A stretch of 64,000 bases of DNA from Paludisphaera borealis (GTDB lineage Bacteria; Planctomycetota; Planctomycetia; Isosphaerales; Isosphaeraceae), in contig NZ_CP019082.1 of assembly GCF_001956985.1 (NCBI RefSeq), forward strand, positions 682,001 through 746,000, given 5' to 3'. The position numbers and the translations under genes were made by a program. The first letter of the stretch is position 1. Each line of letters starts with the position of its first letter. Below are positions 1 to 64,000 of the stretch, piece after piece. The notes below the pieces were generated by a model that worked only from the letters and a program-made list of their open reading frames with translations, did not search any database and was not told where the DNA came from.

Positions 1-882
1 GGCCAGGACGCCCGCAATCGCGGCGAGAGCGCTCGCTCTGGAGTCGGTCGGCTCGCGTCGGTCGCCGACGAACGGGGGGATCTTGTCGGCGGCCCGCCGC
101 GCGTGTTCCAGACTCAGGGCGGCCGCCGGGTCCTTGGCGCGATACTGCCGGGCCGCGATGGCCGTCAACACCTCGGCCAGAACGGCGGCATCCGAGATCT
201 TCGCGACGGTCGTTTGGGCCCCCTTCATGTCGCCGCCCTCCGCTTGCGCGATCGCGATGCGTTGAAGGGCTTCGCTCCTGGAGCTTTCGTTCCGGATCGT
301 CCCCGCCACCCGAAGTGCCCCGTTGACGTCGCCGGCGCCGGCCATCGCCGCCGCCACATGATTCAGGCCGTAGTCGCGGTTGAGGGCGAGCGGGTCGACG
401 AGTTCCACGGCCGTCTTGAAGTCGCCGGACCGGGCCAGGGCCTCGGCCACGTCGATCAGTCGGTGCTCGCTCTCGGTTTCCTGAGCCGCCTCGATCGCCG
501 TTTTCAGGGTTCCTTCGAGTGCGTCGGCGAGCCCCGCCCGGGCTTGCAGGCGGGCGATCTCGCAGAGGAGCCAGACGCGCTGCTCGAGATCCTCGACCGT
601 GCGGACGCTCGCCAGGGCCTTCTCCAGAACCGACCGGCTCTCGTTGCGGAGTTGCACCTCGGGCGCATCGCGGTCGCGAGGAACAGCCGGCTCCGCCGCC
701 GCTGCTTGGGGCTCTGCCTCGGCCTCCCGCGAACCCGAGGCGACCGCGCAATACGCAAATCCCACCCCCGCGAAGCCGAGCGCCATCAGGGTCATGTTGA
801 CGAGTGCTTTCTTGAGTACCATGCCGGCCGAGAGCCGTCCGACAGTTTTCCGCTCAAAGAGCCTACGGAAGTCGTGGTTCAT
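1..882 (-). CDS. Exported/anchored helical-repeat protein, C-terminus cut by window edge
   Basis: An open frame runs off the left end of the window without a stop, giving about 294 residues. ATG codons at 882 and 822 are both possible; 882 gives a short basic N-terminus before a hydrophobic segment (LVNMTLMALGFAGVGFAY) that would be a signal anchor. After an Ala/Glu-rich linker the protein is made of ~35-residue helical units with patterns such as IARLQARAG, VAEALARSGD and IAIAQAEGGD, like TPR/HEAT-type tails of planctomycete surface proteins. The C-terminal part of the protein at 28807-32352 has the same style of repeats. It is divergent from the DUF3500 gene. The specific function is unknown. 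I am confident that it is a gene and less so of the start. Confidence 0.7.
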   Translation of the reverse strand, partial: MNHDFRRLFERKTVGRLSAGMVLKKALVNMTLMALGFAGVGFAYCAVASGSREAEAEPQAAAAEPAVPRDRDAPEVQLRNESRSVLEKALASVRTVEDLEQRVWLLCEIARLQARAGLADALEGTLKTAIEAAQETESEHRLIDVAEALARSGDFKTAVELVDPLALNRDYGLNHVAAAMAGAGDVNGALRVAGTIRNESSRSEALQRIAIAQAEGGDMKGAQTTVAKISDAAVLAEVLTAIAARQYRAKDPAAALSLEHARRAADKIPPFVGDRREPTDSRASALAAIAGVLA

Positions 883-1024
883 GGTTTTCAATGGATGGGC
901 CTTTCGTCGCGACGGTTGCGGCGGCGCCGAAGCCTCGTCCACGGGCGGGATGACTTCGATCGCCGGTCTGGTATCATGGGCGACGGAGACGTTCACCAAT
1001 CATTCTTCTCCTGGAGCATCCGCG

Positions 1025-2119
1025 ATGTCACGCGTTCGAAGCCTCTTGCTCGCGATAACGATCGCGGCGCTCTACTGCCATGCGACCCTGGCGGCGGCCC
1101 ACGACGGTCCCGGGACCCACACGCACGAAAAGCCGGCCGCGAAGGCCGCCCGCGAGATGGCGGGGGCGGCCAGGAACCTCTGGGCGTCGCTCACCCCGGA
1201 GCAGAAGACCAAGATCGGGTTCGACTTCAAGGACGCGCTCCGCTACGACTGGCACTTCATCCCGAGGCCCCGCAAGGGCCTGCCCTTGAAGGAGATGTCG
1301 GGCGACCAGAAGGCCCTGGCCACCGCCCTTCTCGCCAGCGGCCTGAGCCAGAGCGGCTTCATCAAGGCGGAGTCGATCGTCAGCCTTGAGCAGATCCTGG
1401 CGTCGATCGAGCAAGGGAAAGGTCCGGTCCGGGACCCGGAGCTGTATTACTTCAACATCTTCGGCAATCCGGACTCGTTCGGCGCCAAGGAACCCTGGGG
1501 CTGGCGCTTTGAAGGCCACCACCTGTCGCTGAACTTCACCATCGTCGGCGACAAGGGCGTGGCCGGCGGCCCGACGTTCATGGGGACCAACCCCGCCGAG
1601 GTCAAGGCCGGGCCTCGCCAGGGACTTCGCGTTCTCGGCGAAGAAGAGGACCTCGCGCGGAAGCTCGTCAAATCCCTCGACTCGGGCCAGCGCGCCAAGG
1701 GGCTCGTCGAGATCGTGGCCCCGAAGGACATCCTCACCCTCGCCGCCCGCAAGGCCACGCCGCTCAAGCCGGCCGGCGTGATGATGACGGACCTCAACGC
1801 CGAGCAGAAGGAACTCTTGAACTCGATCGTCGTCCTCTACGCGGAGCGGCTTCGCCCCGAGATGGCCGCTGACGACCTGGGCAAGATCCTCAAGGCGGGC
1901 GTCGACAAGGTCGGCTTCGCCTGGGCCGGCGGCCTGGAGCGCGGCGAGCCCCACTACTACCGCATCCAGGGCCCGACGTTCCTGATCGAGTACGACAACA
2001 CCCAGAACAACGCCAACCACGTCCACAGCGTCTGGCGCGACTTCGAGGACGACTTCGGCGACGACCTGCTGAAGAAGCATTACGAGTCGGCCACCGCCGA
2101 GCACGGCCACTCGAAGTGA
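1025..2119 (+). CDS. DUF3500 family secreted protein
   Basis: The 364-residue protein has a signal peptide (MSRVRSLLLAITIAALYC) and a histidine-rich stretch just after it (AHDGPGTHTHEKP). The body is DUF3500-like: WASLTPEQK, PEQK/YDW near the N-terminus, then GNPDSFGAKEPWGWRFEGHH and LSLNFT, and near the C-terminus PHYYRIQGPTFLIEYDN followed by NHVHSVWRD. Family members are exported proteins of unknown biochemical role. The length is normal for the family. The start is the first ATG and gives a clean signal peptide. The gene is monocistronic by spacing, divergent from the repeat protein on its left. Confidence is high for the family; the function is unknown. Confidence 0.85.
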   Translation: MSRVRSLLLAITIAALYCHATLAAAHDGPGTHTHEKPAAKAAREMAGAARNLWASLTPEQKTKIGFDFKDALRYDWHFIPRPRKGLPLKEMSGDQKALATALLASGLSQSGFIKAESIVSLEQILASIEQGKGPVRDPELYYFNIFGNPDSFGAKEPWGWRFEGHHLSLNFTIVGDKGVAGGPTFMGTNPAEVKAGPRQGLRVLGEEEDLARKLVKSLDSGQRAKGLVEIVAPKDILTLAARKATPLKPAGVMMTDLNAEQKELLNSIVVLYAERLRPEMAADDLGKILKAGVDKVGFAWAGGLERGEPHYYRIQGPTFLIEYDNTQNNANHVHSVWRDFEDDFGDDLLKKHYESATAEHGHSK

Positions 2120-2162
2120 CCCGAACGGATTGCGAGCCTGTCCGGTGAGCCGTCGAATGTGA

Positions 2163-2264
2163 TTCGAGCGATGGTTTCACGTGCTCCGATTGGAATACGT
2201 GGAACCATCGGCTTTTACGTCAAACGAACGCTTCCGCCGGCACCTGGAACGCCTGAAGAAGTGA
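2163..2264 (+). pseudogene. Possible remnant of a gene upstream of the HTH antitoxin
   Basis: A 33-codon open stretch without a start codon of its own, directly after a TGA, ends in a stop that overlaps the ribosome binding site of the HTH gene. The peptide (ends NERFRRHLERLKK) has the look of the C-terminal helix of a small protein. In higBA-type modules a toxin gene sits in exactly this place. No toxin motif is recognisable, so this could also be chance. Confidence 0.15.
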
Positions 2265-2271
2265 GGTGGTC

Positions 2272-2640
2272 ATGCCGATCCGTCTAGAGGATTTCGTCGC
2301 CAAGCTGCCCGAGGAAGAGCGCGCCGCCATCGAGAAGCGGATCGCCGAATTGGTGGAAGAGGTGACGTTGTGGCAGTTGCGGGAAGCCCGCAAGCAGTCC
2401 CAGAAGGAAGTCGCCAAGAAGCTCAACGTCAAGCAGGCCGCGGTGTCCAAGCTCGAACGTCGCGCCGACATGTTCGTGAGCACGTTGCGGGACTACATCG
2501 AGTCCGTGGGCGGAACTCTGGAGATCATCGCGCGCTTCCCCAACCAGGACGTGAAGATCAATCAGTTCCGGGGTCTCGGCTCCAAGAACCGCGCGGGCGT
2601 CGAGATGTGCCCGAGCGGAGACGGCACGTCGACCCATTAA
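2272..2640 (+). CDS. XRE-type helix-turn-helix protein, antitoxin-like
   Basis: The 122-residue protein has an N-terminal helical part (residues 1-35) followed by an HTH of the Cro/C1 type: LWQLREARKQSQKEVAKKLN, then VKQAAVSKLERRAD. Next comes STLRDYIESVGGTLEIIARFP, the sheet-forming tail typical of HigA-like antitoxins encoded after a toxin gene. The start chosen is ATG 2272, with GAGG five bases upstream; a GTG at 2266 is in frame but less well placed. No complete toxin gene lies on either side, so it is an orphan antitoxin or a stand-alone regulator. It would bind DNA as a dimer. Family confidence is good; its partner and target are unknown. Confidence 0.75.
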   Translation: MPIRLEDFVAKLPEEERAAIEKRIAELVEEVTLWQLREARKQSQKEVAKKLNVKQAAVSKLERRADMFVSTLRDYIESVGGTLEIIARFPNQDVKINQFRGLGSKNRAGVEMCPSGDGTSTH

Positions 2641-2701
2641 CTCTCCACCTCCTCAAGAGGCAGACGGGGCAGGTGAGTCAGAGCTGTTTTCCGAGACGAG
2701 C

Positions 2702-2736
2702 CTACGCCAGAAACGACTCCTGACCCCTTTGATGCT
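2702..2736. repeat. 35-bp direct repeat, left copy, flanking the IS element
   Basis: The sequence from 2702 to 2736 (begins CTACGCCAGAAACGACTCC) recurs unchanged at 3599-3633, on the other side of the IS element. The right copy continues into shorter iterations of CCCCTTTGATGCTCC. The unit was already tandem before the insertion. Confidence 0.9.
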
Positions 2737-2738
2737 TA

Positions 2739-3599
2739 GAGCGTGTTATGAACTTTAGTCCAGTGCAGGGCGTAGGATAGGCATGATCACCCACAAGCCC
2801 TATCCGAGCGACGCGACCGATGCGGAGTGGCAGTTCGTGCTTCCCTATCTCTGCCTGGTGCGCGAGGACGCCGCGCAGCGCGTCTACAACCTTCGCGATC
2901 TGTTCGACGGCCTTCGTTGGCTCTCCCGCAGCGGCGCCCCCTGGCGTTATCTGCCCGCCGATTTTCCTCCCTGGCACGCGGTCTACCAGCAGGCTCGTCG
3001 TTGGATCGACGCCGGCTGCTTCGAGGCCGTCGTCTCGGATCTGCGGGTCACGATCCGTCTCGCCAAGGATCGCAAGGCCCAGCCCTCGGCGGCTGTTCTC
3101 GACAGCCGAACGCTCCGCTCCACGCCCGAGAGCGGCAACCGCGCCGGCTACAACGGTCACAAGAAGATCAAGGGGTCGAAAGTTCATATCGCCGTGGACA
3201 CGCTCGGGCATTTGCTGGCGCTGGGCGTGACGCCCGCCAACGACGACGACCGGACGCAAGTCGCCGAGCTGTGCGAGGCCGTCCAGGCGGCCACCGGCGA
3301 TTCGGTGGAAGTCGCGTTCGTCGACCAGGGCTACACGGGCGAGGCGGCGGAGAGTGCCGCGGCCGACCACGGGATTCGCCTGGAAGTCGTGAAGCTGCCC
3401 GAGGCCAAGCGAGGCTTCGTCCTGTTGCCGAGGCGATGGGTGGTGGAGCGTTCGTTCGCATGGCTGACGCGATTCCGACGCCTCGCCAAGGACTACGAAC
3501 GCCTGCCCGAAGTCCTCGCCGGCATGAACTTCATCGCCTTCAGCTTCCTCATGCTCCGCAAAGCCGCTCCGCTCCTGGCAACAAGTGCATAACACGCTC
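2739..3599 (+). mobile_element. IS5-family insertion sequence, complete (861 bp)
   Basis: The ends are imperfect inverted repeats beginning GAGCGTGTTATG (2739-2750, and complement at 3588-3599), identical over 12 bp and partly matching further in. TA dinucleotides at 2737-2738 and 3600-3601 fit a TA target duplication. One transposase gene fills the interior. Both ends and the gene are intact, so the element may still be active or is a recent arrival. It sits between two copies of a 35-bp direct repeat. Confidence 0.9.
2783..3592 (+). CDS. IS5-family transposase
   Basis: A 269-residue DDE transposase. The N-terminal DUF4096-type region (residues 1-90) contains LRWLSRSGAPWRYLP, usual in IS5 relatives such as the IS1031/IS427 groups. 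The catalytic residues can be assigned: D107 in VLDSRTLR, D181 in FVDQGYTGE and E222 in RRWVVERSFAWL, followed by RFRRLAKDYER, the C-terminal signature. It is read in one frame, without the frameshift seen in some relatives. It catalyses cut-and-paste movement of the surrounding element. The stop lies inside the right terminal repeat, as is common for compact IS elements. Confidence 0.95.
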   Translation: MITHKPYPSDATDAEWQFVLPYLCLVREDAAQRVYNLRDLFDGLRWLSRSGAPWRYLPADFPPWHAVYQQARRWIDAGCFEAVVSDLRVTIRLAKDRKAQPSAAVLDSRTLRSTPESGNRAGYNGHKKIKGSKVHIAVDTLGHLLALGVTPANDDDRTQVAELCEAVQAATGDSVEVAFVDQGYTGEAAESAAADHGIRLEVVKLPEAKRGFVLLPRRWVVERSFAWLTRFRRLAKDYERLPEVLAGMNFIAFSFLMLRKAAPLLATSA

Positions 3600-3665
3600 T
3601 ACGCCAGAAACGACTCCTGACCCCTTTGATGCTCCGACCCCTTTGATGCTCCCCTTTGATGCTCC
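3599..3665. repeat. Right copy of 35-bp repeat plus three short iterations
   Basis: 3599-3633 repeats 2702-2736 exactly. CCCCTTTGATGCTCC then occurs at 3621-3635, 3638-3652 and 3651-3665, so the repeat decays into 14-17-bp units. I know of no function; it may be a planctomycete intergenic repeat. Confidence 0.85.
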
Positions 3666-3919
3666 GGCCCATCGTGGAAGCCCTTCCCGCGCCCCGTGCG
3701 GAAACGCGACCCGGTTTGGCCTGCAGACTTGAAAGAGCCCGTCATGGCGGCAACTATTGGGAGAGCGAAGCTGTTACTCCATGGACCGGCCGTGGAATCT
3801 CCGGCTCCGTTCCACCAGCCCCGGTCGGGCCAAATCTGCAGATTTCATCCCTCTTCTGAGTCGTCTCACCCTGCACTTAGCAAGGCAAATACCGGCTCGA
3901 CCTCGCAAAGCAGCCCGAC
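3666..3919. other. Intergenic, no gene recognised
   Basis: Between the repeats and the ATPase gene. Base composition falls towards the right. A TAG at 3878 in the frame of the next gene sets the limit for its start. No promoter or RNA structure is convincing. Confidence 0.5.
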
Positions 3920-6388
3920 GTGATAAATCAGGAATTGCTTGAGCTGACATGGGAAATTCAAGAGATCATTGGCCGTATCACGCCCGACGCCCCCGACAGA
4001 ACACGGGAAGCCGAGAACCGGTTCCGGCTGTTCCTTGAACATCTAGGCCCGAAGCAATGCCTCGGACTTAAGGCGTACTTAGTCGCAGCGTGTAACAGCT
4101 TCCCTCGCACACAGAAGCGAAGGCTTGAGCCGCTTCTGCATGAAAAGTTGCGACAATCAAAGGAACCCATCAGGCCGCCAGCATCTTCACGAGACGAGCC
4201 GACCGATCCAGCCGGCCGGCCGGTCGTTAACGGGCCCCCGACGCCCAAACAAAACGGTGGGTCGGTCGACCTGCTCATGGATCTTAGCTACCGACTCAAC
4301 GAACTGCGTGACCACTGGATCTTCGACTGGTCGTACAGCTACCGGAATCTAATCGGCGAGGTCTTCGAGCGAACTCTTTCGTCGCTCGAAATGGAGCCCA
4401 ATGACAAACGGCCCCTAGCGACGATTGAGCGTGAATTTTCCCGCCACAGCACGGAAGTTTTCGCCAAGGGGTATAATTATAAAATTAAGCATTCGGCTTA
4501 TGACCAGGCGATTCGGATCTCGGTCAGCGGGCTGCAGAGGTTTCTCGACCTGCCGTTCGAGTCGTATGTGGCCGTGGCCCGGAGTTCGCCATATGCCGCG
4601 CGCGGGCTAGCGGCGCGACGAGTCTGCTCGAGCATGCTGATCGGAATCCTCCAGGGCTACGGAGAGACGCGGTTCGGCGACCAAGAGGGCTCTCAGTCCT
4701 TGGAGAATAATAAGCGCTGGTGGGTCCATTCCTTAGCCTTCCTCATGCCTGGGCACGTCCATCAACTCCTCCAAGTTCTCGGACACAGTCAGTTCCGCGA
4801 CTCGATGCGCGACGTTGTGGCACCAGTGCTCGAAGCGATCGACCGGGTCATCCGTGACGCTCCCCAGAATCAAGCCCTCTTGCCCACCAGCGGCGAGTAC
4901 GAGTTGCGCGTGAATAGACTCGACTTGATCCTCGAATTACCGAGTATTCAGGACCACCTAAGATTCCTTGAGATTCATTGCTTCCTCAACCCTAACGAGG
5001 TCCGTGAGGTGGATCTCAGGAACTCGAGCGAGCGAGCTGTCTCAGTGATAGCGGGTTCGCTGACGCACCAGCTCCAAGAGTGGGCCGAGAATCAAAGTAC
5101 TCTCAAGGGCGTCCTAATCAACACCGCATTATCAGACCCTGAGAACACCACAGGGCAGGCCCAGGGAATCCTCACTCAAGTTATTTCCCGGATATCCGGC
5201 GATAAGGGTTGGAACGCGCCGCTGTCATACAACTACGCCCGTCACTTCCCGCTAAACAATCCATTCCTCCACGCCACTTTCCGGGTCATACGGCACAGTG
5301 TTAGGAACCTGCTCCGCTCGTTCGAACGCGATACGGGCATCCGGCTCTGGTGCAGCATACGTCGCAGCGGGAAGACTACAGCCGCCAGCTTCGACCTACA
5401 TCCCAGCGGCAACACCAAAGTCGTTAACCAGACGATGCAGCCAACCGGGCAGTCGCCCAACGACCACATTTTCGCGGAGAGCTTTAAAGAAGCTCTGCAC
5501 GTCGGCAAGCCCTTATCAAATGACTTCTTTAAAGAGGTTATCGAGAAGTACTCCCACGGGCAAATCGAGCCGGGCAAGCGGACAATATTTGTCCTTGATG
5601 AGTATGAACTCCTCTTCGACCAGCTCCGAATCGCCGACCGTAAGGATGAGAGCATCCGCTACGATGTGGCGCTGCCTCTACTTAACCAACTCGTGGAGTT
5701 CTCCCGCGAGAACCTGTTGCTGATGATCGGCATGCAACCCGACGCACACTATATCTTGATGGAGCACAATCAGTTCAGTCCATACGTGGTGCTCGACCAC
5801 TTTCCGCTGTTTGCTCACTCATTGGGCGCCGTGGATTCGGAGTTCGCGCACCTGCTCCACCGAGTTCTGCGAGATCTCGTGCAACTCGACCCGACGTTCA
5901 TCAACTCCCTCTTCGCCGAGACCGGTGGGCACCCTTATCTGACGGTGAACCTGCTGACCGACCTGTTCGACTGGCTGATCACTGAGGGGCGGCGCGCTGC
6001 GGGCCTAACGCTCACGGGCGATGACTTCCACGCGTTTGCTAGATGCCGCCTTACTCCTGAGGCGATTCACCGTAGTCGAGAGTACGAATTCTTTCGTAAC
6101 TTCCTGCAGGCGACGCTCGCCCGCACCGACCGCCATAGCGACCGCTGGATTCATACCGTTGTCAGGTCACTGCAACACATCGTCCGGGAGGACCCGGTTA
6201 CCATGTTGTGCCCGTTCGACCGCTTCCGTCAACTTGTTGAGCAGTCGCCGTCCCCTACGGACGCGGCGGGACTTGTGCGGACGGCGAGTGAGGCCAACTT
6301 TCTGGTGATGCAGGGCGACCAAGTACGGCCGTGCATTCCCCTGCTGGCCCGCATCGCGTACCCGATCCGGCCCGCCATCCATCCATGA
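3920..6388 (+). CDS. Large P-loop ATPase of an accessory two-gene island, unrecognised family
   Basis: An 822-residue protein. Residues 1-100 are helical and charged, then a Pro-rich linker; 120-350 is an alpha-helical region I cannot assign. The C-terminal half is an ATPase of the archaeal-ATPase/STAND type: P-loop SIRRSGKTT (479-487), where the usual first glycine is serine; Walker B FVLDEYELLF (557-566); and GGHPYLTVNLL (669-679), the motif that starts the winged-helix lid in this class. A sensor-like stretch NLLLMIGMQPDAH (598-610) lies between them. The GTG start is the only one available after the stop at 3878. The gene is richer in A+T than its neighbours and uses codons rare elsewhere in the window (TTA, ATA). 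It is followed 18 bases later by its partner gene. Inferred role: a regulatory or sensing ATPase in a conflict/defence system. No named system matches. Confidence 0.75.
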   Translation: MINQELLELTWEIQEIIGRITPDAPDRTREAENRFRLFLEHLGPKQCLGLKAYLVAACNSFPRTQKRRLEPLLHEKLRQSKEPIRPPASSRDEPTDPAGRPVVNGPPTPKQNGGSVDLLMDLSYRLNELRDHWIFDWSYSYRNLIGEVFERTLSSLEMEPNDKRPLATIEREFSRHSTEVFAKGYNYKIKHSAYDQAIRISVSGLQRFLDLPFESYVAVARSSPYAARGLAARRVCSSMLIGILQGYGETRFGDQEGSQSLENNKRWWVHSLAFLMPGHVHQLLQVLGHSQFRDSMRDVVAPVLEAIDRVIRDAPQNQALLPTSGEYELRVNRLDLILELPSIQDHLRFLEIHCFLNPNEVREVDLRNSSERAVSVIAGSLTHQLQEWAENQSTLKGVLINTALSDPENTTGQAQGILTQVISRISGDKGWNAPLSYNYARHFPLNNPFLHATFRVIRHSVRNLLRSFERDTGIRLWCSIRRSGKTTAASFDLHPSGNTKVVNQTMQPTGQSPNDHIFAESFKEALHVGKPLSNDFFKEVIEKYSHGQIEPGKRTIFVLDEYELLFDQLRIADRKDESIRYDVALPLLNQLVEFSRENLLLMIGMQPDAHYILMEHNQFSPYVVLDHFPLFAHSLGAVDSEFAHLLHRVLRDLVQLDPTFINSLFAETGGHPYLTVNLLTDLFDWLITEGRRAAGLTLTGDDFHAFARCRLTPEAIHRSREYEFFRNFLQATLARTDRHSDRWIHTVVRSLQHIVREDPVTMLCPFDRFRQLVEQSPSPTDAAGLVRTASEANFLVMQGDQVRPCIPLLARIAYPIRPAIHP

Positions 6389-6406
6389 CGAGAGGAGCCG
6401 GCGACG

Positions 6407-7468
6407 ATGATACTAAGCCCCGAACGCTTGCTAGAGTTGATCGATCGCAGCCGCCAAGAGCACGCGGGCCAGAGCGTCGTAGCCTTCTGGTATCAGATGC
6501 CGCGCGACCGCGAGGGCTTCGCCGAGCGGATCTGCGCCCGACGCGGCGACCTGCCCGTCGTGCCCTTAGTAGTTCGCGAGGGCTTCCAGCACGGAAACGC
6601 CATTATGGGCGACCTCTGCCGGCTGATCGAGCGGAATCGCGAGCGAATTGAGTCGGTGCCACGGTCGGGTCTCGGTGACGACAGCCCGTTGGTTTTACTG
6701 CTCTTGAGTGTTGAGCCGTTCCAACTCAACCAGATCTCGTCGTTCGTCGCCCTGCCCGAATGGTTTCCGATGCAGGGAGGACTGAACTCCACCATCGACG
6801 TTGAGGATCTGTTCTGGACCGCTAGGTCCGGCCTTGACGCCGAGGAGTCGCGCATTGACGAGATCCAAGAGATGCTGTGCCGCATAGACTTGGCGCTGGC
6901 GAATCAGCTGGCCTGGACGCACACGCATGATAAGGAGGCTCATAAGGCGTTCTTCGACCTGATCCGGCAGCCGACAGACAAGAAGCGAGACCCGGCGGCT
7001 GCCACCTCTGGGCCGGAGAAGTATGCCGACCTCCTGCTGTACGCACTTGCATTCTGCGAGCAGCAGATGCAGTCTGCGAGATCCTACCGCCCCAGCGCGC
7101 GAGAGGGGCGATCAATAGTCGCGCGGCTGATCCGACTGGGTTACAAGACCACGCCCGATAATGCACGTGATGTTGGCAAGAAGCTTGCCTGCGCACTCGG
7201 TGTGCTCGCGGATGTTGTCCCGCCCTCAGACGCTCTGACCACTATCCTCTCCCGGCCGACTAATCCTGAGAAAGACCCCGCGACCCGCTTCGGCATGAAC
7301 CTGTTCGCCACAGTGTTCGCCGCGGCGCAATTCGTCACCTCCGCGCACCATTCAGCCGAATACCCGCCGTATCCGACCGCTTTGTTACAAGCCTTTTCTT
7401 TTAACCTGCGACAAACCCTCGATGCTTTGATCCAGGCACTTGAGGATCGGAAACGGGGTTATTCTTAA
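6407..7468 (+). CDS. Partner protein of the ATPase, unknown family
   Basis: A 353-residue soluble protein without signal peptide or membrane segment. It starts at an ATG preceded by GAGGAGCC and lies 18 bases after the ATPase stop, so the two are almost surely co-transcribed. Residues 20-120 alternate strands and helices in a Rossmann-like way (VVAFWYQMP, LPVVPLVVREG, SPLVLLLLSVEPF) and end in FVALPEWFP. The rest is mainly helical, with AFFDLIRQPT and KKLACALGVLADVVPP. There is no P-loop, nuclease, NAD-binding or HEPN signature that I can see. Composition is A+T-rich like the ATPase. It could be an effector, an adaptor or a sensor for the ATPase; the sequence does not decide between these. 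Confidence 0.7.
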   Translation: MILSPERLLELIDRSRQEHAGQSVVAFWYQMPRDREGFAERICARRGDLPVVPLVVREGFQHGNAIMGDLCRLIERNRERIESVPRSGLGDDSPLVLLLLSVEPFQLNQISSFVALPEWFPMQGGLNSTIDVEDLFWTARSGLDAEESRIDEIQEMLCRIDLALANQLAWTHTHDKEAHKAFFDLIRQPTDKKRDPAAATSGPEKYADLLLYALAFCEQQMQSARSYRPSAREGRSIVARLIRLGYKTTPDNARDVGKKLACALGVLADVVPPSDALTTILSRPTNPEKDPATRFGMNLFATVFAAAQFVTSAHHSAEYPPYPTALLQAFSFNLRQTLDALIQALEDRKRGYS

Positions 7469-7772
7469 ATCGTGGGGATGTTTAGGAGCTTTGGGCGAGA
7501 TCGACGAAGGCTGTCACTGAGCCGAGAATCAGGCGAGTTCTCGAGTCGCGTCGTCCCAGTCAAGCCCGTGCAATCCCTGCTTGTCACTCGATCGTTTCGA
7601 TCACACCTCGTCGCGCCCAAGTTTCGGGCGGGCGAGAGGAATCGTCGATCAAGCCCGTCGCTCGGTCGTATGCTTAAGGTGGAGGACTCTGCGAGTCGTC
7701 CGGCTCTTTCGCAACTCGGCTGTCGGGCGAGAACGGGAAGCGCTTCGGCGCATGAAGCCGACGGCTTCGAAA

Positions 7773-8318
7773 GGCGCGAACGGAGCCAAGCTTCCACGGA
7801 GGGCAAGTCCCAGGAAGTTTGTGGGAAAAGCGCGCGAACGGAGCCAATCGGCCGGGGCCGGTTCGAGGGTTCGCGAGACTCGGAAAAATGCGCGATCAAA
7901 GCCAATCGCTTCGCGTGGTCGGGCGGAGGATTCTGTCGGAAAAGCGCGCGAACGGAGCCAATCCGGCGGCGCGGACGGCGGGCTGGGTTGGCGGGGGGAT
8001 CGGTCGAAAAGCGCGCGAACGGACCCAATTTCGGCGGACGGCGGTCGCGACGAGTACGTCGAACCGCGCGGATCGTCATCCGGCCTTCGGCCACTTTCTC
8101 CCGGGGCGAGAACGGATGATCGCGGGCGAACGAAGCCAATTTCAGGGCGGAGGCTTTTGACGCAAGGCTTGTGTCGGATCGGCTTTGCGTTTTGGAGCCT
8201 TGCCGATGGGTCGGCAAGAACGACGCAAACGAAGCCAATCCGCCGGGCGACGTTCCGCGGCGGGTCGTTCGGGGAATTCGGCGGTGGAGGGGGTGGTTTC
8301 GGCGCGAACGAAGCCAAT
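7773..8318. repeat. Array of eight degenerate copies of GCGCGCGAACGGAGCCAAT
   Basis: Copies lie at 7773-7789, 7830-7848, 7889-7906, 7944-7962, 8011-8029, 8121-8140, 8221-8239 and 8301-8318. Three copies are exact or one base off; the most conserved core is GCGAACG(G/A)AGCCAAT. Several are preceded by GGAAAA or CGAAAA. Centre-to-centre spacing is irregular (about 55-110 bases), and the sequence between copies is not repeated. The whole block from 7469 to 8329 holds no credible gene; open frames crossing it are products of the repeat and high GC. Function unknown. Confidence 0.85.
8075..8117. repeat. Copy of the dispersed CATCCGGCC...GGCCA repeat
   Basis: CATCCGGCCTTCGGCCACTT followed by a purine-rich stretch and CGGATGA. 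The same element, with GTTCC or GCGCAGC in the loop, occurs at 23327-23365 and 23893-23929. Its stem (CCGG/CCGG-type, with TCATCCG paired to CGGATGA) suggests a mobile or structured intergenic repeat. Confidence 0.6.
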
Positions 8319-8329
8319 TCACGGGGCCG

Positions 8330-9790
8330 TCAGAATTCCCAGACGCGACGGCCTTTGAGGAACATGGTGACGTAGCCGTCCTCGCTGATCTTGAGGACCG
8401 GGCCGTGCTGCGAGGCGGCCAGGGCGGCGAGGGTGCGGGCACCCTGGACGGAGCGGCCGAGTTCGAGGGTTTCGGCGGAGATCCGGAGGATGGCGCCGAA
8501 TGTAAGGAGATTGCCGTCGGGGTCGGCCACGACGGCGCCGTCGAGGCTGGCGATGGATTCCAGTACAGTCGGTTCGAGCACGGTGAGGTTCATGCCGCGG
8601 ACGGCGTGGTGCAGGGCGCGCTTGGCCAGCCGCGGGGAAAGGTTCTCGGGGTCCTGGGGGTCGTCGACGGCGACCTCCTCGGTCATCCGGTCGATGGGGG
8701 CGATGAGCTGGGCGATCGACTTCTCGGGGTCGCGGACCACGACGAGCAGGGCGCCGACGCGGGCCGCGCTGAGGTTGAGCGCGGCCTGGAAGAGCCGGCG
8801 GGCCAGGCCGCCGTCGCTGGAATGCTTCACCGCTTCGCGCCAGAGGGCGAACTTGGCGGGGATGTCGAGCAGCCGCCAACGGCCGTCGCTGAAGCTGAAC
8901 ATCAGTTCGCCATGCGCGAAGATCTTGATGTCCTGCGCGGGGGTGAGGACCAGGCAGACGTGTCCTCCCGAGACGGTGGCGCGGGCGTGGCTCTGGTAGA
9001 GCCTGGGGCAGAGATGGGCGGGCGGGGATTCCGGCTGGGTCTGCTCGGCCCACTGCCCGATGTCGGCGACTCGCACGAGTTCGCCCTGGCGGTCGACGAC
9101 GAAGACGGTCCGGGAGCCGTCGCAGAGGCGATGAAACCCCTTGATTGCGGTCAGCCGGGCGTTGAACTGCGGCGCCCCGACGAGGTTTTCGCGGCCCGGC
9201 AGCGTCGGGTCGTGCTCTGTTCCCAGCAGCAAGGCGCCGGTGGTCACGCGGCGGTTCTCGTAGGTCGAGAGCGCCGCCAGGCGGAGGGCTTCGAGGGCGG
9301 CGGGGATGCGGTACGGGCTGGCCCCGGCCAGGTAGTCGGCGATGATCAGGTCTTCGGTGACGAAGTGGAACCGTTCCACCCGGTTGTCGAGTTCCTGGTC
9401 GAAAAGGCCCCGAAACCGGTAGTCGACGGCGCGGACGATGACGTCGATCATCCGCCGCTCGGAAGCCAGCAGGGGGACGGGGCTCCCCGGCTGGAAGGTG
9501 AGCCGCGAACCCAGCCACTCGATGTCGATCGCCAGCCGGTCGGGATCGTCCACGAGGCGGTACGAGGGCTCGGCGAGGAGGCCGTCCCAGTCGATGATGC
9601 TGCGATCGCCCTGGATCTCGAGCACCGAATCGGGGAAGAAATGCTCGAGCGTGCGCCTCATGATCATCTGATAGAGGCCCACGACCTTGGAGATCGGGCC
9701 CACGGGGCGGTCGGGTCGGGCCTGCACGGGCTGCTCCGGCGTCGTCACGGGCGCGTCGAATCGTATCGACTTCGATGTCGCTAGGTTCAT
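8330..9790 (-). CDS. DisA_N (diadenylate cyclase-like) domain protein with degenerate motif
   Basis: A 486-residue protein. The N-terminal 330 residues match nothing I know. The C-terminal ~150 residues resemble the DAC/DisA_N fold that makes c-di-AMP: helix plus strand at 335-352 (AALNLSAARVGALLVVV), the DGA motif at 417-419 in SLDGAVVADPDGNLLTFGAIL, and a second motif region at 450-456 followed by PVLKISEDGYVTMF. In active cyclases the second motif is RHRAA; here it is GARTLAA, so only the first arginine and the alanines remain. Either the protein is inactive and binds nucleotide, or it has another activity. The gene stands alone, convergent to the repeat array, with a weak ribosome site. 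Domain call is fairly confident; activity is not. Confidence 0.65.
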   Translation of the reverse strand: MNLATSKSIRFDAPVTTPEQPVQARPDRPVGPISKVVGLYQMIMRRTLEHFFPDSVLEIQGDRSIIDWDGLLAEPSYRLVDDPDRLAIDIEWLGSRLTFQPGSPVPLLASERRMIDVIVRAVDYRFRGLFDQELDNRVERFHFVTEDLIIADYLAGASPYRIPAALEALRLAALSTYENRRVTTGALLLGTEHDPTLPGRENLVGAPQFNARLTAIKGFHRLCDGSRTVFVVDRQGELVRVADIGQWAEQTQPESPPAHLCPRLYQSHARATVSGGHVCLVLTPAQDIKIFAHGELMFSFSDGRWRLLDIPAKFALWREAVKHSSDGGLARRLFQAALNLSAARVGALLVVVRDPEKSIAQLIAPIDRMTEEVAVDDPQDPENLSPRLAKRALHHAVRGMNLTVLEPTVLESIASLDGAVVADPDGNLLTFGAILRISAETLELGRSVQGARTLAALAASQHGPVLKISEDGYVTMFLKGRRVWEF

Positions 9791-10124
9791 AGCCGACGGT
9801 CCCTCGGGCTATTTCGGGCTCTCGTCCAAGGCTGTTCCACCCAGGCCGGGCAGGGTTCCGAGCATACCAGCCCGCGTCGATTTGGCGATCGGAAAAACCG
9901 CGAAATCGGAATTCTTCAACTTGAGGACGCACGGCGGACGATCGAGAAGGAATGTCGTCCCCGCCGACCGGTCGGGGCCGCCGTCCGCCTTGTGGCTTTT
10001 GGACCGTACTGCTAGGATTCGCCGCCCTCCTCCAAACCCGTTGCGGGGGGCGTCGTCGCGGAGGCAACGGGCCTCGAGTCGCCGCGGACCGTCCGGGAAC
10101 CGGCTTGCAGGGAGATTTGACCTG
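9791..10124. other. Divergent intergenic region, no gene seen
   Basis: Separates the DAC-like gene (leftward) from the phosphatase gene (rightward), so it must hold both promoters. An AGGGA lies about 11 bases before the ATG at 10125. No operator or RNA element is recognisable. Confidence 0.4.
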
Positions 10125-10823
10125 ATGTCCACGCGTCGAAAATGGTTCCGTCTGGCGTTGTCGATCGGTCTTGCGGCTCTTGCGGCCCACCTCCTCTGGA
10201 GGCACGGCCACGACTACGTCTTCCCGAACCAGTTCGCCGAGGTCGTGCCTGGCAAGATCTATCGAGGCGCCTGGCAGAAGGAATGGCCCATGCGGCAGAT
10301 CGCCCGTGATCGCAAGATCAAGACGATCCTGGCCCTGGCCCACCCCTACGACAGCGCGATCGCGGTCAAGGAGCGCGCGCTGGCCAAGGAACTGGGCATT
10401 CGCTGGGTGCATGTGCCGATCATCGACCAGCGCTCGGAAGAACAGCCCAAGACCATCTTCGAGCTGCTCGACGACGCGGCGGCCGTCCTTAACGACCCCG
10501 CGAACTACCCGATCTTCTTTCATTGCCACCACGGATTGAACCGTGTGTCGATGACGCAGATCGCCTACCGCACCAAATATTGCGGCTGGACGCTTGAACA
10601 GGCGACCGACGAGGTGGCGTCGAGTTTCGGGTTGGTCACGGTCAACCACGGGCCCGACTTCCGCACGATGACCAACTATTACGACAAGTGCGTACTGCCG
10701 TTCCGCGAATCGAAGGCCGCCGAGGAGACCGCCGTCGCCGCCGAGAAGTCGGCCGAGCTGGCGACGAAGAGCGTCCCGGCACCCCGGACGGCCGCCGATC
10801 AGCCCGCCGCGATGCGCCGCTGA
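10125..10823 (+). CDS. Membrane-anchored tyrosine/dual-specificity phosphatase-like protein
   Basis: A 232-residue protein with an N-terminal hydrophobic anchor (WFRLALSIGLAALAAHLLW), then a compact phosphatase domain. It contains PGKIYRGAWQKEWPM, typical of bacterial and plant DSP-like phosphatases, and the active-site loop FFHCHHGLNRVSM, which fits HCxxGxxR. The preceding acid loop would be in VPIIDQRSEEQP. The C-terminal 45 residues are an Ala/Glu/Lys-rich tail. The ATG at 10125 is preferred over upstream in-frame codons because it gives the hydrophobic anchor. The substrate may be phosphotyrosine, phosphoinositide or RNA 5'-phosphate; the sequence does not say. Confidence 0.75.
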   Translation: MSTRRKWFRLALSIGLAALAAHLLWRHGHDYVFPNQFAEVVPGKIYRGAWQKEWPMRQIARDRKIKTILALAHPYDSAIAVKERALAKELGIRWVHVPIIDQRSEEQPKTIFELLDDAAAVLNDPANYPIFFHCHHGLNRVSMTQIAYRTKYCGWTLEQATDEVASSFGLVTVNHGPDFRTMTNYYDKCVLPFRESKAAEETAVAAEKSAELATKSVPAPRTAADQPAAMRR

Positions 10824-11011
10824 CCGCCGTCGCCGACGGCCCGACGGAATCCAGGCCGCCCGTCGCCGGAACCGTGCTTGATTCCCAGCCCGTTTACCCT
10901 AGAATTGACGGAATGAGTCGGGAGTCCTTCGTGGCTCCCTTTACGTCGTGGTTTTCGTCCGATCGTTGGTCCTGAAAGACGGCCGAGAGGCTGATAAGGG
11001 AGTTCCCTCTA

Positions 11012-11521
11012 TTGAACATCCGTCCCGCGCGCGTTGGTGACGTCCCCTCCATCTATGAGTTGATCCGCACGTTCGCCGACCGGAAGGTCATGATCCGGAG
11101 GTCTTTAGGCGAGCTGTACGAGTCGATCCGCGAGTTTCAGGTCGCGATCGACGACAACGATCGGGTGGTGGGTTGTGCGGCCTTGCACGTGTTCTGGGAA
11201 GACCTGGCCGAGCTGAAATGCCTGGCCGTGGCCGAGGACGTTCAAAGGGCCGGGGTCGGCCGCGGGCTGGTCGAAGCCTGCTGGAACCAGGCGCGCGAGC
11301 TGGAGATCAATTCGGTCTTCGCGCTGACCTACGCCGTCGAGTTCTTCGAGCGGTGCGGTTACCAGCAGATGGACAAGGCCGACCTGCCCCACAAGATCTG
11401 GAACGAGTGCGTGCGCTGCCCGCTCTTTCCGAACTGCACCGAAGTCGCGTTGATCCGGTCGCACGAGCCCGTGCCGAGGACCGCCGACGCTGAGAACCGG
11501 TTACAGTTGATCCAGGTCTGA
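11012..11521 (+). CDS. GNAT acetyltransferase, ArgA-like (N-acetylglutamate synthase type)
   Basis: A 169-residue single-domain GNAT protein. It starts at TTG with AAGGGAG nine bases upstream. The acetyl-CoA loop is CLAVAEDVQRAGVGRGLVEA. The C-terminal half has NSVFALTYAVEFFERCGYQQ, then KIWNECVRCPLFPNCTEVAL with paired cysteines, which is the pattern of the short stand-alone N-acetylglutamate synthases (as in actinobacteria) that make the first arginine precursor. No other arginine gene is nearby. The next gene begins 25 bases downstream. I would call it ArgA-like rather than proven. Confidence 0.75.
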   Translation: MNIRPARVGDVPSIYELIRTFADRKVMIRRSLGELYESIREFQVAIDDNDRVVGCAALHVFWEDLAELKCLAVAEDVQRAGVGRGLVEACWNQARELEINSVFALTYAVEFFERCGYQQMDKADLPHKIWNECVRCPLFPNCTEVALIRSHEPVPRTADAENRLQLIQV

Positions 11522-11546
11522 TCCCCATCAAGGCGGAGCGTCGTCC

Positions 11547-13286
11547 TTGAGCGGATCAGCAACGAGTCGAAACACCCCGGGCGACCCGCCGGCCGACGCC
11601 GGATCGCCCGGGCGGCTCCGCCCGCGGCGACTCGCTGTATCCGTGGGCGTCGGCCTGGCGACCCTGGCGATCATGCTGGCCGCCGAGCCAAGGCTGGCGA
11701 TCGTCTGGGACGAGGGCTACACCCTGGGCCGCGAGGCCCGGCTGCGGACCTGGTTTCGGGCCCTCCGCGACCCCCAGGCGTTCGCCGCGACCTGGGTTCC
11801 TCCCGTCGAGGAGCTGGTGCAGCAGGTCGGCGCGCCGGCCCCGAGGCCCGACCAGGTCGACACGCGGTCGAAGCTCCTGTTCGACCCGCGCGTCCTCGCC
11901 TGGTTCTGGCCGTTCGCCCGCGAGGAGCCGCACGGCCACCCGCCATTCTACGCCCTCCTCGGACTGGCCGGTGATGTGCTGGCCCCGACCTGGCAAACTT
12001 TGCCACGTGCGCGGTTGGGCCCGATCTTGCTGTTCAGCCTCTGCGCGGGGGCCGTATTCCACTTCGTCGCCCGGCGTTGGGGAGGGTGGGCCGCAGCCGT
12101 CGCGGCCGGAGCCTGGGTGTTGCAGCCGAACCTCTTCGGTCATGGACACTACGCCGCGTACGACGCCGTCCTGAGCGCGCTCTGGCTGCTCGCCGTCTTC
12201 TCGTTCGTTGCGGCCGTGGACGACAACGAACCGGCCATCCGACGTCTTAAGTGGCTATCGGTTCTCATCTTCGGCGTGATTCTTGGCTGCGCGATGGCCA
12301 CGAAGCTGACGGGCTGGTTCCTGCCGATTCCGTTCGTGGTCTGGGCCGTCCTTTACCGCCGCCGTCGGGCGTTCTGGGTGCTCGGCGTCGGCCTAGCGGT
12401 CGGTTTCGGCGTGCTCTTGCTGCTCAATCCCCCCTGGTGGACCGAGCCGGTGACGGGTCTGGTTCGATTCTTCCGGTCAAACCTCACCCGGGGGCGGACG
12501 ATCCCGATCCCGGTCCAGTTCCTGGGGACGATCTACCAGACGCCCCTCGAATCGCTCCCCTGGTACAACACGATCGTCTGGACGGTCTTCGTCACGCCGG
12601 TCGGCTTTCTGATTCTGGGCCTGGCCGGAGTCTACCGGGCCGTCGCTCGGATCAAGACGGAGCCCGTCGGCCTCTTGATCCTCGGGCACTGGCTCTTCCT
12701 GTTGGCCCTCCGGGCCGCTCCGCACACGCCGGGGCATGACGGCGTTCGGCTGTTTCTGCCGGCGTTCGGCGTCCTGGCCCTGCTGGCGGGCCTTGGCGTC
12801 GGTCAAATCGGGCAATGGCTGGGGAAGGCGTCGAGGTGGATCGCCTCGGCCAGCCTGGCGGAAGGACTTCTGAGCGTGCTCGTCATGATGCCGACGCCTC
12901 TGGCCTACTTTAGCCCGATCGTCGTCGGCTTGCTGGGGGCGGTCCGGCTGGGGATGGAGCCGACCTACTACTGGGACGGGCTCGATCCCGCCGCCCTGGC
13001 CTGGCTTCGCGACAACACCCGGCCTGGTCAGACCATCCAGTTCGCCACGTTCCCGACCTCGTGGCTCTACCTGCGCGAGACCGGGGCGCTCCCCCGCCGC
13101 CTGGCTCCCATCGATCTGGGAACCCCCGCCTGGTACGTCCTGCAGAACCGGCCGGGAGCATGGGCGCCCTGGGACCGGGCCCTTGTCAGCCGGGCGACCC
13201 CCGAGTTCACGGTCGATAAACTCGGCGTCCCCCTGGTCTGGATCTTCCCCTACCGTGCGCTTCAGGAAGCCGCCCGGGGGCGTTGA
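11547..13286 (+). CDS. GT-C-type polytopic membrane glycosyltransferase-like protein
   Basis: A 579-residue protein with about ten hydrophobic segments. After the first membrane helix (LAVSVGVGLATLAIMLAAE) comes AIVWDEGYTLGRE, matching the DE motif of the first periplasmic loop in PMT/ArnT-like GT-C enzymes. Other features shared with the gene at 20881 are FGHGHYAAYDAVLSALWLL, PAPHTPGHDGVRLFLPAF and a C-terminal periplasmic domain. These enzymes transfer sugars from lipid-linked donors. It starts at TTG with AAGGCGGAG eight bases upstream, 25 bases after the GNAT gene. Acceptor and donor are unknown. Confidence 0.7.
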   Translation: MSGSATSRNTPGDPPADAGSPGRLRPRRLAVSVGVGLATLAIMLAAEPRLAIVWDEGYTLGREARLRTWFRALRDPQAFAATWVPPVEELVQQVGAPAPRPDQVDTRSKLLFDPRVLAWFWPFAREEPHGHPPFYALLGLAGDVLAPTWQTLPRARLGPILLFSLCAGAVFHFVARRWGGWAAAVAAGAWVLQPNLFGHGHYAAYDAVLSALWLLAVFSFVAAVDDNEPAIRRLKWLSVLIFGVILGCAMATKLTGWFLPIPFVVWAVLYRRRRAFWVLGVGLAVGFGVLLLLNPPWWTEPVTGLVRFFRSNLTRGRTIPIPVQFLGTIYQTPLESLPWYNTIVWTVFVTPVGFLILGLAGVYRAVARIKTEPVGLLILGHWLFLLALRAAPHTPGHDGVRLFLPAFGVLALLAGLGVGQIGQWLGKASRWIASASLAEGLLSVLVMMPTPLAYFSPIVVGLLGAVRLGMEPTYYWDGLDPAALAWLRDNTRPGQTIQFATFPTSWLYLRETGALPRRLAPIDLGTPAWYVLQNRPGAWAPWDRALVSRATPEFTVDKLGVPLVWIFPYRALQEAARGR

Positions 13287-13321
13287 TTGATCAGAAAATG
13301 GCCTTGCGAAGGCCTGCCCCG

Positions 13322-13400
13322 ATACAAGCTCGAAGCGCCAGCGAGTGGATGCTTCCCCTGGCCCGACGGAGATTCACTCGCTGGCGCTTCGAGCTTGTAT
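13322..13400. repeat. 26-bp perfect inverted repeat (hairpin) after the membrane protein gene
   Basis: 13322-13347 (begins ATACAAGCTCGAAGCGCC) is the exact reverse complement of 13375-13400, with a 27-base loop. A transcript would fold into a long stem, so it may stop transcription, but there is no U-tract. The arm resembles dispersed intergenic repeats of planctomycetes. The rest of 13287-13675 shows no gene. Confidence 0.85.
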
Positions 13401-13675
13401 TCGGACCCGGGGCACTTTCATGAGGCCGGGGGTCGCCACGGCGTCATGATGGTTCGTATTGGGAGGCCGCTCGCGGCACGACCCAGAGCCCTCTTGATGG
13501 GGTGGGGCGACTAGCTTGAAATGGCGGCTCGCGGCCCGACGTGAGCCAAAAAACGAACCGGGTGTGAGGCGAGAGATCGCTTCACACCCGGCCGCATGTA
13601 TCACGGGCAAACCGTCACCCTGACGCACGGATAGGATGTGCGTTGCTGGGTTTGGGCGTTGCAATGGGGGGTTGC

Positions 13676-14041
13676 TCAGTTCTGGGCCGAGGCCTGGGGG
13701 GCGGCGTAGACCGGAGCGGCGAAGACCGGGGCGGGGGCGGCCGAGTAGACGACTTCGCCGCAAGGAGCCGGGGCGGGCTCACAGGCGGCCTTCTTGTGGC
13801 CGTGGCCGAAGCTCAAGTGCTTGCCCTTGAGGGGGTTCTTGAGCGCGAAGCAATGCTTCTTGGCCGGGGCCGCGCACTCGGCGACGACCGGGGCCGGGGC
13901 GCAAACCGGGGCCGGAGCGCAAACCGGAGCCGGGGCCGCACAGGCGACCTTCTTCGACTTGTGGCACGCCTCGGCGCTGTTGACCAAGAGGAAAGACCCG
14001 ACCAGAGCGCTGAAAGCCAGGGTCATCAGGTGCCGCTTCAT
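13676..14041 (-). CDS. Small exported Cys/Pro/Ala-rich repeat protein
   Basis: A 121-residue protein with a clear signal peptide (MKRHLMTLAFSALVGSFLLV, cleavage near NSAEA-C). The mature part begins with HKSKKVACAAPAP and has CAPAPV repeats, then a His/Lys-rich patch (GKHLSFGHGHKKAAC) and an Ala/Pro-rich end. The ATG at 14041 has GGAGAG seven bases upstream. Such proteins are common and lineage-specific in Isosphaeraceae; the function is unknown. The cysteines suggest disulphides or metal binding in the periplasm. Confidence 0.75.
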   Translation of the reverse strand: MKRHLMTLAFSALVGSFLLVNSAEACHKSKKVACAAPAPVCAPAPVCAPAPVVAECAAPAKKHCFALKNPLKGKHLSFGHGHKKAACEPAPAPCGEVVYSAAPAPVFAAPVYAAPQASAQN

Positions 14042-14417
14042 GTGTGAACTCTCCGAAAGATTGAGTCTGCCGATCTTGATTCTTTGGAACCGTCGATCGA
14101 CCATGCATTGGGACCAGGTAAATCCTGGGCATCACCGTAAAGTAGGGTAAATAATCGGGCGCGAAATGCCAACCCCCAAGGTCAACTTTCCCGGAAAAGC
14201 TTGAGTAGTCCCCCGGCAATCTCATTGCGTTCGCTTTTATCGTTAAATAGGTAAGTCGGCCTGGGATGTCTGTGTTGTGAGAAGGTGTACACGCTGGATC
14301 GACGGGAGTGGCAAGCATGCGCCGTTGTTTCGTCGGGAGGCGGTCGGGGGGGGCGAGGCGGTAGGCAGATCCGATGTCGCAATCGGGCAAGGGGATAGGG
14401 ATGTTTCGACGGGTCGA
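14042..14417. other. Intergenic, nothing certain
   Basis: A relatively A+T-rich stretch (14140-14260) upstream of the small exported protein gene probably holds its promoter. No conserved element can be named. Confidence 0.4.
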
Positions 14418-17822
<3,405 letters not shown>

Positions 17823-17985
17823 GACGCACGCTCCTCAACAGGGTCTTCGCCCTTGCGTCCTCCTCCTCTTCCTGGTTCCGCTCGGCCACATGGTTCATGT
17901 GGCCGATGCATTCATAGTAGTAGGCGGTTTCAACGCGAGCAATGAAAAAGGGAATCTTCCGACAGCGGGAGGCGTCGGGGCTGGA

Positions 17986-18621
17986 TCACGGCTTTGCTGG
18001 GGGAGGAGTCGGTTTGATCGGATCGGGCGCCTCGACTGCGTCGGCGATCGCGGCGGCCACGTAAGGATGATCGCCGAACAGATAAGGGACCTGCTGAGCG
18101 TTGGCCTGGTTCGCGAGGTCGATCGCCTCGGCGGTTCCCGCCGCCACATGCCGGGTGTAGTGGACGCAGCACATGCACCGCAGTTCCTTCTCAACCATGA
18201 AGCAAAGCGGCCAGCATTTGCCGCAGCCCTTGGACTCTCCCGCCGTGGGAGCCTGCGCCGAGGGCGTCGCGTGATCGTGGGGCGATTGCGGAGCCGGCGC
18301 GGGGAGCGATTGGGGAGTGGGCGTCGGAGGCGGCGTATAACAGGGCCGGGTGGGATTGGGGATGACGATCTTCGTGAGCGTCGGCGCCAGTTCATAGTAC
18401 GTCGCCGTCGTGTACACCGGCGCCGCCCCCGGCTTGCAGAGCCGGTGGAGATGCCCCTTGTAAACCGGGGCGCTCGCCGGCGCCTGCTGGACGATTCCGG
18501 TCCTCAGCACCGGATAATACGCGACCACCGGGACGACGATGATTCCATTCGCAACAGCTCGCTCGCTCGATACTCCTAGACCGACCAGCATGCAGGCGAT
18601 GACCGGACCTCGAAGTCTCAT
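17986..18621 (-). CDS. Exported Pro-rich, Cys-containing protein, unknown function
   Basis: A 211-residue protein with signal peptide MRLRGPVIACMLVGLGVSS. Next comes a tyrosine/valine-rich part (VVPVVAYYPVLRTG, YTTATYYELAPTL), then a proline-rich stretch and a cysteine cluster with spacing CGKCWPLC...CMCC, suggesting metal binding or disulphides. The end is again proline-rich (TPPPAKP). The ATG at 18621 has GAGGAG six bases upstream. The frame is open further upstream, but those residues include the A+T-rich promoter patch and are rejected. No family recognised. Confidence 0.65.
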   Translation of the reverse strand: MRLRGPVIACMLVGLGVSSERAVANGIIVVPVVAYYPVLRTGIVQQAPASAPVYKGHLHRLCKPGAAPVYTTATYYELAPTLTKIVIPNPTRPCYTPPPTPTPQSLPAPAPQSPHDHATPSAQAPTAGESKGCGKCWPLCFMVEKELRCMCCVHYTRHVAAGTAEAIDLANQANAQQVPYLFGDHPYVAAAIADAVEAPDPIKPTPPPAKP

Positions 18622-18659
18622 GGGTGCTCCTCGGCGTGGACGACTTGGGGCGAACAGGT

Positions 18660-18740
18660 GGATTGCACAGAATGAATAGAATACATGGGGTTTGGTTGAA
18701 AAAAAAGAATAGTACGGAAAAAGTTTTCCGCCCCTTCGTC
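18660..18740. promoter_or_regulatory. A+T-rich divergent promoter region with short palindrome
   Basis: A sharp A+T-rich patch between the leftward exported-protein gene and the rightward PHP-like gene. It contains CGGAAAAAGTTTTCCG (18715-18730; 7-base arms, 2-base centre), a possible operator, and TATTCT-like boxes on the minus strand. The assignment is by composition and position only. Confidence 0.35.
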
Positions 18741-18841
18741 GGCTCTGGATCTGGGGAAGCTTGAATTCGCCGGGTCGGACCCTGAGAATCGGTTCCCTCG
18801 GTAAGGACGCCCCGACCGTCTGGGAGACCTGGATCGCATCC

Positions 18842-20248
18842 ATGGGAATCACGATGTTCATGCCGCGACGTGGAGTTGCTTCGACGTTCGCCGCGCGGGC
18901 GGTGTTGGCGGTCGTCTTGACGACGACGGGTCGGGGGGGGGCGGCCGAGGAGCCGAAGAAGCCCGACGCGGCCCCGAAGGTCACGTCGCGGGAGCGTCTC
19001 AGCCGGCGGCGGTTGGCGGCCGCGCATGAGGCCGTCGCGCGGATCGCGAAGGGGAGGCGGACGCTCGATCCGCCCTCCGGATTCCACGACTACCGCGCCA
19101 TCCTGCACGCGCACGCCGAAGACTCGGCCCACACCGGCGGCACGCGTCCCGAGATCCTTGCCGAGGCGAAGCGCGCCGGGGTCGACGCCGTCTTGCTGAG
19201 CGACCATTACCGCCCGCCCCGCGACTTCGTGAAAGATAGCTGGCGGGGCCTGCGCGAGGGCGTGCTGTTCGTGCCGGGCTCGGAGGTTCGGGGGTTCCTG
19301 GCCTATCCGATGAAGTCGGTGATGGCTCGGATGGAAGCCCCCCTGCCCGACTTCGTCTCGGCGGTGACATCCGACGGCGGCCTGATCTTCCTGTCGCACA
19401 TCGAGGAGCGGCCCGACCACTCGATGGAGGGGCTGACGGGCCTGGAGATCTACAACCGCCACTACGACGCCAAGCGCGACGCCGCCGGCATGCTGGCGCT
19501 GATCCTGAAGGTCACTGCGCCCGATTCGCTGCGCGAGCTGGAGGAAGACCTCGCCAGGTATCCCGAGGAACTGTTCGCCTTCCATGTCGAGTATCCGGCC
19601 GAGTACCTCGCCAAGTGGGACCGTGAGACCAAGGAGCGGCGGCTGACCGGTGTGGCCGCGAACGACTGCCATCACAACCAGGTGCTGATCGTGAAGATGA
19701 TCGACGAGGGTTCGGTGCGCGTGGGGACGAACGTCGACAAGGACGAAGACATGCGGAAGTTCTCAGCCCTGCTCCGCCCGGGAATCCGCGCCATGACGAA
19801 AGGTCGGAAGCCCGGCGACGTGCTCGCGCGGGTCGACCTCGATCCCTATCACCGCTCGTTCCAGAACGTGAGCACGCACGTTTTCGCCCCCGAACTGACC
19901 GAGCCGGCCGTCCGCGAGGCGCTTCGCGAGGGCCGCGCCTACGTGAGCCACGACTGGATGTGCGACCCGCGGGGCTTCCGGTTCGGCCTCGTCGAGCCGG
20001 CCGTCTTGATGGGGGGCGAGGTTGCCTTCAAGCCGGGTCTCAAGCTCTCGGCGTCGTTCCCGGTCGCCTGCCGGATCCGGCTGATCCAGGACGGCCGGGA
20101 AGTCGTCAGTCGGTCGGGCGACTCGCTCGAATACGAGGTGACCGCGCCCGGCGTCTACCGGGTCGAAGGCTGGCTCGACCTTGGCGGCGAGGAGCGCGGG
20201 TGGATCTACGTGAATCCGATCTACGTGAGGGGCTCGCGACACCAGTAG
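18842..20248 (+). CDS. Exported PHP-like metal-dependent phosphoesterase domain protein
   Basis: A 468-residue protein. A signal-like N-terminus (ASTFAARAVLAVVLTTTG) is followed by a basic helix and a PHP-type domain: YRAILHAHAEDSAHTGG, which parallels the first HxH motif of PHP phosphoesterases, AGVDAVLLSDHYRPP with the next histidine, and later FLSHIEERPDH and VAANDCHHNQVL. The C-terminal 110 residues look like a beta-sandwich (CRIRLIQDGREVVSRSG, GVYRVEGWLDL). The start could also be the ATG at 18854 or 18860. Its last 28 bases overlap the end of the convergent DinB gene. Substrate unknown. Confidence 0.65.
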   Translation: MGITMFMPRRGVASTFAARAVLAVVLTTTGRGGAAEEPKKPDAAPKVTSRERLSRRRLAAAHEAVARIAKGRRTLDPPSGFHDYRAILHAHAEDSAHTGGTRPEILAEAKRAGVDAVLLSDHYRPPRDFVKDSWRGLREGVLFVPGSEVRGFLAYPMKSVMARMEAPLPDFVSAVTSDGGLIFLSHIEERPDHSMEGLTGLEIYNRHYDAKRDAAGMLALILKVTAPDSLRELEEDLARYPEELFAFHVEYPAEYLAKWDRETKERRLTGVAANDCHHNQVLIVKMIDEGSVRVGTNVDKDEDMRKFSALLRPGIRAMTKGRKPGDVLARVDLDPYHRSFQNVSTHVFAPELTEPAVREALREGRAYVSHDWMCDPRGFRFGLVEPAVLMGGEVAFKPGLKLSASFPVACRIRLIQDGREVVSRSGDSLEYEVTAPGVYRVEGWLDLGGEERGWIYVNPIYVRGSRHQ

Positions 20249-20724
20249 ATCAGGTCGGTCATGGCGGGTTGGCCTCCCGAGGCGCGGACGAGCATCGCGA
20301 TCTGGCCGCGATGGTACCACGAGTGGCCGAAAAGCTGGGTCAGGATCTCCTCGACGGTATTGCGGAACCGGTTGCCGTCGAAGCTCTGATACTCGACGAC
20401 GCGGTCGAGCGCGTCGTCGTCGTCGAGCTTGGCGTAGGCGTCGGCCCAGAGGGCTTCCACCTCGCGGCAATCGTCCTTGAGCTGGCTCAATTCGACCTCG
20501 GCGGGGAACAACTGCCCCTTGAAAAGTGGGGCCATCCCCAGCCTGCCGAGCCACGCGCGACGCGCCGCGACGACGTGTCCGAAAATCGTCAGCGCCCGGC
20601 GGAATTCGGGATCGGACCGGCGTTCCTCGGGGACGGTTTCGAGCGACGCCAGGACCTTGGCATGGGCGTCACGTTCGTAGTCGAACCAGCGTTGGAAGCG
20701 ATCGATCAAGGAATTCGCCATCAT
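20221..20724 (-). CDS. DinB/DUF664-like metalloprotein
   Basis: A 167-residue four-helix protein. The three histidines expected for the metal site of the DinB/YfiT fold are H50 (IFGHVVAARRAWL), H134 and H138 (FGHSWYHRGQIAML). The end, PAMTDLIYWCRE, fits the family. Family members include thiol transferases and proteins of unknown role; no substrate can be assigned. There are two adjacent ATG codons at the start. The 3' end overlaps the convergent PHP-like gene by 28 bases. Confidence 0.85.
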   Translation of the reverse strand: MMANSLIDRFQRWFDYERDAHAKVLASLETVPEERRSDPEFRRALTIFGHVVAARRAWLGRLGMAPLFKGQLFPAEVELSQLKDDCREVEALWADAYAKLDDDDALDRVVEYQSFDGNRFRNTVEEILTQLFGHSWYHRGQIAMLVRASGGQPAMTDLIYWCREPLT

Positions 20725-20880
20725 TTTGCTCCAGGGTTCGGTTGTGAAGCCGCGACACGACGTTCGCGATCGAGGACACGAACCTATCGATCCGAGTTCG
20801 CCCCGGCCGGGATCGAGAAACTTTGGCGGCCGATGGTATCATGACTCGTGAGACGAAGACACGAGACCAGGGGATTGGCG

Positions 20881-23289
20881 ATGCACGCGAGTCAGCCGAC
20901 CGTCGAAGAGCAGCCGAGCGCGGAGACGGTCGTCGGACCGGCGAGCGGCGTCGAGTTGGTTTCGCCGCCGAAACGCCGGTGGCTGGCCACGGCGATCGTG
21001 TTCGCCGTCGCACTCGTGGCGCTCGTCCCGACGACGGGCGACCTGGGGCTGACCTGGGACGAGCCGGCGTACCGGCATAGCCAGGTGTTCTCGGCCCAGT
21101 GGTGGGAGCAATGGCCCAAGGCGCGGTCGTGGTCCGACGTCCAGAAGATCCTCGATCCCGACGCCTTGATCTATTACTGGCCGTACGCGCGATTCGGCGT
21201 CAACTTCCACCCGCCGCTTGCCGGACAGCTCAACCTGTTGACGCACACGGTGTTCGGCCCCTGGATGAAGGACATCCCATCGCGCCGGATGGCCTCGGTG
21301 ATCGAGTTCGCGCTGACGATTACGATCGGCTTTCATTTTCTGTCGCGGCGGTACGGCCAGGGCGTCGGGCTGGTCATGGCGGGCTCGCTCCTGTTGATGC
21401 CCAGGCTGTACGGCCAGGCGCACCTGATGGATACCGACATCCCGGGGCTCTTGCTCTGGGCGTCGACGGCCCTGTGCTTCTGGAAGGGGCTCTACGAGCC
21501 GAACGCCCGGCGATGGCGGGTTCTGGTCGGCGTGCTGATGGGACTTGCGTTTCTTGAGAAGATGGCGGCCGTCGGCGTGCTGCTGCCGATTTTGCTCTGG
21601 CTGGCGGCCGTTTCACTGCCGGCGATCTTCTCGAAGCGGGTGGGGCGAGCGGGTTGGATCGACGGCGCGGCGACGATGGGCCTGATGCTCTTGCCGCTTG
21701 CTCTGGCATTTCACGAAATCCAGTCGCTCCAGCGGCAGATGCCGCCGCCGGCTCAGACGAACCTGTTCATCCACCGGCCGCAAAGCGACTTGCCGGGTTT
21801 GATCCTGGCCGTGCCGCTGGCGGTCTGGCTGGTTCGTCGGCTGCTCGGCAGGCTGTTCCCGCGTCATCGAGTCTGGGGCGCGGAGCGGCCGGCGCTCGAG
21901 ACGCTCACGGCGATTTTGGCCTTCGGGCCGGTCGTCGGCTGGCTAGGAAACCCGCTCTGGTGGCGCGAGACGCTCACTCGGATGACCCACTACTACACAT
22001 TGAGCAACGACCGCCAGGGGGCGTTGCCGGACATCCTCATCATCTATTTCGGCCAGACGTACCAATACAGCCTTCCGTGGCACAACGGCTGGGTCTTGCT
22101 GGCGATCACCGTGCCGGTGAGCATTCTGGCCGCCGCCGCCGTCGGGGTCGTCTGGGGCTTGGGGCGGACGCGGTCCGACCGTATCCCGCTGTACTTCCTG
22201 GTCCACATGGCGACCCTCCCCGCGCTGCGGATGCTGCCGACCCCCGCGCACGACGGCGTCCGGCTGTTCCTGCCGACGTTCTTCTTCCTGTCGGCCTTCG
22301 CCGGCTGGGGGGCGATGGCGGCGGCCTCGTGCTTGTCGAGGATGACGAAGGCGCGGCTCGCCGTCAGCCGGCCGATCGTCGCCTCGCTGGTGCTTGCGCC
22401 GGCGCTGTTCGCCCTGGCGACGGTTCATCCGTACGAGCTTTCGTATTACAATGAATTGATCGGAGGAACGCCCGGCGCGTGGCGCCGTGGTTTCGAGGCG
22501 TCCTACTGGTACGACGCTTTCACGCCGAGCGTGATCGAGGAGCTGAACCAGAAGTTCCCTCCCGCCGCCGAGGTCGACTTCTTGAACCCCCGGACGAACC
22601 CGTCGACGTTCTATCAGCTTCAGTGCCTCGGCCACATCCGGCCCGACGTCGAGCTGGGCCGGCGCGGTCGCGATCATTTCCCTTTCGCCTGGCTGTTGAC
22701 CCAGGATTCCAAGGCGTCGGCCTTCACTCGACTGCTGTTTGCGATGAAGCCCTGGTATGCGCTGGCGCCGAAGCAGGTCGGCGGCGTGCGGCTGGCCAGC
22801 GTGGCCGATCCCGTGGCGGTCTCGCGCGCCTGGGCGCTGAGCCTGCTGCTCGACGCCCCCGACACCGCCCCTCCCGATCCGCCCGCCGCGCCGGAATGGG
22901 TGCGCAAATACGCGCCGATTCTCCGGCGGTTCTGGGGTGACGGGCTTCAGAAATCCAGCCGCCTGACGGTCAACCCGGCGGCGCTCGACTGGGCCGCGAA
23001 CGATCCCGAGGGATTTCTCGCGGCGGCTCGTCGGCTGGCCTCGCGGAAGCAGGGGGAGGACGACCCGAACGCCAATCGGCTGCTTCGCATGCTCTTGATC
23101 GACTCGCGAGGGCGAACCAACGCGACCAATCAGGACCTGCTCGACCAGCTTCTCAGCGCCCGCCCCGAAGCGCTCGTCGAGGCCGTCGAAATCCTGACCG
23201 CCCATCGCGACGCCGTGGTCCAGGTCATGACCCGGTACGGCTACACGGACCCCTCGTGGATCGGCGGCTTCCTCGATCGCGACCTTTGA
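20881..23289 (+). CDS. GT-C-type polytopic membrane protein, paralogue of 11547-13286
   Basis: An 802-residue protein. After a short cytoplasmic N-terminus and one helix comes LGLTWDEPAYRHSQVF, the same DE loop as in the protein at 11547, then about ten further membrane segments. It shares MLPTPAHDGVRLFLPTFFFL and PYELSYYNELIGG with the GT39-like family. The long C-terminal part (from about residue 530) is periplasmic and includes a helical region with TNQDLLDQLL near the end. The ATG at 20881 has AGGGGA six bases upstream; an upstream GTG is less likely. Probably uses polyprenyl-linked sugars; acceptor unknown. Confidence 0.7.
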   Translation: MHASQPTVEEQPSAETVVGPASGVELVSPPKRRWLATAIVFAVALVALVPTTGDLGLTWDEPAYRHSQVFSAQWWEQWPKARSWSDVQKILDPDALIYYWPYARFGVNFHPPLAGQLNLLTHTVFGPWMKDIPSRRMASVIEFALTITIGFHFLSRRYGQGVGLVMAGSLLLMPRLYGQAHLMDTDIPGLLLWASTALCFWKGLYEPNARRWRVLVGVLMGLAFLEKMAAVGVLLPILLWLAAVSLPAIFSKRVGRAGWIDGAATMGLMLLPLALAFHEIQSLQRQMPPPAQTNLFIHRPQSDLPGLILAVPLAVWLVRRLLGRLFPRHRVWGAERPALETLTAILAFGPVVGWLGNPLWWRETLTRMTHYYTLSNDRQGALPDILIIYFGQTYQYSLPWHNGWVLLAITVPVSILAAAAVGVVWGLGRTRSDRIPLYFLVHMATLPALRMLPTPAHDGVRLFLPTFFFLSAFAGWGAMAAASCLSRMTKARLAVSRPIVASLVLAPALFALATVHPYELSYYNELIGGTPGAWRRGFEASYWYDAFTPSVIEELNQKFPPAAEVDFLNPRTNPSTFYQLQCLGHIRPDVELGRRGRDHFPFAWLLTQDSKASAFTRLLFAMKPWYALAPKQVGGVRLASVADPVAVSRAWALSLLLDAPDTAPPDPPAAPEWVRKYAPILRRFWGDGLQKSSRLTVNPAALDWAANDPEGFLAAARRLASRKQGEDDPNANRLLRMLLIDSRGRTNATNQDLLDQLLSARPEALVEAVEILTAHRDAVVQVMTRYGYTDPSWIGGFLDRDL

Positions 23290-23326
23290 GCCGGCGGTTG
23301 GCTTCTCTCCCGTCTCCCCTCGCGGA

Positions 23327-23365
23327 AGAAGGTGGCCGCGCAGCGGCCGGATGAGGGGGGCGCGA
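23327..23365. repeat. Left inverted repeat around the DUF559 gene
   Basis: Begins AGAAGGTGGCCGCGCAGCGG and ends GGATGAGGGGGGCGCGA. The reverse complement of 23893-23929 matches it except in the loop. The pair encloses the DUF559 pseudogene. Confidence 0.8.
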
Positions 23366-23485
23366 GGTCCTGGGCGTTCATCACGTCTGCCGCGCCATGG
23401 GCTGTTTCTCGTGCTATCGTCCTCTATGGGGGCCGTCGTCTTGAGTCGCCGTCACGAGTGGGCGCTCTTGATTGCGGGGGGGCGC

Positions 23486-23855
23486 ATGAGCGAGCGAGAC
23501 GGTGAATCCGAGATGGTCCGACGAGCCCGACGGCTGCGCCGAGAGATGACAGCCCCGGAGCGGCGGCTCTGGTGGGAAATTCGGGACCGTCGCATAGGCG
23601 GGCGGAAGTTCCGGCGTCAGGTGCCGATTGGGGAATTATGTCGTCGATTTTCTGCATCTCACAAGCCGGGTCGTGATCGAACTCGACGGCCGCAGCCACG
23701 ACGATCGGTTCGAACAGGACGCCGCTCGGCGGTCCTGGCTCGAAGGCCAAGGGTTCCGCGTGCTCCGGATCGCCAACGACGATGTACTTGACGACATCGA
23801 GGCGGTGATCGAAACGATCACCGCCTCGATGTCGGCGAGACGGTGGCCGTCGTAA
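23486..23855 (+). pseudogene. DUF559 endonuclease-like gene with a one-base frameshift
   Basis: The first part reads ARRLRREMTAPERRLWWEIRD and KFRRQVPIG, then the frame must shift to continue as NYVVDFLHLTSRVVIELDG and GFRVLRIANDDVL. Together these give a complete DUF559 domain of the Vsr/MutH-like nuclease fold. The shift is at a run of four G (23630-23633); three would restore the frame exactly. It is either a true inactivating mutation or a sequencing error in a homopolymer. The gene lies between inverted repeats, as is seen for DUF559 cassettes. If intact, the product would be about 122 residues. Confidence 0.85.
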
Positions 23856-23879
23856 CCACAGCCAAGCGGGTTTGGGAAT

Positions 23880-23899
23880 GGCGCGACGGCCGTCGCGCC
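23880..23899. repeat. Perfect 20-bp palindrome next to the right inverted repeat
   Basis: GGCGCGACGGCCGTCGCGCC is its own reverse complement. It overlaps the outer end of the right repeat of the DUF559 cassette, so it may be part of that mobile or structured unit. Confidence 0.7.
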
Positions 23900-23929
23900 C
23901 CCCTCATCCGGCCGTTCCGGCCACCTTCT
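23893..23929. repeat. Right inverted repeat around the DUF559 gene
   Basis: Contains CCCTCATCCGGCCGTTCCGG and CCACCTTCT. It is the inverse of 23327-23365. A third, more diverged copy is at 8075-8117. Confidence 0.8.
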
Positions 23930-23965
23930 CCCGCAAGGGAATGACCACTTCAGCCCGCGCCGTGC

Positions 23966-25207
23966 TCACGCCCCCTCGCCGACCGCGAGTTCCGCGGCGG
24001 GGATTTCCTGCGATCGCTTCAAAACCGCCGTGATGACGGGGGCGAATCGCGCGGCGGCGAGCAAGGCGACCAGGTAGATCGCCGCTCCGAACCAGTAGGG
24101 CGCCGACGGCGAGACGCGGGCGAGCAGGATGTTGCCGGTCATGTAGCTGATGATCCGGGCCAGGGTCTGCGTCGAGGTCAGCGCGCCGAAGACGGCGCCC
24201 TGCTCGCTCATGGGGGTGATCCGCGACAAGAGGCCGCTGATCGAGGGGCTGACCAGGCCCGATCCCACGCTGAACAGCACCACCGCGCCGATCAGCGGCC
24301 AGGCGCTCGCGCCCGACATCGCGGCGACCCCGACGAAGCCGAGCCCCGCCAGGATCACGCCGACGAGGATCAACCGGATCTCGCCGTACCGGGGAACCAG
24401 CGGACGGATCAGTCCCCCCTGCACCAAGGCCGAGACGAGGCCCGATCCGGCGAACGCGAAGCCGATCGCGCTGGGCGACCAGCTCATCCGATCCTGGAGG
24501 AACACCGCGAAGGTCCCTTCCATCGTCGCCCAGGCCAGGACCGACAGGAAGGCGACCGCCACCAGCTGCGCCACGCCGGGGAGCTGAATCGTGTCGACGA
24601 TCCCTCGGCGGCTGAGCACCCGCGCGGCCTGTCGAGGGGCCGAGCCGGCGGGGATGCTCTCGGGAAGCTTCCAGACGACGACGATCCACGCCAGCGTCGA
24701 GAAGGCGGCGGCGACCAGGAACGGCAGTCGGAGTCGCCAGTCGGCGGCGATCGGCAGGTCGGAGAGCAAGGCGCCGAGCAGCGGGCCGAGCACGAAGCCG
24801 ACGCCGAACGCCATGCCGATCAGCCCCATGTTCCGCGTCCGGTGCTCCGGCGGCGTGACGTCGGCCACGTACGCCTGCGCCACCACGATGTTCCCCCCGG
24901 AGGCGCCGTCGAGCATCCGCCCCAGCAGCATGACCCGGAAGTTGCGCGACAGGCCCAGGATCAGGAACGAGAGCGCCGTGCCCGCCTGGCTGAAGACCAG
25001 CAGCGGACGGCGTCCGTAACGATCGCTGAGCCGGCCCAGGATCGGACCGGCGATAAGCTGGCAGATCGGGAAGGCCGCGAACAAGAGGCCGAGCTGCCAG
25101 CCCTCGAATAGGTACTGCTTGGCGAACGGGCCGAGCAGCGGCATGACCAGCGCGAAGCCGAGCAGGTCGATCAGGACGATCAGAATCACAATCGCAAGCG
25201 GCGACAT
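23966..25207 (-). CDS. MFS efflux transporter, TetA-like (DHA1)
   Basis: A 413-residue membrane protein with 12 predicted helices. The motif between helices 2 and 3, GRLSDRYGRRPLL, is MFS motif A; GASGGNIVVAQAYVADVTPPEHRTRNMGL is the helix-4/5 region typical of tetracycline/multidrug:H+ antiporters (TetA class). The N-terminus (MSPLAIVILIVLIDLLGFAL) also fits. It exports a small compound in exchange for protons; the substrate cannot be told from sequence. It is followed 69 bases upstream in genome order by a small membrane protein gene in the same direction, with which it may form an operon. Confidence 0.85.
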   Translation of the reverse strand: MSPLAIVILIVLIDLLGFALVMPLLGPFAKQYLFEGWQLGLLFAAFPICQLIAGPILGRLSDRYGRRPLLVFSQAGTALSFLILGLSRNFRVMLLGRMLDGASGGNIVVAQAYVADVTPPEHRTRNMGLIGMAFGVGFVLGPLLGALLSDLPIAADWRLRLPFLVAAAFSTLAWIVVVWKLPESIPAGSAPRQAARVLSRRGIVDTIQLPGVAQLVAVAFLSVLAWATMEGTFAVFLQDRMSWSPSAIGFAFAGSGLVSALVQGGLIRPLVPRYGEIRLILVGVILAGLGFVGVAAMSGASAWPLIGAVVLFSVGSGLVSPSISGLLSRITPMSEQGAVFGALTSTQTLARIISYMTGNILLARVSPSAPYWFGAAIYLVALLAAARFAPVITAVLKRSQEIPAAELAVGEGA

Positions 25208-25276
25208 CGGCGAGCTTCTTCCTCCGGTGAAGGGATGCGAGGCGGGTGTGTTTCTCGGCGAGAGAGAGAGGGAGGG

Positions 25277-25819
25277 TCAGAGCGAGGTCCGCGCGGCGAC
25301 TTCGGGGCCGTAGCGCTCCTCGCGCATCCGGTCGGCCTGGTTCTTCAACTCGCTGAGCAGCCGGTGATGCGAGACGATCCCGAGGTACTCGACGACGAAC
25401 GAGACGAAGTTGAAGGCCAACGTCAGGCTCGCGACCCAGAGGTGCCACGCGCCGTAGCTTCCCCCTCGGGTGTCGGCCGCCGCCCCCAGCCAGGCCGTCA
25501 CGGCGACGGCCGTCATGCTTCCCATGATGAACCGGAACGCCCGCCGCTTGTTCCGCGTGGCCTGGGCGATCAGCCAGTCGGGGAGCTGATACACTCGCGC
25601 GACTTCCTTGGCCCATTTGAGCGTGGCCATGAAGTAGGTGTAGACGATCGAGTGGACGCCCAGGATCACCAGCACGGTGAGCAGCGAGAACAGGACGTGC
25701 ACGCCGCGCCAGACGGAGCCCGGCCCGCGCGGTTCGCTCGCGGCGAGGAACCCGATCGCGAAATCGGCGAGCAAGAGCGAGCAGCCGGTGACGGCCAGAA
25801 CCAGGAAGTAGCGAATCAT
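25277..25819 (-). CDS. Four-helix membrane protein of unknown function
   Basis: A 180-residue protein with hydrophobic segments at about 1-27 (FLVLAVTGCSLLLADFAIGF), 38-62 (VHVLFSLLTVLVILGVHSIV), 98-115 and 128-150. Between segments 2 and 3 lies YFMATLKWAKEVARVY, and the C-terminus is charged (LKNQADRMREERYGPE). No domain recognised. The start at 25819 gives a helix at once; an extension to 25876 is possible but adds a non-conserved-looking tail. It precedes the MFS gene on the same strand. Confidence 0.65.
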   Translation of the reverse strand: MIRYFLVLAVTGCSLLLADFAIGFLAASEPRGPGSVWRGVHVLFSLLTVLVILGVHSIVYTYFMATLKWAKEVARVYQLPDWLIAQATRNKRRAFRFIMGSMTAVAVTAWLGAAADTRGGSYGAWHLWVASLTLAFNFVSFVVEYLGIVSHHRLLSELKNQADRMREERYGPEVAARTSL

Positions 25820-25997
25820 CGGTTGTCCGTGGCCGGTCGTAGATTTCCACCGCGAGCCGTCGTCGCGCACTCCCATAGACTAAGGAAACCACGCCGCCCC
25901 GTGCAACCGGAGAGCCCTCGGGCCGGCGGATTCCTCAGTCCACCTGGGGTGCTTTTCTGACAACCTGAAGGCCTTCCATCGTTCCCGCGGCGCTTGA

Positions 25998-28631
25998 TCA
26001 CTTCGGAGTGGAGGGCCGTGTTTTCACGTCGGCCTTCAGGCTTTTCAAGAGGGTCTGGGCGAATTCTCGTTCGTCGCCAGAGACTCCGACCACACCCGCG
26101 GCCGCCTCCAGCTCCTTGACGGCCTCCTCCGGCTTCCCTTGATAGGCGGTGGTCATCCCGACGCCCACCCTGGCGAGATAGACGTCGATGGGCCGCTTCG
26201 CGGTTCGGCCCGCCTTGTCGTACCACTCGGCCGCTTCGGCCGGCTTCTGGCGGATCAGTAACTCGTCGCCGATCGTGTTGTAGACCGAGGCCCAACTGTC
26301 CACGGTCGGGTCGGTCTCCTTGCCATGCGGTCGGCCAGCCAGCTCGCCGGCCTCCATCAACTCGCCTTGCATCGCCAATGAAGTCGCCAGTCGACGCGCG
26401 GTCTCGTCGTCGTCCGCGTGGGCCTTGAGCTGTTCGCGCAGTTTCGGAAGGTCTCTCGGAAGGCCGGCGATCACATTGAGAAGCTCGACGAAGGCCAACG
26501 GTGGAGTATAACCCGGGATCTTGCCCACGATGCGGCCGTCGTGCGCATCCTCAATCGCCGGGTCGAGGAAGAGGATCGCCGGGTAACCCTGGATGTGAGC
26601 CTGATATCGCTCGACCAGCGGCCGACCTTCGCCGTCCTCGGCGTCGACCTTCACTGGCACGAACCGCCGCATGGCTTCGACGACGGCCGGCTTCGGGAAG
26701 ACGTCGGCGTCGAGGCGCTTGCACCAGCCGCACGTCTGGGTCGAGAAATCGACCATGACCAGCTTGCCCGCCTTGGCGGCCTCTTTCCTGGCGGCTGCGA
26801 AGTTCCTCGCCCAGTGGACGGCGCCAGGCTTGCGTTGGGTTTCGGCGGCGGCCGGGATGCCGAGCTTCGCGAGACGCGCTTCCACGGTCTTGATCTCGGC
26901 CAGGGCCGCGGCTTCGTCGATCTTCCTGGACTTAGGCAGCACGTTGACCAGGTTTTGGAGGGCGTTCTCCTGGAGGGCGACGGGGTAGGATGCACGGAGC
27001 ATCGCCTCGGCCTTGCGGGCGTATTCGAGCGTCAGGTCTTCGAGGTCCTCCGCCCCCACGAGGTTTCGGACGATCAAGTTGATCGTACCGACTTCCATCT
27101 CGGGGCCGTAACGGGCTGCGACCTCGATCGCGCGATCGACCGCGGCGCGTACTTCAGCCGTTGGTGCCTTGTCGTCGGCCAGGGTGATCGCCAGCGCCCA
27201 CCCTGCTACCGGCGCCATCGGCTCCTCGGCGTACTTCTTCAGCATCTCCTTGAGGATTTCGACCTGCTTTTCCCGGTCTTTCGTCTGATTGAATCGCCGC
27301 AGCTCGTCGTTGCCCGCGGCAAGCGCCTCCTTGGGATCTAGCTCCTTCAAGTCGGTCCGATCCAATATGGCCGGGAACTGCCCTTGTTGAGAGAAGTCGA
27401 TCGAACCCCGAAGCACCTTGGGCTCGGCTTGGTCTTTGGGAAGATACGCGACGACGTTCAGGACCCTTGCATCGATGGGTCTCGTCGCCGCGATCTTCAA
27501 GGTGAATCGGACCGCCTTGTCATCGATCTGGAAGTTCTCGATCGTCGATTCCGCGAAGTGGTAATGCTCCGGCATGAGGATCGCGAGAAGCGTCGCCCGG
27601 GCCGAGGCCCGTCGTCCCTCGATCTTGATCAAACTCATGGCCTGGCCGGATGGATACCCTCGGACGATCCAGTTCCCTTGAAGGTCGACGGTGGGGGCGC
27701 TGGTGTTCTTCTCGACGTTCCGAGGGGCCGGCGCCGGGCGCGGTGAGTCGTCTGGAGCCGCGTGCGCGAGCCACCCCAGCGTGGACAGGCCGATGATCGT
27801 CGCCAGGACCGCCGCGTCCATCTTCAATCGGGAGAACAGCATCACTTTGAGCACTCCTTCCGCCAGGGTGATTGACAACGCAGAGAGGCCGCAGGCTGCT
27901 TGCAAGGGGCCGACGGCGAACGCCGCCGCGGCCCGGACCGTGGACTCCAACAGAGCGGGAGGCAGGGAGACGGACGTCGGCGCTCCGATCATGATCAGCG
28001 TCTGCTGAGCCGACGAGGGGGTGATCCCACGGCGTATCAGCCGGTCTTGTAGGTGCGCCCGTCCGCGCGCCAGCCGGCTCTTGACCGTCCCCACGGGGCA
28101 TCCCAGGTGTCGCGCCGCTTCCTCGTAAGAACGTCCTTCGAGGTCGCAGAGGACGAGGGGGATGCGATGGCGATCCGGGAGCCGTTCGACCTCCTGGTGG
28201 ATCGCCAGCGAGAGGTCGTCCGAAATGCTCGGGACGGTCCACGCTGGCGTCCGCTCCGCCGCCTGTCGCTCGACCGCGCGGCGGCGGTTCTTGTCTCGTT
28301 TGGCGTGGACCGCGGTACGAAAGGCGACGCGATGGAGCCAGGGACCGATCGATTCGCTGACCCATAGCGAGCCGGCCCTGCGGACCAACACGAGGAACGT
28401 GGCCTGGAAGGCGTCGCGGGCGTCGTGGTCGTCGCGCAGGACGGCCTGGCAGGTGCGCCAGACCAACGGCCCGTGCCGCGCGACCAGTGCGGCGAAAGCG
28501 GGCTCGCCCGCCTCGCGGGCCCGCGTCGCGAATCGTTCGAGCAACTGCCCGTCGCTCAGCGCGGTGAACGAGCCGGTGTGGAGGAGATCGCCCAACGCGC
28601 TAGCGGCGGCGTGATTCCGATTCAATGGCAC
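25998..28631 (-). CDS. ECF sigma factor fused to a membrane helix and thioredoxin-like domain
   Basis: A protein of about 877 residues. Counting from the in-frame GTG at 28640: sigma region 2 is about 48-118 (AFAALVARHGPLVWRTCQAV, DARDAFQATFLVL) and region 4 about 145-203 (VERLPDRHRIPLVLCDLEG, GCPVGTVKSRLARGRAHL), as in planctomycete ECF sigmas. One membrane helix follows at about 270-292. Outside it are a beta-rich part, helical repeats, and a thioredoxin fold with CGWC (637-640) and cis-proline in QGYPAILFLD (684-693), then TPR-like helices. GGGGAG stands nine bases before the GTG at 28631, so that start is preferred over 28640. No anti-sigma gene is next to it. The membrane anchor implies that sigma activity is controlled by an extracytoplasmic domain, perhaps redox or a client protein; this is inference. 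Confidence 0.85.
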   Translation of the reverse strand: MPLNRNHAAASALGDLLHTGSFTALSDGQLLERFATRAREAGEPAFAALVARHGPLVWRTCQAVLRDDHDARDAFQATFLVLVRRAGSLWVSESIGPWLHRVAFRTAVHAKRDKNRRRAVERQAAERTPAWTVPSISDDLSLAIHQEVERLPDRHRIPLVLCDLEGRSYEEAARHLGCPVGTVKSRLARGRAHLQDRLIRRGITPSSAQQTLIMIGAPTSVSLPPALLESTVRAAAAFAVGPLQAACGLSALSITLAEGVLKVMLFSRLKMDAAVLATIIGLSTLGWLAHAAPDDSPRPAPAPRNVEKNTSAPTVDLQGNWIVRGYPSGQAMSLIKIEGRRASARATLLAILMPEHYHFAESTIENFQIDDKAVRFTLKIAATRPIDARVLNVVAYLPKDQAEPKVLRGSIDFSQQGQFPAILDRTDLKELDPKEALAAGNDELRRFNQTKDREKQVEILKEMLKKYAEEPMAPVAGWALAITLADDKAPTAEVRAAVDRAIEVAARYGPEMEVGTINLIVRNLVGAEDLEDLTLEYARKAEAMLRASYPVALQENALQNLVNVLPKSRKIDEAAALAEIKTVEARLAKLGIPAAAETQRKPGAVHWARNFAAARKEAAKAGKLVMVDFSTQTCGWCKRLDADVFPKPAVVEAMRRFVPVKVDAEDGEGRPLVERYQAHIQGYPAILFLDPAIEDAHDGRIVGKIPGYTPPLAFVELLNVIAGLPRDLPKLREQLKAHADDDETARRLATSLAMQGELMEAGELAGRPHGKETDPTVDSWASVYNTIGDELLIRQKPAEAAEWYDKAGRTAKRPIDVYLARVGVGMTTAYQGKPEEAVKELEAAAGVVGVSGDEREFAQTLLKSLKADVKTRPSTPK

Positions 28632-28806
28632 GAGTTTCACCTCCCCTACATGACCGCTCCCGTCATGGTAAGGGATGCGCGGGGGGTGAAAGTTCCATTT
28701 TTTCTTTGGAATCGACGACCGCTTCGTTGATCACGGGTCGTTCGAGCAGGCGGTCCCTTTTTCCAGCCCGGCGCGGGGGGTACGATCGGAAGAGGCGGGC
28801 GGATTC

Positions 28807-31800
28807 ATGGATGGACCTCCCTGGCCGATCACCTGGGCGTGGGGGTGGACGATGGCGATGCTGATCTCCTTGGCCTGTGTCGCGCTGGGAATGACGATCC
28901 CGCTGTCGGGAACGGTGGAGGACGCCGCCGGCCGGCCGGTCGCCGGGGCGACGGTCTGGCTCGGCGACACGATCGCGACCCGCAAGGGGTCCGAGGTCCT
29001 GGCGACCGCGAAGACCGACGAGAACGGCCGGTTCCGGCTCGAACGCGCGGCCGATCTCGTGGGCCGGGGCCGATCTTGGTCGCCGACACTCTGGGCCTAC
29101 AAGCCGGGCGGCCGCATCGCCCACCTCGAATTCAAGGGAGACCTGCCGGCGGCCGACGAGCCGGTCCGCCTTGTGCTCGGGCCGCCGGCCTCGACCCCGG
29201 TCCGGGTGCTCAACCCCGACGGCAAGCCCGCCAAGGGGGCGAGCGTCCGACCTGTCTATCTGAGGATCAAGGCCCCGCGACCGCCGGACAAGCTGCTCGA
29301 CCGCCTTGGCGCGACGACCGACGCCGACGGCCGGGCGACGCTCGACGGCTTCGCGCCGGTCGACGTCGAGTTGCTTGACGTGACGGTCGAGGGACAGATA
29401 GTCCAGTACCTGCCGCTCGACCCCGACGACGGGACCCTCACGCTCCGTCCGCTCGGCCGGCTCAAGGTCCGGATCGTCGCCGACGATCCCAAGGTCCTCA
29501 AGGGCTGGATAATCACCGCCTCATCGCATCCGACCGATGCGGGTTATCAAGGTCCCACGACCCACTGGGCTCGTGAAACGACCGGCGACGACGGCCGGAT
29601 CGACTTCCCGCCGCTGGCCACCGGCCGAATCACCTGGGACGCCAAACCCCCCGAGGGCTCGAACTATCTCCTAGCGAAGCAACCGGGCGGGACGGTCCGG
29701 GCGGGCGAGACGGAAGAGGTGGAGATCGCCGTCCGCCGGGGCGTCCGGATCGAGGGGGTCGTCAAGGAGGAGTCCGGCGGGGCGCCGGTCGCGGGGGTCC
29801 AGGTCGTCGTCACGCCCCTCCAGGGGAACTCCCAGTCGGGAGCTTCGCCCGTCACCGACGCGCGGGGCCGCATCTCGGCCGTCATCCCACCCGGAACGAC
29901 CCGGTTGACCTACATCGAGGTGCCGAAGGATTACTTCCTGCCGCCGCGCGTCCAGAACTGGGTGGACTTCGAGGTCAAGGAGGGCGAGGAGCGGCATGAA
30001 TGCGCGCCGCCCCCGCTCCGGAAGGCGGCGCACGTCCGGGGACGGGTGGTCGACGAGGCGGGCGAGCCGTCCCCGTGGGCCGCCGTCTCGGGCTCCTGGA
30101 GCCTTGACGAGAACGGTTTCAACACCACCAGCACGATCCACGCCGAGACCGACGCGCGAGGCGAATTCGTCCTGGGAAGCATCCCTCCGAACGCCCGGGT
30201 CACCGTCACGGCGTCGTCGGGGTGGACCACCGAGTCGGACTCGTCGGTCGTCCCCAAGGTCGACGAGGGGGAGCCGACCACGATCCGCCTCCGGAAGCGG
30301 CCGACCCTGGCCCTCTCCGGCCGGGTGCTCGGCCCCGACGGCCGGCCCCTGGCCGACGCCCAGATCCGGGTCATGATCCGCGCGCCCGTCCAGGGGTTCA
30401 ACTCGGGCAGCCCGTTCATGTTCGGCGAATCGGAGGAGGTCCGGACCGGCCCCGACGGCCGATACAAGACGCCGGCCCAGCTTCCGGTCAAGCATGAGTA
30501 CCGCATCGAGGCCCAGGCGTCGAGATGCGAGCCGTCGATGTCGCGATGGCTCGTCGGGCAGGCGGTCGAGGTCCCCGACCTGGTGCTCCGCAGGTCGATC
30601 GGCGTGCGCGAGGCGGCTGGTTGGGTGGTCGACTCGACCGGCAAGCCGGTCGTCGGCGCCGAGGTCTTCCAATCGGGGGATGGACCCAGGAGGACGCGAG
30701 GCGTGACCGACGCCGACGGCCGGTTCCGGGTCGCCAAGGTCCCCGACGCGCCGGCGTTCCTGTTCGTTGCAAGGGAGGGATACCGCTTCCTCGGCCGGCG
30801 GGTCGAGCCGGAAGCGCGGGCGATCGAGTTCGTCCTCCGTCGCCTCGACGAGCCCCCGGCGGCCCTGCTCGGCTCGGCCGGCTCGCCGGTCGCTCGCGAC
30901 GAGGAGCGCGCGATCGCCCGCGACCTGATCGCCCAGGCCCGGAAGGCGCCTGGCGGCGGAGGAGATTCGCAACGGGGGCCGCTCGCCGTGGCCGCCCTCG
31001 TCGATCCCGACCGGATGGTCGAGATGATCGAGAATCAGGTCGTCGCGGTCGATGCGGGCGTGCTCACGGCCCTGGCGATCGGCCGGTCCGAGGGCGACCC
31101 TCGGAAGGTCCTCGAAATCCTCGACGCGATCGATTCCCCCGCCACGGCGTCGCACGCGGCCTTGGGCCTGTTCGACCGCCTGGGGAGGTCGGCCCGACCC
31201 GCGTTCCGTCGCGAACTCCTCGATCGGGCTGAACGCCGCGCCCACGATGTCGGCGAGCCCGGCCAGGAGGCGAGCCTGCTCGCTCGCGCCGCCGACCGAC
31301 GGCTCGACATCGGCGACGTCGACCGCGGCTCGGCCCTGGCTCGGGAGGCCCAGACGGTCGCGGCAAGACCTGGCCAGCAACTCGTCCCCGACCCCCTCGA
31401 CGACCTGGCGTCGGCCCTGGCGCGGGTCGACCTTGCCGCCGCCTTGAAGCTTCTGGACGGCCAGGCCAAGCCTCCCGGCGTACTCGACATGACCCGGGCC
31501 GCGATCGCCAAGCGGATCGCGGCGGCCAACCCGGCCGAGGCCCGCCGACTCCTCGGCGTGATCCAGGAAAACAATCGATGGTCCGCCCGGCGCGCCGTCT
31601 GCGCCCGGATGGTCGCGAAGGACCTGCCGGCGGCCCGCGCCCTGGCGGCCGAGGGGGGCGACGCGATGCTCGCGGCGGTCTTGCCGGCGTTCGCGGCCCG
31701 AGCGCTGGCCGATTCCGACCCGCGCGCGGCCCGTGAGCTTTTATTCGAGTCGGTCGAAAAGCTCGGGAAGCTCGACCAAATCCAGGCGGCCCAACCGGCC

Positions 31801-32352
31801 CCGGCCGTCGTGCTGGCCCGTCTGGTGCCGCTGGCCGTCCGACTCGATCCCGACCGGGCACCAAGCTGTTTGTGGCTCGCCCTGTCGCGTCGCCCGCCGC
31901 TGCCGGACCGCGAGTTGTCGCCCGTGCTTCCTGACGTCCGCCAGCGCTACCTCGACCTGGCCGAGCTGGCGGCGTTGACGTCGCGGTACGACCGGGCGGC
32001 GGCCGAGGTCGTGTTTGCGCCGGTGGCCGCCCGACTCGCCGCCCTGGACGACGAGCCCTGTGGGCTGGGCAACGAAGGTCCCGCGATCTTCCGGGCCGCG
32101 GGGGCGTTCGACGCCCGGGCCGCCCGCGCCTTGCTCGATGCTCTGCCCGAAGACCCGCCGCCGTTGGACGGACGGCAGGCCGGCTTCCCCAACTTCCGCC
32201 ACCACAGCAAGGCCGAGGCTCGGGTCGCCCTGGCCGAGGTCCTCGGCCTGCCCCCCAGGCTTCGCCTCCGCGAGCCGTTCATGCCCATCGGGGGCGATGA
32301 CTGGCTTGAAGTTCTCGACGACCGAGGGATGGGTCGAATCGAAGGCCCTTAA
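28807..32352 (+). CDS. Large exported protein with carboxypeptidase-regulatory-like domains and helical repeats
   Basis: A 1181-residue protein. After the signal peptide (AMLISLACVALGMTIPLSG) there are repeated CarboxypepD_reg/SpaA-like beta-sandwiches. Signatures include GTVEDAAGRPVAGATVWLGD, VRVLNPDGKPAKGASV, RVVDEAGEPSPWAAV, RVLGPDGRPLADAQIRV and WVVDSTGKPVVGAEVF, each ending in a TDADGRF-like strand. From about residue 690 it changes to helical repeats (ALFDRLGRSARPAFRRELLD, ASLLARAADRRLDIGDVDRG) of the sort seen in the truncated gene at 1-882. Probably sits in the periplasm or on the surface. Divergent from the sigma-factor gene. No enzymatic motif seen. Confidence 0.75.
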   Translation: MDGPPWPITWAWGWTMAMLISLACVALGMTIPLSGTVEDAAGRPVAGATVWLGDTIATRKGSEVLATAKTDENGRFRLERAADLVGRGRSWSPTLWAYKPGGRIAHLEFKGDLPAADEPVRLVLGPPASTPVRVLNPDGKPAKGASVRPVYLRIKAPRPPDKLLDRLGATTDADGRATLDGFAPVDVELLDVTVEGQIVQYLPLDPDDGTLTLRPLGRLKVRIVADDPKVLKGWIITASSHPTDAGYQGPTTHWARETTGDDGRIDFPPLATGRITWDAKPPEGSNYLLAKQPGGTVRAGETEEVEIAVRRGVRIEGVVKEESGGAPVAGVQVVVTPLQGNSQSGASPVTDARGRISAVIPPGTTRLTYIEVPKDYFLPPRVQNWVDFEVKEGEERHECAPPPLRKAAHVRGRVVDEAGEPSPWAAVSGSWSLDENGFNTTSTIHAETDARGEFVLGSIPPNARVTVTASSGWTTESDSSVVPKVDEGEPTTIRLRKRPTLALSGRVLGPDGRPLADAQIRVMIRAPVQGFNSGSPFMFGESEEVRTGPDGRYKTPAQLPVKHEYRIEAQASRCEPSMSRWLVGQAVEVPDLVLRRSIGVREAAGWVVDSTGKPVVGAEVFQSGDGPRRTRGVTDADGRFRVAKVPDAPAFLFVAREGYRFLGRRVEPEARAIEFVLRRLDEPPAALLGSAGSPVARDEERAIARDLIAQARKAPGGGGDSQRGPLAVAALVDPDRMVEMIENQVVAVDAGVLTALAIGRSEGDPRKVLEILDAIDSPATASHAALGLFDRLGRSARPAFRRELLDRAERRAHDVGEPGQEASLLARAADRRLDIGDVDRGSALAREAQTVAARPGQQLVPDPLDDLASALARVDLAAALKLLDGQAKPPGVLDMTRAAIAKRIAAANPAEARRLLGVIQENNRWSARRAVCARMVAKDLPAARALAAEGGDAMLAAVLPAFAARALADSDPRAARELLFESVEKLGKLDQIQAAQPAPAVVLARLVPLAVRLDPDRAPSCLWLALSRRPPLPDRELSPVLPDVRQRYLDLAELAALTSRYDRAAAEVVFAPVAARLAALDDEPCGLGNEGPAIFRAAGAFDARAARALLDALPEDPPPLDGRQAGFPNFRHHSKAEARVALAEVLGLPPRLRLREPFMPIGGDDWLEVLDDRGMGRIEGP

Positions 32353-32385
32353 GATGGGAAGATGGGTGGGGCGATCGATCGAATC

Positions 32386-35229
32386 TCAGTACATGGCGCT
32401 CATGCTGAAGTTGAAGTAACGCAGGGCGTCGCCGTTGGCGTATGAGATCGGGAAGGCGAGGTCGAAGCCGAGCGGGACCGGGCCCATCTGGGGGATCTTG
32501 AGCCGCAGACCGGTGCCCACCGAGACGCGGACCTTGTTGAAGCTGTAGTCCCCCTCGACGGTGCCGAAGTCGGTGAAGACGACCTGCTGGACGGTGTCGC
32601 TGGCGGTCCAGGGGAACTGGTATTCAAGCGAGCCGACGGCCATCAACACGCCGCCGACCGGCACGCCCAGGGCTTTGGGGCTGACGGTGCGGTACTGGAA
32701 GCCGCGAAGACTGCCGAAGTTACCGGCGAAGAACCGCTCGTAGACGGGCGTCGATTGGGTCGTGATTCCGAAGTGGCCGCGGGCGGTGATGAACCGCTTG
32801 CCGGTGCCGTCGGGCCGGCTGCCGGTCTCGAAGTAGGCCCGCCCCTCGGCGTCGAACTTCGACCAGGTGTACGTTCCCCAGCCTTGCTCGAAGGAGAACT
32901 CGGCGTACTGGCCCTTGGTCGCCTGGAACGGGCTGTTGCGGTTGTCGAAGCGAAGACTCGGCCGCACCGAGAAGAGCGACGATTCGCCGCTGGCCGCCAG
33001 GTACTGCGCGGGGGCCGGCGTCTTGAACCCGAAGAAGTTGACCGACTCGGCTCGGACCGCGACGTCGGCGTAAGTGCTGGTGCCGAACTGCCGGCCCAAC
33101 GAGAACCGGCCGCCGCCGCGACGCTCGTCCCAGTTGGGGTAGAAACGCGAGAAGTAGTAGCCGGCGACGCCGGCTCCGATGGGGAGGTCGAACAGGTACG
33201 GCTCGCGGAGGCTGACCTGGAACCGGTTGATCAGGGTGCCCGGCTGGAGGTCGACGCGGAACTCCTGGCCGGCGCCGCGGAAGGCGGTGCCGTTGAAGAT
33301 GTCGTTGAACGACCGCGGGACGTTGAAGAGGTCGAAGTTCTTCTCATAGATCGTCACGTTGCCGAACAGCCCCTGAAAGCTGCTGGCCGCCATGCCGACC
33401 ATGAACCGGCCGGTGGGGGCCTCTTCGAGCGAGGTCACGATGTCGGCGAACGACCGGTTCGGGAACGGGTCGTTGCGGTCGGGGCCGACGTCGGTCATGT
33501 TCAGGCCGGGGACGCTCGGAAAGGTTCCCGGGGGCTCGCCCGAGCCGACCGGAGGCGTGTTCGCGACCGCGCCTCGCCGCGAGGGGGCCGCGCCGGGGAC
33601 GGGGACCGGCGAGGGGACGGCGACCGACGGCGCGGCGTTGGGGGGCGGGCTGAACAGGTTGCTCGATCCGAACGGCGTCAGGCCGGAAGGACCCGGGTCG
33701 GAGACGGTCGGCGGCGCGCCTCGCGGCGCGATCGGCTCGGGGGCGGGGACCAACTCGACGCCCGAATCGTCGTCCTGCATCCGCGCCCGGCTCATCTCGC
33801 CGAGCAGCGGGATCATCAGGTCGTTGTACGGCTTGTCGCCTGGCCGCTCGTTGACGATCTTGACCTCGATCGGCTTGCCCAGTTCGGGGTTCGTCTGGAA
33901 GTACCCCGTGCCGTAGAGCCGCTTCTGGAAGGTCTCGATCCGGTTCTTGTCGAGGACTTCGCCGGGCAGCAGGCCGGCCATCATCGCCTCGCGACGGATG
34001 ACCTTGTCCCTGGTCCGCGAGTTGCCGCGGATGATCAGGTCGCCGAGCAGGAACGCCTCGCTCTCCTCGATCTTGTAGACGAGGTCGACGACCCCCTGCT
34101 CGTTGGTGAACCGGGGCTCGGTGACGATCTGCGTCTTGATGCAACCCAACTCGAAGTAGCGGGTCAGCAGGCGATTGCGGTCGGATTCGCGGACGGCCTC
34201 GAGGAACGGCTTGCCCGAGTGCAGTTGCAGCCCCTCGCGTAGCTCCTTGGTTTTGATCTGCTTGTTGCCCTCGAAGATCAGGTCGCGGACCTTGTACCGG
34301 ACCCCCTCGGAGATCACGAAGGTCAAGTTGACGTCGCCGATGCTCGCGCCCGGGCGTGTGACCGGCGTGATCGTGACCTCGAAGAAGCCCTGCGACTGGA
34401 AGTACTCGACGAGCTTGCGCTTGTCTTCCTCAAGCATATCGCGGTGGTACTTGCCGCCGAACGACATGATGATCGGTTTGCGACTGGAGATCTTGCCCCA
34501 GAGCTGGGAGTCGGTGGCGAAGGTGTTGCCCTTGAAGTCGATGCTGGCGATCTTGTACTTCGGCCCCTCGAAGATCTGGATGACGACCTTGGTGTCGCCG
34601 ACCTCGCCCCCCTCGATCAGCCTGACCTCCGCCAGCTCGAAGCCCTTTTCCTGGTAGAGCCGCTCGATCTGGCTGATCGCGAGCCTGGTGCGGGTGGGGT
34701 CGGCGCGGTTGCCGACCTTCAGCCCGGTGTTCTCCTCGATCTCCTTCTGCGAGATCTTCGACCGGCCGCGCAGCTCGACGACGCGGAGGATCGGCATCTC
34801 GCGGACCTTGAAGATCAGGATGTACTTGCCGCTCTTGGGGGGCGATTCCTCGGTGTACGGCGCGACGTCCGAGAACCACTTCGTCCCCATCAGGCTGTGC
34901 ATGTCGGTCTCGACGAGCTGCTGGTCGAGCGGGTGGTTGACCTTGCTCAACAGCTTGGCGCGGATCTTCGCGGCCGGGATGCTCGCGTTGCCTTCGATCC
35001 GCACCTCGGTCACGACGCCCTCGGGGAGCTTGTCGCCCCGCTGGGCGTTGGCCGCGACCGGCGCAAGAGCCAGGAAGACCGTCGCCGTGAGCATCAGCCT
35101 CATCGACCGCGCGGCGGCCGCGGCGGTCGCTCGGCTCGCGACCGAGGTCGAGCGCTCGGCATCAATGAGTCTTTGCTCCACCGGTCCCGTCCTTGGCGCC
35201 GGAAGGCGTTTGAATTCGTTACATGTCAT
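32386..35229 (-). CDS. bamA: Outer-membrane assembly factor BamA (Omp85)
   Basis: A 947-residue protein. The signal segment is MRLMLTATVFLALAPVAANA (from residue 43), after a 42-residue extension; AGGA stands ten bases before the ATG at 35229, and the alternative start at 35103 would remove the extension. POTRA domains span roughly 55-490 (VTEVRIEGNASIPAAKI, YKIASIDFKGNTFA, RYKVRDLIFEGNKQIK, FLLGDLIIRGNSRTRDKV). A ~115-residue Pro/Ser/Gly-rich linker without predicted structure (about 490-605) follows, then the beta-barrel with GRQFGTSTYADVAVRAES, FEQGWGTYTWSKFDAEG and LRGFQYRTVSP, ending in a Phe-containing strand (FNFSMSAMY). It inserts outer-membrane proteins. The linker is longer than in proteobacteria. 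High confidence. Confidence 0.9.
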   Translation of the reverse strand: MTCNEFKRLPAPRTGPVEQRLIDAERSTSVASRATAAAAARSMRLMLTATVFLALAPVAANAQRGDKLPEGVVTEVRIEGNASIPAAKIRAKLLSKVNHPLDQQLVETDMHSLMGTKWFSDVAPYTEESPPKSGKYILIFKVREMPILRVVELRGRSKISQKEIEENTGLKVGNRADPTRTRLAISQIERLYQEKGFELAEVRLIEGGEVGDTKVVIQIFEGPKYKIASIDFKGNTFATDSQLWGKISSRKPIIMSFGGKYHRDMLEEDKRKLVEYFQSQGFFEVTITPVTRPGASIGDVNLTFVISEGVRYKVRDLIFEGNKQIKTKELREGLQLHSGKPFLEAVRESDRNRLLTRYFELGCIKTQIVTEPRFTNEQGVVDLVYKIEESEAFLLGDLIIRGNSRTRDKVIRREAMMAGLLPGEVLDKNRIETFQKRLYGTGYFQTNPELGKPIEVKIVNERPGDKPYNDLMIPLLGEMSRARMQDDDSGVELVPAPEPIAPRGAPPTVSDPGPSGLTPFGSSNLFSPPPNAAPSVAVPSPVPVPGAAPSRRGAVANTPPVGSGEPPGTFPSVPGLNMTDVGPDRNDPFPNRSFADIVTSLEEAPTGRFMVGMAASSFQGLFGNVTIYEKNFDLFNVPRSFNDIFNGTAFRGAGQEFRVDLQPGTLINRFQVSLREPYLFDLPIGAGVAGYYFSRFYPNWDERRGGGRFSLGRQFGTSTYADVAVRAESVNFFGFKTPAPAQYLAASGESSLFSVRPSLRFDNRNSPFQATKGQYAEFSFEQGWGTYTWSKFDAEGRAYFETGSRPDGTGKRFITARGHFGITTQSTPVYERFFAGNFGSLRGFQYRTVSPKALGVPVGGVLMAVGSLEYQFPWTASDTVQQVVFTDFGTVEGDYSFNKVRVSVGTGLRLKIPQMGPVPLGFDLAFPISYANGDALRYFNFSMSAMY

Positions 35230-35633
35230 GAGCGATCGTTCCTGACCCGAACCGATCTAGAGCCGCCCGACGATCCGCGAGTCGTTCGTTCGTCCGTCGA
35301 CCGTCGCGGCGCGGCGGTCTCGGGCTTGGTTCGACTTGCGCCCGTCTTCCCGACGTTCCGGGAGGTCGAGGCGGCGATCAGGATTGGCCGATCATCCCAG
35401 TCGGATGCGAGGGGGCGACGACCGCTCCCTCCTTCTGGAGAAACCTGCGACGTGTTCAGCGGGGCCGGGAAAAGGACTCGGACCGCGTCCATCCTGGTCG
35501 CAGCCCGCATTCGGCTTCCGCGCGTCGCCGTGCAAAGACGTGACGAACGGGGGAGTTTTACTCAAGTTGTTCCGACGACGCAAGGCCGGAAGGGCCGAAT
35601 CCCGCAACGCCCCAAGCCCAAGCCCGATCGCGG
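35230..35633. other. 404-bp gap between bamA and the oxidoreductase gene, nothing found
   Basis: It lies upstream of bamA, so the bamA promoter should be here. No gene, tRNA or regulatory motif could be supported. Codon use of the open stretches is unlike a real gene. Confidence 0.5.
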
Positions 35634-38600
35634 TCAGGACATGACGTGGCGCGGCTTGGGGGCCTTGAAGTGCTCGCGGAGCGACGGGTTGAGTCCGTAG
35701 CCGAGGCTCAGGAGCTTGATCGGATGGAGGGTCCTCTTGGCGATCCCCTGCTCCATCTGGATCCGGCAGGCGCCGCACTCGGTCGAGCCGATCTCGATGT
35801 CGTCGTCCTTGAGCCGCTTGTGCAGCTCGCGGCCGGCGCGGAGCGAGGCGCGGAACTGCCGCGTGCCCAGGCCGTAGGTGCCTCCCATGCCCGAGCACCC
35901 CCGGTTGATGTACTCGACGTCCAGGTCGGGGATCTTGTGGAGCAGGTCGAAGCCGGGGAGGCCGACGTCGAGCGCCCGGAGGTGGCACGGCTGGTGGTAG
36001 CCGACGCGCGCCCGCACCGGCTCATGAGGCGTCGGAAGATGGCCGCGCGCGTCGAGGCCCATCAGGTACTCGCCCAGGTCCATGGTGTTGCGGGCGACCA
36101 GCTCGGCGTCGAGGTCGTCGGTCAGCTTGACGTACTCCTGGCGGAGCATGAGGGCCGCCGTGGGCTCGGAGCAAACCACCGTGTAGCCGTCGCGGACGGC
36201 GTTGCCCAGCACCCGGAGGTTTCGGAGGGCGAGATCGCGCGCGTGGTCGACGTCGCCGACGATCAGCGGCGCCATGCCCGAGCTGCGCTGGCCGGTCGGC
36301 ACGTAGACGTTGACCTCGGCCTGGTGGAGCACGCCGACGACCGACTCGGCCAGCTCATGGTCGTAGTAGTTGGCGTAGACGTCCACGAAGTAGATCACGC
36401 GGGGCCCCGGCTGCGAGGGTCGAGGGCGGTTGAGACCCAGCTTGGCCGCGCGGCGCGTGTAGGGGGTGCGGCGGACCTGCGGCAGGACGCGCCGTCGCGA
36501 GAGGCCGAGCGCCCGTTCGAGCACCCAGCGGGCGCTCCGCCGCGACATCAGGAAGTTCGAGAGGATCGGCAGCCGGCTGGCCAGCCGCGCCCACATTTCG
36601 AGCCTTGAAAAGATCCAGTCGTGCGGTGGCAGACCGTGGTTCTCGACGAACGCCGCCTTGGCTTCGAGGATCAGGCTCGACACGTCGACGCCGGACGGGC
36701 ATTCCGACTTGCAGAGCTTGCAGTGGATGCAGAGGTCGGCGTGCGCCATGAATTCGGCCGATCCCCAGAGCCGGGGGTCGACCTGGCCCGAGGCGACCTG
36801 GCGCAGCAGGTTCGCCTGCGATCGCGGCGACGCCGCCTCGGTCCCGTGCGCCCGAAAGCTCGGGCACATCCGCAGCGTCGGGTCGCTGCTTCGGCAGGCG
36901 CCGCAGCCGTTGCAGGCCGAGGCCATGCTCAGCACGTCGATCTCCGGCCATCGCAGGACCGGCGGCATCAGGATCGACGACGGAGCCGAGCCGCCGGCCT
37001 CGGGCGCGTCACCATCCGAAGCCCGTACGACCGACGTCTCCCGGCTGTCGTACGCCTCGGGAATCCGGATGAAGCCCGAACCGGAGCCGGAACCCAGGCT
37101 CGAACCGACGAGCGAGCCAAGATCGCCGTCGGGGTCGCGGGGGATGTCGGGGAACCGCTTGAGGTTCTTGGCGGCCAGCCGAGGGTCGTCGCCGACCACC
37201 TTGCCGGGGTTGAGCAGGTAGGCCGGGTCGAACACGTCCTTGACGTCGCGGAAGACCTGGACGAGTTCGCCGTACTGCCGGGGGAGGAACTGGGTCCGCA
37301 GCAGACCGCAGCCCTGGGCGCTCGAAATCGTGCCGCCGGCTTCGAGCACGACGTCGTAGAATTCGCCGGCGAGCCCTTCGATCTTGGTCCGGTCGTCGGG
37401 ATCGGCGAGGTCGAGGAGCGGCCGCATCCGAATCCGCCCGTCGGCCGCGTAGACGTCGAGCGTCCAGGAGAGTTCGTACCGCTTGAGCAGATCCTGGAGC
37501 TTGCGGATCACCGGGCTGAGCCGTTCGACCGGGACGGCGACGTCGTCGACGATCGGAACCGGCCGCGCTCGGCCGCGGCCGCGCATCAAGAGAGGCTCGA
37601 TCCGCCGCCGCAGCGTGACCAGCCGCTCGCAATCGGCCCGGCGGTGGACCGTCGCGGCGTCGGCGATCATCAGGCCGGTTCGGTAGGCCTTCTCGATCAA
37701 CAGCCGGGCCTTGCCGTCCACCTCGGCGGCCGAGTCGCCCTCGAACTCCACCAGCATGACCGACTCGACCGAGTCGCCGACGTGCTCGCGGAACAACGGG
37801 TCGACGTCGCGGGCCAGGCTCGCCGACCGCCAATCGAACAGATCGCAGGCCGACGGTTTCAGGTCGCCGGCGATCAAGTACGGCACGCAGCCGGCCGCGT
37901 CGGCCAGCCGCACGAACGGCAGGATCACCACCGCCTGGGCGGCCGGCAGGGGCGTCGTTCGCAGCGTCGCCTGGAGCACCAGGGCGAGCGTCCCTTCCGA
38001 GCCGCAGATCAGGCGGGCCAGGTCGATCCCCCGGTCGTTCGCCGAGGCCGCCAGGGCGTAGCCGGCGCGGTTCAGGGGCGACGTCTCGCCCCGGTCGGCC
38101 CAGCGGGCCCGGCCGTGGCGATGGATCGCCTGCAGCTTGCGGACGATCAATTCCTTGAAATCGGCCGGCTCGTCGTCGAAGTCGGGCCAGGCCTCGAAGC
38201 CCAGCTCGGCCGTCTCCCCCTGGGCGAAGACGACGCGCAGTCGTTCGACCTGCCGGCTGACCGGTCCGTACAGGCACGACCGTTCCCCCGCGGTGTCGAC
38301 GCCGATCATCCCGCCGAGCGTGGCGGCCTCGGGGTGCAGCGGCGACGGTTCGAGCCGTCTACCCAGGGGAGCCAGCCGGGCGTTGAGGACATCGAAGACC
38401 ACCCCCGCCTCGGCCACGACGTGATCGTCGGCGATCGCCACGATCTTACGGAGGTGGCGGCTGAAATCGATCACCAGGCCCGGGCCGATCGCGCCGCCGG
38501 CCGGGTCGGTGGCGGCGCCTCGCGCGTGCAGCGGGATGCCGTTCTCCGACGCGTAGCGGACGATCGTCACCACGTCTTCCGAGGTCCGCGGGACGACCAC

Positions 38601-38729
38601 GCCGAGCGGGTCGATCTCGTGGGGACCGGCCCCCAGCGCGTACGAGGCCCGATCCAGGGGCTCGAAAAGCAGCTCCCCGGCGACGACGCCCCTCAAATCG
38701 TCATTGATCCGGGCTCGTTGCTCGTCCAC
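35634..38729 (-). CDS. FAD-linked oxidase fused to Fe-S/CCG-domain oxidoreductase
   Basis: A 1031-residue protein. The N-terminal FAD_binding_4 domain (about 35-250) has VVVPRTSEDVVTIVRYASEN, PLHARGAATDPAGGAIGPG and PSPLHPEAATLGGMIGVDTAG, as in D-lactate and glycolate oxidases. The FAD-oxidase C-terminal part follows to about 545. Then two ferredoxin clusters: CNGCGACRSSDPTLRMCP (about 605-622) and CIHCKLCKSECPSG (about 665-678). CCG domains follow at about 780-1000 (YHQPCHLRALDVG, GCSGMGGTYGLG, ECGACRIQMEQG). It oxidises a 2-hydroxy acid and passes electrons through Fe-S clusters to quinone or a heterodisulfide-type acceptor. The start is GTG with a weak ribosome site. The substrate is not decided. 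GlcD/GlcF-like parts are fused into one chain here. Confidence 0.85.
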   Translation of the reverse strand: MDEQRARINDDLRGVVAGELLFEPLDRASYALGAGPHEIDPLGVVVPRTSEDVVTIVRYASENGIPLHARGAATDPAGGAIGPGLVIDFSRHLRKIVAIADDHVVAEAGVVFDVLNARLAPLGRRLEPSPLHPEAATLGGMIGVDTAGERSCLYGPVSRQVERLRVVFAQGETAELGFEAWPDFDDEPADFKELIVRKLQAIHRHGRARWADRGETSPLNRAGYALAASANDRGIDLARLICGSEGTLALVLQATLRTTPLPAAQAVVILPFVRLADAAGCVPYLIAGDLKPSACDLFDWRSASLARDVDPLFREHVGDSVESVMLVEFEGDSAAEVDGKARLLIEKAYRTGLMIADAATVHRRADCERLVTLRRRIEPLLMRGRGRARPVPIVDDVAVPVERLSPVIRKLQDLLKRYELSWTLDVYAADGRIRMRPLLDLADPDDRTKIEGLAGEFYDVVLEAGGTISSAQGCGLLRTQFLPRQYGELVQVFRDVKDVFDPAYLLNPGKVVGDDPRLAAKNLKRFPDIPRDPDGDLGSLVGSSLGSGSGSGFIRIPEAYDSRETSVVRASDGDAPEAGGSAPSSILMPPVLRWPEIDVLSMASACNGCGACRSSDPTLRMCPSFRAHGTEAASPRSQANLLRQVASGQVDPRLWGSAEFMAHADLCIHCKLCKSECPSGVDVSSLILEAKAAFVENHGLPPHDWIFSRLEMWARLASRLPILSNFLMSRRSARWVLERALGLSRRRVLPQVRRTPYTRRAAKLGLNRPRPSQPGPRVIYFVDVYANYYDHELAESVVGVLHQAEVNVYVPTGQRSSGMAPLIVGDVDHARDLALRNLRVLGNAVRDGYTVVCSEPTAALMLRQEYVKLTDDLDAELVARNTMDLGEYLMGLDARGHLPTPHEPVRARVGYHQPCHLRALDVGLPGFDLLHKIPDLDVEYINRGCSGMGGTYGLGTRQFRASLRAGRELHKRLKDDDIEIGSTECGACRIQMEQGIAKRTLHPIKLLSLGYGLNPSLREHFKAPKPRHVMS

Positions 38730-38805
38730 GGTGGCGGTTCGACCTCTGCCGGAAGGGAGACGCGGCTCGTTCGATGCGGCTTTCGCTTGCCCGCCCGCCC
38801 CAGGT

Positions 38806-39333
38806 TCAGCGGTCGTCGCGCGCGGTCGGTTCGGACGGTGGCGACTTGACCGAATCGCCGCGGTGGCGAAGCTCCTCGATCCGAAGCCGCTCCTGACGAT
38901 AACGCTCGCCGACCGAGAGGTCGAACGGACCGAATCGCCCGTCGGGATTCGACCCCGGTCCGCGGAACTGGCTCTGGCACCGATAGCAAATCGCGACGTT
39001 CGGAACCCGATAGTACAAGATCATGTCCAGTAAGGCCGATGCAAGCAGCACCAGATAAGCCGGAATGGGGTTTTCATAATACCAGAAGACGGTGCTGACG
39101 GCGAAGCCCACGCAGACGATCGCCAGGCCCAACGTCTGGGGGAAGTCTTTCTGGATGTACACGTCGGGCGTGCCGCACAATGGACAGGCCGCCAGCGTCC
39201 CCCCGTCGGCGATCGCCTCGGGATGGAGGTCGCGGACCGTCTGGCAGTGGCTGCAACGCGCCTGCGAGGCGGACTCGACGTCGTCGACGTGGTCGATCAT
39301 CTTGCACTTCGGACATTCGAACGTCAGTTCCAT
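38806..39333 (-). CDS. Zinc-ribbon membrane protein, unknown
   Basis: A 175-residue protein. The N-terminal ~60 residues hold two pairs of cysteine knuckles: CPKCKMIDHV with CSHCQTVRD, and CPLCGTPDV, which pair with a later CYRCQSQF. Two membrane helices (AIVCVGFAVSTVFWYY, PAYLVLLASALLDMILYY) sit between the last two. The C-terminus is charged and probably cytoplasmic. The ATG at 39333 gives the zinc ribbon directly at the start. It lies 56 bases downstream of the next gene's stop on the same strand. Role unknown; possibly a membrane adapter. Confidence 0.65.
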   Translation of the reverse strand: MELTFECPKCKMIDHVDDVESASQARCSHCQTVRDLHPEAIADGGTLAACPLCGTPDVYIQKDFPQTLGLAIVCVGFAVSTVFWYYENPIPAYLVLLASALLDMILYYRVPNVAICYRCQSQFRGPGSNPDGRFGPFDLSVGERYRQERLRIEELRHRGDSVKSPPSEPTARDDR

Positions 39334-39389
39334 GAACGAATCCACGACCCTTTCTCGGCGGACGAGCGGCCCGCGCCGCCTGGTTCGCG

Positions 39390-40184
39390 TTAGACGATCG
39401 GAACGCCCCCGCGGGCGGCGATCAGCGAGCTGAGTTCGCCGAAGAGGAGCAGCGTCATCGCGGCGTAGAGGATGCCCGTCGCCGACTGCGTCGAGCGGAT
39501 CTGCACCGTCTTCCACGCCAGCGCGGTGGCCACGGCCGGCGCGACGAATCCCATCCCCCAGCGCATCATCGGGAAGATCCACGAGTCGGCCGACACGGCC
39601 CCGACGCCCAGCGCCGGATGCGCGCCGTGGCTGAGCAGAAGGCCCGACAGGCCCAGGGCGCCCCGTACGGCGAGCGCCCAACCCATGAAGCGGACGTAGC
39701 GTTTGAGCGGCTCGATCGACATCGAAGGCGCCGTCAGGTAGTGGTGGCCCAGCAACATCGCCGCCAGCGTGGCCCCGAGCACGAAGCCCGAAGCCCCCCG
39801 GCTGACGGAGTTGAACATCCAGAGCCCGCGGTCGGCGTCGTACGACGCCGCCGTCAGCCAGGCCGCCGCGACGACCGCGATCAGACCGAGCACCGGCCGG
39901 CCGATCCGAGCGAGACCCAGCCCCCAGGCGATCGTGGCCGCGTAGGCCGCGAAGGCCGCCGCCGCCAGCGACCAGCACGCCGGGCTCGTCGCGCCGCCTC
40001 GCGAGACGTCCAGGGCCGCCAGCACAAGCAGCCCCAGGATCACCTGGGAATTCGTGCGAAAGAAGGCCAACGGCGTCATTCGCCAGCTGGTGGCCGCCAG
40101 CACGAGCGACAGCCCGAACGCGAGGCGGACGGCGAAATCGGCGAGAATGGAAGAGCTGGAGGTCACAGGCGTGCTCGGAGCCAA
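39390..40184 (-). CDS. Polytopic membrane protein, unknown function
   Basis: A 264-residue protein with about eight hydrophobic helices. A conserved-looking segment lies around LGHHYLTAPSMSIEPLKRYV, reminiscent of cytochrome-oxidase-like or DUF membrane proteins with histidines on the helices. The start may be TTG at 40184 or GTG at 40166; neither has a good ribosome site. It ends 56 bases before the zinc-ribbon gene, so the two may be co-transcribed. No function can be assigned. Confidence 0.6.
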   Translation of the reverse strand: MAPSTPVTSSSSILADFAVRLAFGLSLVLAATSWRMTPLAFFRTNSQVILGLLVLAALDVSRGGATSPACWSLAAAAFAAYAATIAWGLGLARIGRPVLGLIAVVAAAWLTAASYDADRGLWMFNSVSRGASGFVLGATLAAMLLGHHYLTAPSMSIEPLKRYVRFMGWALAVRGALGLSGLLLSHGAHPALGVGAVSADSWIFPMMRWGMGFVAPAVATALAWKTVQIRSTQSATGILYAAMTLLLFGELSSLIAARGGVPIV

Positions 40185-40255
40185 GATCGCGGGTCGACAC
40201 GGAAGTTAGAGAACCTATTCTCGCACACGGCGCGGGCTGGGGCGAGCAGCGCGGC

Positions 40256-40846
40256 TCAGTTCTTGGCGCCGAAGATCAGCGACATCACCTCCGAACGCGT
40301 CGCCATTCTCTCCTTGAACGCTCCTCGGACCGCGCTTGTGACGAACGTGGCGTTCGGCTTGTTGACCCCTCGGATGGTCATGCAGCTATGGCTGGCCTCA
40401 ATGACGACGGCCACGCCCCTCGCGTCGAGCTCTCTCATCAAGAGGTCGGCGAGCTCCTCGGTGAGCCGCTCCTGCATCTGAGGGCGCTTGGCCAGGACGT
40501 CGATCACCCGGGGGATCTTCGAAAGGCCGACGACCTTGCCGTTGGGGATGTAGGCCACATGCGCCTGGCCGACCACGGGCAGCAGGTGATGCTCGCAGAA
40601 GCTCACGAAGCGGATGTCCTTGACCAGGACCATCTCGTCGTATTTCTGCGTGAACAGTTTGGTGAGGTGGACGCGGGGGTCTTGATGCAGTCCCTGGAAG
40701 ACCTCGGCGTACATCCGGGCGACGCGGTCGGGGGTTTCCACCAGCCCTTCCCGCTCCGGATCTTCGCCGACGGCCAGCAGGATTTCTCGAACGGCCCGGC
40801 GAATCCGGTCGAGATCGACTTCGTGACGAGGCGTGTTGGCAGCCAT
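40256..40846 (-). CDS. folE: GTP cyclohydrolase I
   Basis: A 196-residue protein starting at ATG 40846. It matches the class I enzyme: ETPDRVARMYAEVFQGL, FVSFCEHHLLPVVGQAHVAY with zinc ligands C84 and H87, GLSKIPRVID and ASHSCMTIRGV with C155. It converts GTP to 7,8-dihydroneopterin triphosphate, the first step of folate and also the source of preQ0 for queuosine; queG lies 3 kb away. The length is normal. It forms decamers. The ATG at 40846 begins MAANTPRHEVD; the open frame goes further upstream, but without homology. Confidence 0.95.
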   Translation of the reverse strand: MAANTPRHEVDLDRIRRAVREILLAVGEDPEREGLVETPDRVARMYAEVFQGLHQDPRVHLTKLFTQKYDEMVLVKDIRFVSFCEHHLLPVVGQAHVAYIPNGKVVGLSKIPRVIDVLAKRPQMQERLTEELADLLMRELDARGVAVVIEASHSCMTIRGVNKPNATFVTSAVRGAFKERMATRSEVMSLIFGAKN

Positions 40847-41089
40847 CAATACTTTCTCGGGACGAGGCAAGGCGAGGCCTCCCACCGGATCTCCGTTCCC
40901 GGGCGGCTTTCGCAATCGATCTCCGCGGCCCGAGCCGGGTTCATCCCGCCCAGGTCGGCCGCAAACGCCGGGGACGAGTCGCCGGCCTTCGCGATTTCGA
41001 CGTAAGTCGAAAAACGCCAAAAGCTTCTGCTGAAGCACGGTCCATTGTAAGGTTCGCCGCCCCGAAAATCAAGAAGCTTGGAGCGGCGT

Positions 41090-41776
41090 TCAATTCAGGC
41101 TGAAATCAGGGGGAAACGGGTGCGTGCGCGGGGCCGAGCCGGCGATTTGCTCGAGCCGTTCGAGCAGTTCCTGGATCGTCCCGCACCGCTTTTCGACCGA
41201 GGGCTCGTTCAGGAGCGACTGCTTCAGCTCGATGGGTAAGCTGAGCGCGTGGGCCATGACGTCGACGAGGACGCCCAGGGGCGCCGACGCGTTGAGCAGC
41301 TTCGAGAAGTCCGGATCGAGCGCGTGCTCGCGGCCGACGACCCTGCGGAAGAGATCGACGAGGCCGGCGCGTCGAGCGGCTTCGGAGTCGCCCGGGGCGA
41401 GGTCGTCGAGGACGTCGACCTCGGCGACGCGGTAGAGCCGCCCGCTCGGCGGCTCGCATCGCAATCGGACGCGTTTCCGACCCAGGAGCAGCAGGTTGAA
41501 CCGGCCGTCGGCGAGCCGTTCGTGCCGAATGATCTTGCCCAGACAGCCGACTTCCTCGACCGCCGCCGGCTCGGTCCAGCCGCCGACGTCGGGGACGGTT
41601 TTGAGCTGGACGATCGTGATCAGCCGGTCGTCCGCAAGGGCGTCTTCGGTCATCTGCCGGTATCGAGGCTCGAAGATGTGCAAGGGCAGGACGACGTGAG
41701 GGAAAAGGACGACCTTCGGCAGCGGAAACAGCCGGGTGACGTCCGAAAAATCGCGCAAATCCAGGTCGTCGTCCAT
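41090..41776 (-). CDS. LON N-terminal-domain protein (substrate-binding, without protease)
   Basis: A 228-residue protein. It begins MDDDLDLRDFSDVTRLFPLP, then VVLFPHVVLPLHIFEPRYRQ, the strand and turn that define the LON N-terminal domain. EVGCLGKIIRHERLADGRFN and LLLLGRKRVRLR follow, with a C-terminal helical part (DLFRRVVGREHALDPDF, ELLERLEQIAG). Both the AAA+ and the Ser-Lys protease part of Lon are missing, so it may bind unfolded proteins or recruit substrates. It is divergent from nth, with about 180 bases between the starts. Family is certain; role unknown. Confidence 0.85.
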   Translation of the reverse strand: MDDDLDLRDFSDVTRLFPLPKVVLFPHVVLPLHIFEPRYRQMTEDALADDRLITIVQLKTVPDVGGWTEPAAVEEVGCLGKIIRHERLADGRFNLLLLGRKRVRLRCEPPSGRLYRVAEVDVLDDLAPGDSEAARRAGLVDLFRRVVGREHALDPDFSKLLNASAPLGVLVDVMAHALSLPIELKQSLLNEPSVEKRCGTIQELLERLEQIAGSAPRTHPFPPDFSLN

Positions 41777-41956
41777 ACCACTTGACTTTCGCCTCGTCGA
41801 GACGGCAAATACAGTACGGGGCTCGGCCCGATCCGGGCGCGGTCGACTTCGCCATGTCGCGAAGTGCATTGTAGTCGGCCTCGGAACGGCGGCAAGGCTG
41901 CGTCAGGCCAGGGTTTGCAAGTCGTCGCCGGGGCGATGATGGTGGGATGCGTGGGG

Positions 41957-42625
41957 ATGCCCAAGAAACAACAGCCTTCCAGCGATCCCAAGCTTCAGGC
42001 GCGTCGCGTCCTCAAGGCCCTCAAGGAACTGTATCCCGATGCCGAGTGCGCCTTGGTTCACGACGGCCCGTTCCAGCTCCTGGCGGCGACGATCCTCTCG
42101 GCCCAGTGCACCGACGTGCGGGTGAACCTCGTCACGCCCCGGTTGTTCGCCCGGTTCCCCGACGCCCGGTCCCTGGCCGAGGCCGATCGGGCCGAGGTGG
42201 AAGAGCTGATCCGCTCGACCGGTTTCTTTCGGGCCAAGGCCAAGAACCTCCAGGCGATGGCCGCTCGCCTGCAACAGGAGCACGGCGGCCAGGTCCCCCG
42301 CGATCTCGAACTTTTGACGGCCCTCGCCGGGGTGGGGCGAAAGACGGCCAACGTGGTGCTCGGAACGGCCTTCGGCCTGGCGACGGGCGTCGTCGTCGAC
42401 ACTCACGTCAAGCGGCTCGCCGGCCGGCTCGGCCTGACGACCCGAAAGACCCCCGAGCAGATCGAGACCGACCTGATGGCCGTCGTCCCGCGCTCCGAGT
42501 GGGTCGAGTTCAGTCACCGCCTGATCCACCACGGCCGGAAACTCTGCGTGGCCCGAAAGCCCCATTGCAGCCAATGCCCGCTCGAACCGTTCTGCCCCAA
42601 GATCGGCGTTCGATCGTCGCAGTGA
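41957..42625 (+). CDS. nth: Endonuclease III
   Basis: A 222-residue DNA glycosylase/AP lyase for oxidised pyrimidines. It contains FQLLAATILSAQCTD, the helix-hairpin-helix LTALAGVGRKTANVVLG with catalytic lysine K129, VDTHVKRLAGRLGL with catalytic aspartate D148, and the 4Fe-4S cluster Cys197-X6-Cys204-X2-Cys207-X5-Cys213 (CVARKPHCSQCPLEPFCP). Length and residues are canonical. Other in-frame ATG codons at 41936 and 41939 would add seven or six residues; 41957 gives MPKKQQ and is preferred. It shares a bidirectional gap with the LON-domain gene. Confidence 0.95.
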   Translation: MPKKQQPSSDPKLQARRVLKALKELYPDAECALVHDGPFQLLAATILSAQCTDVRVNLVTPRLFARFPDARSLAEADRAEVEELIRSTGFFRAKAKNLQAMAARLQQEHGGQVPRDLELLTALAGVGRKTANVVLGTAFGLATGVVVDTHVKRLAGRLGLTTRKTPEQIETDLMAVVPRSEWVEFSHRLIHHGRKLCVARKPHCSQCPLEPFCPKIGVRSSQ

Positions 42626-42756
42626 CGAGTCGCCGCGGGCTCACGGCGAATCAAGATCATCTGTCGGCAAGGCGGATCAGCCGTTATTCTATTGTCCAGT
42701 CATAAGAGGGACCAGCCGCCGGGCGGGCCGGGCGATTCGATGGGACGGATACGATC

Positions 42757-43677
42757 ATGCATATTCTGGACATCTTCGAGACGAACCCCACGACCTTCAG
42801 CTTCGAGTTCTTTCCTCCGAAAACGGACAAGGCCTCGGCGGATCTCTTCGAAACGATGGCGCATCTCCAGGCGCTCCAGCCTTCGTTCGTGTCGGTCACC
42901 TACGGGGCCGGCGGCACGACGCGAGAGCGGACGCACGATCTGATCGTCCGGATCCAGCAAGAGACCAACCTCACGGCGATCTCGCACCTGACTTGCGTGT
43001 GTCACTCCGAGGCCGAGCTGGAGGCGATCCTCGAACGCTACGCCGCCTCGAAGATCGAGAACATCCTGGCGCTGGGTGGCGACCCGCCGCGCAACCTTCA
43101 GGGGTACGACCGCGCGAACGACGCCTTCCAGTACGCCGATCAGCTCGTCCGTTTCGTCCGCTCACGCCTGGGCGTGGCCGATTCACGCGGGTTCGGCGTC
43201 GGGGTCGCGGGCTTTCCCGAGGGGCACCCCGGGACCCCCAACCGGCTCCTGGAGATGGACAACCTGAAGCGCAAGGTCGACGCCGGCGCCGACTACATCT
43301 GCACCCAGCTCTTCTTTCAGAACGCCGACTTTTACGACTTCCGCGAACGGTGCGACCTGGCCGGAATCCGCGTGCCGATCCTCGCCGGGATCATGCCCGT
43401 GACGTCGAAGGAGAACCTGGCGCGGATCGCCGAGCTGGCGCTGGGGGCGCGGATTCCCGCCCGGCTGCTTCGGGCCGTCGAGCGGTGCGGCGATTCGGCG
43501 GAATCGGTCGCCAAGGTCGGCGTCCACTGGGCCACCGAGCAGTGCCGCGACCTCCTCGACAACGAGGTGCGCGGCCTTCATTTCTACACCCTCAACCGCT
43601 CCGACGCGACCCGGCAGATTTATGACTACCTCGGTGTCAAGGACTCGCAGGCCCTCGCGCGCCGCGCGGCGGTCTGA
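42757..43677 (+). CDS. metF: 5,10-methylenetetrahydrofolate reductase
   Basis: A 306-residue protein with the TIM-barrel signatures of MetF: FSFEFFPPK near the N-terminus (E17 aligns with the catalytic glutamate), SFVSVTYGAGGTTRERT, ISHLTCVCHS, NILALGGDPP and GADYICTQLFFQNADFYDF, then PVTSKENLARI. It reduces CH2-THF to 5-methyl-THF with NAD(P)H/FAD for methionine synthesis. The start at 42757 gives a normal N-terminus. It is followed 27 bases later by queG, likely in one transcript. No riboswitch could be seen in the 131 bases upstream. Confidence 0.95.
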   Translation: MHILDIFETNPTTFSFEFFPPKTDKASADLFETMAHLQALQPSFVSVTYGAGGTTRERTHDLIVRIQQETNLTAISHLTCVCHSEAELEAILERYAASKIENILALGGDPPRNLQGYDRANDAFQYADQLVRFVRSRLGVADSRGFGVGVAGFPEGHPGTPNRLLEMDNLKRKVDAGADYICTQLFFQNADFYDFRERCDLAGIRVPILAGIMPVTSKENLARIAELALGARIPARLLRAVERCGDSAESVAKVGVHWATEQCRDLLDNEVRGLHFYTLNRSDATRQIYDYLGVKDSQALARRAAV

Positions 43678-43704
43678 GCGAAGCGTTCCGAGCGAGCCGC
43701 GGCG

Positions 43705-44868
43705 ATGAGCGAAGCCGACCTCACGCGCCGGCTGAAGGCCAAGGCGGTCGAGCTGGGCTTCGACCGCGTCGGTGTCGCCGGCGCGCGGACGCCGCCGGAC
43801 TACGACCGGTTCCGCGAATGGCTCGACGCCGGCCGCGCCGCGGGCATGCAGTACATGGAGCGGCACGCCGAGGCCCGCGCCCATCCCGACAGCGTGCTCG
43901 AAGGGGTCCGCGCGGTGGTCATGGTCAGCCTCGTCTATGGCGAGCCGACCGACGCCGACGCGCCCTCCCGCCGATTGTCCGGCAAGATCGCGCGGTACGC
44001 GCGAGGGCTCGACTACCACCAGGTCCTTCGCGCCCGGCTCGCCGCCCTGCTCGACTGGCTGAAGCTTGAACGCCCCGAGGTCGAGGGGCGCGCAGTGGTC
44101 GACACCGCGCCGCTGCTGGAACGCGACTACGGGCGGCTCGCCGGTCTGGGGTGGATCGGTAAGAACACGCTGCTGATCGACCGGCGGCTGGGGAGCTTCA
44201 CGTTCCTGGGCGCGTTGCTGGTCGATCTCGATCTTGAGCCCGATCCGCCGCACGTCTCGTCCCATTGTGGGACTTGCACGCGGTGTCTGGACGCCTGCCC
44301 CACGGGGGCGTTCGACGGTCCGTACCAGCTCGACGCGGGGCGTTGCATCAGCTACTGGACGATCGAGCATCGCGGCGCGATCCCCGACGACCAGGCCGAC
44401 CGCCTCGACGGCTGGGTCTTCGGCTGCGACGTCTGCCAGGACGTCTGCCCGTGGAATCGCAAGGCGCCCGCCGGCCGCGTCCACGAGCTGGACGCGCGCG
44501 ACGAGTGGGTCGACGCCGATCTGGTGGAATGGCTGAACCGGTCGAAGGGGGACTGGAAGCGGGCGCTGCGGGGCTCGGCCCTCGAACGCGCCCGCCGCGT
44601 CGGGCTGGTGCGGAACGCGGCGCTAGTCTTGGGCTCGGCGCGTGACGAAGGCGCGGCGCCTGCCCTGATCGATCGGCTGGCGGACCGCGCTGAAGACCCG
44701 GTGATTCGCGCCGCCGCCGCCTGGGCGCTCGGCCGCATTGGATCGCCGATCGCCCGCGAGGCGCTGGAACGGTTCCAGGGCGACGACGACGCGCTGGTGC
44801 GCGAGGCCGTCGCCCGGGCGGTGGAGGGGTTCGGCGGCGTCAGGTCGTCGTCGGCGGCGTGTTCGTGA
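43705..44868 (+). CDS. queG: Epoxyqueuosine reductase (cobalamin- and Fe-S-dependent)
   Basis: A 387-residue protein. It contains VVDTAPLLERDYGRLAGLGW (D133 is the proposed acid) and WIGKNTLLI. Two 4Fe-4S clusters follow: Cys188-191-194-198 (CGTCTRCLDACPTGAF) and Cys241-244-248 (CDVCQDVCPW), with extra Cys214. The C-terminus has HEAT/PBS-lyase repeats (NAALVLGSARDEGAAPALID, AAAAWALGRIGSPIAREALE) as in full-length QueG. It catalyses the last step of queuosine in tRNA. It follows metF by 27 bases and overlaps the 3' end of the convergent dockerin gene by 29 bases. Confidence 0.95.
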   Translation: MSEADLTRRLKAKAVELGFDRVGVAGARTPPDYDRFREWLDAGRAAGMQYMERHAEARAHPDSVLEGVRAVVMVSLVYGEPTDADAPSRRLSGKIARYARGLDYHQVLRARLAALLDWLKLERPEVEGRAVVDTAPLLERDYGRLAGLGWIGKNTLLIDRRLGSFTFLGALLVDLDLEPDPPHVSSHCGTCTRCLDACPTGAFDGPYQLDAGRCISYWTIEHRGAIPDDQADRLDGWVFGCDVCQDVCPWNRKAPAGRVHELDARDEWVDADLVEWLNRSKGDWKRALRGSALERARRVGLVRNAALVLGSARDEGAAPALIDRLADRAEDPVIRAAAAWALGRIGSPIAREALERFQGDDDALVREAVARAVEGFGGVRSSSAACS

Positions 44869-45829
44869 CGGTCGGCGGGTTGGCCGACCACGTCACGGGG
44901 GAGATCTGGCCGGTGATCGACTGGCCGAACGCGTCGGCGGTCGTCACCTTGAAGGTGTTCGAGCCGTCGCCGAGGGGAACCATGATGCTATAGTTGCCCG
45001 TGGCGTCGGCGGTGGCCGTCGCGCCGGGGGAGTTGTTGTTGATTTCGGCGAATTTGACCGTCGCGTTCGGGGTCACGGCACCCGTGAACCGGACGAGCCG
45101 CGAGCTGGTGATCCGGCTGTGCAGCGGGCCGTCGGTGGCCGGGTCGAGGTTGACGTTCACGACCGGGCTGATCGTGGTCTTGGCCCCGAGGTTCTGCGTG
45201 GCGATCCGAAGGTCGGCGCTGTTGATCTTGCCGTCGCGGTTGGCGTCGGCGTCGAACGTATACTTGGAGCTGGTCGACGCCGCGCCCATCTCGGACTTGA
45301 TGGCCTTGATGTCGGTCTGATCGACCGTGCCGTCGCCGTTGGTGTCGCCCGGCAGGTAGAAGCCGAGCAGGTAGTTGCCGGTCGTCGACGACAGGCCCTT
45401 GACGTCGACCAGGTAGGTCGCCGGGCCCTGGCCGGCCTTGGGCACGGTCAGGGTGCTTGTGATGGCCGAGCTGACCGGAGTCGAAAGGCTCTTGGATTTG
45501 ACGATCGACTGCGAGTAGACCGAGTGCTGGACCGACAACGGACGTCGGCTCCCCTCGGCGCGGATCGAGACGATCTCGGGCTTGGCCGTCGAGGACGGGT
45601 CGGCCGCGACGTCGACCCCCACCACCAACTTGCCCCCCTTGCCGCCGGTGAAGTAGCTGGGGTCGATCTTGACCTGGACCGTCGAGATCTGACCGGCCGC
45701 GGCGATCGTTCCGGGGACGATGGCGAAGGTGCTTCCCATCCCCGCGCTCATCACCGTGCGGTCCTCGAGGAGATCGACGGAGAACGTGCTTTGACGACGC
45801 TTCCGGGGCAGTTCACGTGACGGGTTCAT
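44840..45829 (-). CDS. Exported dockerin-type protein with planctomycete N-terminal motif
   Basis: A 329-residue protein. The N-terminus carries RRQSTFSVDLLEDRTVMSAG, a variant of the LEPR/LEDR motif that many planctomycete surface proteins carry in place of a usual signal peptide. A beta-domain follows (VQVKIDPSYF, KPEIVSIRAEG). Dockerin type I is at about 158-216, with two Ca-binding loops: GDTNGDGTVDQTDIKAI and DADANRDGKINSADL. A bacterial Ig-like domain (TVKFAEINNNSPGATATADA, VPLGDGSNTFKVTTADAFGQ) and a Thr/Pro tail end the protein. Probably a secreted matrix or adhesion protein. It overlaps queG by 29 bases at the 3' end. Confidence 0.85.
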   Translation of the reverse strand: MNPSRELPRKRRQSTFSVDLLEDRTVMSAGMGSTFAIVPGTIAAAGQISTVQVKIDPSYFTGGKGGKLVVGVDVAADPSSTAKPEIVSIRAEGSRRPLSVQHSVYSQSIVKSKSLSTPVSSAITSTLTVPKAGQGPATYLVDVKGLSSTTGNYLLGFYLPGDTNGDGTVDQTDIKAIKSEMGAASTSSKYTFDADANRDGKINSADLRIATQNLGAKTTISPVVNVNLDPATDGPLHSRITSSRLVRFTGAVTPNATVKFAEINNNSPGATATADATGNYSIMVPLGDGSNTFKVTTADAFGQSITGQISPVTWSANPPTVTNTPPTTT

Positions 45830-45975
45830 GGGCCCTCCTTGGCCGGCAGCCGAGATGTTGAAGGCGCCAGGGTCGCCGGACGCCGTCGCTCAGACAGAGG
45901 CGGTCTCGATCGATCCTCGCGGCGCGCCTACGGCCGTCGCGGAGACCAATCCTGACACGAATTGATAATTTGATC

Positions 45976-45988
45976 GGCCGCATCGGCC
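45976..45988. other. Short GGCCG-CAT-CGGCC hairpin upstream of the dockerin gene
   Basis: A five-base stem with a three-base loop, next to an A+T-rich stretch (AATTTGATC/ATTGATAATT). It could be a small operator or terminator between the GT87 gene and the dockerin gene. The evidence is weak. Confidence 0.2.
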
Positions 45989-46125
45989 TGTAGACTTGAG
46001 ATTATCGTTGAAATCCGCAAAGTCGGCAAAGTTCGCCTGGGCGTGGCCGGAAGGGCCGACCGGCCGTCGCGAGAACCGCGACGCCGGTTTTGAGGAGACT
46101 TGGGATCGAACAGGCGAGGCGCGGC

Positions 46126-47493
46126 TCAGCCGGCCCCGAGCGTCTTGTAGGCCGGGCTCAGCTTGCGGTTGGGCGCCGGATCGTCGCGCCCGGGCGTCGC
46201 GGCGGCGACGGCGAGGCTCGACTGGCCGACGCGCAGCCTCCATGCGACCGCGGCGTAAAGGACGACGGCCGCCCACATGAACATTCCATAGTACTGAGCG
46301 ATGTCATGCCCCTTGCCTTCGGCGAACAGGCCGCCGAACTCGCTCGACGTGCTCGCCATCAGCAAGAACGACGCGACCAAGGCGCCGGCGATCCCGTATC
46401 GACTCCGCAACGTCAGGCCGGGCGCGTACAACTCGTAGACCAGATACGCATAAGGAAATACCAGCGTGACGAAGTGGTGCTTCCAGCTCCGTTCCGACAC
46501 GAACAGCATGGTCAGCACCACCAGGGAGATCTCTCCCAGGTAGAGCGGGCTTCGACGGTCGGGGTCCTTGGTCCGGCAGAAGACGGCCAGGAGCCCCACC
46601 AGGCCCAGGGCCACCCCCTTGACGAGCAGGCTGACCAACTGGGGAGGCAGCGAGGCCAGGTTCAGGTCGAGCCGCACGTCGTAGCGATTGGTCCCCGGCT
46701 TGATCTCCGTGAGCAACCGCGTCAGGACGCCGACGATCGACTGATTGGGCTCTTGCGGGCTGGCGTTCCCCTCGATCAGGAACGGCGTCAACATCCGGTG
46801 CCACCAGGTCTTGAGGCAGAGCGTGTTGAAGTCCGGGCCGAGCACCAAGCTGGGGATGACCACCAGAAACAGCGCCAGGCCCAGGAACGTCGCGGCCACC
46901 GTCCGCCACGACTTCTTGTAGAGGAAGTAGGGCAGGAACAAGGCGGGGGTCACCTTGAACGAGATCGCCAGGCCCAGCAGCAGCCCGGCCGCCGTGTCGT
47001 GTCCCTTGCGCCAGGCCTGGAACATCGTCGCCAGCAGGAACAGAATCAGGAGGTTGATGTTGCCGTGGTGAAGGTCGCCGAGGATCGGCCGCAGGCTGAG
47101 CACGAGAATCGCGGTCTGAAAGAACGGGGGGAGCAACGGCCGATCGCGCGACTTGACCACGTCGAAGCAGATCAAGAACGTGATGGTCGTCAGCGCCGCC
47201 TTGATCAGGAACCACGACATCGCCGCCGCGACCGGCGGCAGCGTCATCAACGGATAGAGCGTGATCGGCATGATCGGCGGGTTCGGGAAGTACATCTTGT
47301 CATAGATGTTCACCCCGTCCCAGAACTTCAGCACCTGGGGCTGCCAGCGCACGAAGGCGCTGCGCTGATCGGCGGCCTTGGGATAGTAGAAGGCCGCGGC
47401 AGTGATCACGACGGCCGCCCAGAGGAACCAGAAGAACGGTCGCGCGTACCGGCCGATGACGAGGCGTCGGGGTCCGGTGTCGATCTCAAGCAC
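46126..47493 (-). CDS. GT87 (DUF2029)-type membrane glycosyltransferase
   Basis: A 455-residue protein with about nine membrane segments. The early loop WQPQVLKFWDGVNIYDKMYFPN fits DUF2029/GT87 mannosyltransferases (the D/N pair after the first helix). Further motifs are PPVAAAMSWFLIKAALTT, GDLHHGNINLLILFLLA, SFKVTPALFLPYFLYK and NQSIVGVLTRLL, all family-like. The start chosen is GTG 47493 with GGAGGGA seven bases upstream; the ATG at 47538 has no such site. Uses a polyprenyl-phosphate sugar. The next gene upstream on the same strand ends 79 bases away; they may form an operon of membrane transferases. Confidence 0.8.
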   Translation of the reverse strand: MLEIDTGPRRLVIGRYARPFFWFLWAAVVITAAAFYYPKAADQRSAFVRWQPQVLKFWDGVNIYDKMYFPNPPIMPITLYPLMTLPPVAAAMSWFLIKAALTTITFLICFDVVKSRDRPLLPPFFQTAILVLSLRPILGDLHHGNINLLILFLLATMFQAWRKGHDTAAGLLLGLAISFKVTPALFLPYFLYKKSWRTVAATFLGLALFLVVIPSLVLGPDFNTLCLKTWWHRMLTPFLIEGNASPQEPNQSIVGVLTRLLTEIKPGTNRYDVRLDLNLASLPPQLVSLLVKGVALGLVGLLAVFCRTKDPDRRSPLYLGEISLVVLTMLFVSERSWKHHFVTLVFPYAYLVYELYAPGLTLRSRYGIAGALVASFLLMASTSSEFGGLFAEGKGHDIAQYYGMFMWAAVVLYAAVAWRLRVGQSSLAVAAATPGRDDPAPNRKLSPAYKTLGAG

Positions 47494-47571
47494 GGCGTAC
47501 TCCCTCCCTGGAGAAAGCCACGCAGAGCGAATCAGCATGCGTGTTTCGCCGCGGACTTCAAAAGATGCCCT

Positions 47572-49590
47572 TCACCGGCCGGAAGCCCAGGGGATCCGAA
47601 CCGGCGGAATCATCTCCAATTCCACCTCGGACACCCCCGGAGAAGGTCGGAGCCGGATGAACGGAACCGGATCCCCTTCCTCATACGTGGCGTCAACCGG
47701 GACGGCCGGATGGGCCTGCAAGCTCGGGACGGAGTGATACCGCAAGACCACCGATCCGTCAAGATCGGGCGACATCTCGCGGACCGTCAGCCGGCCCGGC
47801 GCGGCGGCCACCCGCGCCGACCCGCGCACGGCGTCCCCCTCGAAGCCGGAGATCCGGGCGATCAAGAGCGTGCCGTCGTCTTCCAGGATTTTCGCCAGGT
47901 CGGGGTTCGACTGGCAGAACCGGCGGGCCCGGGGGGTCCAGCAGACCATCAGGCTGGGCCGGTACAGTCGGGCGTACTTCACGAAGAAGTCGCGGTCCCA
48001 GTCGACCATCCCAAACAGCTTGCCTTCCCCGAACTGGGTGAAGTTGGTCTGGAGGGCCGCGTGGAGATAGGGGCCGCCGATCAATTCAACCCCCACACGC
48101 TCGGGGATCAGGCCGCTGAACCGGCCGTGCTGGTAGGGATCGGGAATCCCCTGGACGTCGAAGCCGCTCTCTTCGTAAAGCACGCGGTCGCCAGGCTTTG
48201 CATGTCTCTTGACGCCGTCGACCACCCACAGGAGCGTCGCCGACGGCTTGCTCATCAGAAACGTTTCCGCTCCTCCGATCCGCAGTTGCACCGAGCCCAC
48301 CAGCGGCATGACCAGGATGCGAACGCCGATCAAAACAGCTGCGGCCAACGCCCAGTGGTCGAGCCGGAACGGGCCGAACTTCGTCGGGCGGAGCTTCTCC
48401 AGGAACGGAAAGAAGCCCGCCCCGACCGCCACGGTCAAGGCCGTGTAAAAGGCGTATGTGTGCCGCCCCGGCTGGAGAAAGTCGAGCGAGCGGATGTCGC
48501 TGGCGAGATATCCCCAGAAGAAACCCGCCGCGCAGAACCCCCAGAGCGCTGCGCCCAGGCCGCGATGACGACGACTCAGCAGGACCAGCCCCGGCAGGCC
48601 CAGGGTTACGAGGATCACCTCGATCGGGGATTCGCCGATCGCGATCCGGACGATTCGCAGGAGCGCCCCTTCCGGGTGCCGGAACACGAAGTCGCTGGCC
48701 CCCTTGGTCTCGGAAAGCCAGAGCCCCGGCAGCCACCAGAAGGCGTTCGTCGCCAGGACCACCAGCGGCAGCAGCCAGACGCCGAGATGTCGCGTGAACT
48801 TCAGCCCGGCCCAGGACGCGATGTACGCGACCGCCCCGGCCGGCGCGATGATCATGGCCGAGGTCAGATGGACGAGGAACGCCCCCGCGCACAGCAACGA
48901 GGCGGCCAGCCAGCGGCCGGATCCACCGGCGTCGAGGAACCGGCCGAACGCCCCCGTCGCAACCAGGCTTAGAGGGATCGCCAGCAGATACGGCACCATG
49001 CCGAGCGACGCGTAGTTGATGGGGAAGTCGGTCCAGAGGTAGGCGAGGAAGAGCAAGACGGCCGTCGCCACGCCTCCCGCTCGTATCCTCCAGATCCAGC
49101 AGGCCGCCGCCACGAGCCATGGCACAAGTGCGGTCGAGATCAGGACGTAAAGCTTGTACGCCAGCTCCGGCCGTTGGCCGCCGAACGCCCAGACTACCAG
49201 TTCAGGGAGCGTCGAGGAGGCCGGGAAGACGACGCTCTTGGCGTAGCCCGACATGAAGCTGGGGTCGTATCCGGCCGTCGTCCCCGACTGTGCGAGGAAC
49301 GACCGGGTGACGAGGGCGCTGTGGTAATAAAGTGGATGGTCGTCGCGCCAGAGTGGCCAGGCGTTGCTCAGGCCCTCCGCGCCACCCATTCCTTTCCAGA
49401 CAGCGATCCCGTGCAGGGTGCACGCCGCGATCGTCAGCAGGATCGCGAAGCCGCGGCCGATCCGCCGACTCTTCCGCTCGGCCTCGTCGCGCTTGACGAC
49501 GATGGGGGCGGATGCCGGCGTCGGCCGTTCGGGGGCCGTCGCGCCCGGGGGCGGCACGTCGGCGAACGGAATCGGATCGGGGTCGATCAT
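47572..49590 (-). CDS. Large polytopic membrane protein, GT-C-like, unclassified
   Basis: A 672-residue protein. The first 75 residues are cytoplasmic and proline-rich. A helix (GFAILLTIAACTLHGIAVW) is followed by a periplasmic loop with WRDDHPLYYHSALVTRSFLAQ and YDPSFMSGYAKSVVFPASS, and about ten more helices. The last ~200 residues form an extracytoplasmic domain ending in a beta-rich part. It resembles YfhO-like or GT-C transferases in layout. The ATG at 49590 is chosen because codons further upstream (to 49737) lie in the tRNA gene. It precedes the GT87 gene on the same strand. Confidence 0.7.
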   Translation of the reverse strand: MIDPDPIPFADVPPPGATAPERPTPASAPIVVKRDEAERKSRRIGRGFAILLTIAACTLHGIAVWKGMGGAEGLSNAWPLWRDDHPLYYHSALVTRSFLAQSGTTAGYDPSFMSGYAKSVVFPASSTLPELVVWAFGGQRPELAYKLYVLISTALVPWLVAAACWIWRIRAGGVATAVLLFLAYLWTDFPINYASLGMVPYLLAIPLSLVATGAFGRFLDAGGSGRWLAASLLCAGAFLVHLTSAMIIAPAGAVAYIASWAGLKFTRHLGVWLLPLVVLATNAFWWLPGLWLSETKGASDFVFRHPEGALLRIVRIAIGESPIEVILVTLGLPGLVLLSRRHRGLGAALWGFCAAGFFWGYLASDIRSLDFLQPGRHTYAFYTALTVAVGAGFFPFLEKLRPTKFGPFRLDHWALAAAVLIGVRILVMPLVGSVQLRIGGAETFLMSKPSATLLWVVDGVKRHAKPGDRVLYEESGFDVQGIPDPYQHGRFSGLIPERVGVELIGGPYLHAALQTNFTQFGEGKLFGMVDWDRDFFVKYARLYRPSLMVCWTPRARRFCQSNPDLAKILEDDGTLLIARISGFEGDAVRGSARVAAAPGRLTVREMSPDLDGSVVLRYHSVPSLQAHPAVPVDATYEEGDPVPFIRLRPSPGVSEVELEMIPPVRIPWASGR

Positions 49591-49679
49591 CGATCCGTCC
49601 ACCTGAAGTTCGGAAGGTCGGAAGGTCGCAAAAAAAACCTGCCCGAGTCGATGACCGGCGAAAAAAACGGCGAGACGAG

Positions 49680-50056
49680 TGCGGCCCGCAGGATTCGAAC
49701 CTGCAACCAAGGGATTCAAGTGCCCCCGCGTTTCCACGGGGCTTGGACTATCTCATCCTCGCCTGCGACGATCGAAACGGTTGCGTGGCGGTCGTTGACG
49801 GACCGCTTGACGTGACCGCCTCGAAGCATTCGAGGGAGGCCGGGCGCTCGAGGCGGGGATTATCGTTGGGACTCACCCCGCTAGTCTCTGAACCTTCCTG
49901 GCCACCAAAGCCCGGCCAGGCTTGGCTGCGGATCGCCGTGCCTCAAAACAGAGGTTTAGGTTTCCCGCAATTCACCCGGTTCGCATCCGAAGGTCGCCCT
50001 CCGGCGCCACCATTTTGGTTGATGAGTCCCCTGCTCTGCCGTTGAGCTAGGGCCGC
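49680..50056 (-). tRNA. tRNA with anticodon CAU (elongator Met or Ile2), interrupted by a group I intron
   Basis: Exon 1 is 50056-50022 and exon 2 is 49716-49680. Joined, they give 72 bases: acceptor GCGGCCC/GGGCCGC (all pairs), D-stem GCTC/GAGC, anticodon stem GGGGA/TCCCT with loop CTCATAA, T-stem GCAGG/CCTGC with loop TTCGAAT, discriminator A, and no encoded CCA. G1-C72 pairs, so it is not the initiator. The CUUGG after the loop resembles tRNA-Ile2 (whose C34 becomes lysidine), but elongator Met cannot be excluded. Such a gene would not be found by a search for uninterrupted tRNAs. It is transcribed leftward, towards the GT-C-like gene. Confidence 0.85.
49717..50021 (-). ncRNA. Group I self-splicing intron (305 nt) between U36 and A37 of tRNA(CAU)
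   Basis: The 5' exon ends CUCAU; its UCAU can pair with GUGG of the intron near 50011, giving the U-G wobble at the splice site. Core elements on the minus strand: P, AATTGCGGGAAACC (49961-49974); Q, GATCCGCAGCCAAGCC (49919-49934); R, GTTCAGAGACTAG (49881-49893); S, GATGAGATAGTCCAAG (49742-49757). P4 pairs UGCGG (in P) with CCGCA (in Q). P7 pairs GACUA (in R) with UAGUC (in S). A GCGGGG (49876-49881) to CCCCGC (49853-49858) stem fits P8. P9 is CCCCGUG-GAAA-CGCGGGG, a GNRA tetraloop. The last base is G before exon 2. No endonuclease gene is inside. Confidence 0.85.
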
Positions 50057-50232
50057 TGAGAACCGATCGAACGACGTCATCATCGCCGGTCGCCACGGGG
50101 AAGACAAGGGGAAGCAGCCGCAGGATCGCGACCGCGCTTCGAAAACACGAACCGCCGCGGTCGACCACTTGGATCGACCGCGGCGGAAGTTGGAAATCCC
50201 GGAGCCGAGCGGAGGCACGGCGAGCCGTCGCG

Positions 50233-51189
50233 TCAAACGCGGGATTGCTGCATTTCCGTCAACGCCTCGTGGGGCGTCTCGACGGCCGGGATGATGGTGC
50301 GAGCGCCCGGCTCGATGAGGGTCCCGTCAGGACCCTTGCGGACCTTGGCGAGCTTGATGTCGCCCGCCATTCCCAGGGCCGACATCAGTTTGATGGCCAT
50401 GTAGGTCGGGTCGATCTCCCACCAGTCGAGACCGTGGCGGGCCGAGGTCTGGAACGCGTGGTGGTTGTTGTGCCAGCCTTCGCCGTAGGTGAGAGCCGCG
50501 ACCCACCAGAGGTTGGTCGACTGGTCGCGGGTGGCGTGGGTGCGGTATCCCCAGATGTGGCTGGCCGAGTTCACCAGCCAGGTCGTGTGCAGCACGAAGA
50601 TCGTGCGGACGAACCCGCCCCAGATCAGCCAGCTCATGCCCAGCCCGTAATACGAGCCGGCGGCGTACAGGGCCGCGAAGCTCGCCAACGGGAAGACGAT
50701 GAAGTAGCGGTCGATCCAGCGGTGGATCGGGTCGCGGAACAGGTCGGGCGCCCATCGCTTGTAGTAGGCCTCGTCGTGGCGCGAAGCCTCGTCCGAGACC
50801 ATGAACCATCCCATGTGAGCCCACATGAAGCCCCGGAGCGGCGAGTGGGTGTCGAGCTCGTCGTCGGAATACGCATGGTGGCGGCGGTGGTCGGAGACCC
50901 AGCCGATCGCGCCCCCTTCGGAGGCCATCCCGCCGATGACGGTCAGCGGGTATTCCAGCCATTTCGGACGTACCGTGAAGCTGCGATGCGTCAGCAGCCG
51001 GTGGTAAACCATGCAGATCCCGATGCCGCCACTCAGCCAGTGGAGAAACACGCAGAGCAGCACGCCCGACCAGGAGAAATAGGCTGGAAGGAACGCGAGC
51101 AGGGCCCCGACATGGAGTGCGACCATGTACAGGATCGAAGCCCATGCGATCTGTCGCCGGGCCGGTCGAGCGGCCGTCGTTGTACTCAT
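50233..51189 (-). CDS. Acyl-CoA (delta-9) fatty acid desaturase
   Basis: A 318-residue membrane di-iron desaturase. Histidine boxes: HRLLTH (63-68), HRRHH (101-105) and HNNHH (240-244) in the order and spacing of stearoyl-CoA desaturases, with GAIGWVSDHRRHHAYSDDE and LTYGEGWHNNHHAF. Four membrane segments. It adds a double bond to saturated acyl chains, to adapt membrane fluidity. The ATG at 51189 has AAAGGT six bases upstream. It is the first gene rightward of the split tRNA, in the same orientation, with 177 bases between. Confidence 0.9.
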   Translation of the reverse strand: MSTTTAARPARRQIAWASILYMVALHVGALLAFLPAYFSWSGVLLCVFLHWLSGGIGICMVYHRLLTHRSFTVRPKWLEYPLTVIGGMASEGGAIGWVSDHRRHHAYSDDELDTHSPLRGFMWAHMGWFMVSDEASRHDEAYYKRWAPDLFRDPIHRWIDRYFIVFPLASFAALYAAGSYYGLGMSWLIWGGFVRTIFVLHTTWLVNSASHIWGYRTHATRDQSTNLWWVAALTYGEGWHNNHHAFQTSARHGLDWWEIDPTYMAIKLMSALGMAGDIKLAKVRKGPDGTLIEPGARTIIPAVETPHEALTEMQQSRV

Positions 51190-51652
51190 GATCAACCTTT
51201 TCTGTCTGTTTCAATCCGCGTCCCCACGGGGGACGACCATCGGCCTTAGGCCTCGCGAGGACGAGGAAGCAGGATCACAGGGGCGCGGAGTCGGTCGTCG
51301 CGGGGCCGTCGTCGTCGGGAGACGAACGTATTAAGAGTGATTCGCCGGGGGCGAAGAGACGAACCCGCGATCTCTCCGCGTCGAGAGTCGCTGTGCGCCT
51401 TTCGAGCCGGTCGGTGTCGTCGCGTGATTCGGGAACCACCCCGAAACGGACAGCGAACTCGCTTCGTCTCGCCGCCATGGGGGATTTTTCAGGAACCAAA
51501 CGCCTGCCGGAACCGGGGGAAACCGCCTCGTCGTAGACGGCGATCCCCCCGACTCGTCGGCCCGCCGCGCGCGGCGGCGAGCCCTTGAGCCAATTGAAAG
51601 TATCCCTTTGGCCGGCCGAACTCAACCGGAAAGTGTCTTGCGTTCTCGGGAC
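51190..51652. other. 463-bp intergenic gap, nothing supported
   Basis: It must hold the desaturase promoter. Reading frames inside have no family signal, and no RNA element can be seen. Confidence 0.4.
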
Positions 51653-53215
51653 TCAGAACGAGTTGACCAGTTGCGAGCTTCGGCTGGACATGTCCTTGGC
51701 CATCTTCCAGGTATGATAATGCATGGCGAGATGGAATACGTAGAACAGCAGCAACCCGGGACGGCGATGGACCTTGAGGAAGTTGAAGAGGCGCTTGCGG
51801 TACTCGCGGCGCAGCTCGGCGCTGGGGACGCTCCAGATCAGTCGCGAGAACAGGCCGAGGCTCTCGACGACGCACTTCGCCTCCGAGAGCACCCAGCGCC
51901 GGGAGAGTCGCCACCAGGGTTTCTTCTTGACGATCCCGAGCTCGAAGGCGGGGTCGAGGAACAAGGCGTCGGTCCGCTCGAAGTAGGCCTCGGGCTCGTA
52001 GAGCCGGTTCAAGACCTCGAAATAGCCGTTGAGCAGCTCCTCTCGCGACATCTTGAGCGGGACGACGTTCGTGCCGAACTCGGAGCGGTCGGAGAAGTCG
52101 AGCCGGCCCTCCGTGGCGAGCCGCGAATGGAGCGGCGTCTTGGGAATGGCCGAGAGCATGCCGCTCATCGAGAACGCGATCCGGCTCTGCTGGATGAACT
52201 CGATCTGCCGCTCGACGATTCCGACGTCGTCGCTGTCGAACCCCATGATCATGCCGCACCAGACCTCGATGCCGGCCTTCTGGATGGTGCGGACCTTCTC
52301 CGTCAGGGTCCCCCCCGCGCGGACGTTCTGGAACTTCTTGGTCTCGCGGAGGGCTTCTTCGCTGGGGCTCTCGATGCCGATGAACGTGGCGACGAAGTTG
52401 GCCTCGACCATCAGGTCAAGCAGCTCCGCGTCGTCGGCCAGGTCGATCGACGCCTCCGTGAAAAAGGTGAGTGGATAGCCTTTCTTCCGCTGCCACTCGA
52501 TGACCTCGCGGAGCACGACCTTGATCGCCTTCTTGTTGCCGATCAGGTTGTCGTCGACGATGAAGACGATCCGCAGCCCCGTCTTGAGAATCGCATCCAG
52601 CTCGGCGATCACCTGCGCGCTGGTCTTGATCCGGGGACGCCGCCCGAACGTCACGATGATGTCGCAGAACTCGCACTGAAACGGGCATCCGCGCGAGAAC
52701 TGAAGGCTGCCGAAGGCGTACTTCTTCATGTTGATCAGGTCGAACCGCGGCGTGGGCACCGTCGACATGTCGGTCTTGTCGGCCTGCTCGTACCGAAACT
52801 GGTGCAAGCCGCTGGACCACTCGCGGAGGAACTGGGGCCACGTCTCCTCGGCCTCGCCGACGAAAATCACGTCGGGGACGTCGTCGAAGTAGTCTTCCTG
52901 GACGGTGATCCACGGGCCGCCGATCACCACGAAGCAGCCCCGCGCCTTCAGCTCGGTGAGGATCTCCTTCATGCGGAACCGCTGCACGCTCATGCCCGTC
53001 AGGGCCACGATGTCGGCCCGCGCGCACCGCTCCCAGTCGATCGCCTCGACGTTCTCATCGATCAGCGTGACGTCGTGCTCCCTGGGCGTGAGCGCCGCCA
53101 GCAGCGGCAGGCACGCCACCGGCAGGTTCGCCGACTTCCCCATGAAGGGAAGCGCATGATCCATCCCCCAATAGGACGGTTCGAACCGAGGATTGATGAT
53201 CACGATGTCTGCCAT
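51653..53215 (-). CDS. B12-binding-domain radical SAM protein (DUF4070 type)
   Basis: A 520-residue protein. The N-terminal 150 residues are a Rossmann fold like cobalamin-binding domains (ADIVIINPRFEPSYWG, LTPREHDVTLIDENVEAIDW, FVVIGGPWITVQEDYF, VPDVIFVGEAEETWPQFL). The radical SAM cluster is C177-X3-C181-X2-C184 in FSRGCPFQCEFCDIIVTFGR. The C-terminal part (FWHLxx-like, SREELLNGYFEVLNRLYEP) is DUF4070. No DxHxxG cobalamin ligand is obvious, so B12 may bind base-off or not at all. The family includes hopanoid methylases and other methyl or C-C bond enzymes; the substrate is not decided. It starts at ATG 53215. Confidence 0.8.
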   Translation of the reverse strand: MADIVIINPRFEPSYWGMDHALPFMGKSANLPVACLPLLAALTPREHDVTLIDENVEAIDWERCARADIVALTGMSVQRFRMKEILTELKARGCFVVIGGPWITVQEDYFDDVPDVIFVGEAEETWPQFLREWSSGLHQFRYEQADKTDMSTVPTPRFDLINMKKYAFGSLQFSRGCPFQCEFCDIIVTFGRRPRIKTSAQVIAELDAILKTGLRIVFIVDDNLIGNKKAIKVVLREVIEWQRKKGYPLTFFTEASIDLADDAELLDLMVEANFVATFIGIESPSEEALRETKKFQNVRAGGTLTEKVRTIQKAGIEVWCGMIMGFDSDDVGIVERQIEFIQQSRIAFSMSGMLSAIPKTPLHSRLATEGRLDFSDRSEFGTNVVPLKMSREELLNGYFEVLNRLYEPEAYFERTDALFLDPAFELGIVKKKPWWRLSRRWVLSEAKCVVESLGLFSRLIWSVPSAELRREYRKRLFNFLKVHRRPGLLLFYVFHLAMHYHTWKMAKDMSSRSSQLVNSF

Positions 53216-53390
53216 GATATGCCTGACCCTTGAATCCCAGAACGGGTGAAACCAGGGGGGGAATCGCGCGGCGTCAAGACACCATGCTAGTCGAGAACCA
53301 GAAAAGTTCCCAGCGAGCACGGGGAGTTTCCTGGAAGTCGTCGCTCGGTTCGCGGCTCTCGACGACGTGGCGACGAGGTCTCGTAATTGC

Positions 53391-53415
53391 TATAATTCCC
53401 AACAGGTGTTGGGAA
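53391..53415 (+). promoter_or_regulatory. Extended -10 promoter with overlapping operator-like palindrome
   Basis: TGCTATAAT (53388-53396) is an extended -10 with a perfect TATAAT. It runs straight into TTCCCAACAGGTGTTGGGAA (53396-53415; 9-base arms, 2-base centre), so a repressor bound there would block initiation. A second stem (CGACTTCG/CGAAGTCG, 53423-53442) follows. Transcription would start near 53404 and reach the hydrolase gene at 53485. No repressor gene is next to it. Confidence 0.6.
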
Positions 53416-53484
53416 CCTACGACGACTTCGCACGCGAAGTCGGACTCCAAAATGTTCCATCACTGCCGAAACGTATCATATTTC

Positions 53485-54528
53485 ATGCCGCATTTCATGC
53501 CGCACAGCCTGATTCGATCGACTGAGCCGACAACCCAGGCACGTGATGCCGCGCCCTCCTTCGCGCCGCACCCGTGGGTGAAGGGGGGGCACGCTCAGAC
53601 GATCGGCGGCTGGCTCCTCGGCGGCGGGCGGCTCGGGCTTGAAGTCGAGACCCTCTCGATCGATCTCGGCGACGGCGATCATTTGTGCGTGCTCGAATCG
53701 ATTCCACGCGGGTGGCGCGTCGGCGAACCGGCGGCGGTGCTGATTCACGGCCTGGCCGGCTCGGCGGGCGCGCCGTATCTGATCCGGTTCGCGAACCGGC
53801 TGCACGCGATGGGCGTCCGCGTCGTCCGCATGAACCTGAGGGGGGCGGGCGAGGGTTTCGGGCTCGCCAGGCGAATCTACCACGCGGGACGCAGCGCCGA
53901 CGTCCGCACCGTGGTGGACTGGCTGGCGGATCGGGCTCGCGGGTCGCCGATCGCGGTCGCCGGGTTCTCGCTGGGCGCGAGCCTCGCGCTCAAGCTCGCC
54001 GCCGAGGCGGCCGAGCGCCCGGCGGCGGGGCTCGACTGCATCCTCGCCGCCAACCCGCCGATCGACCTCCTCGCCTGCGCGCGTCGGATGCAAGAACCCG
54101 AGAACTTCGTCTACGATCGCAACTTCGTCCGCTGGCTCCGCGGCGAGGTGGTTAAGCTGCATCGCCGGTTTCCGGACCTCGGCGCGGTCGATCTTCAGGG
54201 CGTCCGGTCGGTCTACACGTTCGACGACCTCTACACCGCGCCCCGCAACGGGTTCGCCTCGGCCGACGACTATTACCAACGCTCCAGCGCCGGACCGCTC
54301 GCGCCTCGGATCGCACTCGCCGGGTTGGTTGTGCACGCAGCCGACGACCCATTCATCCCGGTCGAGGCGTTTCGCTCGGTCGCGTTTCCAGCGAACGTCG
54401 ATTTCGAGCTCTGCGCGCATGGCGGACATCTGGGCTACATCAGCCGGACCCCCTGGCGAGGCGACCGCCGCTGGCTGGAAGCGCGGCTCGCCGACTGGCT
54501 GTGCCGACGTTGGGGCCTTGGCGGTTGA
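53485..54528 (+). CDS. YheT-like alpha/beta hydrolase
   Basis: A 347-residue protein. Motifs: WVKGGHAQTIGGWLL (the opening typical of YheT/EMB8-like esterases), VLIHGLAGSAGAPYL (oxyanion loop), VVRMNLRGAGEGFG, nucleophile elbow GFSLG with S162, acid in VVHAADDPFIP, and base in HGGHLGYIS. The catalytic triad is complete. It hydrolyses a carboxylic ester or lipid; substrate unknown. Starts at ATG 53485 or 53497. Preceded by a palindrome-overlapped promoter, so probably inducible. Confidence 0.8.
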   Translation: MPHFMPHSLIRSTEPTTQARDAAPSFAPHPWVKGGHAQTIGGWLLGGGRLGLEVETLSIDLGDGDHLCVLESIPRGWRVGEPAAVLIHGLAGSAGAPYLIRFANRLHAMGVRVVRMNLRGAGEGFGLARRIYHAGRSADVRTVVDWLADRARGSPIAVAGFSLGASLALKLAAEAAERPAAGLDCILAANPPIDLLACARRMQEPENFVYDRNFVRWLRGEVVKLHRRFPDLGAVDLQGVRSVYTFDDLYTAPRNGFASADDYYQRSSAGPLAPRIALAGLVVHAADDPFIPVEAFRSVAFPANVDFELCAHGGHLGYISRTPWRGDRRWLEARLADWLCRRWGLGG

Positions 54529-54538
54529 GCCAGGCTGG

Positions 54539-55162
54539 TCAGTGAGTGGGGCGCGACCGGTCGATCTCGGCGAACTCGCCGCGGAGGAAGGCGGCGAACG
54601 CGCGGGGGTTGTCGAGATTCAGCTCGAACGAGATCCATTCACCCGTGGACTCATCGAGCATGGCGGCCTGGGTCGTTCCCGCGAGCTTGGAGTGGGGGTC
54701 GCACCAGATGAGCCGGTCATCTTCGTTGGTGAAGCCGTGGCCGTCCCACTGGCCGACGCCGCCGACAGCCTCGCGGAGCGCGGTGCGCACCGAGAAGACG
54801 GCTTCGATGGCCTCGGGATGGTTGCGCATCGCCTCGGGGTAGATCCGGATGGCGTAGATGGCCCGAACCGTTTCAAGGTAGTCGGCCAGCCAGCGGACGG
54901 CCGACGGGGGCCCGCCAGACTCGAGGCTGTCGATGAATTCGGCGACCTCTTCGGCACCGAGCGTGTTCGGGCCGACGGGGTTGCGCTCGATGGTCGCCCA
55001 CACGTTGTGCAGGTCGCTGAGCTCAGGGCCCATCGCAAGGTAGTTGCCGAGCATTCCCGGGTGGTCGACCGACCAGACTGCGCCGAAGGGTACGGCTCGT
55101 TGCAGTGCGGCCAGGGGAACATCCCGGTCATTGACGGTCAACAGGCGGAGATAGTCACCCAT
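54539..55162 (-). CDS. Unknown 207-residue protein coupled to the MFS transporter
   Basis: Soluble, without signal peptide. It starts MGDYLRLLTVNDRDVPLAAL, has VEFIDSLESGG-like helices and EDDRLIWCDPHSKLAG, and ends in FELNLDNPRAFAAFLRGEF. No domain recognised. The first eight bases overlap the end of the MFS gene (55155-55162), which suggests translational coupling. It might regulate or act with the transporter, but that is only an inference from the overlap. Confidence 0.65.
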   Translation of the reverse strand: MGDYLRLLTVNDRDVPLAALQRAVPFGAVWSVDHPGMLGNYLAMGPELSDLHNVWATIERNPVGPNTLGAEEVAEFIDSLESGGPPSAVRWLADYLETVRAIYAIRIYPEAMRNHPEAIEAVFSVRTALREAVGGVGQWDGHGFTNEDDRLIWCDPHSKLAGTTQAAMLDESTGEWISFELNLDNPRAFAAFLRGEFAEIDRSRPTH

Positions 55163-56450
55163 CGGCCGACTCCGTCACCAAGTTCCCAACGCAAGCAACC
55201 GTCCCCCGCACAGCGTACGGACGCGAGGGAAGGTCGGCGTTGGCTGCGCCGGCCCGATCCACGGTCGAGACATGCGATCGAAACCCTCTCAGGAAATAGA
55301 TTAACAACGCTCCATTGATCATGCAAGGGATGAGGAACACCAGAACATCATCCCCCGAGCCGCGCCCGACCCATTCGCCGGCCAGCAGGCTTCCCAGCAG
55401 CGAGCCCAGCCCGGTCGTGAGGACCAGGAAAATCGCCTGGACGCTGGCGCGGTGGGTCCGAGGCGCGCGGCTGTCGAGGAAAACCTGGCCGCCGATCGTG
55501 AAGCAGCCGTAGCCCACTCCGTGCAGCACGCCGCCGCCGACGGCCAGCCACAGCGGCGGGTTCACGGCCAGCGTGGCGAACCGGGCGAGCCACGCGGAGA
55601 CCCCCAACGCCATGGTCCACTTGTAGCCGATCCGCCCGAGCAGCCACGGCAAGGTCGCCAGCGCGGCGACCTCGGGGACTTGCCCAAGCGACATGGCCGT
55701 CGAGATCCAGGGGCGGGGCAAGCCCCGCGCCGCGAGGTATCCCGGCATCACCTGATAGACCATGGGCGTCGTCAAATAGACGCCGAACGCCGTGATCAGG
55801 TAAACCCGAACGTCCGGCTGCCGCAACACTTCCAGCCCTTGGCGAAGGTTCGCCCGGGCCGGCGCGGCGGTCGCCAGCGGAGGCGTGTGCGGCAGAAACC
55901 AGCAAAAAACGGCCATCACCAGCGACAGCCCGGCGGCGAGGTAGAACGCCTCGGGCATGCCGCCGGCCGTACGGATGGGGGCGACCGCCAGCATCACGAC
56001 CGAGACCAGCCAGCCCACGGCCATCCAGCCGACGGTCCCCCAGAGCCGGACCGCTGGGAACTCGCGGCTCGGCTCGTCGAGGTTCCGCATCGCCAGCGAG
56101 CTGCTCAGGCCGTTGGTCGGCGCGATCAACGACCAGTAGGCCAGGAAGACGAGGAACAACATCAGCGGATTCACGACCCAACCCGAGGCCAGGACCGCCA
56201 GGATCACGGTGCCGATCGCGTAGGCCAGCACCAGGAACGTCTGGGTCGGCATCAGGCGGTCGACGAGCTGCCCGGCGCCCAGCGGCAGGGCGGTCGCCGC
56301 CAGGGCCTGTGAGGCGAAGATCCAGCCCCGCTCGCGGCCCTCGACGCCGAGTTCGCCGAGATGGACCCCCAGCAGCGGCCAGAACGACCCCTGGACGGCA
56401 TAAAGCAACGCCATCATCAAAGCGAGCCGCCATCGCCCTCGCGTCTTCAT
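55155..56450 (-). CDS. MFS transporter, nucleoside:H+ symporter-like
   Basis: A 431-residue protein with 12 helices. LLYAVQGSFWPLLGVHLGELGV at the N-terminus and the central FLAYWSLIAPTNGLSSSLAMR, FPAVRLWGTVGWMAVGWL and VYQVMPGYLAARGLP are the pattern of the NupG/XapB and related LacY-like carriers. The start at ATG 56450 has GGAGCGG; codons to 56477 are in frame but add little. Overlaps the downstream unknown gene by eight bases. Substrate probable nucleoside or sugar. Confidence 0.75.
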   Translation of the reverse strand: MKTRGRWRLALMMALLYAVQGSFWPLLGVHLGELGVEGRERGWIFASQALAATALPLGAGQLVDRLMPTQTFLVLAYAIGTVILAVLASGWVVNPLMLFLVFLAYWSLIAPTNGLSSSLAMRNLDEPSREFPAVRLWGTVGWMAVGWLVSVVMLAVAPIRTAGGMPEAFYLAAGLSLVMAVFCWFLPHTPPLATAAPARANLRQGLEVLRQPDVRVYLITAFGVYLTTPMVYQVMPGYLAARGLPRPWISTAMSLGQVPEVAALATLPWLLGRIGYKWTMALGVSAWLARFATLAVNPPLWLAVGGGVLHGVGYGCFTIGGQVFLDSRAPRTHRASVQAIFLVLTTGLGSLLGSLLAGEWVGRGSGDDVLVFLIPCMINGALLIYFLRGFRSHVSTVDRAGAANADLPSRPYAVRGTVACVGNLVTESADG

Positions 56451-56572
56451 CGCCGCTCCGTTCCCGACAGCCTCCACCCTGGGTCGAACTCAATGTTACA
56501 GGGAAGCGCACACGCCCCCAAGGCCAGTCTCGATGTTGATTCCACGAAACCGCCGACCTTCATGCGACTTAC

Positions 56573-57583
56573 TTACTTGTCGACGGCCCGCATCGCTTGA
56601 GCATGGTAGCGGTCGCCCGAGGCCGACCCCGCCGGCAGCAACGCGTCGATCCTCGCCAGCTCGGCGGCCGACAGGGCGACGCCGGCCGCGCCCAGGTTGT
56701 CGCCGAGATACGCGACCCGCTTGGTTCCGGGGATCGGCACGACGTCGTCGCCCTGTGCCAGCACCCAGGCGAGCGCAAGCTGGCTCGACGTACAGCCTTT
56801 GGACTTCGCCATCTCTTCGATCGTCTTCACGATGTCGAGGTTCTTCTGGAAATTCTCTCCCTGGAACCGGGGCGCGTTGCGGCGATAGTCGTCGGCCGGC
56901 AGGTCGTCGATCGTGCGATACCGACCGGTGAGGAAGCCTCGGCCCAGCGGACTGTAGGCTACGAACCCGATCCCCAACTCGCGGACCGTCGGCAGAACGT
57001 CGGCCTCGGGCTCGCGCGACCAGAGCGAGTATTCCGTTTGCAACGCCGCGATCGGATGCACGGCCGCCGCTCGCCGGATCGTCGCGGGCGCGGCTTCCGA
57101 AAGACCCAAATGCCCTACCTTCCCCGCCTTCACCAACTCAGCCATCGCGCCCACGGTCTCCTCGATCGGCGTGTTGGGATCGACGCGGTGCTGGTAATAG
57201 AGGTCGATGTGATCCACGCCGAGCCGCTTCAGGCTGGCGTCGCAGCATTCCCGGACGTACGGCGCGTCGCCCCGGACGCCGAGGAATTCGCCGTTCGGGC
57301 CGCGGACGTTGCCGAATTTGGTCGCCAGCACGACCCGGCCGCGACGGTCGGCGATCGCCTTGCCGACGAGTTGCTCGTTTCTCCCCGATCCATACATGTC
57401 GGCGGTGTCGAGAAGGTTCCCGCCCTGGTCGAGGAATCGGTGGATCACGCGGATCGACTCCGCGTCGTCCATCTGGCTCGGGTCGTAGAACTCGCTCATT
57501 CCCATGCAACCGAGCCCCGGCGCGCGCACTTCGAGGCTGCCCAGGCGGCGGACCGGCAGTTCCGATCGCGAATCGTGAGTCAT
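56573..57583 (-). CDS. Aldo/keto reductase
   Basis: A 336-residue NADPH-dependent oxidoreductase of the AKR13/YajO type. Catalytic tetrad: D59, Y64 ([14 protein letters not shown]), K89 (VVLATKFG) and H132 ([11 protein letters not shown]). The loop [14 protein letters not shown] and the NADP phosphate pocket [14 protein letters not shown] are typical. No membrane segment. It reduces aldehydes or ketones; the natural substrate is unknown. ATG at 57583. The ligase gene starts 138 bases away, divergent. Confidence 0.9.
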
Positions 57584-57721
57584 GGCGCTCCCTTTTCGAT
57601 ATCCTTCCGGCGGTCCGCCTGTCGCCGTTCGATCGGCGGACGATACAGTATAGGGGCGAGGTTAAGGACCTCGCCGTTTCGACGCACGCCGCGCTTCCTC
57701 TTGGACTCGTCTCAACCTCAC

Positions 57722-58474
57722 ATGATCTGCCGTCTGCTCCCCTACCGGATCGCCGAAGGACCGACGAACATGGCGATCGACGAGGCGCTGCTCGACCTCG
57801 TCGCGAGTGATCCGACCGTCGCATGGCTGAGAACCTACGGCTGGTCGACCCCCACTCTCAGCCTGGGTTACTTCCAGCGCTGGGCCGACGCCGACGCCGA
57901 GCCGCGTTGGCGATCGGCGGCCAAGGTCCGAAGGGCCACCGGCGGCGGTGCGATCTGGCATGAACACGAACTCACCTACGCGATCGTGATCCCATCCCGG
58001 CATCCCCTGTCCCGCCCCAACACGGCGCTTTATCGCGCGGTGCATGCGGCGATCGGCTCGATTTTGACTGGTCGGGAAATCGAGGCCCGGCGGCACGGCG
58101 ACCTGGCCTCGGTCTCGACCGCCGCGCCCGCGCCGCACCCGTTCCTCTGCTTCGCCGATCGCGACGGCGAGGACCTGGTCGCCGAGGGTTCCAAAGTCGT
58201 CGGCAGCGCCCAGCGGCGTCGCGCCGGCGCGATCCTCCAGCACGGCTCGCTGCTCCTGAGGAGGTCGGCCGCGACCCCGGAGCTCGCGGGCGTCGCCGAC
58301 CTGGCCGACGTCGCGACCGACCCTCGGACCTGGTCCGACCTCGTCGCCGAACCGCTCTGCCGCGCCCTCGGGATGGAACCCGTCCCCGGCGATCTTCCCA
58401 ACGACTTTCAAGCTCACGTCGAACTCCTTGAGCAGACCGTCTACCGCGATCCCAAATGGAACGCCAAGCGGTGA
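57722..58474 (+). CDS. Lipoate-protein ligase A-like protein
   Basis: A 250-residue protein of the BPL/LplA/LipB superfamily. NMAIDEALLDLV, then WSTPTLSLGYFQ, the substrate loop RRATGGGAIWHEHELTYAI and GSKVVGSAQRRRAGAILQHG with the conserved lysine. It attaches lipoate or octanoate to apo-proteins. The C-terminal accessory domain of E. coli LplA is absent, as in LipM-like octanoyltransferases, so both roles remain possible. It stands alone between convergent bestrophin and divergent reductase genes. Confidence 0.85.
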   Translation: MICRLLPYRIAEGPTNMAIDEALLDLVASDPTVAWLRTYGWSTPTLSLGYFQRWADADAEPRWRSAAKVRRATGGGAIWHEHELTYAIVIPSRHPLSRPNTALYRAVHAAIGSILTGREIEARRHGDLASVSTAAPAPHPFLCFADRDGEDLVAEGSKVVGSAQRRRAGAILQHGSLLLRRSAATPELAGVADLADVATDPRTWSDLVAEPLCRALGMEPVPGDLPNDFQAHVELLEQTVYRDPKWNAKR

Positions 58475-58489
58475 GGGACGTCGGCGCTG

Positions 58490-59485
58490 TTAGAGAAGCA
58501 GGTTGTTCCTGGGTTCGATCGGCTGGGGGACGTCGGTTTCACCGATGCTCTCGCGGAGGTCGATCTCCGCGATGCGGCTCAGGGCCGTGATCGGCACGTC
58601 GTTCGGTCCGCCCTCGAACGGGTTCGACGAGCTTTCGCCGATCTTGTCGATCGTGTGCAGGACCCAGGCGATGGCGACCCCGGCGGGGATGGTCAGCCAG
58701 ACGAATCCCGGTCCCAGTTCTCGAAATTCATGCATCAGGCCGAACGGCAAGAGGAGGATGAACAGCCAGACGAAGATCAGGTTGAGCGTCGCGAATTGTC
58801 GGGGATACGGATAGTTCTTGAGCCGCTCGCACTTGCCCTGGGATTCCAAGAACCTATTAAGGACGTTGATCAATGCGAGTCGATGGGAGTCGCTCAACCA
58901 TCCCGCCTCGACGCCCTCGCGAAGCGCCTTCGACTGGAGCCCGATGAGGGGCGTCGGTCGATTCTTCCTGAGTGCAACAGCGGATAGTTCGGCGGGATCG
59001 AGGAGCGTGGATAGCAAGGCGTCGAGCTTCCCGTCCCATTCGGCGACGACGTAGTTTCTTTCGAGGTATTCGGTGTTGTCGCTGCGGCACATCGTCTCCC
59101 AGGCCCTCGCTTCGCGAAGATGGTAGCGGAGGGCCGTCAGCCAGGCGATTTGACGGTGGATCAACGCTCGCTTCACACCGGCCGACTCGGGCGCGGTCAC
59201 GAGGTCGGCGACCATCATTCCCCATGTCCGGCTCGTGTCGATGATCTCACTCCAGACCTGTCGGGCTTCCCAGAGCCGTCCATACGCGGCGCTGTTGTTG
59301 AAGCCCGTGATGAACGCCACCGCCGTCCCCACCAGGGCGATCGGCGACCACGAGATCGAGAGCCAGGTCCAACCCAGGACCTGAAACGCGACTGTCGGAA
59401 TCACCATGATGACGAGGAAGATGTAGGTCTCTCTGCGAGTCCAACGGATCACTTCGTCCAGGCTGTAGTGGCGTCCCGTGTGCAT
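58490..59485 (-). CDS. Bestrophin-like anion channel
   Basis: A 331-residue protein with four membrane helices. It matches bacterial bestrophins/YneE: WLSISWSPIALVGTAVAFITGFNNSAAYGRLWEARQVW near the pore neck, then a helical cytoplasmic part (TALRYHLREARAWETMC, LNVLNRFLESQGKCERLKNYPYPRQFATLN) and FVWLFILLLPFGLMHEF, ending in NPFEGGPNDVPITALSRIAEIDLRE. It forms pentameric chloride or sodium channels. Starts at ATG 59485. Convergent with the lipoate-ligase gene, 15 bases apart. Confidence 0.9.
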   Translation of the reverse strand: MHTGRHYSLDEVIRWTRRETYIFLVIMVIPTVAFQVLGWTWLSISWSPIALVGTAVAFITGFNNSAAYGRLWEARQVWSEIIDTSRTWGMMVADLVTAPESAGVKRALIHRQIAWLTALRYHLREARAWETMCRSDNTEYLERNYVVAEWDGKLDALLSTLLDPAELSAVALRKNRPTPLIGLQSKALREGVEAGWLSDSHRLALINVLNRFLESQGKCERLKNYPYPRQFATLNLIFVWLFILLLPFGLMHEFRELGPGFVWLTIPAGVAIAWVLHTIDKIGESSSNPFEGGPNDVPITALSRIAEIDLRESIGETDVPQPIEPRNNLLL

Positions 59486-59707
59486 CGATTCCCTCGTCTC
59501 GTCCCAATTCCAGTCCGCTTGCGACCCGCGCGCCGGCGAGCTCGACCATCAATAGCAGACCGTGCGTTTCGGTCAATCCGTCGTCGTTCGATCTGGGCGG
59601 CTCCTCCACCGGTTGCGAAAAGGTCAAGGCGTTGTTAAATTGTTTAACAGTTAGGGCGAGGGAGTTCCATCCACGAAGGCCGGCGACCCGAGTCGGAGAG
59701 AATCCTC

Positions 59708-61132
59708 ATGCGATTCCATCAGGCGGAAGTTCCGGACGTCCGATTCACACGGCGCGGCGCCATCGGCTCGGCGCTGGCGTCGGGCGTCGGGCTGAACTTG
59801 CTGGGGTTGCTCCGGGCCCGGGCGGAGGCCGCGCCGCTGGTTCGCGGGCCGGATGCGCCCTTGCCGCCGATACGGTCGTGCATCGCGATCTTCTATTACG
59901 GCGGGCCGAGCCAGCTTGAGACGTTCGACCCCAAGCCCGACGCCCCGGCGGAGATCCGGGGGGAGTTCGGCACGATCGCCACGTCGGCCCCGGGGGTCAG
60001 GATCTCGGAGCATCTGCCGATGACGGCCCGGGTGATGCATAAGGCAGCTCTCATTCGGAGCATGCATCACAAGAACACGCTTCATGATCCGGCCTCGATC
60101 CACACGTTCACGGGTCGGCTGCCGCCGCAGGGGGATTTCGAGCTTTTCAGCGCGGCGCCGCAGCAGTTCCCAAGTTGGGGAGGGACCGTCGCCTACATGC
60201 TGCGCGACCGCGATCTGGCGGTCGCCCACGCGGCGCTGCCGTTCGTGTTTCACAACGTGGTCGAGACGCCCTGCCAGGGGGCGGGGTTCCTGGGCTCGTC
60301 GTTCGATCCGTTCCGCATCGAGGTCGACCCCGGCGCGAAGTCGTACCGGTCCGACCTGCTCGCGAGCCGCGAGGGGATCGACGCCGACCGCCGCGGCGTG
60401 CGTCGGGCGTTGCTGGAGACGATGGAGTCGCGAACCGGACCGCCCGGCGCGGACCGGATGAAGATGCATTACGAGAAGGCCTATCGGCTGCTCGCTTCCG
60501 AGGTCGTCGGCCGGGCGCTCGACATCAGCCGCGAGGACCCGAGGCTGCTCGACCGCTACGGCTCGGCCGACGGCGTCTGGGCTCAGGGCTCCGGCACCAA
60601 CAGCGAGAGCGGCTACGGTCGCAACATGCGCGGTCGCAACCTGCTCCTGGCCCGCCGGCTGGTCGAGGCGGGCGTCCCGTTCGTGAATGTTTATGACTTC
60701 AAGCAGCAGGGGCAGAACTGGGACACGCACTCCCGGAACTTCGCTCAGCACAAGGAGACGCTGCTTCCTCCGATGGACCGAGGCTTCTCCGCGCTCGTCG
60801 AGGACCTTGACGCCCGAGGGCTCCTTGAGAGTACGCTGGTGGTCGGTCTCGGCGAGTTCGGCCGCACGCCCCGGATCAACAAGGACGCCGGCCGCGACCA
60901 CTGGCCGCAGTGCTACAGCGTGATCCTCGCCGGCGGGGGCGTCCGAGGAGGGACGGTCGTCGGCGCCAGCGACCGGTTCGCGGCGTATCCGGACACCGAC
61001 CCCGTCACCCCCGCCGATCTCGCGGCCACCATCTTCTGGCGGTTCGGGCTCGATCCCGCCAGCGAGATCCGCGACACCCAGAACCGGCCGTACAAGCTCG
61101 CCGACGGCCAGCCGATCACCGCGCTGTTTTGA
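59708..61132 (+). CDS. DUF1501 Tat-exported protein (alkaline phosphatase-like fold)
   Basis: A 474-residue protein. The twin-arginine signal is FTRRGAIGSALASGVGLNLL. The body has CIAIFYYGGPSQLETFDPKP, RVMHKAALIRSMHHKNTLHD, FVNVYDFKQQGQNWDTHSRN and LGEFGRTPRINKDAGRDHWP, the metal-site motifs of DUF1501, related to sulfatases and phosphatases. GGAGAG stands seven bases before the ATG. DUF1501 proteins are usually next to DUF1549/DUF1553 cytochrome-like genes; none is here. It is followed 42 bases later by a nitrilase gene. Confidence 0.9.
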   Translation: MRFHQAEVPDVRFTRRGAIGSALASGVGLNLLGLLRARAEAAPLVRGPDAPLPPIRSCIAIFYYGGPSQLETFDPKPDAPAEIRGEFGTIATSAPGVRISEHLPMTARVMHKAALIRSMHHKNTLHDPASIHTFTGRLPPQGDFELFSAAPQQFPSWGGTVAYMLRDRDLAVAHAALPFVFHNVVETPCQGAGFLGSSFDPFRIEVDPGAKSYRSDLLASREGIDADRRGVRRALLETMESRTGPPGADRMKMHYEKAYRLLASEVVGRALDISREDPRLLDRYGSADGVWAQGSGTNSESGYGRNMRGRNLLLARRLVEAGVPFVNVYDFKQQGQNWDTHSRNFAQHKETLLPPMDRGFSALVEDLDARGLLESTLVVGLGEFGRTPRINKDAGRDHWPQCYSVILAGGGVRGGTVVGASDRFAAYPDTDPVTPADLAATIFWRFGLDPASEIRDTQNRPYKLADGQPITALF

Positions 61133-61174
61133 CCCCGATCCAGAGCCTGCGAGGGCGAAAGAGAGTCGACCGCA

Positions 61175-61975
61175 ATGTTTTTGGCCGCGGTGATTCAGCT
61201 CACGTCGACGGCTGACGTCGACCGCAACCTTGGCGACGTCGAGACGCTCGTCGGCCGGGCTTCGAAATACGGCGCGTCGCTGGTTGCGACGCCGGAGAAC
61301 GTGAACTTCCTGGGACCGGCCGAGGACAAGGTGAAGCGGGCCGAAACGCTTGAAGGACCGACGTGCCGGTTCTTCGCCGACCTCGCCCGCCGCCATGGGA
61401 TCATCCTCTTGCTGGGCTCGTTCAACGAGCGCGGAAGCACGCCCGAGCGGTGTCGTAATACGAGCGTGCTGTTCGGCCGCGACGGGTCGATCCTGGCGGT
61501 TTACCGGAAGATCCACCTGTTCGACGTCGACTATTCCGACTCGGTGCGGTACCTCGAATCGAAGACGGTCGAGCCCGGCGATCAGACGGTCGTCGCCGCG
61601 ACCGATCTCGGCCGCATCGGCCTGAGCATTTGCTACGACCTCCGGTTCGGCGACCTCTACCGCCGGCTGGTTCAGGAAGGGGCCGAGATCCTGTGCGTTC
61701 CGGCCGCGTTCACGATGCAGACCGGACGCGACCACTGGCAGCCGTTGCTCCGGGCCCGCGCGATCGAGCGCCAGTCGTACGTCCTGGCGCCCGCCCAGTT
61801 CGGACGCCACGACGACCCGGGCCTGCGCGAGAGCTTCGGCCATGCGATGATCGTCGACCCGTGGGGCCACGTCGTCGCCATGGCCTCCGACGGCCCGGGC
61901 CTGGCGCTCGCCGAGATCGACCTGGATCGCGTCGCCACGATCCGCCGGTCGATCCCGGTCCGCGACTACGACTGA
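61175..61975 (+). CDS. Carbon-nitrogen hydrolase (Nit-like amidase)
   Basis: A 266-residue protein with the nitrilase triad: E41 (TPENVNFLG), K112 (YRKIHLFDVD) and C153 (SICYDLRFGD). It fits the Nit1/Nit2 branch that removes deaminated glutathione or cleaves omega-amides, by the sequences GSFNERGSTPERCRNTSVLF and ARAIERQSYVLAPAQFG. Soluble. It follows the DUF1501 gene by 42 bases and may be co-transcribed, but the roles appear unrelated. Confidence 0.85.
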   Translation: MFLAAVIQLTSTADVDRNLGDVETLVGRASKYGASLVATPENVNFLGPAEDKVKRAETLEGPTCRFFADLARRHGIILLLGSFNERGSTPERCRNTSVLFGRDGSILAVYRKIHLFDVDYSDSVRYLESKTVEPGDQTVVAATDLGRIGLSICYDLRFGDLYRRLVQEGAEILCVPAAFTMQTGRDHWQPLLRARAIERQSYVLAPAQFGRHDDPGLRESFGHAMIVDPWGHVVAMASDGPGLALAEIDLDRVATIRRSIPVRDYD

Positions 61976-61985
61976 GACGGATCGA

Positions 61986-62624
61986 TCAGCTCTTGCGCAA
62001 GGCTTCGACGGCGCGCGCGGCGTCGTCGTGGATGAGGTCGGGGGCGTTGGTCTTGCGCAGGCCCTCGTAGATCGAGGTCGCCGGGCCGCGCTGGCCCTGG
62101 ACGACCAGAGCCTCGGCGCATCGGAACAGACCCTCGAAGGCGGCCGCCCGATCGGCTTCCTTGAGCTTCGGCAGGGCGGCTTCGAGGGCCTGCGAGGCCT
62201 CGACGGTGCCGACGTAGCCGAGGGCGCGGGCCGTCGCCTGGCTGACGCCGGCCTCGGCGGCGAGCAGCTTGGGCGTCAGGATCGCGACCGCCTTGGGGTC
62301 GCGACGGACGCCGAGGCTGCCGATCACGCCGATCAGGTTGCGCCCCTTCACCTTGCCGACCGCGTCGCGGAGCGCGACGTCGACCGACGGGTCGGGGATC
62401 GGCTCGAGCGCGTACCGGGCCATGTGCGAGAAGTCGTCGTCGTTCAGCAACGGGGCGACGACCGGCACGCATGCCCGGCTTCCGACCCGGCCGAGCAGCC
62501 GGAGGGCGTCGGCCTTGTCCTTGCGCGAGGCGTCCGACTTCTTGAGGACGTCGATCAGCTTCGACTCGTCCTCGACCGTCTTCTTCGAAGCCGCCGTCGA
62601 CGAGGCCTTTTGAGCGTAGTACAT
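61986..62624 (-). CDS. HEAT-repeat protein
   Basis: A 212-residue protein made of about five HEAT-type units (KADALRLLGRVGSRACVPVV, ALRDAVGKVKGRNLIGVIGS, VSQATARALGYVGTVEASQA, FEGLFRCAEALVVQG). The start is ATG 62624, with AAAGGA eight bases upstream; an ATG at 62630 and one at 62663 are in frame. It lies 39 bases downstream of the Gfo/Idh/MocA gene on the same strand, so an operon is likely. Probably a scaffold; the partner may be the oxidoreductase. Convergent with the nitrilase gene, ten bases apart. Confidence 0.75.
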   Translation of the reverse strand: MYYAQKASSTAASKKTVEDESKLIDVLKKSDASRKDKADALRLLGRVGSRACVPVVAPLLNDDDFSHMARYALEPIPDPSVDVALRDAVGKVKGRNLIGVIGSLGVRRDPKAVAILTPKLLAAEAGVSQATARALGYVGTVEASQALEAALPKLKEADRAAAFEGLFRCAEALVVQGQRGPATSIYEGLRKTNAPDLIHDDAARAVEALRKS

Positions 62625-62663
62625 GAGCATGTTCCTTTCCGTTGAACCGGGCGTCGGCTTCAC

Positions 62664-63971
62664 TCAGATGATGTACGGGGCTCGCTGGGCGCGGGTGCGG
62701 AGCCGATTGGCCTCGGCGTCGTTGCGGAATTCCTCGCGGACGGGGTCGTAGGCCATGTCGCGCTTCAGCCACATGCAGATGTTCGCCGCGTGCACGGTGC
62801 CCATCGAGTGGTGCATGACCGAGGGGTTGGCGACGGTCTGCCGGCGGGTCTTGATGCAGTCGAAGAAGTCGCGGACGTGGTTCATCGGCCGCTTGGTCTT
62901 CTCCATGTACTCGGCGACGAGCTTCTCGCCTTCGGCCAGCAGCGAGGGGGACGAGACGTCGGGCTTCGCGTAGCCGTCGGCGACGGCGACCGAGCCTTCG
63001 GTCCCCTCGAACTTCATGCCGCAGCTCCCCTTCCAGCCTTCAAGCTGGAGGACCATTTTGACACCGCTGGCGAAGGTCGCGACCATGCCGTCGCCGGTGG
63101 CGTTCTTGACGTAGGTGTATTCGACGGCCGAGGTGTCGAGGGCGTCGATGCCGGCCTGCGCTTGGGCGAAGGTGTGGGCGCCCCACTCGCCGATGCAGCT
63201 GGTGTGGAAGTCGTAGTGGCCGCGCCAGCCTCCCTTGACGTAGCTGGCGTTGTACGGCCGCCAGGGGCAAGGGCCGAGCCACATATCCCAGTCGACGACG
63301 TCCTTCGGCGGCTCGGCTTCGGCGGGGAGCCAGGCGTGGCTCATCTCGGCGGCGTCCCATGGGGCGATGTGGGCCCGCGCGGTGTGAACCTTGCCGAGCT
63401 TGCCCGAACGGGCCAGTTCGATCGCGGCGACGAACGGGGCCTCGCTGAGCCGCTGGGTGCCGGTCTGGTAGATCCGGCCGTGTCGCTTGGCGGTTTCGAC
63501 GACCGCGCGACCCTCGGCGATGGTCATGCACGAGGGTTTTTCGGAGTACACGTCCTTGCCGGCCCGCATGGCCATGGTCGCGAGCGTGGCGTGCCAGCGG
63601 TCGCCGGTGGCGATGAGGAAAGCGTCGATGTCGGGCCGGGTGGCCAGCAGTTCGCGGAAGTCGGTGAACTGGGCGCAGTCCTGGTCGCCGTTGTGCTTGT
63701 CGATGATCCCCTTGACGGCCTCGCGGCGCTCCTTGCGGACGTCGCAGATGGCGACGAACCGGACGTCGCGCTCGGGGAGCATCCAGCCCAGCACGAACTC
63801 GCCGCGCGGGCCGATCCCGACGCCCGCCATGGTGATGCGTTCGCTGGGCGCGGTCGCGCCCCCTCGGCCTAGCGCCGAAGCCGGGATGATCGTCGGAACG
63901 GCCATCGCCGCGCCGGCGACGGCCGCCGTCTTGAGGCAGTCACGTCGCGTCACGCTCACGGATTCCGTCAT
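62664..63971 (-). CDS. Gfo/Idh/MocA oxidoreductase, Tat-exported
   Basis: A 435-residue protein. The Tat signal is VTRRDCLKTAAVAGAAMAVP. The NAD(P)-binding fold begins ITMAGVGIGPRGEFV (a modified GxGxxG), then FVAICDVRKERREAV, and EKPSCMTIAEG (144-154) is the conserved EKP. The C-terminal half contains WDMWLGPCPWRPYNASYVKGGWR and HTSCIGEWGAHTFAQAQAGI, typical of the large planctomycete group. Probably oxidises or isomerises sugars or their derivatives in the periplasm. GGGAG precedes the ATG. First gene of a likely operon with the HEAT protein. Confidence 0.9.
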   Translation of the reverse strand: MTESVSVTRRDCLKTAAVAGAAMAVPTIIPASALGRGGATAPSERITMAGVGIGPRGEFVLGWMLPERDVRFVAICDVRKERREAVKGIIDKHNGDQDCAQFTDFRELLATRPDIDAFLIATGDRWHATLATMAMRAGKDVYSEKPSCMTIAEGRAVVETAKRHGRIYQTGTQRLSEAPFVAAIELARSGKLGKVHTARAHIAPWDAAEMSHAWLPAEAEPPKDVVDWDMWLGPCPWRPYNASYVKGGWRGHYDFHTSCIGEWGAHTFAQAQAGIDALDTSAVEYTYVKNATGDGMVATFASGVKMVLQLEGWKGSCGMKFEGTEGSVAVADGYAKPDVSSPSLLAEGEKLVAEYMEKTKRPMNHVRDFFDCIKTRRQTVANPSVMHHSMGTVHAANICMWLKRDMAYDPVREEFRNDAEANRLRTRAQRAPYII

Positions 63972-64000
63972 CGTGGATTCTCCCTTGGAAGGACCGTGCG

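Follow-up and report, generated by a model that had tools for sequence, protein, structure and literature searches.

The window, i.e. the whole 64-kb stretch of DNA that was analysed, covers positions 682001-746000 of chromosome C1 (7,497,544 bases) of Paludisphaera borealis (Planctomycetia, Isosphaerales; genome total 7,651,896 bases). On its minus strand, at positions 49680-50056, the tRNA(CAU) gene of this planctomycete is interrupted by a group I intron. The halves of the tRNA, 35 and 37 nt long, surround 305 nt and join into a perfect 72-base cloverleaf, exactly at the coordinates of the original prediction. The parts of the split gene are as follows:

50022..50056 (minus strand), 5' exon, tRNA-Ile2(CAU) positions 1-36 with U36 as its last base (bases 1-35 of the joined tRNA align at 100%)
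49717..50021 (minus strand), group I intron, 305 nt, terminal G at 49717 (RF00028 match of 60.4 bits)
49680..49716 (minus strand), 3' exon, tRNA-Ile2(CAU) from A37 to the discriminator A73, CCA not encoded (bases 36-72 of the joined tRNA, 100%)

The Rfam covariance model RF00028 matches positions 49724-50034 (E-value = 2.1e-14) over all 253 model positions. The score exceeds the curated gathering cut-off (50 bits), which bears out the predicted group I identity, and this is the sole Rfam match above gathering score within the window. The fold of the 379-nt RNA has a z-score of -3.8, with 1 of 100 shuffled sequences equally low. The interrupted gene is also, as had been expected, easily missed: ARAGORN without its intron mode reports zero tRNAs in the window, and the split gene is absent among the matches of the Rfam tRNA model on the whole genome. 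With its intron mode, ARAGORN recovers the gene and the 305-nt length, misplaces the split and calls Gln(TTG); the names given in this mode (Gln, Arg, Pro and others) were rejected, the loop being split at the wrong base. The P. borealis PX4T genome paper gives plasmids of 111,833 and 42,519 bp and 79 tRNA genes, and the word "intron" appears nowhere in its main text (PMC5352709).

The length of the intron is set by the cloverleaf. Its phase was first picked by requiring a U as the last base of the 5' exon and a G as that of the intron, which yields the loop CUCAUAA with the anticodon CAU and an insertion between U36 and A37, right after the third anticodon base. This phase is independently confirmed, since intact homologues in sister families carry the anticodon CAU. 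The interrupted gene encodes tRNA-Ile2(CAU), the reader of AUA. It has the CAU anticodon and an Ile2-like body, which we take to resemble that of E. coli tRNA-Ile2, and TilS is encoded in the same genome (167.7 bits against a cut-off of 93.6), as expected for a lysidine-type tRNA-Ile2. The original prediction was thus correct on the anticodon, and its tRNA(CAU) can now be refined to Ile2.

We aligned 30 of the 40 base-resolved Isosphaerales introns, with the structure drawn from the first sequence. The following elements were identified in the window intron:

50008..50024 (minus strand), P1: exon C-A-U with the guide GUG, a U-G wobble at the splice site and two extra pairs; all 30 introns keep the exon-guide pairs C-G, A-U and U-G unchanged
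49983..50007 (minus strand), P2 stem with the GNRA loop GCGA (49994-49997); 8 of 10 pairs changed on both sides, L2 a GNRA loop in 40/40
49840..49979 (minus strand), P3 (49975-49979 with 49840-49844); 100% paired, one compensatory pair
49926..49970 (minus strand), P4 (49965-49970 with 49926-49931), with P5 and its CCUAA receptor-like loop inside; from the alignment, CCUAA in 35/40
49893..49925 (minus strand), P6 and P6a; 4 of 6 P6a pairs changed on both sides
49745..49888 (minus strand), P7 (49882-49888 with 49745-49750) with the expected guanosine-binding G-C pair; invariant in 30/30
49853..49881 (minus strand), extra P7.1-like hairpin between P7 and P3; from the alignment, in 39/40 introns
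49757..49839 (minus strand), P8 with a variable extension; from the alignment
49718..49744 (minus strand), P9.0 (49742-49744 with 49718-49720) and P9 (49724-49741) with a GAAA loop (49731-49734); P9.0 outer pair covarying, GGAAAC in 40/40

The original description holds for the P, Q, R and S elements, for P4, P7 and the GAAA-capped P9, and for the U-G pair and the terminal G; across the 30 introns, base pairing preserves the P3-P8 core with its P, Q, R and S elements. Over the whole alignment 98.4% of 1920 cells are paired, against 93.3% for shuffled sequences and 33-49% when the partners are slid, and both partners have changed in 22 of 64 pairs (10.4 in the shuffled alignments). P7, P8 and P4 (apart from one of its pairs) show no variation and lie outside the reach of this covariation test. 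The splice sites are marked by the U-G pair (30/30), the P9.0 outer pair (A-U in 21 introns, G-C in nine) and the terminal G, the U and G of the borders having also served to pick the phase. RNAalifold, run without the drawn structure, recovers most of the same helices. Its pairing of the 5' exon segment GGACU with the 3' strand of P7 was set aside; the program cannot draw the P3-P7 pseudoknot. Among the 40 resolved introns the length ranges from 252 to 416 nt, and P5, short in P. borealis, reaches about 100 nt in relatives, as judged by length. Three ORFs overlap the window intron, none with a Pfam match at E-values up to 1.

A genome-wide search with the joined tRNA matches its own two halves only, so that no second intact tRNA(CAU) of this type was found in P. 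borealis, in keeping with the original prediction. All 68 Rfam tRNA-model matches of the genome were fetched and typed. Other CAU tRNAs among them are two initiator-like ones (L011, L012), one elongator Met and one degenerate copy inside a tRNA array (L089, 8517-8587); the remaining isoleucine tRNAs carry the anticodon GAU, and no tRNA-Ile(UAU) was seen. The degenerate copy retains a small chance of serving as an Ile2 substitute. The array itself (C1:1528144-1530277; L089, 8145-10277) packs more than 20 divergent tRNA genes into about 2 kb, an arrangement also known from certain mobile elements.

The intron is not peculiar to P. borealis. In a sample of 45 Isosphaerales genomes, all of one family, the Ile2 gene is split in 41 (40 base-resolved, and G015, where the split is evident at a contig end), and its exons show little or no difference across the order. 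Four genomes gave no verdict: the Ile2 gene was not found in G009, G027 and G035, and G044 shows its first 25 nt at a contig end. An intact Ile2 gene was found in none of the 45, all weaker matches of the joined gene having been typed as Arg, Lys(CTT), Leu or their neighbours, with one elongator-Met-like CAU tRNA in G024. The uninterrupted tRNA sought in related genomes lies just outside the order. All 30 sister-family loci that were fetched, a non-random set with the top 15 from each of two families, have it with the anticodon CAU, the closest being 97% identical to the joined gene. The joined tRNA has no match at all in 8 of the 57 genomes of these two families, and in the family f3 at least G168 and G281 carry an Ile2-like gene of their own, split at a different position.

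The intron-bearing tRNA lies near a fatty acid desaturase gene in 30 of the 40 loci, and another neighbour recurs in 24. In the window, this desaturase gene (Pfam PF00487; 50233-51195, minus strand) adjoins the tRNA, a place conserved across the order. On a tree of the 40 introns the genus labels need 18 changes, a number as low in none of 200 shuffles; 10 of the 37 inner branches are well supported, the program issued a long-branch warning, and neither of the genera g13 and g6 forms a single clade. The shared gene neighbourhood and the genus-clustered tree suggest one old insertion followed by vertical descent, which would be the simplest reading of these sequences.

Searching for the 3' end of the intron followed directly by the 3' exon of an Ile2 gene yielded at least 119 stretches in named genomes. 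The matches listed come mostly from beta- or gammaproteobacteria; a few are Isosphaeraceae, and there is one Opitutia as well as one Actinomycetes MAG. A CUCAU 5' exon lies 150-500 nt upstream in 89 of the at least 119 stretches (80 outside planctomycetes, nine planctomycete records), and none was recovered for the other 30. The intron tree, motif counts and profile search used the first 80 loci, in which 54 non-planctomycete introns were resolved. The resulting 73-intron tree, which samples 16 of the 40 Isosphaerales introns and 18 of the 39 of the largest group, places the 16 in one clade (100/99). On the Isosphaerales side are proteobacterial introns that are not Azoarcus-like and two planctomycete tRNA-Asn introns. 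Azoarcus-like introns lie across a split of 89/100, below the level that the program stars, and do not group with the Isosphaerales by sequence. The label "Azoarcus-like" stands for a motif that we presume to be typical, set on loci other than Azoarcus genomes. The Isosphaerales profile reaches at most 80.8 bits with a betaproteobacterial intron, 67.9 bits with a tRNA-Asn intron and 13.2 bits with an Azoarcus-like one (L229). Judged by these comparisons, the planctomycete introns appear as a branch distinct from the proteobacterial tRNA-Ile(CAU) introns.

The Azoarcus tRNA-Ile(CAU) intron is a subgroup IC3 intron of about 205 nt at the same U36/A37 site, IC3 being defined by GNRA loops on P2 and P9 with their receptors and by the absence of the P5abc domain. 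The P. borealis intron resembles it in the tRNA, the site, the CAU-GUG P1, the GNRA loops of P2 and P9, the CCUAA receptor-like P5 and the lack of an endonuclease. In contrast, it is about 300 nt long, has a different P4 sequence and possesses the extra hairpin between P7 and P3, which is missing in 7 of 9 loci with an Azoarcus-like R motif by a loose test. The intron thus sits where the Azoarcus intron does and presumably works like it, and the tree split and the low profile score indicate that it is not a close relative. An origin from pre-tRNA-Ile is on record for the Azoarcus group I intron (PMC3984707).

The nearest introns by profile, those of Lysobacter, Dyella, Variovorax and other beta- and gammaproteobacteria, occupy the same site of tRNA-Ile(CAU), and the extra hairpin is also present in 44 of the 45 non-Azoarcus-like proteobacterial introns examined. 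The Isosphaerales intron differs from the Lysobacter/Dyella/Variovorax type in P4 (UUCAGG/CCUGAG instead of UUGCGG/CCGCAG) and in the R element (GUGC instead of GUUC); this motif comparison is descriptive, the motif-cut segments being misplaced in several introns and kept out of the tree. The tRNA-Leu(UAA) intron of cyanobacteria and plastids lies at position 34/35. It interrupts another tRNA at another position, and planctomycete tRNA-Leu(UAA) introns at 34/35, which exist in the class, fall in a different part of the 73-intron tree. The cyanobacterial/plastid intron is likewise a group I intron of a tRNA anticodon loop (PMC4033280).

The occupation of the same site in many proteobacteria, indicative of a hot site, and the poorly resolved middle of the 40-intron tree would also fit repeated independent invasions of this site in different Isosphaerales. 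We consider this very unlikely in view of the single clade formed by the sampled introns, the gene neighbourhood shared by 30 of the 40 loci, the genus clustering and the fact that no empty-site genome was seen among the 45. About as improbable is an actively mobile intron whose homing endonuclease comes from elsewhere: other group I introns do occur in tRNA and rRNA genes across the class, but the intron is present order-wide at one site with a vertical signal, and the overlapping ORFs, which were those of the window intron only, match no Pfam family. Finally, the idea that the intron is a degenerate relic in a dead gene, with AUA read by another tRNA, could draw on the rarity of AUA in the genes checked and on the degenerate CAU tRNA of the array, but is hardly credible given that TilS is retained, that neither tRNA-Ile(UAU) nor an intact Ile2 was found in the genome, and that near-identical exons together with compensatory changes throughout the ribozyme reveal selection on both.

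We thus favour, with a probability of about 0.94, the reading that the sole tRNA-Ile2(CAU) gene of P. borealis is split by a self-splicing group I ribozyme that descends from an old, inherited insertion. The anatomy, the covariation, the distribution, the absence of an intact copy and the conserved neighbourhood are observed directly in the sequences. The whole stretch would be transcribed as a precursor tRNA, in which the guide GUG would pair with the exon CAU, the U-G pair defining the 5' splice site. An exogenous guanosine, docked in P7, would cleave at this point; the freed 3' end at U36 would then attack after the last G of the intron, placed by P9.0, joining the exons. The mature tRNA would receive its CCA tail, have C34 converted to lysidine by TilS, be charged and read AUA. 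The insertion was presumably present in the common ancestor of the sampled Isosphaerales and has since been passed down with the gene. Splicing, and efficient splicing as originally proposed, would be expected in this scheme. Selection for its efficiency could be weak, because AUA is rare in seven hand-picked window ORFs (2 of 149 isoleucine codons).

Group I introns in bacterial tRNA genes have been described for cyanobacteria, alpha- and betaproteobacteria (PMC4033280). The tRNAscan-SE 2.0 paper mentions 36 genomes without an fMet or Ile2 gene owing to group I introns, naming Acidovorax and Burkholderia for Ile2 (PMC8450103). In the open-licence literature, searched by title and start of abstract, we found no paper treating planctomycete group I or self-splicing introns, although Supplementary File S5 of tRNAscan-SE 2.0 may include some. 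The word "planctomycete" is absent from the main text of the Hausner review and of the 2025 intron database paper. The original statement, that none was known to have been described in planctomycetes, fits these searches, with the same reserve about File S5. Among the matches listed, introns at this site of tRNA-Ile(CAU) are common in beta- and gammaproteobacteria; the novelty thus lies in the taxon. The point of interest is the order-wide fixation: group I introns are often called sporadic, and it is unusual to see one throughout an order inside what looks like a tRNA's single gene. The Isosphaerales are therefore well suited to studying the persistence of self-splicing introns.

A second group I intron of P. 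borealis, 300 nt long (C1:6204954-6205253), is inserted between U34 and U35 of another tRNA gene:

C1:6204915-6205287 (minus strand), split tRNA-Lys(UUU), the sole one found in the genome (L002, L109)

This intron scores only 25.3 bits with RF00028. Its profile matches planctomycete 23S rRNA introns (E-values down to 3.6e-12) and has no match to the Ile2 intron at E-values up to 1; by sequence it belongs to an unrelated lineage. Default tRNA finding missed both split genes in P. borealis, so for this order the tRNAs that decode AUA and AAA are probably missing from reported tRNA sets. The tRNA-Lys(UUU) gene is split in 36 of the 45 Isosphaerales genomes (35 resolved, G036 at a contig end), intact in four (G017-G020, genus g13; three typed) and was not found in five (G013, G016, G021, G025, G034). 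The intact genes equal the joined split sequence apart from a few bases (L110-L112). A tblastn comparison of the g13 tRNA-Lys neighbourhoods gave mostly short low-complexity matches, the clear one being that of the G020 upstream ORF against G001 and G002. These sequences point to a likely loss of the intron in genus g13, best placed for G020. Such an intron can be lost, as g13 shows for tRNA-Lys, whereas an intact tRNA-Ile2 was seen in no Isosphaerales genome. One might speculate that the Isosphaerales rely on a pair of unrelated self-splicing introns, in their AUA and AAA tRNAs, retained throughout the history of the order because guanosine-dependent splicing couples the supply of these tRNAs to the nucleotide state of the cell; we regard this idea as unlikely.

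Other Planctomycetia carry group I introns (L081-L088, L128-L155) in tRNA-Leu(UAA) at 34/35, tRNA-Asn(GUU) at 35/36, tRNA-Arg(CCU) at 36/37, initiator-like and Ile2-like CAU tRNAs at 33/34, and 16S and 23S rRNA genes, their splice phase being set by the U/G border rule. Outside Isosphaerales they were seen in at least 30 of 261 genomes, in a survey with stricter filters and at most six candidates scored in most genomes, which overlooked even the P. borealis tRNA-Lys intron. This shows that many tRNA anticodon loops and rRNA genes of the Planctomycetia have been colonised by group I introns.

A gene for a 525-aa phage-type integrase (C1:6203428-6205006, L109) adjoins the split tRNA-Lys, and a duplicated tRNA-Lys 3' end lies 73 kb away (C1:6131161-6131205, L108). 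A 73-kb integrated element with the tRNA-Lys 3' exon as its attachment site is probable. Extra tRNA-Lys 3' halves also occur in G006, G020, G028, G029 and G030.
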